Shown piece by piece: positions 1 to 23,113 of a stretch of DNA of 23,113 bases (the first letter of the stretch is position 1; every line of letters begins with the position of its first letter). A program made the translations under genes and the position numbers. Source of the DNA: a virus; IMG/VR virus record IMGVR_UViG_3300010354_000691, positions 1 through 23,113 of that record. One strand, written 5' to 3'. The notes below the pieces were generated by a model that did no database searches, was not told the DNA's origin, and saw only the letters and a list, made by a program, of their open reading frames with translations.

Positions 1-1
1 G

Positions 2-1552
2 CCTCCGGGCCAAGAGCCTCCGTCGTTGTCCACCATTAACGTGGTCATGAACGAGCCAATGGTTGATTTGTCCACGCCGTTTGATGCGATGGGCCGTAGT
101 AACGTCAAGAAATTAGAAAAGCCGCCTGTGTCTTTGGTCAATTTAGGGGACACAACGGCCGGAAAAACTCCGCCGTCTAGAGAAGAAATTACCGGGGCTA
201 TCAAAGACCTACTAAAAGACGAGAAAAAGACAGAAGCGCCTACGTATGGCGAACGTCTTAAAAAGCGTTTTGGTGAGGTTGAGTCCACTTTCCGGGAAAT
301 TATTGGCGACACTAAGTCTGACATGCGCGCCAATGCATTCTTCCTGTTAGCTGACGCTGGCTTCAAATTAGCTTCTACTTACGCACCTACCTTGGCTGTC
401 GGAATCGCACAAGCAGCGTCTGGCCTACCAAGAGGGTTTGCGGCACTTGCTGCACAGGCCAAGGACCGTGGCATCAAGATTCGTTCCGCAGCCTTGTCCG
501 AAGCAGCGCAAAGCATTCAGTTGGAAGACAAGTACGCCAAGGATATTCAACGTGCAATCCTTGAGGCGCAGAGCAGAGCGGCGGTTGCTATGCTTAACGC
601 TACTTCTAGGGCAGAGATTGAAAAAATTAGACAGGACTACGGCCTACGGAGAGATGTTCTTAAAGGGGATATCGATTACCAGCTTAAAGTGCTTGAACTG
701 GGGGGAGGCGGGAAGCCTATTGAAAAAGACATTGGCGTTGGGATGTCTAGGTATGAGACGAAGAGTGGTAATTTTATTAAATATGGTATTAGGGAAGATG
801 CATTTAGTCCAAACGGTGTTTTAGGGCAGATGCTTAACAGCCCTTACACTAATAATTCAACTACCAACCCATTTGTTGTTAGAGAAGGTCAATCTCCATT
901 TACTGCTTCAGAGGATGAGACCACCCGTAAAAAACTTCAAAACCAAGTAGGCGAGGCTGACAGCAGTCTGCAAGCACTTAACCGAGTTCGTGGACAGTAC
1001 GTCGATGCATTTAGTCCCGGCACGTGGGTCGTGGACAAAATTAACAACATCATTGTTCCTGTCGCTTTCGGCACGGTAAAGCCTGATCTCAAGCAAGATC
1101 AAGTTGTGGCTAACTTACGATTAAACGCTCAACAGTTAGAAAAAGCGATGGCGGCGACTAATGATGATGGAAGGTTGTCAAACCAAGAGCAAGAATGGGT
1201 AAAAGAATTGTTAAATGACATTAACAATCCTACTGGCTTCTTCCAGAATTCAGAGCGCGCTGCAAAGCAGTTTGCTGTGCTTGAGACCTATCTTCGTAAC
1301 AAGCGGCAAGAAAAACTGATGAAGCTCATTCCGGGGATGCCGAATGAAGTCATGAAAGTTCCTTCTACCGGTACACAGAATGACCCGTTCATCGTAAGTA
1401 ATGACCCCACAGAGCGCCAAAAACTGTATCGTTATTTGGCTGATGTGATTGGTAAATCACAAGCACCAAATGCTGCGGTCTATTTACAAACGCCTAATGG
1501 AAGCGTTGCCCCTGTTTCTGTTGAAAAAATAAGACAATTGGTGAAGCAATGA
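2..1552 (+). CDS. Partial helical virion/ejection-type protein (5' end outside window)
   Basis: The frame is open to the left edge of the window, so the true start may lie upstream; possible starts inside are TTG at 26 and ATG at 47. Counting from the TTG, residues 20-60 are polar, residues about 102-145 are an alanine-rich amphipathic or hydrophobic stretch, and about 155-225 form a long charged helix likely to be a coiled coil. The rest is polar and low in Cys. It overlaps the next gene by ATGA, so the two are probably translated together. Size, helical character and position at the end of a plus-strand late operon resemble the internal virion (ejection) proteins of short-tailed phages. No enzymatic motif is visible. 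The product name is inference; the reading frame itself is secure. Confidence 0.75.
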   Translation, partial: PPGQEPPSLSTINVVMNEPMVDLSTPFDAMGRSNVKKLEKPPVSLVNLGDTTAGKTPPSREEITGAIKDLLKDEKKTEAPTYGERLKKRFGEVESTFREIIGDTKSDMRANAFFLLADAGFKLASTYAPTLAVGIAQAASGLPRGFAALAAQAKDRGIKIRSAALSEAAQSIQLEDKYAKDIQRAILEAQSRAAVAMLNATSRAEIEKIRQDYGLRRDVLKGDIDYQLKVLELGGGGKPIEKDIGVGMSRYETKSGNFIKYGIREDAFSPNGVLGQMLNSPYTNNSTTNPFVVREGQSPFTASEDETTRKKLQNQVGEADSSLQALNRVRGQYVDAFSPGTWVVDKINNIIVPVAFGTVKPDLKQDQVVANLRLNAQQLEKAMAATNDDGRLSNQEQEWVKELLNDINNPTGFFQNSERAAKQFAVLETYLRNKRQEKLMKLIPGMPNEVMKVPSTGTQNDPFIVSNDPTERQKLYRYLADVIGKSQAPNAAVYLQTPNGSVAPVSVEKIRQLVKQ

Positions 1553-4500
1553 CCCCTATTGAGACCCTAAATGGCGAAGTAATTGATCTAGACACAGGGA
1601 ACATCGTTGCCCGTACCCCGGGTGCCGCACCTCCCACTGCGTCTACAAGATCGCCACGTTTTCAGGCCGCCATTCCGGAAGGGGATCGTGTCAATGGGAT
1701 ATTAAGAAATGCTACATGGGGCTTTCAATCAGCCCTTTTTGCTTTGCCTGACGCTGCTACTCTTGCTATTGGTAGAGGGCTAGGGCTAAACGAAGAAGAA
1801 GTATTCACCCTTGGCAAGTTCTTTAACAAGAACGTCAGCAAGGCACTGACAGGGGTAGAAGAAACTGCGCCGCGCAGTTCTGAAGAGCGTTATGCACGTG
1901 CATTCTTTGAAGGTATGGGTGGAGCAATGCCACTTACTGGGACACTTGCCTTTGCCGCTCGTATGCGCCCAATGGTAACTACTGCACAGACCGCTAAAAC
2001 GGGAGTGCTGAAAGGAATTGCAGATGATGCTATCAAATTTGTTCAAAGAAATCCGAGAGCGGCTTTGGCCATTGATATCGCGTTTGGTGCAGGTTATGAA
2101 GGGCTTCGTCAAGCGGTAACTGAAAACGTCAGTGACGATAACCCAAACAAAAAGCTATACGAAGAACTGCTTCCTATGGGCGCATTCATTGGATTGCCAA
2201 TGGCTGTTCAATTCTTGCCTTCTGTAATGGCAGGGAAAGCTGTCAATAAAAAGATACAAAGCGCAATATCCGGGCAAGGCGATACAGACGAAATTCTAAG
2301 TACATTGCCTAGACCTTGGCGGCTACCTATTATTCGTATCGCTCCAAAAATGCTGAAGAAAAATGCAGAGAGCAAATTGTCTGAAGTGTTTGGACCGATT
2401 GAAAAAAGCCCGGACGCACAAGCTGCGATAAAACAATTAGAACTAGCAATGCAAGACCCGCGCTTCCCGGAAGCTGGCTTCGTGTTTAATGTGGCTGAAG
2501 AGCGCATGACTCCTGAACTACTTGCGCGCACAGCGGAACTGATAAAAAAATTAGGCCCCACAGAGTTAGCTGAGTTTAAGAAAAGGGTCAACGAAAACCA
2601 ACTGAAGTTTGCTGGGCTTTTTGACTCACTTGCACCAGAAGCACGTCAGCCCATGATTGAAGCGTTCAAGGCCGCACAGGCAGAGCGCCAATCCTTGTTT
2701 GACAATCTGCTGCTTGCGCAAAAAGATTTAACGGAAGCGGAACGCATGGCAATTTCAGAGCGCCTTGGACCGCAGAACATGGACATGATTAACGATGAGC
2801 TTCGTGGCTCGTTAATGGGTGCCATGGAGTTCGACCATAAGATGCGTGAAAACGTCTTGCGTCGCATGGGGTTACGTCAAGCAATCGGCCCCGATAACGT
2901 GCAACTATCTACGAGATCAGAAGGGAAGTCGTTATACCCTTCACGAAATATGGAAGAGGCGGCAAAAGCATTAGTTAAGAAATATCTTATAGAACGGCCT
3001 TCTCAGAGTACTCCAATTCCTGAGCCTATTGCTTTCCTGCGTAACTTTATTCAAAGCCAAGATGTGGCACGAGCGCGGATGGAAAGGATAAAAACGCAAG
3101 AGTTTCTTGATAATGCGCTTGCTCCACAATTTAAAGCACTTGACCTAGCCCCAGACATACAAGAATCTGTTCGTAAGGGAGCTATGTTGGCAATGAAGGG
3201 TAGTAGTTTAAAGATCCCTAAAACCGCCCGGGCGCAGTATGATGCCCCGGGTCAGAAGTTATCTGTTAACAACAAAGGAGAGGCTTTTATATACAGTGGT
3301 ATTCCGGGCAAGCCTATAAAAATTAATCCAAAGCAGATACAAGAAGACGCTGCGCTTGCCGTGGAGGATACGACCTCAATCGACATCAACCTGCCGGAAG
3401 CGTTAGATTACTTGGAGGCGGCTGCTCGTTATCGTAATGATGCGCTGATCCGATATAACAGAGCAATGGCTAAAGGCAGTTCACGTATTACAGATGCGCA
3501 ACGTATTCTTGACACAGGTAAGGCGGTTTATAACGACATTGAGAAGTTAATCTTAGATCACGTCCCTAAGATTAAAAGCGAGTATGAGGGCATGAAAAAC
3601 ATCTTGTCCGATTACCGTGCTGGATTCGAGCAGTCCTTGCCTCTGTTGATGTCGCAAAAGCGGATGAGGGGCGATGAATATTTGCTGCCCAATGAAGACT
3701 TGATGCGCGTTGCGTTTAGTAATGCGCGTAACCTGCAACAGTTACAGGTAAGTCTTGGCGGCACCCCCGGCTTTGACGACCTACTGATGAAAGGCACGGT
3801 GGATTGGCTGCGCTCCAAAGGCGTGGTTAACCAAGATGGGTTGGTTGATCCGAAGAAGATTCGTTCGGTATTGGACAAGAACCGCAACATTGTTGAGTCT
3901 TTGCCTGACACCATTCAAGCAAAGCTAACGGACGAAGTTGCGTTGGCTGATGACTACGTCAAGCGCATGGGTGAGCTAGAAGATCGTCGTGTGCTGATAA
4001 AGAACGATGAGCTAGACAATATCCTACGTAAGGTGGCGCGTCCCGACGCTGACCCAAGACAAGTCTTGGCCAAGGCAATCGAGGACCCTGCTGTGATGCG
4101 GATGCTAGTGGATGAACTAGGCAAGGACCCTGATCGCCTAGCTGCGCTGCGCCGTTCTGTATTTAATGTGGCGGGAGAAGGGGCAAAAAAGGGTGGGGCC
4201 TTAAAAACCTTTTTGGAAAATAACGAGAAGTCGTTGAAGGTGCTCTACAAAGACACGGAGCATTTTGACAACCTCGTTAAGCTTGCTGACGTGCAACGTC
4301 GCGTTGAAGCCTTTTCAGATGTAACGGGACAGGTTCCTGACTTCAATTCGTTGGACCAGACTTTACGTAAGGTATTTGGTTCCGGTATCCAGTTCTTAAC
4401 AACTACACTTCGTGAAACAGCAGTAGGTCGTATTAGCCCAGCAACAGGATTGCTTGCGCTTACGGTTCGACTAGTGTCTTCAGTGGAAAGTGAAATTTTT

Positions 4501-4959
4501 GACAAAATTTTTCTTAAAGCATTGGCTGATCCAGCGTTTGCGAAGAGCCTAAACTCATTAAATAGCCCTGCACAGGCACAGAAAGTGGTTGCAGGGCTAG
4601 AGAGCATTGGCATCCCGCGCACTGCCTTGATACCTCCTCGTGCACTGGCAGAAGAAACCTCCCGTGCAGTGACGGAAGACAGGGAAGTTCCGGGCCGCAG
4701 AGAAGCGCCAGTTGTTTCACGTGAAACGGCCGCATCGATGCTCCGCGCATTGCCTCCTGCGCCACCGACAAGCGGCACATTGTTGCCGAAGAATCCTATG
4801 CCACCTCCTCCGGTAAATCCGCCACAGATACCATTGATGTATCCAGCATTGTTCCCGAACGATCCAATCAGTGGTTTATTGGAGCAACGTAGTCGGCAAA
4901 TTCAAAGCGGCCAAATGCAGCCTGTCCCGCCGGGGCAGCTATATCAACCACAGAGGTGA
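1549..4959 (+). CDS. Large helical virion protein with proline-rich C-terminus
   Basis: 1136 residues, starting at the ATG that overlaps the preceding stop (ATGA). The N-terminal 230 residues hold several hydrophobic, Ala/Gly-rich stretches (about 50-78, 115-140, 170-190, 208-230) that could interact with membrane. The long middle part is predicted by eye to be almost wholly alpha-helical and charged. The last 70 or so residues are proline-rich, with runs such as PPAPP and PPPP followed by NPP. No lysozyme, transglycosylase or protease motif was recognised. Very long helical proteins at the end of a late operon are typical of podovirus internal core or ejection proteins. I infer that role and am unsure of it; a tail or portal-associated structural protein is an alternative. 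Confidence 0.75.
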   Translation: MTPIETLNGEVIDLDTGNIVARTPGAAPPTASTRSPRFQAAIPEGDRVNGILRNATWGFQSALFALPDAATLAIGRGLGLNEEEVFTLGKFFNKNVSKALTGVEETAPRSSEERYARAFFEGMGGAMPLTGTLAFAARMRPMVTTAQTAKTGVLKGIADDAIKFVQRNPRAALAIDIAFGAGYEGLRQAVTENVSDDNPNKKLYEELLPMGAFIGLPMAVQFLPSVMAGKAVNKKIQSAISGQGDTDEILSTLPRPWRLPIIRIAPKMLKKNAESKLSEVFGPIEKSPDAQAAIKQLELAMQDPRFPEAGFVFNVAEERMTPELLARTAELIKKLGPTELAEFKKRVNENQLKFAGLFDSLAPEARQPMIEAFKAAQAERQSLFDNLLLAQKDLTEAERMAISERLGPQNMDMINDELRGSLMGAMEFDHKMRENVLRRMGLRQAIGPDNVQLSTRSEGKSLYPSRNMEEAAKALVKKYLIERPSQSTPIPEPIAFLRNFIQSQDVARARMERIKTQEFLDNALAPQFKALDLAPDIQESVRKGAMLAMKGSSLKIPKTARAQYDAPGQKLSVNNKGEAFIYSGIPGKPIKINPKQIQEDAALAVEDTTSIDINLPEALDYLEAAARYRNDALIRYNRAMAKGSSRITDAQRILDTGKAVYNDIEKLILDHVPKIKSEYEGMKNILSDYRAGFEQSLPLLMSQKRMRGDEYLLPNEDLMRVAFSNARNLQQLQVSLGGTPGFDDLLMKGTVDWLRSKGVVNQDGLVDPKKIRSVLDKNRNIVESLPDTIQAKLTDEVALADDYVKRMGELEDRRVLIKNDELDNILRKVARPDADPRQVLAKAIEDPAVMRMLVDELGKDPDRLAALRRSVFNVAGEGAKKGGALKTFLENNEKSLKVLYKDTEHFDNLVKLADVQRRVEAFSDVTGQVPDFNSLDQTLRKVFGSGIQFLTTTLRETAVGRISPATGLLALTVRLVSSVESEIFDKIFLKALADPAFAKSLNSLNSPAQAQKVVAGLESIGIPRTALIPPRALAEETSRAVTEDREVPGRREAPVVSRETAASMLRALPPAPPTSGTLLPKNPMPPPPVNPPQIPLMYPALFPNDPISGLLEQRSRQIQSGQMQPVPPGQLYQPQR

Positions 4960-4961
4960 TC

Positions 4962-5120
4962 ATGAAAAAACAAGTATGGGATAAGCCACGTCCCGAAGGA
5001 TTGGGCAAGCCAAAGAAGCTTTCGTCAAAGAAGAAATCAGCCGCCAAGGCTATGGCAAAGGCGGCTGGCCGCCCTTACCCGAACCTTGTGGACAATATGC
5101 GCGCAGCCCGAAAGAAATAG
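4962..5120 (+). CDS. Small basic protein, 52 aa, unknown function
   Basis: This short gene starts at an ATG preceded by a good ribosome site (AGAGGTGATC), two bases after the stop of the large virion gene, and ends just before a hairpin terminator. The product is strongly basic: many Lys in residues 13-33, then an AGRPYPNLVDN segment and a RAARKK tail. No transmembrane segment. It is the last gene of the late operon. Charge suggests nucleic acid or virion binding, but nothing proves this. Ribosome site, tight spacing and a Lys/Ala-rich composition unlike random translation support it as real. Confidence 0.7.
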   Translation: MKKQVWDKPRPEGLGKPKKLSSKKKSAAKAMAKAAGRPYPNLVDNMRAARKK

Positions 5121-5130
5121 TTGCTGTTGG

Positions 5131-5182
5131 CACCGGGAGAGACCCGTAATACTTCTTCTCCCCTTTACGGGTCCGGTGTTTT
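5131..5182 (+). terminator. Hairpin terminator at end of the late operon
   Basis: CACCGG (5131-5136) pairs with CCGGTG (5173-5178) and ACCCGTAA (5142-5149) pairs with TTACGGGT (5165-5172). Five bases bulge on the 5' side, the loop is about 15 bases, and TTTT follows at 5179-5182. An alternative inner pairing GGGAGA/TCTCCC also exists. It overlaps the stop codon of the convergent minus-strand nuclease gene. On the minus strand no T-run follows the stem, so it is best read as a plus-strand terminator. Confidence 0.65.
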
Positions 5183-5899
5183 AACGGTGGTCTGCTCAGG
5201 TGACGGACCACCGTCTTTTTGAAACTGCTCTACCCGTTGCATCCACTGGTCTTGGTACTGCTGGAACTCTCGGCCACAGGTCACAAACTCCTGTACTTCC
5301 CCATCCTGCGCCACCATCAAGATCACGCCGTGATCGATCTCTGTACCGTGGACCGTGTTATGCGCCAAGGCATAGGCGGCTAACTGTAAGAAGTAGTCCT
5401 CTACCCACTCCCGCTTCTTCATCCTATTGGCTTGCTTGAAGTCGAGGATGGACGGCTTGCCGTTGTATACCGCTACGCAGTCCGTGGTCCCCGCATACTT
5501 CCCGGGGTAGTACACAGGCACTTCCGAACCCCAGACCTCTTGGACGTTCGGGAAAAAGTGCTCTATTAGCGCATAGCCCATGCGGTAACCCTTGACCTGT
5601 AGCCACGTGCGCGGAGGATCAAGCGCCCTGTTCAACAATAGTCTTTCAACGACACCATGCATGTGGGTGCCTACGGTGGCCGCATCGTTGCGGATTCGTT
5701 CGGCGTTCTCCTTGCCTACCCGCTCTTCCCACTCCTTCAGGAAGGTCTGGTCCTTGGTGCCGGACAGGATGGTGGTGACGCTAGGCATCGGGTCCTGCCC
5801 CTCCAAGACATAACGGCGGCCGTTATCCCCGTCCACCCGAACGAGCTTCTCGTACTTGTACTTCTTCCGAATAGGTATGAGTTGCATTAGATCAGCCAT
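5165..5899 (-). CDS. PD-(D/E)XK nuclease, RecB/Cas4-like
   Basis: 244 residues with the ordered motifs of the RecB-type nuclease family: H79/H81 in GTHMHG, E126 in GSEVPVY, D140 in GTTDCV, the D153-x-K155 core in ILDFKQA, and the QxxxY motif Q172-Y176 in QLAAYA. These residues are expected to bind metal and cut DNA, most likely as an exonuclease acting in phage recombination or in degradation of host DNA. The start codon overlaps the end of the SNF2-type helicase gene by 13 bases, so the two are co-translated and may act together at DNA ends. Family membership is well supported. The precise substrate and polarity are not visible. Confidence 0.88.
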   Translation of the reverse strand: MADLMQLIPIRKKYKYEKLVRVDGDNGRRYVLEGQDPMPSVTTILSGTKDQTFLKEWEERVGKENAERIRNDAATVGTHMHGVVERLLLNRALDPPRTWLQVKGYRMGYALIEHFFPNVQEVWGSEVPVYYPGKYAGTTDCVAVYNGKPSILDFKQANRMKKREWVEDYFLQLAAYALAHNTVHGTEIDHGVILMVAQDGEVQEFVTCGREFQQYQDQWMQRVEQFQKDGGPSPEQTTVKTPDP

Positions 5900-7338
5900 C
5901 CTTTCAGTTGTTCGCCTAGCACTGCCGAGGCAATGTCGATCTTGTTTCTTAGTGCTTTGACAATGTGCTCATCCACCGTCTTGGTGGCGATCAGGTCGAT
6001 GTAGGTGACCTTCTCAGTCTGACCGATACGGTGAGCGCGATCCTCGGATTGCAACCGCTTCTCTAGGTCAAAGCTATTGCTGTAGTACACCACGGTGTGC
6101 GAGGAGACCAGCGTCAGGCCGTAGCCGCCCGTTGTTGGATTGCCAACAAAGAAGCGTAACTCACTTTTTGGGTCAGAGAACTCCTCAACAATCTTCTGCC
6201 GATCTTCCGTCTTGGTATCGCCGTAGTACGTGGCCACCGAGGTCATGCCGTATTCCTTCTGGATCGCCAGCTTGATGTCCTCAATGTTCTTGCGGTAATT
6301 GGCCCAGATAATGACTTTGCCGCTGGACTCTGCCAGTAAGTCCATCAACTCCGGCAGTCTATTGTTCGGAAGGGCTATCTCTTGCCCATCGTCTAACTTG
6401 ACGTAGCCACAAACGATCTGATGCAATCTTAACAACTGTGTCAGAGCGTTCGTTGTACTGACCAAGCCTTCGCTCAGAACAGACAGCGCCATCAGCTTCA
6501 TCTGCTCATACGCCTTCTTCTGCTCATCCGTTAGCTCTACGTCCCGGCGCAGGTAAATCTTGTCCGGCAGGTCAAGGCATTCGTCTTTGGTAACGCGAAA
6601 CGCGAACCTGTCCAACTTGTCCTTTAACTCGTCCAAGTGTCGGTAGCCGACTACCTGCTTAAAGGTGTGGGTCGGCATCTTGCGCTCTACAAGGACCGCA
6701 TACCGTGCTTGGAACGTATAAAAGCTGGTGTGGTTCAGGCATTCCTCGCCCAAAAAGTCGCATTGAGAGTACAAATCCAATGGGCTTTTGGTCACAGGAG
6801 AGCCTGTAGCGATCCTCCGGAACACCGCCTCTTTGCCTATCTTGACGATGGCCTTCGTGCGCTTGGCTGTGTGGTTCTTGATGGTAGTGGATTCATCAAT
6901 CGCCATGAAGGATTCGGTGATGCGCAGGAACATCTTGGCGAACTGCTGACCCTTCTCCGTGCTGAACGCCTCGACGTTCATGATCAAGATGCGCATGTCA
7001 TCGACGGAGGCCAACATGTTCTCCATCTCCTCCTTTTCCGCCTTCCTCGGCGAAGCATTCCAACACGCCATCTTGTAGGAGATGTGCTCCGGCATATGCT
7101 TGGGGATTTCAGAGCTGTACCAATTTCGGTACACCCCTTTGGGCGCGACGATCAGCATGGCGTTGATCTCGCCCTTGTCGTACAGCATGGCGGCATTATT
7201 GATGAGCATGAAGCTCTTGCCTGTCCCCATCTCGGCGAACAGGGCCACCTGAGCGTGTTTGTAGAAACGCTGCAAGTAAGCGGCTTGATGTAAGAACGGC
7301 TTGTTCTTAAACGGGTATTTGTCTACGAAGTAGTCCAT
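5887..7338 (-). CDS. SNF2-type superfamily 2 helicase/ATPase
   Basis: 483 residues covering both RecA-like lobes. Walker A is AEMGTGKS (35-42, Lys41), motif Ia lies near IVAPKGVYRNW, motif II is DES at 148-150, motif III is ATGSP at 177-181. In lobe 2 the GGYGLTL stretch (404-410) and the motif VI region EDRAHRIGQ (432-440, Arg434 and Arg437) are typical of SNF2-like enzymes. It should use ATP to move along double-stranded DNA or remodel forks and recombination intermediates. The start is supported by AAAGGAAG a few bases upstream. It is the first gene of a leftward two-gene unit with the nuclease. No extra accessory domains are present. Confidence 0.92.
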   Translation of the reverse strand: MDYFVDKYPFKNKPFLHQAAYLQRFYKHAQVALFAEMGTGKSFMLINNAAMLYDKGEINAMLIVAPKGVYRNWYSSEIPKHMPEHISYKMACWNASPRKAEKEEMENMLASVDDMRILIMNVEAFSTEKGQQFAKMFLRITESFMAIDESTTIKNHTAKRTKAIVKIGKEAVFRRIATGSPVTKSPLDLYSQCDFLGEECLNHTSFYTFQARYAVLVERKMPTHTFKQVVGYRHLDELKDKLDRFAFRVTKDECLDLPDKIYLRRDVELTDEQKKAYEQMKLMALSVLSEGLVSTTNALTQLLRLHQIVCGYVKLDDGQEIALPNNRLPELMDLLAESSGKVIIWANYRKNIEDIKLAIQKEYGMTSVATYYGDTKTEDRQKIVEEFSDPKSELRFFVGNPTTGGYGLTLVSSHTVVYYSNSFDLEKRLQSEDRAHRIGQTEKVTYIDLIATKTVDEHIVKALRNKIDIASAVLGEQLKGWLI

Positions 7339-7423
7339 CTTTCTTCCTTTCTATGAGCAGGTACTTGACAACCTGAATTTTTATTGTACACTCTCTGTAC
7401 GTTTTTAGAAAGGAGAAAGAAAC
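7339..7423. promoter_or_regulatory. Divergent promoter/operator region between helicase unit and replication operon
   Basis: Rightward: TTGACA (7365-7370), 16-base spacer, TACACT (7387-7392). Leftward: TTTCTA (complement of 7406-7411), 17-base spacer, TACAAT (complement of 7383-7388). Two inverted repeats overlap these boxes: GTACA-CTCTC-TGTAC (7386-7400), which covers both -10 boxes in part, and CAGGT-8-ACCTG (7358-7375), which encloses the rightward -35. The repeats look like operators that could switch both units together. Promoter boxes were identified by eye against the sigma70 consensus. Confidence 0.6.
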
Positions 7424-7753
7424 GTGAGTCGAGTCTTCGTCGTCCAAGAGATGCCTACGCATAACATCTCTCCCGCTATGCAGTTTGGGGAGATTGTTGT
7501 TCTGCTGCCGCATAACACTCAGATCGCCTTTTCCACTGTTCCCGTTGTCAGGAAGCTGCGCCGGAAGCTAATGGATTTCAACGATTCTGATTATCTTTTG
7601 TTAACGGGAGACCCTGTGGCTATCGGATTAGCGTGCGCCATAGCTTCTTTCAATAACGGGGGCCGCTACACTGCCCTAAAATGGGACCGCCGGGAGTTCT
7701 TGTATATCCCGGTTCGTATCGATGTAACCGAGAATGGAGAGAGTGATGAGTAA
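7424..7753 (+). CDS. Conserved-looking small phage protein, unknown function
   Basis: 109 residues, GTG start preceded by AAAGGAG at the proper distance; it is the first gene of the replication operon. The protein begins MSRVFVVQE, has a hydrophobic stretch EIVVLLP, a basic helix with RKLRRK, and a segment GDPVAIGLACAIA followed by NGGRYTALKWDRR. No catalytic motif and no clear membrane segment. I recall similar short proteins encoded near helicase genes in other phages, but I know of no function for them. The overlap with the next start implies coupled translation. Confidence 0.75.
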   Translation: MSRVFVVQEMPTHNISPAMQFGEIVVLLPHNTQIAFSTVPVVRKLRRKLMDFNDSDYLLLTGDPVAIGLACAIASFNNGGRYTALKWDRREFLYIPVRIDVTENGESDE

Positions 7754-8300
7754 CATTAATAGCCTGTTTGAGCAGGATGCTGGTGCACTTCAAGTCAAGA
7801 ACCAAGACTTGGATAGTGTGGGTGCTTTGGCGCGCCGTGCCAAGCTTCTCGAGAAAGAAATCGAAGAGTTTGAGACGGTAATCAAAGAGCGGAAAGAACA
7901 GCAGCGCAAGTTGCTGGAAGAAACAATCCCTGCCATGCTTGAGGAACTCGGCATGAAGTCCTTCAAGATGGCCGATGGCAGCACCATCGAAGTCAAACCG
8001 TTTTACTCTGCAAGCATCAAAGAGGAAAACCGCGCAGTTGCTTATCAATGGCTGCGTGACAATGGCTACGATGACATCATCAAAAACACTGTCTCAGTAC
8101 GGTTTGGTCGCAACGAGGACAAACTGTGCGAGAGCCTAATCAACCTTCTGCGTGAGCAAAACTACCCTGTTGAGCAAACGGAGAAGATTGAACCTCAAAC
8201 GCTAAAAGCTTGGGCTAAAGATATGGTCCAGCGTGGCGTTGAGATACCGTCGGAAACCTTTGGCCTGTACGTTGGGTCCAAGGCAACTATCAAATCGTAA
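7746..8300 (+). CDS. Coiled-coil protein with Gam/Gp157-like layout
   Basis: The ATG at 7746 is chosen because GGAGAG lies just upstream; an in-frame ATG at 7734 lacks such spacing. The gene overlaps the preceding stop. Of 184 residues, about 26-68 form a highly charged coiled coil, followed by a short beta-rich part (FKMADGSTIEVKP, residues 73-85) and a helical part. A coiled coil followed by a small beta segment is the layout of Mu Gam and siphovirus Gp157-type proteins, which bind DNA ends or block host RecBCD. The similarity is of architecture only. Position next to the SSB-like gene fits a DNA-binding replication or recombination role. Confidence 0.75.
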   Translation: MSNINSLFEQDAGALQVKNQDLDSVGALARRAKLLEKEIEEFETVIKERKEQQRKLLEETIPAMLEELGMKSFKMADGSTIEVKPFYSASIKEENRAVAYQWLRDNGYDDIIKNTVSVRFGRNEDKLCESLINLLREQNYPVEQTEKIEPQTLKAWAKDMVQRGVEIPSETFGLYVGSKATIKS

Positions 8301-8322
8301 GACGAACCAAGGAGCGTGAATC

Positions 8323-9090
8323 ATGGCTAAGACTGAACTAGCAGAAAAGAAGCAATACGCAGTATCCACCGCTGTTTCATTTGAAGAGGATGCAGCACAA
8401 GGCGGTTTTGAAAACATGGGGCAGGAAGATCGTGCACTACCCTTCTTGCGACTACTAACCAACACAAGCCCCGAGGTTGGTGAAGTAGATGGTGCGATGC
8501 CGGGGATGATCTACAACACAGTAACAGGGCAGTTATACGATGGAAAGAAAGGGATTACAGTTATCCCCTGTGCGTATGTCAGGCAATACATCGAATGGGC
8601 ACCGCGCGGCCAAGGCTCGGGCGCACCAGTTGCTATCTATCCCGCAACGAGCGATATCCTTAGCAGAACGCACCGGGAACCCGGCGATAGTAAAGATTAT
8701 CTCGACAACGGTAACTACATTGAAAACACCGCCAATCACTTTGTGATGGTGGTGAATGAGGAAGGTTTCCCCGAACCTGCCTTGATCACAATGAAGTCAA
8801 CGCAGTTGAAGAAGTCACGCAAGTGGAACAGCATGATGCTGTCTACAAAGCTGATTGGCAAGAACGGTCCTTACACGCCGCCAATGTTCTCCCACCTGTA
8901 TCGTTTGACTACGCAAGCCGAGTCGAATGACAAGGGCAAGTGGTTTGGCTGGGAAGTGGAAAAGATTGGTCCAATCGAAGATGCTGACATGTACATTGCA
9001 GCGAAGCAGTTTGCTGCAACCGTCACCTCAGGCGAAGCGAAAGTAAAACACGCTTCGGAAGACGCGATGGATACCGCAACGCCGTTCTAA
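8323..9090 (+). CDS. Putative single-stranded DNA-binding protein
   Basis: 255 residues, start supported by AAGGAG eight bases upstream. The N-terminal half contains ENMGQEDRALPFLRLL (30-45), a segment I associate with a phage protein family found in replication modules. The middle is beta-rich. The tail is acidic and ends DAMDTATPF, like the acidic, aromatic/proline-tipped C-termini of bacterial SSB and T7 gp2.5 that recruit partner proteins. The gene sits between a Gam-like protein and a primase. The SSB role is inferred from tail and context, not from a recognised OB-fold signature; an unrelated replication accessory protein is possible. Confidence 0.7.
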   Translation: MAKTELAEKKQYAVSTAVSFEEDAAQGGFENMGQEDRALPFLRLLTNTSPEVGEVDGAMPGMIYNTVTGQLYDGKKGITVIPCAYVRQYIEWAPRGQGSGAPVAIYPATSDILSRTHREPGDSKDYLDNGNYIENTANHFVMVVNEEGFPEPALITMKSTQLKKSRKWNSMMLSTKLIGKNGPYTPPMFSHLYRLTTQAESNDKGKWFGWEVEKIGPIEDADMYIAAKQFAATVTSGEAKVKHASEDAMDTATPF

Positions 9091-9114
9091 GCCTTACGGG
9101 GGAAAGCGGATGCT

Positions 9115-9192
9115 GTGTGCGCCGCGCCGGTAACTAACTGGATGCAATGCGGCACAGACGCAGCGAGTACCCCACCTTTTCCTGAGAATTGA
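9115..9192 (+). CDS. Candidate 25-aa ORF after the SSB-like gene
   Basis: After the SSB-like stop (9088-9090) the same frame remains open for 33 codons to TGA at 9190-9192, five bases before the first ATG of the primase gene. A GTG at 9115 with GGGGGAAAG upstream could start a 25-residue peptide with two Cys and a PPFPEN end. It could also be a readthrough extension, or simply non-coding. A competing ATG at 9110 gives only seven codons. Low confidence. Confidence 0.2.
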   Translation: MCAAPVTNWMQCGTDAASTPPFPEN

Positions 9193-9194
9193 GA

Positions 9195-10727
9195 ATGATC
9201 GATATAACAAAATTCAAGGCGATCTTCAGTGGACTCGACATCGCCTACGGCACATACATAATCAAGGCGGAGCGGGGAGATGGCAAACAGGCGGGACAGG
9301 CTACGGTTGTACGTAAACCTCCAACGGATGACCTTTGGGAACGTCATCTTGCTGGTATTGATCCTTCCCTTGGCATTATCCCTATTCGTGCTGATAACTC
9401 TTGCATATGGGGCTGCATCGACATTGACCAGTATCCAATTGATCACAAAGGATTGGTACAGAAGATTGCGGCACTAAAGCTCCCACTGGTTGTCTGCCGT
9501 AGTAAATCTGGCGGCGCACACTGCTTCCTATTCGTTCGTGAGCCGATTCCGGCGCGCGATATGCAAGACTATCTAAAAGCCTGTGCTGCGCTGTTGGGCG
9601 AAGCAGGGCGCGAGATATTCCCTAAGCAAGCTGAAATCCTCGTGGACCGGGGAGACACCGGCAACTTCCTCAATCTTCCTTACTTCGGGGGAGACAATGG
9701 CACACGCTATGCATTTAATGCTGACGGCTCGTCAGCTACGCTTGAAGAGTTTTTTGCTCTTTACGAAGCAAACGCCCAAACCGCACCGCTTGTCATACCA
9801 GAGCCGCCGAAAGTGGCAGAGGCTCCGATCAAAGACGGTCCGCCGTGCCTTCAGGCTCTCTGTTCACAGGGCTTCCCTGAAGGAACGCGCAACAATGGGC
9901 TCTTTAACATCGGCATTTACCTTAAAAAGCTTGCGCCTTCGAGTTGGGAAGATAAGATCGTTGAGCACAACCTAAAGTACTTTGGCCCACCACTACCGAA
10001 TAATGAGGTGCAACTTGTCATCAAACAACTTCAGAAAAAAGAGTACCGATATAAGTGCAAAGACGCGCCGCTCAATAGTTTCTGTAACAGCAGTCTATGC
10101 CGGACTCGCCGCTTTGGGATTGGCGGCCATGGACCCGACTCGCCCACTCTTTCCTCGCTATCTAAATATGCGTCTGAACCGCCTCTGTGGTTTTTGGACA
10201 TCAATGGTAGGCGCATTGAATTGGAAACGGATAGCCTCTTCAACCAAGCAGCGTTCCAGAAGAGTTGCTTGGAGAAGCTTAACATCCTTCCCCCTTCGCT
10301 CAAAAAAAACGATTGGGAGAATATGCTCAACGCCCTCCTCAAGGAGATGGTCGAAACAGAACAAATTTCAGAAGCATCTGAAGATACTTCGGTTACTGGC
10401 CGCTTCTTAGACCTGCTCGAGGAATTCACCACGCACATCCAGCAAGCAATGGACCGTGATGAAATCTTGATGGGCCGTGCATGGATTGAACCAGAAGATG
10501 GCAAGTGCTACTTCCGAATGAAAGACTTGGAAGCACATCTTACGCGCAACAACTTTAAAGGCATGACCGCACCAAAGATGGCACAGCGTATGCGTGACCT
10601 CGGCGGTGAACCAATCAGCTTATTCTTGAAGGGCCGTACCGTGCGCTGCTGGCGTTTGCCACAGTTCACTAAGCAAGACTCGCCATTTACAACGGAGACA
10701 GTGCGACAGCAGGGGAGCCCGTTCTGA
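9195..10727 (+). CDS. DNA primase-polymerase, AEP superfamily (TOTE-type), with Cys cluster
   Basis: Read from ATG 9195 (a TTG at 9189 is also in frame) this is a 510-residue protein. Catalytic acidic pair CIDID (D76, D78), then the nucleotide-binding SGGAH motif (105-109) and a third acidic site in LVDRGD (D151) match archaeo-eukaryotic primases, closest by eye to the primase domain of TOTE conflict systems. Downstream, C218 in PPCL plus C288-x8-C297-x4-C302 form a four-Cys set recalling the Fe-S/zinc domain of large primase subunits. A C-terminal helical part follows. It should make primers and perhaps short DNA for the family A polymerase two genes later. The TGATG overlap couples it to the next gene. 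The metal ligand assignment is inference. Confidence 0.85.
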   Translation: MIDITKFKAIFSGLDIAYGTYIIKAERGDGKQAGQATVVRKPPTDDLWERHLAGIDPSLGIIPIRADNSCIWGCIDIDQYPIDHKGLVQKIAALKLPLVVCRSKSGGAHCFLFVREPIPARDMQDYLKACAALLGEAGREIFPKQAEILVDRGDTGNFLNLPYFGGDNGTRYAFNADGSSATLEEFFALYEANAQTAPLVIPEPPKVAEAPIKDGPPCLQALCSQGFPEGTRNNGLFNIGIYLKKLAPSSWEDKIVEHNLKYFGPPLPNNEVQLVIKQLQKKEYRYKCKDAPLNSFCNSSLCRTRRFGIGGHGPDSPTLSSLSKYASEPPLWFLDINGRRIELETDSLFNQAAFQKSCLEKLNILPPSLKKNDWENMLNALLKEMVETEQISEASEDTSVTGRFLDLLEEFTTHIQQAMDRDEILMGRAWIEPEDGKCYFRMKDLEAHLTRNNFKGMTAPKMAQRMRDLGGEPISLFLKGRTVRCWRLPQFTKQDSPFTTETVRQQGSPF

Positions 10728-12490
10728 TGCGTAAGATGCCAAAGGTGCCCAAGGTGCCCAAGGTGCCTACGTTATCCTCGCTGAAGCCGAGAAAGCATGT
10801 GATCAAAGCTGCTCCACGCAAGAAGATTACGGTAACAAAAGCACTATCTCCGGTTAAAGAAACCGTGGTTGTGGATAAGCTTGTTCATCTTGAGCATGTT
10901 GAAGACAACATCATTAACAGCGGACGTGCAGGACTTACTTACACCATGCTGTTATTGAAGGAGTTGCATAAACTCCTTGTCAATCCGCTTGAAACGAAGC
11001 TACCCATCACTGAGAAGTATGACGGCAGCCCAAGTGTAGTGTTTGGTCGTGATCCTCAAACCACAAAGTTCTTCGTAGCAACAAAAGCATTCTTCAGTAA
11101 GACACCGAAGATAAACTTTTCAGAAGAGGATATTCAGGAGAACCACGGCTACTCCGAGAATTTGGTACGCAAGTTAACCGCCGCCTTCCGCCATCTGCCT
11201 AAGGTCATTCCTGTCACGGGGGTGTTCCAAGGTGACCTCATGTACACCGCAGATACCGTGGGCGAAGATGCTTCATTCACCGCGAACACCGTTACCTACT
11301 CTTGTAATCAATCTTTTGTTGCTGACACTGTAAGGAAGTCAAAGCTCGGTATCGTTGTTCACACCGAGTACATCGGCAATGATCTCCGGCGGATGTCTCG
11401 CTCTAAGTCAGGACAGTCTCCGCTGTACTACTTCAGAGAATCAAAAGACGTTTTCCTAATTCCTGCGAAGGTTGGTCTTCATGAGGTCTACTATCCAACA
11501 GAGAAGCAGCAGGAAGTCCTGTCACTGCTAAACACTGTGCACTTGTCTACGAGCCCGAACATCTTTACCGATTCGCGCTACGAAGTAATCAAGGACTACA
11601 AAGTAAAGCTCAAGCCCTACATAAACAAAACGATCAGGGAAGGTACGTCACCTTTTGCTCAAGACTTCGCGCAATACATAAACGAGCCGTTAAGAGAAGA
11701 GACGCTGACCATCCTTAGTGATTTGTTCTACGTGCACACGAAGCTTCAGCAGGTAAAAGACATCCTTCACGAGTGCTTGTATCGCTCTAACACCTATCGC
11801 CCATTCCATACCTCTATCAATGGCGTACAGACAAAGGGCGAAGGGTTTGTCGTATCGTTCAACGATCACCTAATGAAGATTGTTGATCGACAGGAGTTCA
11901 GCCGACAAAACTTCCTGCGACAACGCGCTATAGGTAAAGACGCAAAGACCACCGTCTTCGCTTTTGCTCGAATGAATCCGCCGCATAAAGGTCACGGCTT
12001 ACTGATCTACACTGTGAAAGATATCGCCGCGAAGTTTGGCGCTGATCATCTAATCGCGGTAACGGCAACGCATGACAGCAGCAACCCATTGCCTCCAGCA
12101 GAAAAGCTTGCTTTTTTGAATGAGTTCTTCCCCAATACAAACTTCTCACTGTGCGAATCGCATTTCGTTCATGAGCTACGTAAACTCTATCAATCAGGTA
12201 CTCGGCACTTAATCTTGGTGGCCGGGAGCGATAGAGTAGATATGTACGAAGACACACTGAATGATATGAATGGCAAAGATGAGTTCTTCTACTTTCCTCG
12301 CTTCGAAGTCGTATCGGCTGGATCGCGGCGCGCGGATGCAACAGATATCCGAGGTATGTCCGGGACAAAGATGCGCGAGTATGCACGTCTTAGTGACTTC
12401 CATCTCTTCTCGCATTGCGCACCTGTTGATGACAACCCTGCGCTAATTAGAAAGCTGTTTGAAGCTGTTCAACAGGGGCCACAGCTATGA
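10727..12490 (+). CDS. Fusion: KxDG ligase-type nucleotidyltransferase plus HxGH nucleotidylyltransferase
   Basis: 587 residues. After a basic, proline-rich head there is a helical region (about 50-90), then EKYDG (96-100; Lys97 as candidate adenylated lysine) as in motif I of DNA/RNA ligases, FQGD (167-170) as a motif III candidate, EGFVV (372-376) as motif IV and MKIVD (383-387) as motif V. The C-terminal domain starts near 408 with FARMNPPHKGH (413-423), the HxGH signature of NMN/cytidylyl/pantetheine-phosphate transferases, and ends with MSGTKMR (544-550), the ISSTxxR-like motif. Related large-phage proteins with a ligase-like N-terminus and nucleotidylyltransferase C-terminus exist but are, to my knowledge, uncharacterised. 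The substrate is unknown; NAD metabolism or RNA end repair are guesses. Overlaps neighbours by TGATG and ATGA. Confidence 0.85.
   Translation: MRKMPKVPKVPKVPTLSSLKPRKHVIKAAPRKKITVTKALSPVKETVVVDKLVHLEHVEDNIINSGRAGLTYTMLLLKELHKLLVNPLETKLPITEKYDGSPSVVFGRDPQTTKFFVATKAFFSKTPKINFSEEDIQENHGYSENLVRKLTAAFRHLPKVIPVTGVFQGDLMYTADTVGEDASFTANTVTYSCNQSFVADTVRKSKLGIVVHTEYIGNDLRRMSRSKSGQSPLYYFRESKDVFLIPAKVGLHEVYYPTEKQQEVLSLLNTVHLSTSPNIFTDSRYEVIKDYKVKLKPYINKTIREGTSPFAQDFAQYINEPLREETLTILSDLFYVHTKLQQVKDILHECLYRSNTYRPFHTSINGVQTKGEGFVVSFNDHLMKIVDRQEFSRQNFLRQRAIGKDAKTTVFAFARMNPPHKGHGLLIYTVKDIAAKFGADHLIAVTATHDSSNPLPPAEKLAFLNEFFPNTNFSLCESHFVHELRKLYQSGTRHLILVAGSDRVDMYEDTLNDMNGKDEFFYFPRFEVVSAGSRRADATDIRGMSGTKMREYARLSDFHLFSHCAPVDDNPALIRKLFEAVQQGPQL
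10742..10768 (+). repeat. Three tandem 9-base repeats at the start of the fusion gene
   Basis: AAGGTGCCC, AAGGTGCCC, AAGGTGCCT in direct succession encode KVPKVPKVP within the disordered N-terminus of the fusion enzyme. Such an in-frame repeat is prone to slippage and may vary in copy number between related phages. Confidence 0.85.
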
Positions 12491-13986
12491 CAGCCGTGCG
12501 CAAAGTCTTCGGACCTCCCGGCTCAGGGAAGACTACGTACTTGCTGAACCAAGTCGAGACCGAGTTAAAGGACGGTGTATCCCCAATGCGCATCGGTTAC
12601 TTCTCGTTCACAAGGAAAGCAGCTAACGAAGCGCGCGACAGGGCCATCACCAAGTTCCCGCACCTAAATGCGAAGACCGACTTCCCCTACTTCAGAACAC
12701 TGCATAGCCTCGCCTTCTACTGTCTTGGCGTGAAGAGTGATGACATCATGCAGCCCGAACACTATCAAGAGTTCGCAGAGCAAGCAGGGATTCAAGTCAT
12801 GCTCAATTCAGATGAGGACGGCATTGCCAAAGCCGACAATCCAATTTTGAACGAAATCAACCTCGCTCGGATTCGCGGCGTTGACCTACGCAAGCACTAC
12901 AACCAATCCAGAATCGACATCGAGTGGCATCACTTCGAGTTCGTTGAGCGCACGTATCGCCATTACAAAGCCTCACGCAACCTGCTCGATTTCACTGACC
13001 TACTAGAACTCGTTTGCTTGCAGCCGCACCGATTACCAAAGCTTGAAGTACTTATCATTGATGAAGCACAGGACCTTTCTCGCCTACAGTGGAACTTGGT
13101 GCGCGAACTAGTATCCCGTTCTAATCGTGTGTTCGTCGCCGGTGACGATGACCAAGCTGTCTTTACGTGGGCCGGAGCAGACGTTAAATCATTCTTAGAG
13201 TTTGATGGCGATATCCATGTCTTACAACAATCCTACCGAATCCCCTCGTCCGTTCACGACATTGCAAATCGGGTTGTCGGAAGAATCCGGGAGCGCCAAG
13301 ATAAAACTTGGTTCCCACGTGACTACATTGGCACCGTTAGACAGTATGGTCGTTTCGAAGACGTTCCATTTGATGACGGAGAATGGCTTGTCCTCGCTAG
13401 TACAAACTACCTGCTCAATCCAGTGCATGAGTGGCTCAAAGGGAATGGAGTACTCTTTGAACGTAACCACATCCCTAGTGTCGCGCCCAATATCCTCAAA
13501 GCGGTAATCGATTGGGAGCGGCTGCGCAAAGGACTGACACTCAGTATCACAGAGGTCCAAAACCTCTACAAATACCTTGGCCCGAAAGACGTGGCCCGAG
13601 GCCACCGGAACTTCAAAGGCACCGTCGATGCCATTGAGTACGATTTATCCACCCTTAGTAAAGACTACGGTCTTTTGACCGATGCCGTCTGGCATGAGGC
13701 GCTAACCAAGGTCAGTGAAGACAAGCGGGAATACCTGCGCGCCATCCTGCGGAGGGGCTACAAGATATCGAATTTCGGCCGCTTCAAGCTCTCCACCATC
13801 CATGGTGCCAAGGGCGGTGAAGCTGACAATGTCGTCGTATTAATGGACCTCTCCCCCAAGTTTGCCAAGGAATACTCCATCGATTCAGACAGCGTGAACC
13901 GGCTCCTGTATGTGGCCATTACAAGAACCAAGAAAACCCTGCATTTAGTGATGCCCAAACAATACGACAAAGGATTTCGCCTGTGA
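12487..13986 (+). CDS. UvrD/Rep-like superfamily 1 DNA helicase
   Basis: 499 residues with a full SF1A motif set: Walker A GPPGSGKTT (9-17), motif Ia near YFSFTRKAANEA (38-49), Walker B IDEAQD (191-196), motif III GDDDQAVFTWAGA (219-231), motif IV QQSYR (247-251), motif V STIHGAKGGEADNVVV (436-451) and motif VI YVAITRTK (475-482). It is shorter than UvrD/Rep (about 670-720 residues), so the accessory 1B/2B insertions are reduced, as in phage Dda-type enzymes. A 3'-5' polarity is normal for UvrD relatives, but Dda runs 5'-3', so polarity is not settled. It is coupled to both neighbours (ATGA at its start, GTGA at its end), fitting a role unwinding template for the polymerase. Confidence 0.93.
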   Translation: MTAVRKVFGPPGSGKTTYLLNQVETELKDGVSPMRIGYFSFTRKAANEARDRAITKFPHLNAKTDFPYFRTLHSLAFYCLGVKSDDIMQPEHYQEFAEQAGIQVMLNSDEDGIAKADNPILNEINLARIRGVDLRKHYNQSRIDIEWHHFEFVERTYRHYKASRNLLDFTDLLELVCLQPHRLPKLEVLIIDEAQDLSRLQWNLVRELVSRSNRVFVAGDDDQAVFTWAGADVKSFLEFDGDIHVLQQSYRIPSSVHDIANRVVGRIRERQDKTWFPRDYIGTVRQYGRFEDVPFDDGEWLVLASTNYLLNPVHEWLKGNGVLFERNHIPSVAPNILKAVIDWERLRKGLTLSITEVQNLYKYLGPKDVARGHRNFKGTVDAIEYDLSTLSKDYGLLTDAVWHEALTKVSEDKREYLRAILRRGYKISNFGRFKLSTIHGAKGGEADNVVVLMDLSPKFAKEYSIDSDSVNRLLYVAITRTKKTLHLVMPKQYDKGFRL

Positions 13987-15848
13987 AAAGCCTCCCACTG
14001 TTCCCCGTCAAGTCCGATTGGGTAGCGCCTGAGACCTTCCCAAACCTCTCCGAGGCCAAGGAAATCGCCATCGACTTGGAGACCTGTGACCCGAACATGG
14101 AAACCATGGGCCCCGGATGGCCACGCAATGACGGCTTCATTGTCGGCTACGCTGTGGCCGTGGACGGTTGGTCAGGTTATTACCCTATTGCCCATGCCGG
14201 AGGCGGAAATCTCGATAAAAAGCGTGTGGAGCGGTGGATCGCGGACGTTCTTGCCACCCCTGCTGACAAGATTATGCATAACGCAGCCTATGACTGTGGA
14301 TGGCTACAGGCCGCAGGATTCAAGATCAACGGCCGCATTCTGGACACGATGATCGCCGCGCCCCTGATCGACGAAAACCGCTTTTCCTACTCGCTTAATG
14401 CCCTTGGATTCGACTATCTCAAAGAGGTAAAGAGCGAAGCAGGGTTGAAAGAAGCCGCCGGGGACTTCGGTGTGCACCCCAAAAAGGGCCTGTGGAAGCT
14501 TCCGGCTATGTACGTGGGCGAGTACGCTGAACAGGACGCTGCGCTCACGCTGAAGCTCTGGCAAGCCTTCAAGATCAAACTGCGTCAGGAAGATGTTGAA
14601 TCCATCTTTGACCTCGAAACGAGGCTTCTTCCTGTCCTTTTATCGATAACTTCCAAGGGCGTTCGCTTTGACCGGGACCGCTGTGAGAAGACTATTGAAG
14701 ACCTTGTCAAACGAGAGCGCGCGCTGGTAGCTCAAATAAAGAGCCTGTCCGGCATCGGCGTAGATATCTGGGCCGCCGCCTCTGTGGCTAAAGCATTCGA
14801 CAAACTTGGGATAAGTTACCCCAGATCAGCATCTGGAGTACCTAGCTTTACGAAGTCCTACTTGGAAGAATGTCCCCACGACATCGGCAAGCTCATCATT
14901 GAGGCCCGGGAGACCAACAAAACCCACAGTACGTTTTTACAGCCCTATCTGGACTTCTCCGCCAAGACAGGGCGCATTCATCCGCACATCAACCAGCTCC
15001 GCTCCGACGAAGGCGGCACGGTCTCCGGCCGTCTCTCCATGGCTAACCCGAACCTCCAACAGGTCCCTGCCCGACACGAGACCATCGGACCGCTGGTGCG
15101 CTCCCTCTTCCTGCCAGAAGAAGGCGAACTGTGGGCCTCTAATGACTTCTCCTCCCAAGAGCCGCGCCTGTTGGTGCACTACGCCTCGCTATTGGACCTG
15201 CCGGGGTCAGAACTCATGGTTGATGCCTACCGCAACAACCCTGATACCGACTTCCACCAGATGGTGGCAGACATGGCTGGGATTAAACGCAAGGCCGCCA
15301 AGACCATCGGTCTAGGCCTCATGTACGGCATGGGCGTAGCCAAGCTTGCCACTCAGCTCGATCTCACCCACGAGGAAGCCAAGGAATTGATCGACACCTT
15401 TCACAAGAAGGTGCCCTTCCTAAAAGGCACGGTAAACTCTGTGATGCGCCGTATCGACAATCCTGCGGCCAATGGCGCGATCCGCACCCTCTTGGGCCGA
15501 AAGTGCCGCTTCCCCCTGTGGGAGCCAATGCAGTACGGGGTCAACAAGGCCATGCCTTACGAACAGGCACTGGTGGAATATGGACCGAGGATCAAGCGCG
15601 CAGGAACCTACAAAGGCCTAAACCGCCTCATCCAAGGATCAGCCGCAGATCAAACCAAGAGAGCAATGGTTGCACTACATGAGGCCGGAGAAAACCTCCT
15701 CCTGCAAGTGCACGACGAACTGGTGATCAGTGTGAAAGACCGCGCTCAAGCCGAACGCGCCGCCGAGATCATGGCTAACTGTGTTGGGATGGAAATCCCC
15801 AGCCGTGTGGATGTCGAGGTTGGACCTAGCTGGGGTGAAGCGAAGTAA
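13983..15848 (+). CDS. polA: DNA polymerase I (family A) with 3'-5' exonuclease
   Basis: GTG start overlapping the helicase stop, with AAAGGA upstream; 621 residues, a phage-size enzyme lacking the 5'-3' nuclease domain. Proofreading motifs: Exo I IDLET (D31, E33), Exo II NAAYD (100-104, D104), Exo III YAEQD (181-185, D185). Polymerase motif A is NDFSSQEPR (387-395; catalytic D388, with the usual SQIE reading SSQE-P), motif B is RKAAKTIGLGLMYG (436-449), motif C is QVHDE (575-579, D578). The position matching E. coli Phe762 is Leu444. In viral surveys a Leu here has been linked with slower, more temperate-like replication than Phe or Tyr. It is the last gene of the replication operon and its stop abuts the convergent minus-strand genes. 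Confidence 0.96.
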   Translation: MKSLPLFPVKSDWVAPETFPNLSEAKEIAIDLETCDPNMETMGPGWPRNDGFIVGYAVAVDGWSGYYPIAHAGGGNLDKKRVERWIADVLATPADKIMHNAAYDCGWLQAAGFKINGRILDTMIAAPLIDENRFSYSLNALGFDYLKEVKSEAGLKEAAGDFGVHPKKGLWKLPAMYVGEYAEQDAALTLKLWQAFKIKLRQEDVESIFDLETRLLPVLLSITSKGVRFDRDRCEKTIEDLVKRERALVAQIKSLSGIGVDIWAAASVAKAFDKLGISYPRSASGVPSFTKSYLEECPHDIGKLIIEARETNKTHSTFLQPYLDFSAKTGRIHPHINQLRSDEGGTVSGRLSMANPNLQQVPARHETIGPLVRSLFLPEEGELWASNDFSSQEPRLLVHYASLLDLPGSELMVDAYRNNPDTDFHQMVADMAGIKRKAAKTIGLGLMYGMGVAKLATQLDLTHEEAKELIDTFHKKVPFLKGTVNSVMRRIDNPAANGAIRTLLGRKCRFPLWEPMQYGVNKAMPYEQALVEYGPRIKRAGTYKGLNRLIQGSAADQTKRAMVALHEAGENLLLQVHDELVISVKDRAQAERAAEIMANCVGMEIPSRVDVEVGPSWGEAK

Positions 15849-16040
15849 TTATTTAACCTCGGTGAACTTCTCACCCTCGACGAACTTCATCGCCGAACGC
15901 GCATCGATGAACTCTTTATCGTTATAGCGATACGTCGCATCCTTCCATTGCTTCTGTATTCTGGCTAGGATCATCCCATCGCTATCTACAAGACAAAGAC
16001 TGTCATCCATCTCTGCCCATCTCGGCTTTCTTCGTCCCAT
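15849..16040 (-). CDS. Small hypothetical protein, 63 aa (last gene of leftward operon)
   Basis: An ATG at 16040 preceded by GGAGGAG is preferred over an upstream in-frame ATG at 16073. It overlaps the upstream stop (TAATG). The protein begins MGRRKPRWAEMDD and has a beta-like core CLVDSDGMILARIQKQW followed by a positively charged segment. No known motif. Its stop codon directly adjoins the polA stop on the other strand with no base between and no terminator visible. Confidence 0.65.
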   Translation of the reverse strand: MGRRKPRWAEMDDSLCLVDSDGMILARIQKQWKDATYRYNDKEFIDARSAMKFVEGEKFTEVK

Positions 16041-16282
16041 TACTCCTCCTTCTTGCCACGGAAAATATCCCATAGCTGATCGTATGCAGCTTTACTACCT
16101 TGATACGTATTGGCCATCACTACATCACGCGCAGCATCAGCAACTACGTACAAGCTCCTCAGCCACTTCGCTGCTATCAAATCATCTTCATCACGCGCTC
16201 GATCTTCCAAGTTACTCGCCAAGCGCTCAATCTCATTCCCATTGATCAATTTCACCTTAGCTAAGTTTGGAGAATCTTTCAT
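16040..16282 (-). CDS. Small hypothetical protein, 80 aa
   Basis: ATG at 16282 with AGGAG eight bases upstream; ATGA overlap with the preceding stop. The protein is mostly helical: a polar N-terminus, a charged stretch EDRARDEDD at 26-34, then an Ala/Val-rich helix around YVVADAARDVVMA and a basic end. No membrane segment or known domain. Helical, soluble small proteins like this are common in phage early regions, but no function can be assigned. Confidence 0.65.
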   Translation of the reverse strand: MKDSPNLAKVKLINGNEIERLASNLEDRARDEDDLIAAKWLRSLYVVADAARDVVMANTYQGSKAAYDQLWDIFRGKKEE

Positions 16283-16644
16283 TCTAAAAACTCCTGACTG
16301 TCATAATCATAAAAATTAATTTTATTAAGCGTGTTTAATGCCTCTTGAAAATCTTCCTTAAATTTTTCTACAATTTTTTTGTAGTATGAAGAAATAACAA
16401 TACCGCCTTCATCGTCATACGCGCTTTCATAGGCAAAAAGCATGTCTTGGATAAGGCTCTCAACAGTAAACTCTAAATTCAATTCCATCAGAGTATCTGT
16501 TGTATGCCAATCCTCAGGTATTTCAGTATCATGATTCCACAGCGTTATGGATAATTCTAAATTACCAAATTCTGATAAATCACTATGAATAAACCTATTT
16601 GAAACGCAAATGGTTCTCTGGCTCGGATGTAGTGTTCGTGTCAT
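16279..16644 (-). CDS. AT-rich hypothetical protein, 121 aa
   Basis: The ATG at 16644 has GAGGGAG at good spacing; the in-frame ATG at 16653 sits almost on that ribosome site, so it is disfavoured. The product is acidic, with a run of aromatic and acidic residues (AYESAYDDEGG, YDYDSQEF), and probably helical in its second half. The gene is markedly AT-rich: 82 G/C in the 240 bases 16321-16560 (34%), against about half G/C in adjoining genes. This suggests a different origin or recent gain. No recognisable domain. Confidence 0.65.
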   Translation of the reverse strand: MTRTLHPSQRTICVSNRFIHSDLSEFGNLELSITLWNHDTEIPEDWHTTDTLMELNLEFTVESLIQDMLFAYESAYDDEGGIVISSYYKKIVEKFKEDFQEALNTLNKINFYDYDSQEFLE

Positions 16645-16646
16645 TT

Positions 16647-16913
16647 TTACCATCTCCCTCTATCTTCGAGTAACTCCTCAATCCTTTCAATGGGCCAACC
16701 CAAGACTTTATGCACCTTAATAATAAAGTCCCCACTCACGCCATTGACCCCATGGCGTATCTTGGATATGGTGGCCCTCGATACACCTAGCAGATCGCAC
16801 AACTGGCCATCGGAGGTGAAATGCATTTCATACTTGATCTGATCCAACAATGTGTGTGCTGGCAACGGCCCTTCATTGCTCTTGCCTTTAGGTCTCCCCG
16901 GCTTCCTCTTCAT
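16647..16913 (-). CDS. HTH DNA-binding regulator with AT-hook-like N-terminus
   Basis: 88 residues from ATG 16913, which has GAGGAA nine bases upstream; an in-frame start at 17057 would run through the neighbouring gene and is rejected. Residues 2-11 (KRKPGRPKGK) carry the GRP core of an AT-hook-like basic arm. Residues about 34-55 (SDGQLCDLLGVSRATISKIRHG) fit a Cro/CI-type helix-turn-helix with recognition helix SRATISKIR. It likely binds DNA as a dimer and regulates phage promoters. The palindromes at 7358-7400, in 20097-20318 and at 21747-21763 are candidate targets, by inference only. Confidence 0.85.
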   Translation of the reverse strand: MKRKPGRPKGKSNEGPLPAHTLLDQIKYEMHFTSDGQLCDLLGVSRATISKIRHGVNGVSGDFIIKVHKVLGWPIERIEELLEDRGRW

Positions 16914-16914
16914 T

Positions 16915-17127
16915 TCAGTGTTCCTCACGGTTATGCTTGAAAAGATAATCTTCGCGGTACTCTGTCGGTGGCACCCACCCATGCTTGCGCCAAATCGCCT
17001 GTACATTTGCCCCCGGCCGCCACTTGAAGTCGTCCAACAAGCTGACATGCGGAGCACTTACGCCACTTCCGTAAATATGCGTTTCTGGCACCACCATGTA
17101 ATCATCACCCACAACTTTGAATTTCAT
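16915..17127 (-). CDS. Small hypothetical protein, 70 aa
   Basis: ATG at 17127 with AAGGAG eight bases upstream; its stop is one base before the start of the HTH gene (TGAAATG). The protein starts with a beta-like MKFKVVGDDYMVVP, then ANVQAIWRKHGWVPPTEYREDY. The phrase WRKHGWVPP and the compact size recall short phage proteins of unknown function. No catalytic residues stand out. The consistent start site and tight packing make it a real gene. Confidence 0.7.
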   Translation of the reverse strand: MKFKVVGDDYMVVPETHIYGSGVSAPHVSLLDDFKWRPGANVQAIWRKHGWVPPTEYREDYLFKHNREEH

Positions 17128-17138
17128 GCTATTTCTCC

Positions 17139-17402
17139 TTAATGCCCATTATCTATATCACCTTTGAGGAAGTCATTCGCCAACGAGTCTATGCCCTCGT
17201 GAATCAACGACACCATAACTTCGAACGATGGTGCCTCTTCCTCATCTGCGATACTGCGACAAGCGCTCACTAACGCCATGATTAACGCAGGGACCACCAC
17301 CTTCTGCTCGTACTCGCCTAACGATTGAATGACCGTGACTGACGCATCGCGGATCGTGTCCATGTACTCGCCAAAGCCTTCCGGCCGTACACCCGCGCTC
17401 AT
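17139..17402 (-). CDS. Small helical hypothetical protein, 87 aa
   Basis: ATG at 17402 overlaps the upstream stop (ATGA), with GAGGTGA upstream. The protein is nearly all helical and acidic, with a hydrophobic helix VVVPALIMALVSACRSIA at about 35-52 that is short and bounded by charges, so more likely buried than membrane-spanning. Its general pattern resembles the gene just upstream (17399-17656), and the pair could be distant paralogues or partners; the identity is too low for me to be sure. Confidence 0.65.
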   Translation of the reverse strand: MSAGVRPEGFGEYMDTIRDASVTVIQSLGEYEQKVVVPALIMALVSACRSIADEEEAPSFEVMVSLIHEGIDSLANDFLKGDIDNGH

Positions 17403-17656
17403 TGGTTCACCTCATCCACAATAAACTCTACAAAGTCATCCACATCGTGGCCCGTCATCGGATCATCCGTCAATCCGTAGAACCGCATGATGACCTCCTT
17501 CGACATTGTCAGCGCCGCCATCAATACATTCGAATGCGTGGCCACATAAGCGTGGAGCCCGATCTGCTCCAACTCCATCATGCCTTCGATCATCTTATCC
17601 AGCGCTACAACGGCCTCACTAGCTATGTACTGTTGCTCTTCGAATTGTTCTCCCAT
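17399..17656 (-). CDS. Small helical hypothetical protein, 85 aa
   Basis: Three in-frame starts exist: 17716, 17662 and 17656. AAAGGAG ends right against 17662 and is six bases from 17656, so 17656 is chosen. The protein (MGEQFEEQQ start) is acidic and helical, Met-rich (MIEGMMELEQIG, MAALTMSKEVIM), with a C-terminal DDFVEFIVDEVN. No known domain. Its ATG overlaps the stop of the 43-residue membrane protein gene upstream (TGATG), and its stop overlaps the next start, so it is part of a coupled chain. Confidence 0.65.
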   Translation of the reverse strand: MGEQFEEQQYIASEAVVALDKMIEGMMELEQIGLHAYVATHSNVLMAALTMSKEVIMRFYGLTDDPMTGHDVDDFVEFIVDEVNQ

Positions 17657-17787
17657 CACCATCTCCTTTGTATTGGCTCCCGCTGCGGGAGAAAGGTGTT
17701 TGGGTCCTCTACCCATGCTTCAATCAAAAAGCAGAGCGATACAAACCCAACCACCGCATAAAAAACCAAAATTAAGACGTACTTCAA
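17656..17787 (-). CDS. Hidden small membrane protein, 43 aa, TTG start
   Basis: This TTG-started frame fills the space between two larger genes. TTG at 17787 overlaps the upstream TGA (TTGA), and AGAGGAAG lies just before it; the TGA at 17656-17658 overlaps the next ATG. The peptide has one hydrophobic segment (residues 3-22, YVLILVFYAVVGFVSLCFLI) and a short polar tail EAWVEDPN...QRRW. With no upstream gap and both junctions coupled it is very likely translated. Possible roles include membrane disturbance or superinfection exclusion, but none is shown. A perfect hairpin, CTCCCGC-T-GCGGGAG (17677-17691), lies inside the gene. Confidence 0.65.
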   Translation of the reverse strand: MKYVLILVFYAVVGFVSLCFLIEAWVEDPNTFLPQREPIQRRW

Positions 17788-17987
17788 ATCTTCCTCTGGC
17801 AGGAAAACGCTTGGATATCCACGCGAAACGAACCAGCAAATTTGCAGTCAGAAACAATCCTGCTCTCTGCCATCGTCCCACCAACGCCCAAACCAATTAA
17901 CATGAACCCTACCGCTACAAACGATTTGGCCCACACTTTATTAATCCATTCCCATGCTGCTTTGTAGTTGATCGTGTCAAACGTCAT
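17784..17987 (-). CDS. Small membrane-anchored protein, 67 aa
   Basis: ATG at 17987 overlaps the upstream stop (ATGA) and follows GAGGGGAGAG. Residues about 22-40 (SFVAVGFMLIGLGVGGTMA) make one transmembrane segment after a short aromatic N-terminus. The remaining domain contains two Cys (C48 in SDCKF and C63 in FSCQRK), which could form a disulfide if outside the cytoplasm. I recall small phage proteins with a similar 'ES..I..DC..AG.FR....FSC' pattern but know no function. It immediately precedes the hidden 43-residue membrane protein, suggesting a pair acting at the envelope. Confidence 0.75.
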   Translation of the reverse strand: MTFDTINYKAAWEWINKVWAKSFVAVGFMLIGLGVGGTMAESRIVSDCKFAGSFRVDIQAFSCQRKI

Positions 17988-18235
17988 TTCTCTCCCCTCT
18001 TCATCACTGGATATGCATTCTCATATGTTACTGCTGTACCAGACCAATACACACTAAACGGAGCATGGAAGAAAACTCGCTTCTCCATCGTCTTATCCTT
18101 ATCGCCTTGGAAAAAACTCCCCGGCGATATGGTCTGCACCAAGCGAATCGCATCGTCAATGTGTGTGCGATCCTTGGTCTTCTCGAAGCGTCTATGCCCT
18201 TCAATCAAATACTGCCGTGCGCTATCGTCTAACAT
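17984..18235 (-). CDS. Small hypothetical protein, 83 aa
   Basis: ATG at 18235 preceded by AAGGAGG; a further in-frame ATG at 18256 would overlap the upstream gene and is not preferred. The N-terminal half is helical and charged (ARQYLIEGHRRFEKTKDR), then a polar linker and an aromatic, beta-like C-terminus (VFFHAPFSVYWSGTAVTYENAYP). No motif recognised. It ends with a coupled ATGA overlap with the membrane-protein gene. Confidence 0.65.
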   Translation of the reverse strand: MLDDSARQYLIEGHRRFEKTKDRTHIDDAIRLVQTISPGSFFQGDKDKTMEKRVFFHAPFSVYWSGTAVTYENAYPVMKRGEK

Positions 18236-18245
18236 GCTTTCCTCC

Positions 18246-18473
18246 TTAATCAACAATTCGTAAACGAGTGGAACTCAAACATTGCCCACTCATGAAGTCG
18301 TACATCGTGCCGGTAATGCAATCAATCAGGACCTTCTGGTAATACTTCCTCTCCTTCTCCGGCCGATTCTTGTCGTACCGCTCAAGGTCAAAGATACTGA
18401 ACTTCCTACGCTCCCTGCCAAGCGGACTTTCCACGATTGCAAACTTCTTCGGATGCCGCTTTAACTTGATCAT
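18246..18473 (-). CDS. Small basic hypothetical protein, 75 aa
   Basis: ATG 18473 has AAGGAG seven bases upstream and is chosen. A GTG at 18533 overlapping the previous stop (GTGA) would add 20 residues and remains possible. The protein is basic (MIKLKRHPKK, GRERRKF, ERYDKNRPEKERKYYQK) with two Cys near the end. The charge suggests nucleic-acid contact. No domain recognised. The 56 bases between 18474 and 18529 hold nothing else convincing. Confidence 0.6.
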   Translation of the reverse strand: MIKLKRHPKKFAIVESPLGRERRKFSIFDLERYDKNRPEKERKYYQKVLIDCITGTMYDFMSGQCLSSTRLRIVD

Positions 18474-18529
18474 GTCCGTCTCCTTCACACAGCCGTAGCT
18501 GTGGCGGAGTTTTGTCTCTTCTTCATTAA

Positions 18530-18808
18530 TCACGGCGCACCCCTCTCGCGGATAGCTAATGCAGCTACAACGTAATAGTTTGATAGCTTGTCCTTCGCCG
18601 CCATCTCATCCAGCACCTTCGCACACGCCTCGCGCTCATCTTCTATTGCCGCCTTCACGATTTCCGAATTCGGCATGTCGTCTACCATCTTGTTACACGC
18701 CTCTGCCATAACTAACAAGGCAAACGTCCGTAAGCGCCCTGAATGCGATTCAGCATCATCGTATCCAGCTTCCCGTGCTAAACGAATAACCACTTTTCTA
18801 TCAAGCAT
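18530..18808 (-). CDS. Small helical phage protein, 92 aa (EREACAK type)
   Basis: ATG at 18808 with AGGAGAG upstream; it overlaps the end of the zinc-ribbon gene by 8 bases. The sequence RLAREAGYDD near the start and DEREACAKVLDEMAA later, ending AIRERG, is a pattern I have seen repeatedly in short phage proteins of unknown function, often with a Cys within EREACA. All helical, no membrane segment. The function is unknown. Confidence 0.75.
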   Translation of the reverse strand: MLDRKVVIRLAREAGYDDAESHSGRLRTFALLVMAEACNKMVDDMPNSEIVKAAIEDEREACAKVLDEMAAKDKLSNYYVVAALAIRERGAP

Positions 18809-18950
18809 TTTTCTCTCCTCTTGGACCGGGGGCCACCTTCGCTAAACACCAACGACAGATCCAGCGAGGAACACCGCGCGTCACCTTCCGTAACCCGCCC
18901 TCCACCGGCCTCGTCACCTGACAACTCGTACAAAACTTCGTCGCCCCCAT
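18801..18950 (-). CDS. Hidden zinc-ribbon-like microprotein, 49 aa
   Basis: The ATG at 18950 shares a base with the preceding stop (TGATG) and has AGAAGG upstream; the TGA at 18801-18803 lies inside the start of the following gene. The peptide contains C7-x2-C10 and C32-x2-C35 separated by 21 residues, with basic residues between and after. This is the layout of a small zinc ribbon that could bind nucleic acid or a host protein such as RNA polymerase. A longer frame on the same strand (18778-19017) is a competing but poorer reading. The Cys pattern and perfect operon fit make this credible. Confidence 0.72.
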   Translation of the reverse strand: MGATKFCTSCQVTRPVEGGLRKVTRGVPRWICRWCLAKVAPGPRGEKNA

Positions 18951-19249
18951 CACTTCGCCTTCTTGTAAACAAAATCATCCGGGTTGAACGACGATGTGCT
19001 CCGGTCATCCCACACAATGTGAATCATGTCCGCAAACATGTACCAACACCCATGCATGTTCGGCCCCGCCGGAGTCGTCGTGATTACCATCCTCCCGTTC
19101 TCCGAACCGCGACCCGTGCACTTGCCACTTAGCAGCAAAATCCGCCCTCCCGCCTTGTTCGGCATCTCCAACCACTCGTCCGCCGCATACCCCATCTGGC
19201 ACACCACCAATAGGGCGGGAAATACATACTTGAGTAATTTAGGGCTCAT
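18950..19249 (-). CDS. Exported small protein with signal peptide, 99 aa
   Basis: ATG at 19249 follows GGAGGAGG; an upstream in-frame start at 19267 is less well placed. Residues 1-22 look like a Sec signal peptide: basic MSPKLLK, hydrophobic YVFPALLVV, then a polar CQMGYAA cleavage zone, with ADEW as the likely mature start. The mature part is beta-rich with two Cys (C44, C68), which suits the periplasm. It may act in the host envelope, for example against superinfection, but this is a guess. Its end couples to the zinc-ribbon gene. Confidence 0.8.
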   Translation of the reverse strand: MSPKLLKYVFPALLVVCQMGYAADEWLEMPNKAGGRILLLSGKCTGRGSENGRMVITTTPAGPNMHGCWYMFADMIHIVWDDRSTSSFNPDDFVYKKAK

Positions 19250-19553
19250 ACGCCTCCTCCAGTTCATCCGCTAACGACCAATAAATGTTCTTCGCCCCCT
19301 CCGTTACCGCATTCTCGGCATTCCACTCACATACCCGTACACACCGGTCACGCTCATCCCACATCGCACCGTGGCGCGCGAACTGCAAAATTTCTCGTAG
19401 TTGATCTTCTGATAACAAATACTTATCGTCCAATTTATACGGCGCTAATTTCTCCCAAACCTTGTTGTAACTGAATCGATATTCCTTGGACCGCTCAATC
19501 GAACGCTGCTTAAACAAGGCCGTCAGTCGCTCCGCTTCTGTCTGCTTGGTCAT
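19239..19553 (-). CDS. Small helical hypothetical protein, 104 aa
   Basis: ATG 19553 is preceded by GGAGG nine bases upstream and lies one base after the preceding stop (TGAGATG); a TTG at 19577 is unlikely. The protein is charged and helical (AERLTALFKQRSIERSKEYRFSYNKVWEKL), followed by LSEDQLREILQFARHGAMWDERDRCVRVCEWNAE with two Cys, and an acidic end. It overlaps the next gene by 11 bases. No known domain. Confidence 0.7.
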   Translation of the reverse strand: MTKQTEAERLTALFKQRSIERSKEYRFSYNKVWEKLAPYKLDDKYLLSEDQLREILQFARHGAMWDERDRCVRVCEWNAENAVTEGAKNIYWSLADELEEAYEP

Positions 19554-19554
19554 C

Positions 19555-19830
19555 TCAGTTATCCTCCAATTGATCAATAATCTCGTTCTCGTAATACTCC
19601 CGCAGCCGCTTATTCCAGCGTAACTCCTCCTCAGCCTCCCGCCAGACCGTCATATCGGGCCGTAGAACCTCAAACGTCACCTCGAAGTACCCAAAGTACT
19701 CCAGACCCGTCGAAGTGGCCCAGCGGCTGTAAGAACCCCTGTGCTCGGCAAAATACAAAACACCCAAGAAACACGGCTCCTCATCCCACTCAGATTCAAT
19801 CAAAGCTTGATACTTCGTCAGCGTCTCCAT
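19555..19830 (-). CDS. Small acidic hypothetical protein, 91 aa
   Basis: ATG at 19830 with GAGG nine bases upstream and one base after the preceding stop. The protein starts METLTKYQALIESEWDEEP, has a beta-rich aromatic middle (FLGVLYFAEHRGSYSRWATS, EYFGYFEVTFEVL) and ends in a charged helix. No motif identified. A TTG at 19854 would lengthen it across the stop of the upstream microgene and is not favoured. Confidence 0.7.
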   Translation of the reverse strand: METLTKYQALIESEWDEEPCFLGVLYFAEHRGSYSRWATSTGLEYFGYFEVTFEVLRPDMTVWREAEEELRWNKRLREYYENEIIDQLEDN

Positions 19831-19831
19831 G

Positions 19832-19948
19832 TCAGCGGTCCTCAAAAAGCTCAATCACAGCGCCGATAAGAACGGCGAACAGACCGAGGAAAGCGGACCA
19901 GAAGAACAAGCCAATCGGCACAATGAACAACCAAAATACCCAATCCAT
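19832..19948 (-). CDS. Hidden small membrane protein, 38 aa (first gene of leftward operon)
   Basis: ATG at 19948 with AAAGGA six bases upstream, about 50 bases after a strong promoter; stop one base before the next start. The peptide is almost entirely hydrophobic from residue 3 to 32 with aromatic residues and two Gly, ending ELFEDR. As the first gene after the promoter it would be among the first and most highly expressed proteins of this operon. A membrane role such as blocking or depolarising is conceivable but not shown. Confidence 0.72.
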   Translation of the reverse strand: MDWVFWLFIVPIGLFFWSAFLGLFAVLIGAVIELFEDR

Positions 19949-20006
19949 ACGCTATCCTTTCTCAAAGTGTAGGTGAATTACTGCTGTTTGCTGCTGTACT
20001 GACGCT

Positions 20007-20035
20007 ACTATAGGCTACTTTTTTCTGAGAATCAA
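20007..20035 (-). promoter_or_regulatory. Sigma70-type promoter for the leftward small-gene operon
   Basis: On the minus strand: -35 TTGATT (complement of 20030-20035), 17-base spacer, -10 TATAGT (complement of 20007-20012). Expected start near 20000, giving a leader of about 50 bases before the first ATG at 19948. The leader contains two CTGCTGT copies on the plus strand (19981-19987, 19991-19997). Confidence 0.75.
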
Positions 20036-20096
20036 CACAAATTTCTAGATTCAAAAGTTATAGAAACGGGTTTTTATATGCTTTTTGAGGGTTCCC

Positions 20097-20318
20097 TATA
20101 GAACTTTTTTGGGGTCAATGAAAAAAATAAATTTTTTTTGTAGAATTTGGCGTAATAGACGTAATGGCGTAATAAGTCAGTGTTTATGCGGGTTTTCAGC
20201 TAGTCGTTGAACAGACGTTTATATTATGGAAACGTAAGAAAAACGAAAAATACAGGGGAGATCCGCGAGAAAGTTTTTTTGAATCCAAAAACTTACACTA
20301 CCCCAAAAAAGTTCTATA
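20097..20318. repeat. 19-base perfect inverted repeat flanking the control core
   Basis: Arms TATAGAACTTTTTTGGGGT (20097-20115) and its exact reverse complement (20300-20318), 184 bases apart. Read along each direction of transcription, both divergent promoters are preceded by the same element, 61 bases (leftward) and 33 bases (rightward) before the -35 box. A shared binding site for a host or phage regulator is the simplest explanation. Confidence 0.8.
20149..20173 (+). repeat. Three iteron-like octamers
   Basis: GGCGTAAT, GACGTAAT and GGCGTAAT occur at 20149, 20158 and 20166, next to a long A/T run. Closely spaced direct repeats beside an AT-rich stretch are a feature of origins and of cooperative regulator sites. 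Only three copies are present, so this could be chance. Confidence 0.5.
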
Positions 20319-20351
20319 TAGGTCACTTGGTTTCCCGATGGCCATTGTTCC

Positions 20352-20380
20352 TTGACTACCTGTGTTTCGTTGACTATTAT
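20352..20380 (+). promoter_or_regulatory. Sigma70-type promoter for the rightward packaging-side genes
   Basis: TTGACT (20352-20357), 17-base spacer, TATTAT (20375-20380): five of six consensus bases in each box. A second TTGACT at 20370 gives a weaker overlapping alternative. The first gene downstream starts at 20408. Confidence 0.75.
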
Positions 20381-20407
20381 CTGTTCAGTTGATACAGGGA
20401 GTTTAAG

Positions 20408-20623
20408 ATGTTTGAAATTGATCGCAACATTGATATTCCAATCAGCCGAACCCAATACCCTTTTGGCGATATGCAGCCGGGGGATAGCATTATGTTCAAG
20501 GACCCAAAGAAGGCTACATCGGCGCGTGTAGCGGCCGTCAGATACGGCCGGAAGCAGGAACCCTCCTGGACGTTTACTTTGAGGCGCGTAGAGGGCGGTT
20601 GGCGGCTTTGGAGGGCCGACTGA
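20408..20623 (+). CDS. Small phage protein, 71 aa, unknown function
   Basis: ATG preceded by AGGGAG. The protein contains TQYPFGDMQPGDSIMF, then a basic stretch and RYGRKQEPSWTFTLRRVEGGWRLWR. The YPFG-x-M-x-x-GDS start with a GGxRxWR end is a pattern I recall from small phage and plasmid proteins of unknown function. Probably a compact beta-rich fold. It is the first gene of the rightward unit and is separated from terS by one base. Confidence 0.75.
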   Translation: MFEIDRNIDIPISRTQYPFGDMQPGDSIMFKDPKKATSARVAAVRYGRKQEPSWTFTLRRVEGGWRLWRAD

Positions 20624-20624
20624 G

Positions 20625-21293
20625 ATGACTAAGCGGGATGTTTGGAATGTGCCGCCTGTAATCCCCAAAAAGGCCGCCAAGCGGATGGCCTCGGATGTTG
20701 GGAAGCTAAAGAGCAAAGGCAAGCGGGTGATGACGGCCAAGCATTGGAAGTTTGTCACCGAGTATGTCTCTGGGGACGGCCGAGTAACTCTGAAAGAAGC
20801 GGCTATTCGGGCGGGATATAAGGAAAGCAGCGCGTCAGTGATGGCGTGGCAGCTAACTAACCCAGACCTGAATCCGCACATTGTCGCGGCAATCCAAGAA
20901 TATCGCGCTGAGTTGGCTTCGAAGTACAACACCAGCTATGAGCGGCACATGAAGGACCTGCAACTGATTCGGGATAAGGCCCTTGAAGCCGGTGCTTATG
21001 CTGCTGCTGTACAGGCCGAGTATCGGCGCGGCCAAGCTTTGGGGACTATTTACGTCGAGCGCAAAGAAATCCGGCATGGCACGATTGATTCGATGTCGAA
21101 GGAAGAAGTGCAGCGCAAGCTTGATGAGCTGAAGAAGCTTTACGGCGGCCCCCCGCCTACGGCGATTATTGACCTGAACCCTGCCGACGTTCGCGAGAGC
21201 GCCGAGAAAGATGTTGACCCTGCCTTTACCCTGCCGGTGGAAGAGCCCCCGCTAGACGTTTTTGAGCTAGACCGCGATGGCGAAAAAACCTGA
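20625..21293 (+). CDS. terS: Terminase small subunit
   Basis: 222 residues. After a basic N-terminus, WKFVTEYVSGDGRVTLKEAAIRAGYKESSASVMAWQLTNPDLNPHIVAAIQEY (41-93) is the typical helix-turn-helix region of small terminase subunits (FVxxYL...AAIRAGY...A...L.NP...). A central helix (about 100-145) follows, as used for ring formation, then a short charged C-terminus. It recognises phage DNA for packaging and hands it to the large subunit, which is not in this window. It starts with TGAGATG spacing after the small gene and overlaps the nuclease gene by 17 bases. Confidence 0.85.
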   Translation: MTKRDVWNVPPVIPKKAAKRMASDVGKLKSKGKRVMTAKHWKFVTEYVSGDGRVTLKEAAIRAGYKESSASVMAWQLTNPDLNPHIVAAIQEYRAELASKYNTSYERHMKDLQLIRDKALEAGAYAAAVQAEYRRGQALGTIYVERKEIRHGTIDSMSKEEVQRKLDELKKLYGGPPPTAIIDLNPADVRESAEKDVDPAFTLPVEEPPLDVFELDRDGEKT

Positions 21294-21702
21294 ATCGGTT
21301 TTTTCGGACTACATCAAAACGCATTTGCCCGATGTTGATATATCCCGGGTTGAATCGCTGGCTTCGCTCGGCTTCCCTGATATGGTTATTGCTGACAAGC
21401 GTGGTAGCGGCCGAGTGTGCTTTTTGGAAAATAAGGTTGTGCAGCGTGGCTTGAAGGTTGATCTGCGGCCGCATCAAATCTCGTTTTTGTTTCGGCATTG
21501 GGAATATTGCTGCAATGCCTTTTTGCTCGTAAAGCATTTGCCTATTGGCAAGCGCGTTGCGATTATTAATCTCTATCACGGCGGCCAAGTGATGGATATT
21601 GCCCGAGACGGTTTGCGCGTTGATCCAGTAATCCGCTGGCCCTCAAATGCTGTTGATTGGCAGCGGCTTAGAGGTTTTCTATTAGGGGAGGAAAAGCCTT
21701 AG
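21277..21702 (+). CDS. PD-(D/E)XK nuclease, VRR-NUC/resolvase-like
   Basis: 141 residues, a complete small nuclease domain. Motifs: E26 in RVESLASLGFPD with D35 in the GFPD turn, the E51-x-K53 core in FLENK, and Q67 in LRPHQISFL. The arrangement (G.PD, then E.K after a beta strand, then HQ) matches VRR-NUC-like and Holliday-junction-resolvase-like enzymes. It may clear branched DNA before packaging. It overlaps the terS end, so it is co-translated with the packaging protein, in the place where many phages have terL. Confidence 0.8.
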   Translation: MAKKPESVFSDYIKTHLPDVDISRVESLASLGFPDMVIADKRGSGRVCFLENKVVQRGLKVDLRPHQISFLFRHWEYCCNAFLLVKHLPIGKRVAIINLYHGGQVMDIARDGLRVDPVIRWPSNAVDWQRLRGFLLGEEKP

Positions 21703-21712
21703 AAAAAATCAA

Positions 21713-21763
21713 TTGGTGTATCTGAGCGGAAATAGTATTATGTGGTTGTCGGATTGTCCGACA
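21713..21763 (+). promoter_or_regulatory. Promoter with downstream palindromic operator
   Basis: TTGGTG (21713-21718), 17-base spacer, TATTAT (21736-21741), followed by the perfect inverted repeat TGTCGGA-TTG-TCCGACA (21747-21763) at the expected transcription start. A repressor bound there would block initiation. The -35 box is only a half match, so an activator or weak promoter is possible. Confidence 0.55.
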
Positions 21764-21781
21764 CTTAGAGAGGAGAGAGAG

Positions 21782-22486
21782 ATGTTAAAGACTGTCGCAA
21801 TATCTTCGAACAAAAAAACCGGCCCGATTGCTGTGACGTATCGCGCTGGGGAGCATCAAACTTTCGGGACCTGCCCGAAAACCTGCGCGCTACACCCAAA
21901 AAGCGAGACCGGTACAAATCAGATTGATTCTGAGTACTTGCGCGCTGTAATGGAAGCGGTTCCTCGTAATGGCCAAGCTTGGACTTATTCTCACTTTGCC
22001 GCTGATGCACTGCCGCTACCGGAAGCCGGAAAAACCGTCATCAATGCGTCATGCGATACCGTGCCGGAAGCTTTGCGCGCTTTTGATCTCGGCCGCCCTG
22101 CTGTATATGCTGCGCCGTTGGATACGGCCGAGCATTGGCCGCAGCGCGTCGCTGGGGTTCAATTTGTTCGATGCCCTGCCGAATTGTCGGACACGTTCAC
22201 CTGCCAGCAGTGCGGAAACGGCCGCCCATTGTGCGCCCGGGCCGACCGCGATTATGTCGTGGTGTTTGTCGCGCATGGCACAGGGAAAAAGAAAGTGGGC
22301 ACGGCTGACGATGGCGGCTGTTATGCCGCAAGCGGACCGACCGCTATCCAGTGGCACAAAACCCGATCAAGCGGTGCGCCGAATGATGCGGAAGCTTTGC
22401 GCGCTTTTGCTCGTTCGCTGCCGCCGGGATCGATGCTGCGTCATCATGTCGCGGGTGATGTTGGCCGCGAGGTGCTGCCATGCTAA
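21782..22486 (+). CDS. Cys-rich phage protein of unknown function
   Basis: ATG 21782 follows AGAGGAGAGAGAG; the earlier in-frame start at 21713 lies in the promoter and is rejected. 234 residues with nine Cys: CPKTC at 31-35, C91, C131, the C141-x2-C144-x6-C151 group, C180 and C234. The N-terminal region (NKKTGPIAVTYRAG, then TFGTCPKTCALHP) resembles a family of phage proteins of unknown function, perhaps a distant relative of the gp88 type with CP-x-x-C. A metal-binding fold is likely. The middle, which has alternating short helices and strands, gives no catalytic clue. Confidence 0.75.
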   Translation: MLKTVAISSNKKTGPIAVTYRAGEHQTFGTCPKTCALHPKSETGTNQIDSEYLRAVMEAVPRNGQAWTYSHFAADALPLPEAGKTVINASCDTVPEALRAFDLGRPAVYAAPLDTAEHWPQRVAGVQFVRCPAELSDTFTCQQCGNGRPLCARADRDYVVVFVAHGTGKKKVGTADDGGCYAASGPTAIQWHKTRSSGAPNDAEALRAFARSLPPGSMLRHHVAGDVGREVLPC

Positions 22487-22551
22487 TTTTCGCGGTTTTG
22501 ATAATTTTCGCGTTGTGGTGGCTGGCCGACCTATTCAACGACCGAAGTTGA
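22480..22551 (+). CDS. Hidden membrane micropeptide, 23 aa
   Basis: ATG at 22480 with a very good ribosome site, GAGGTG, five bases upstream; it overlaps the end of the Cys-rich gene. Residues 2-18 are hydrophobic and aromatic with two adjacent Trp, ending in a polar DLFNDRS. It is short enough to be chance, but the ribosome site and single membrane segment are suggestive. Confidence 0.45.
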   Translation: MLIFAVLIIFALWWLADLFNDRS

Positions 22552-22664
22552 TTAAAAAATACAATTGGCAAGGCGGCCGCAAATATTGGACTATTGACGC
22601 ATCGGACAGGCCCCCGCCGGGGGCCGCGATAATAGAATGGAGAAAGTTATCATGGGACATATGA
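22548..22664 (+). CDS. Candidate small ORF, 38 aa, TTG start
   Basis: TTG at 22548 overlaps the TGA of the micropeptide (TTGA), and the frame runs to 22664, past the next start. The product has a basic aromatic N-terminus (KKYNWQGGRKYW), then DRPPPGAA and IIEWRKLSW. No clear ribosome site of its own, so it would depend on coupling. It fills an otherwise empty interval and overlaps the DUF932-type gene by 13 bases. Confidence 0.35.
   Translation: MIKKYNWQGGRKYWTIDASDRPPPGAAIIEWRKLSWDI
22609..22625 (+). other. Strong GC hairpin upstream of the DUF932-type gene
   Basis: GGCCCCC-GCC-GGGGGCC is a perfect 7-base stem with a 3-base loop. No T-run follows (GCGATAAT), so it is not a classical terminator. 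It lies 11 bases before the GGAG that serves the next gene and may influence mRNA stability or translation. Confidence 0.6.
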
Positions 22665-23113
22665 TCGACGAGACAACCGGCCGCGCTGCAATTGCATACG
22701 CTGGCCGTACCCCGTGGCATGGCTTAGGCCAGCAATTGAGCGAAGGGGCCGACATTGACACTTGGACACGCGAGGCCGGACTAGGTTATTCGGTGCAAGC
22801 TTGTAACGTGCAGTATGAGACCCCCGCTGTAACCGGTTTGCAGGTTTGGCCGGAGCGCAAAGTACTAACGCGCAGCGATACGGGCGCGCCGCTGGCAGTA
22901 GTGAGCAAAGATTATCGCGTAGTGCAACCGGCCGAAGTAATGGACTTTTTCCGCAAGTTAACCGACATTGGCGGGTTTCAGATGGAGACGGCCGGGGCAT
23001 TATCGGAAGGCCGCCGGGTTTGGGCACTGGCACGGGTTGGCGATGGTGCGCCGGTTGTGGATGGTGACTTGGTCAAGCCCTATCTACTGCTCGGTACGTC
23101 ATATGACGGCACA
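22652..23113 (+). CDS. DUF932/TIGR03299-like phage protein, cut by window edge
   Basis: ATG 22652 preceded by GGAG nine bases upstream; a second ATG at 22661 is also possible. The frame is open for 154 codons to the right edge, so the C-terminus is missing. The start has GRTPWHGLGQQL, then TWTREAGLGYSVQ and PLAVVSKDYRVVQPAEVMDFFRKL, and later LLLGTSYDGT. This is the layout of the phage/plasmid DUF932 (TIGR03299) family: 'PWHGLG' near the start, 'VvsdrYkivqn.e...f' in the middle. The family has no settled biochemical function. Cytosolic, no membrane segment. Confidence 0.85.
   Translation, partial: MGHMIDETTGRAAIAYAGRTPWHGLGQQLSEGADIDTWTREAGLGYSVQACNVQYETPAVTGLQVWPERKVLTRSDTGAPLAVVSKDYRVVQPAEVMDFFRKLTDIGGFQMETAGALSEGRRVWALARVGDGAPVVDGDLVKPYLLLGTSYDGT

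Follow-up and report, generated by a model that had tools for sequence, protein, structure and literature searches.

DUF6267 is a Pfam family of unknown function that shares its motif arrangement with phage RNA ligase 1 (PF09511, T4 gp63). In both, a KxDG motif is followed by F-x-x-[ST]-[KR] and, with near-equal spacing, by an EGYV...K stretch corresponding to motifs IV and V. DUF6267 differs, however, in a helical insertion of ~100 residues between motifs IIIa and IV, a conserved HxxHxED N-terminus and a fusion to a HIGH-superfamily domain, and its profile match to RNA ligase 1 is not significant. The NAD+-dependent DNA ligase LigA also belongs to the KxDG adenylation superfamily, whereas the fused protein described here lacks Ia, OB, HhH and BRCT domains and does not match the LigA adenylation domain PF01653. 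With regard to the partner domain, the NMN adenylyltransferases (NMNAT), PPAT and FAD synthetases of the HIGH superfamily share its fold and its HxGH and S-x-x-x-x-R motifs, but the HIGH half studied here scores below every curated cut-off and is joined to a ligase-like domain.

The closest described pair is found in T4-like cyanophages, where T4-GC 71 (DUF6267) and T4-GC 190 ('cytitidyltransferase') encode the same domains in the same order as adjacent or overlapping genes, and where the S-PM2 record LN828717 carries both domains in one ORF. Compared with the present fusion, these are mostly separate genes without a basic leader and with about 30% identity; no assigned function was found for the pair. 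The original prediction took related fusions to be unstudied; the same fusion was already present in databases, its function unnamed, as in phage S-PM2. At the level of the system, Pnkp/Rnl-type RNA repair with RlaP Pol-beta nucleotidyltransferases (PMC7824862) is comparable in that relatives co-encode a predicted kinase, a nucleotide-adding nucleotidyltransferase and a putative ligase. Here, in contrast, DUF6267 would be the ligase and a HIGH nucleotidyltransferase the constant partner, and neither a phosphatase nor RtcB was seen.

Architecture of the fused protein

The window, which is the whole stretch of 23,113 nucleotides analysed, contains an intact ORF in which DUF6267 is joined to a HIGH-superfamily adenylyltransferase (Table 1). 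Because only a 23-kb fragment is on record, the label 'large marine phage' attached to it previously lacks support for the window phage. The matches of both domains are far above chance: the Pfam DUF6267 model scores 253 bits (cut-off 27), and PHROG cytidyltransferase families match the C-terminus. All motifs proposed for the two halves lie at the positions claimed for them. Among the fused relatives in the alignment, identity falls to 42% while the motif residues stay invariant, and a comparison of the gene between the window and the locus L001 indicates purifying selection, with a pN/pS of about 0.24.

Table 1. Features of the fusion gene and its neighbours (coordinates within the window)
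Feature	Position	Strand	Details
AEP/TOTE-type primase, upstream	9189..10727	+	overlaps fusion start (TGATG); PHROG primase 6.9e-95
Fused ORF	10727..12490	+	587 aa: basic leader, DUF6267 (ligase-like), HIGH adenylyltransferase
Leader, residues 1-48	10727..10870	+	basic, Pro-rich, predicted disordered
DUF6267 domain, residues 53-399	10883..11923	+	Pfam E=5.8e-75; AF2 pLDDT 93.6
Motif I K97-Y-D-G100, putative Lys-NMP site	11015..11026	+	invariant in 104 sequences and fused relatives
FFVATK, residues 115-120	11069..11086	+	position equals FIASRGSF of RNA ligase 1 homologues
Q168-G-D170, motif III-like	11228..11236	+	beta strand; Q, D invariant; G >90%
H212-T-E-Y215, motif IIIa-like	11360..11371	+	beta strand; alignment and model
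Helical insertion, residues 258-354, between motifs IIIa and IV	11498..11788	+	invariant N300, K344
Motif IV E372-G-F-V-V	11840..11854	+	E, G invariant
Motif V M383-K384-I-V-D	11873..11887	+	K384 invariant
HIGH-superfamily adenylyltransferase domain, residues 405-587	11939..12487	+	PHROG 1.9e-42; Foldseek prob 1.00
P-H420-K-G-H423 (HxGH)	11981..11995	+	G422, H423 invariant
N453-P-L	12083..12091	+	sequence motif common to archaeal NMN adenylyltransferase (ENPF)
G500-S-D-R503	12224..12235	+	motif of the HIGH half
S545-G-T-K-M-R550, second HIGH-family motif	12359..12376	+	S545, R550 invariant
UvrD-type helicase, downstream	12487..13986	+	overlaps fusion end (ATGA)
Family A DNA polymerase	13983..15848	+	after UvrD-type helicase

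The two domains

Across 104 DUF6267 homologues, K97, D99, G100, Q168, D170, E372, G373 and K384 are invariant, KxDG is kept in every sequence, and the motifs follow in the order I, III, IIIa, IV, V, the last four reading QGD, HTxY, EGxV and MKIV. Motif III, as QGD, and motif V, with a single lysine, are variants. The AF2 model is confident and places motifs IV and V on neighbouring strands (E330-334 and E337-341). When it was compared with the PDB by Foldseek, with an ATP-grasp/RAGNYA nucleotidyltransferase fold in mind, each match was weak (best E 0.09, prob 0.69), but the matches were strongly enriched for the expected enzymes: at least 11 of the 50 listed are ligases or capping enzymes, and the top three are PfuLig and, twice, T4 Rnl2. 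Among viral structures, the family itself came first, followed by PNK/ligase and RNA ligase 2.

Sequence comparisons were less informative. A direct PDB search with the fused protein gave no match, and a PDB profile search with the 104 DUF6267 sequences returned only coiled or low-complexity matches, equivalent to chance. Aligning DUF6267 by hhalign to single ligases and 300 background ORFs produced nothing significant, the best local match falling on motifs IV-V. When family alignments were used instead, together with controls and reversed decoys, LigA ranked second, Rnl2 third and Rnl1 eighth of 45, none of them significantly, and only Rnl1 aligned in a sensible register (motif I and the next strand; E 0.13). 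A scan of the viral contigs with Rnl1 as the query retrieved only Rnl1 itself, and the only Pfam families listed for the fused protein are DUF6267 and, as a sub-threshold match, ATP-sulfurylase. The model shows no OB fold after motif V, the domain ending in a helix no more than ~15 residues beyond it, and hence DUF6267 is not a standard DNA ligase. Taken together, the motifs and the enriched, weak fold matches support placing DUF6267, as a distant branch, in the covalent (lysine-NMP) nucleotidyltransferase superfamily, with a motif layout that, judged by sequence, appears nearest to phage RNA ligase 1.

The C-terminal half is clearly modelled with a HIGH adenylyltransferase fold, matching NadD, PPAT and FAD synthetase, and it combines this fold with (H/T)xGH and S-x-x-x-x-R. 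A plain 'cytidylyltransferase' label was dropped as uninformative, since the fold matches are adenylyltransferases. No curated NMN adenylyltransferase model is listed for the fused protein, although its catalytic pattern is compatible, and the scores of relatives lie below the cut-offs (NadR, 17.7 bits against 341; archaeal NMNAT, 12.9 against 181). Both catalytic types named by the original prediction are supported, the HIGH type clearly by its fold and the ligase type by the invariant, ordered motifs together with the enriched, weak fold matches.

Genomic context and partner enzymes

The pairing of DUF6267 with a HIGH adenylyltransferase is real and widespread. In T4-like marine phages the two domains are encoded by adjacent, often overlapping genes, and where 4 kb or more of downstream sequence is available (66 DUF6267 genes), 49 have the partner downstream on the same strand. 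By parsimony, the tree requires six switches between the separate and the fused state, one of them in reverse order. This frequent adjacency and the inferred changes strengthen the earlier idea of a two-step pathway. In 11 loci of relatives the HIGH domain carries a fused Pol-beta nucleotidyltransferase domain, and a P-loop kinase of the zeta/PNK-like type (zeta/AAA_33) is nearby or fused; both partners occur in relatives and are absent from the window. A PD-(D/E)XK assignment for the upstream T4-GC_533 neighbour was rejected, its basis being the string 'NPADIW...SLKK' alone, with Pfam support absent.

As originally proposed, the fusion stands between a primase and a helicase gene, but its presence in the replication operon is not fixed: in the window lineage it occupies this site in only 12 of 106 loci. 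One locus (L220) has a clean empty site at the same slot, and within the lineage the fusion retains 71% identity, against 97% for its neighbours. The gene is thus optional cargo, which, like the DUF6267 identity of the domain and the breadth of the pairing, had escaped the first reading. Its movement in and out of the operon offers a natural comparison of phages with and without it. PADLOC found no match to a known defence gene.

Nine of the ten DUF6267 phage genomes tested carry none of four known DNA/RNA ligase families, which the same search did find in T4 and RaK2, two phages without DUF6267. The exception, DLP_6, encodes an ATP-dependent DNA ligase besides DUF6267. PF01653 was found in none of the 12 phage genomes searched. 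The Pol-beta and kinase partners, the missing-ligase pattern, the capsid-targeting leaders of relatives and the cargo status with raised divergence are new here.

Possible functions

Since the two enzymes accompany each other in many ocean phages, the majority without a known ligase, they are probably an overlooked kit for mending cut nucleic acids. We give about an even chance to the fused protein being optional cargo that works as a two-enzyme nucleic-acid end-repair (sealing) protein, in which DUF6267 would act as the ligase on RNA or DNA. Its K97 would be loaded with a nucleotide, most likely AMP, which would pass to a 5'-phosphate end for joining, while the HIGH half may make or regenerate the nucleotide cofactor, or adenylylate a partner substrate, for that reaction. 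In relatives, the kinase would act first, followed by nucleotide addition by the Pol-beta domain and sealing by the pair, which probably serves in counter-defence. If DUF6267 is a ligase, it would fill a gap, given that T4-like marine phages can be without the T4 DNA ligase, and would add a new ligase branch, a function for a Pfam DUF and one for a gene that hundreds of phage genomes list under no other name than 'cytidyltransferase'.

That DUF6267 is a replacement DNA ligase standing in for gp30 in T4-like cyanophages and pelagiphages, with the HIGH domain in support, seems rather unlikely. The ligase-poor genomes and the proximity to uvsX/gp41 suit such a replacement, as does the status of gp30 as a quasicore gene, many of which are missing from at least one cyanophage (PMC2993671); however, DUF6267 is missing from most window-lineage phages that keep the primase and UvrD, it has no OB domain, a host ligase could do the job and DLP_6 carries both. 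We hold a self-recharging NAD+ ligase, whose HIGH half would rebuild NAD+ from the NMN freed by self-adenylylation of DUF6267, to be less likely still. The closest HIGH motifs resemble those of NadM/NadR (GRxxPxxxGH; NPL vs ENPF), 1f9a and 1lw7 are among its best matches in the PDB profile search, NadR/NadM models match relatives weakly, a PHROG nicotinamide-nucleotide adenylyltransferase matches one locus (L079) at 2e-5, and fusion would keep NMN local. Nevertheless, every NMNAT match is far under its curated cut-off, PPAT and FAD synthetase are equal among the fold matches, and the 12 genomes lack PF01653. An elaboration in which K97 is charged from NAD+ and NMN is recycled with ATP, such that one bound cofactor allows repeated sealing despite NAD+ destruction by host defences, and leader-bearing relatives deliver the pair in the virion before phage gene expression, is a long shot.

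A sugar-nucleotide or small-molecule pathway, with the HIGH half making NDP-activated compounds that DUF6267 uses, for instance for virion or host-surface glycans, appears improbable. Iyer et al. place some cyanophage HIGH nucleotidyltransferases in NDP-sugar synthesis (PMC7824862), a DegT aminotransferase and an epimerase lie just upstream in one locus (L003) with similar genes in another (L002), and an epimerase-like family occurs in 10 loci. Against this, the ligase motifs would have no role there, most DUF6267 loci are replication regions with uvsX/gp41, and the window has no sugar genes. NAD+ salvage against NAD-depleting defences, of the NadV-NadM type with DUF6267 as an accessory, is the least probable. 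The resemblance of the HIGH domain to NMNATs fits, and phage NadM is described as strictly coupled to NadV (PMC9503650); however, the NadV-type NAPRTase (PF04095) is present in only DLP_6 and RaK2 of the 12 genomes, and the invariant ligase motifs would be left unexplained. Overall, the two options of the original prediction, NAD-like compounds and RNA end modification, are both still tenable; the Pol-beta and kinase genes of relatives, together with the lack of known ligases, tip the balance towards nucleic-acid end repair.

N-terminal leaders

The leader of the window protein has 14 K/R and 7 P within its first 50 residues, and fused relatives have similar basic leaders. This differs from the T4-type capsid-targeting pattern, scored as an N-terminal M-x-[ST]-[FY]-x-x-[FY]-[IL]-x-E, which is missing here, and capsid targeting of the window protein is accordingly not supported. 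In relatives, the pattern is present in 64 of 121 DUF6267 ORFs and in 23 of the 69 that encode the adenylyltransferase; among the remaining ORFs it occurs in 43 of 843. The S-CREM2 adenylyltransferase had previously been reported in virions, and some phages apparently bring the repair kit with them in the virion.

A ligase-like domain fused to an adenylyltransferase

The fused enzyme is real, and the chemistry of the original prediction, a covalent ligase-type KxDG domain joined to an HxGH nucleotidylyltransferase, is probably right for both halves. One unbroken ORF carries every predicted motif at its residue, with Pfam DUF6267 spanning residues 53-399 (E=5.8e-75) and residues 398-582 matching the PHROG cytidyltransferases. 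As had also been noted, the gene lies between primase and helicase; both overlap it, the upstream primase being of AEP type and the downstream helicase of UvrD type, and DNA polymerase A comes next. The record is a viral fragment of 23,113 bases. Proteins like two products of cyanophage Pam3 are encoded nearby (see table), so that the replication modules of the two phages look alike. The minus strand also holds a weak match to a PD-(D/E)XK exonuclease.

Features of the window and of related viral loci
Locus	Position	Strand	Feature
Window	10727-12490	+	DUF6267-adenylyltransferase fusion, 587 aa
Window	5165-7338	-	SNF2-type helicase; weak PD-(D/E)XK exonuclease match
Window	7734-9090	+	Proteins like Pam3 gp33 and gp34
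L229 (window's lineage)	1082-2994		Fusion broken into two overlapping frames
L084	1707-3698		C-terminal region of ~250 residues replaces the adenylyltransferase behind DUF6267
L046	5531-8671		Very long protein: adenylyltransferase, RimK ATP-grasp, Zn-protease-like domain
L070	4208-7600		Very long protein: PAP2 phosphatase, Pol-beta, HIGH domains
L006	4495-5991		T4-GC_533 (PHROG 1462), conserved cyanophage gene upstream of DUF6267
L003	2121-4405		DegT aminotransferase and NAD-dependent epimerase immediately upstream of DUF6267
L002			Genes similar to those of L003
L140 (S-CREM2)	9013-9726		gp156

Invariant residues across 104 DUF6267 homologues include K97, D99, G100 and P102 (KxDGxP), F116 and K120 (FFVxTK), Q168 and D170 (QGD), N187, H212, Y215, N300, K344, E372-G373 (EG[FY]V) and K384; covalent nucleotidyltransferases have their motifs I, III, IIIa, IV and V in the same order. 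The AlphaFold2 model built with these homologues is confident (pLDDT 93.6, pTM 0.90) and places a strand before K97 and motifs IV and V on two adjacent strands. No PDB match in Foldseek is individually significant (best E 0.09, probability 0.69), but the top three are Pyrococcus furiosus DNA ligase and two entries of T4 RNA ligase 2, and ligases or capping enzymes, which are few in the PDB, account for at least 11 among the 50 matches listed (LIG4, LigA, REL1, Pnkp1/Rnl and mRNA capping enzyme). In a viral structure library, PNK/ligase and RNA ligase 2 proteins follow the DUF6267 family itself. No sequence-profile comparison with ligases reaches significance; of the alignments to RNA ligase 1 homologues, the best is nevertheless in register at KxDG and the next strand, with a non-significant score. 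DUF6267 is likely a member of the covalent nucleotidyltransferase superfamily, unusual in lacking an OB domain and in having an N-terminal HxxHxED and a helical insertion, with an invariant N and K, that separates motif IIIa from motif IV.

In the full-length model, the C-terminal domain matches NadD, PPAT and FAD synthetase (Foldseek probability 1.00). It carries GR/ARxNPPxxGH, NPL...K, GSDR and S(G/A/S)(T/S)(K/R)xR; its closest profile matches, including UPF0348 protein MJ0951, NadR and archaeal NMNAT MJ0541, are weak, and it reaches none of the HIGH-domain family cut-offs. 'Cytidyltransferase' is therefore only a label.

A widespread module and its variable presence

In T4-like cyanophages the two domains are adjacent or overlapping genes (T4-GC 71 and T4-GC 190). 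Among 66 genes that were found with a DUF6267-only query and are followed by 4 kb or more of sequence, the adenylyltransferase lies downstream on the same strand in 49 and upstream in none. Parsimony on the DUF6267 tree gives six changes between separate and fused states, the fused ones being the window clade (support 1.0), L017/L028/L096, L030, L056, S-PM2 and L044, where domain order is reversed. The pairing is not accidental and constitutes a widespread module, of which no published study was found. The S-PM2 fusion (L005 vs L009) is a single ORF in LN828717 and split in AJ630128, four single-base gaps distinguishing the two across this stretch.

Within the window's lineage, the fusion sits between the two neighbouring genes in 12 of 106 distinct loci with the window-type primase and UvrD, but not in the other 94. 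In L220, a relative devoid of it (primase 95%, UvrD 87% identical), both genes meet at the same TGATG sequence. Between the window and its relative L001, identity is 96-98% for primase, UvrD and PolA but 71% for the fusion, whose pN of 0.19 is about tenfold above theirs (0.015-0.023); its synonymous divergence is also higher. Patchy presence and raised divergence are consistent with an accessory gene that is exchangeable or evolves fast, a pattern expected for host conflict, which may be its purpose. In L239-L251 and other relatives, small unrelated ORFs of about 75-100 aa fill the slot, which suggests a general site for accessory genes.

Possible function and packaging

As its most likely function, the module is predicted to seal nucleic-acid ends with the help of a partner that supplies nucleotides. 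In 11 loci a Pol-beta nucleotidyltransferase (GS...DADLDIN) stands at the N-terminus of the adenylyltransferase, and in others a zeta/AAA_33-type P-loop kinase, whose matches include PHROG polynucleotide kinase, lies between the DUF6267 and adenylyltransferase genes or forms one protein with the latter. RlaP-family Pol-beta enzymes occur with RNA ligases in large phages, with a predicted role in restoring lost nucleotides (PMC7824862); these partners and this precedent therefore support end repair. A search of 12 phage genomes for four ligase families (PF01068, PF09414, PF01653 and PF09511) finds none in nine of the ten with DUF6267; DLP_6 has an ATP-dependent DNA ligase, and T4 and RaK2, devoid of DUF6267, have two or three. 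The published list counts gp30 as quasicore, and many quasicore genes are missing in one or more marine cyanophages (PMC2993671). A further predicted reading, a ligase regenerating its own NAD+, seems improbable. Of the 12 genomes, only those of DLP_6 and RaK2 encode nicotinamide phosphoribosyltransferase (NadV), which counts against NadV-NadM salvage in the remaining genomes.

Of 121 DUF6267 ORFs, 64 bear a leader of the T4 internal-protein type (MKTYQEFIAEA; as in IPII and IPIII), as do 23 of 69 adenylyltransferase ORFs; for other ORFs the figures are 43 of 843 on the same strand and 0 of 639 on the opposite strand. These are counts of mutually related ORFs, whose P values overstate the evidence. 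Several cyanophage homologues devoid of the leader start near the predicted mature N-terminus of the cleaved protein. In S-CREM2, the leader-bearing adenylyltransferase gp154 (family member at E=2e-56) was detected in virions by 3 peptides and gp156, annotated as hypothetical, by 6 (mass spectrometry), with contamination considered possible by the authors; the DUF6267 protein was undetected (PMC10665884). We identify gp156 as a putative Pol-beta nucleotidyltransferase from a PF01909 match just above cut-off. Packaging is not claimed for the window protein, since its leader is instead basic, proline-rich and predicted to be disordered.

A PD-(D/E)XK nuclease reading of T4-GC_533 was made by eye and receives no support from Pfam. 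The multidomain versions in L046 and L070 resemble polyvalent injected proteins.
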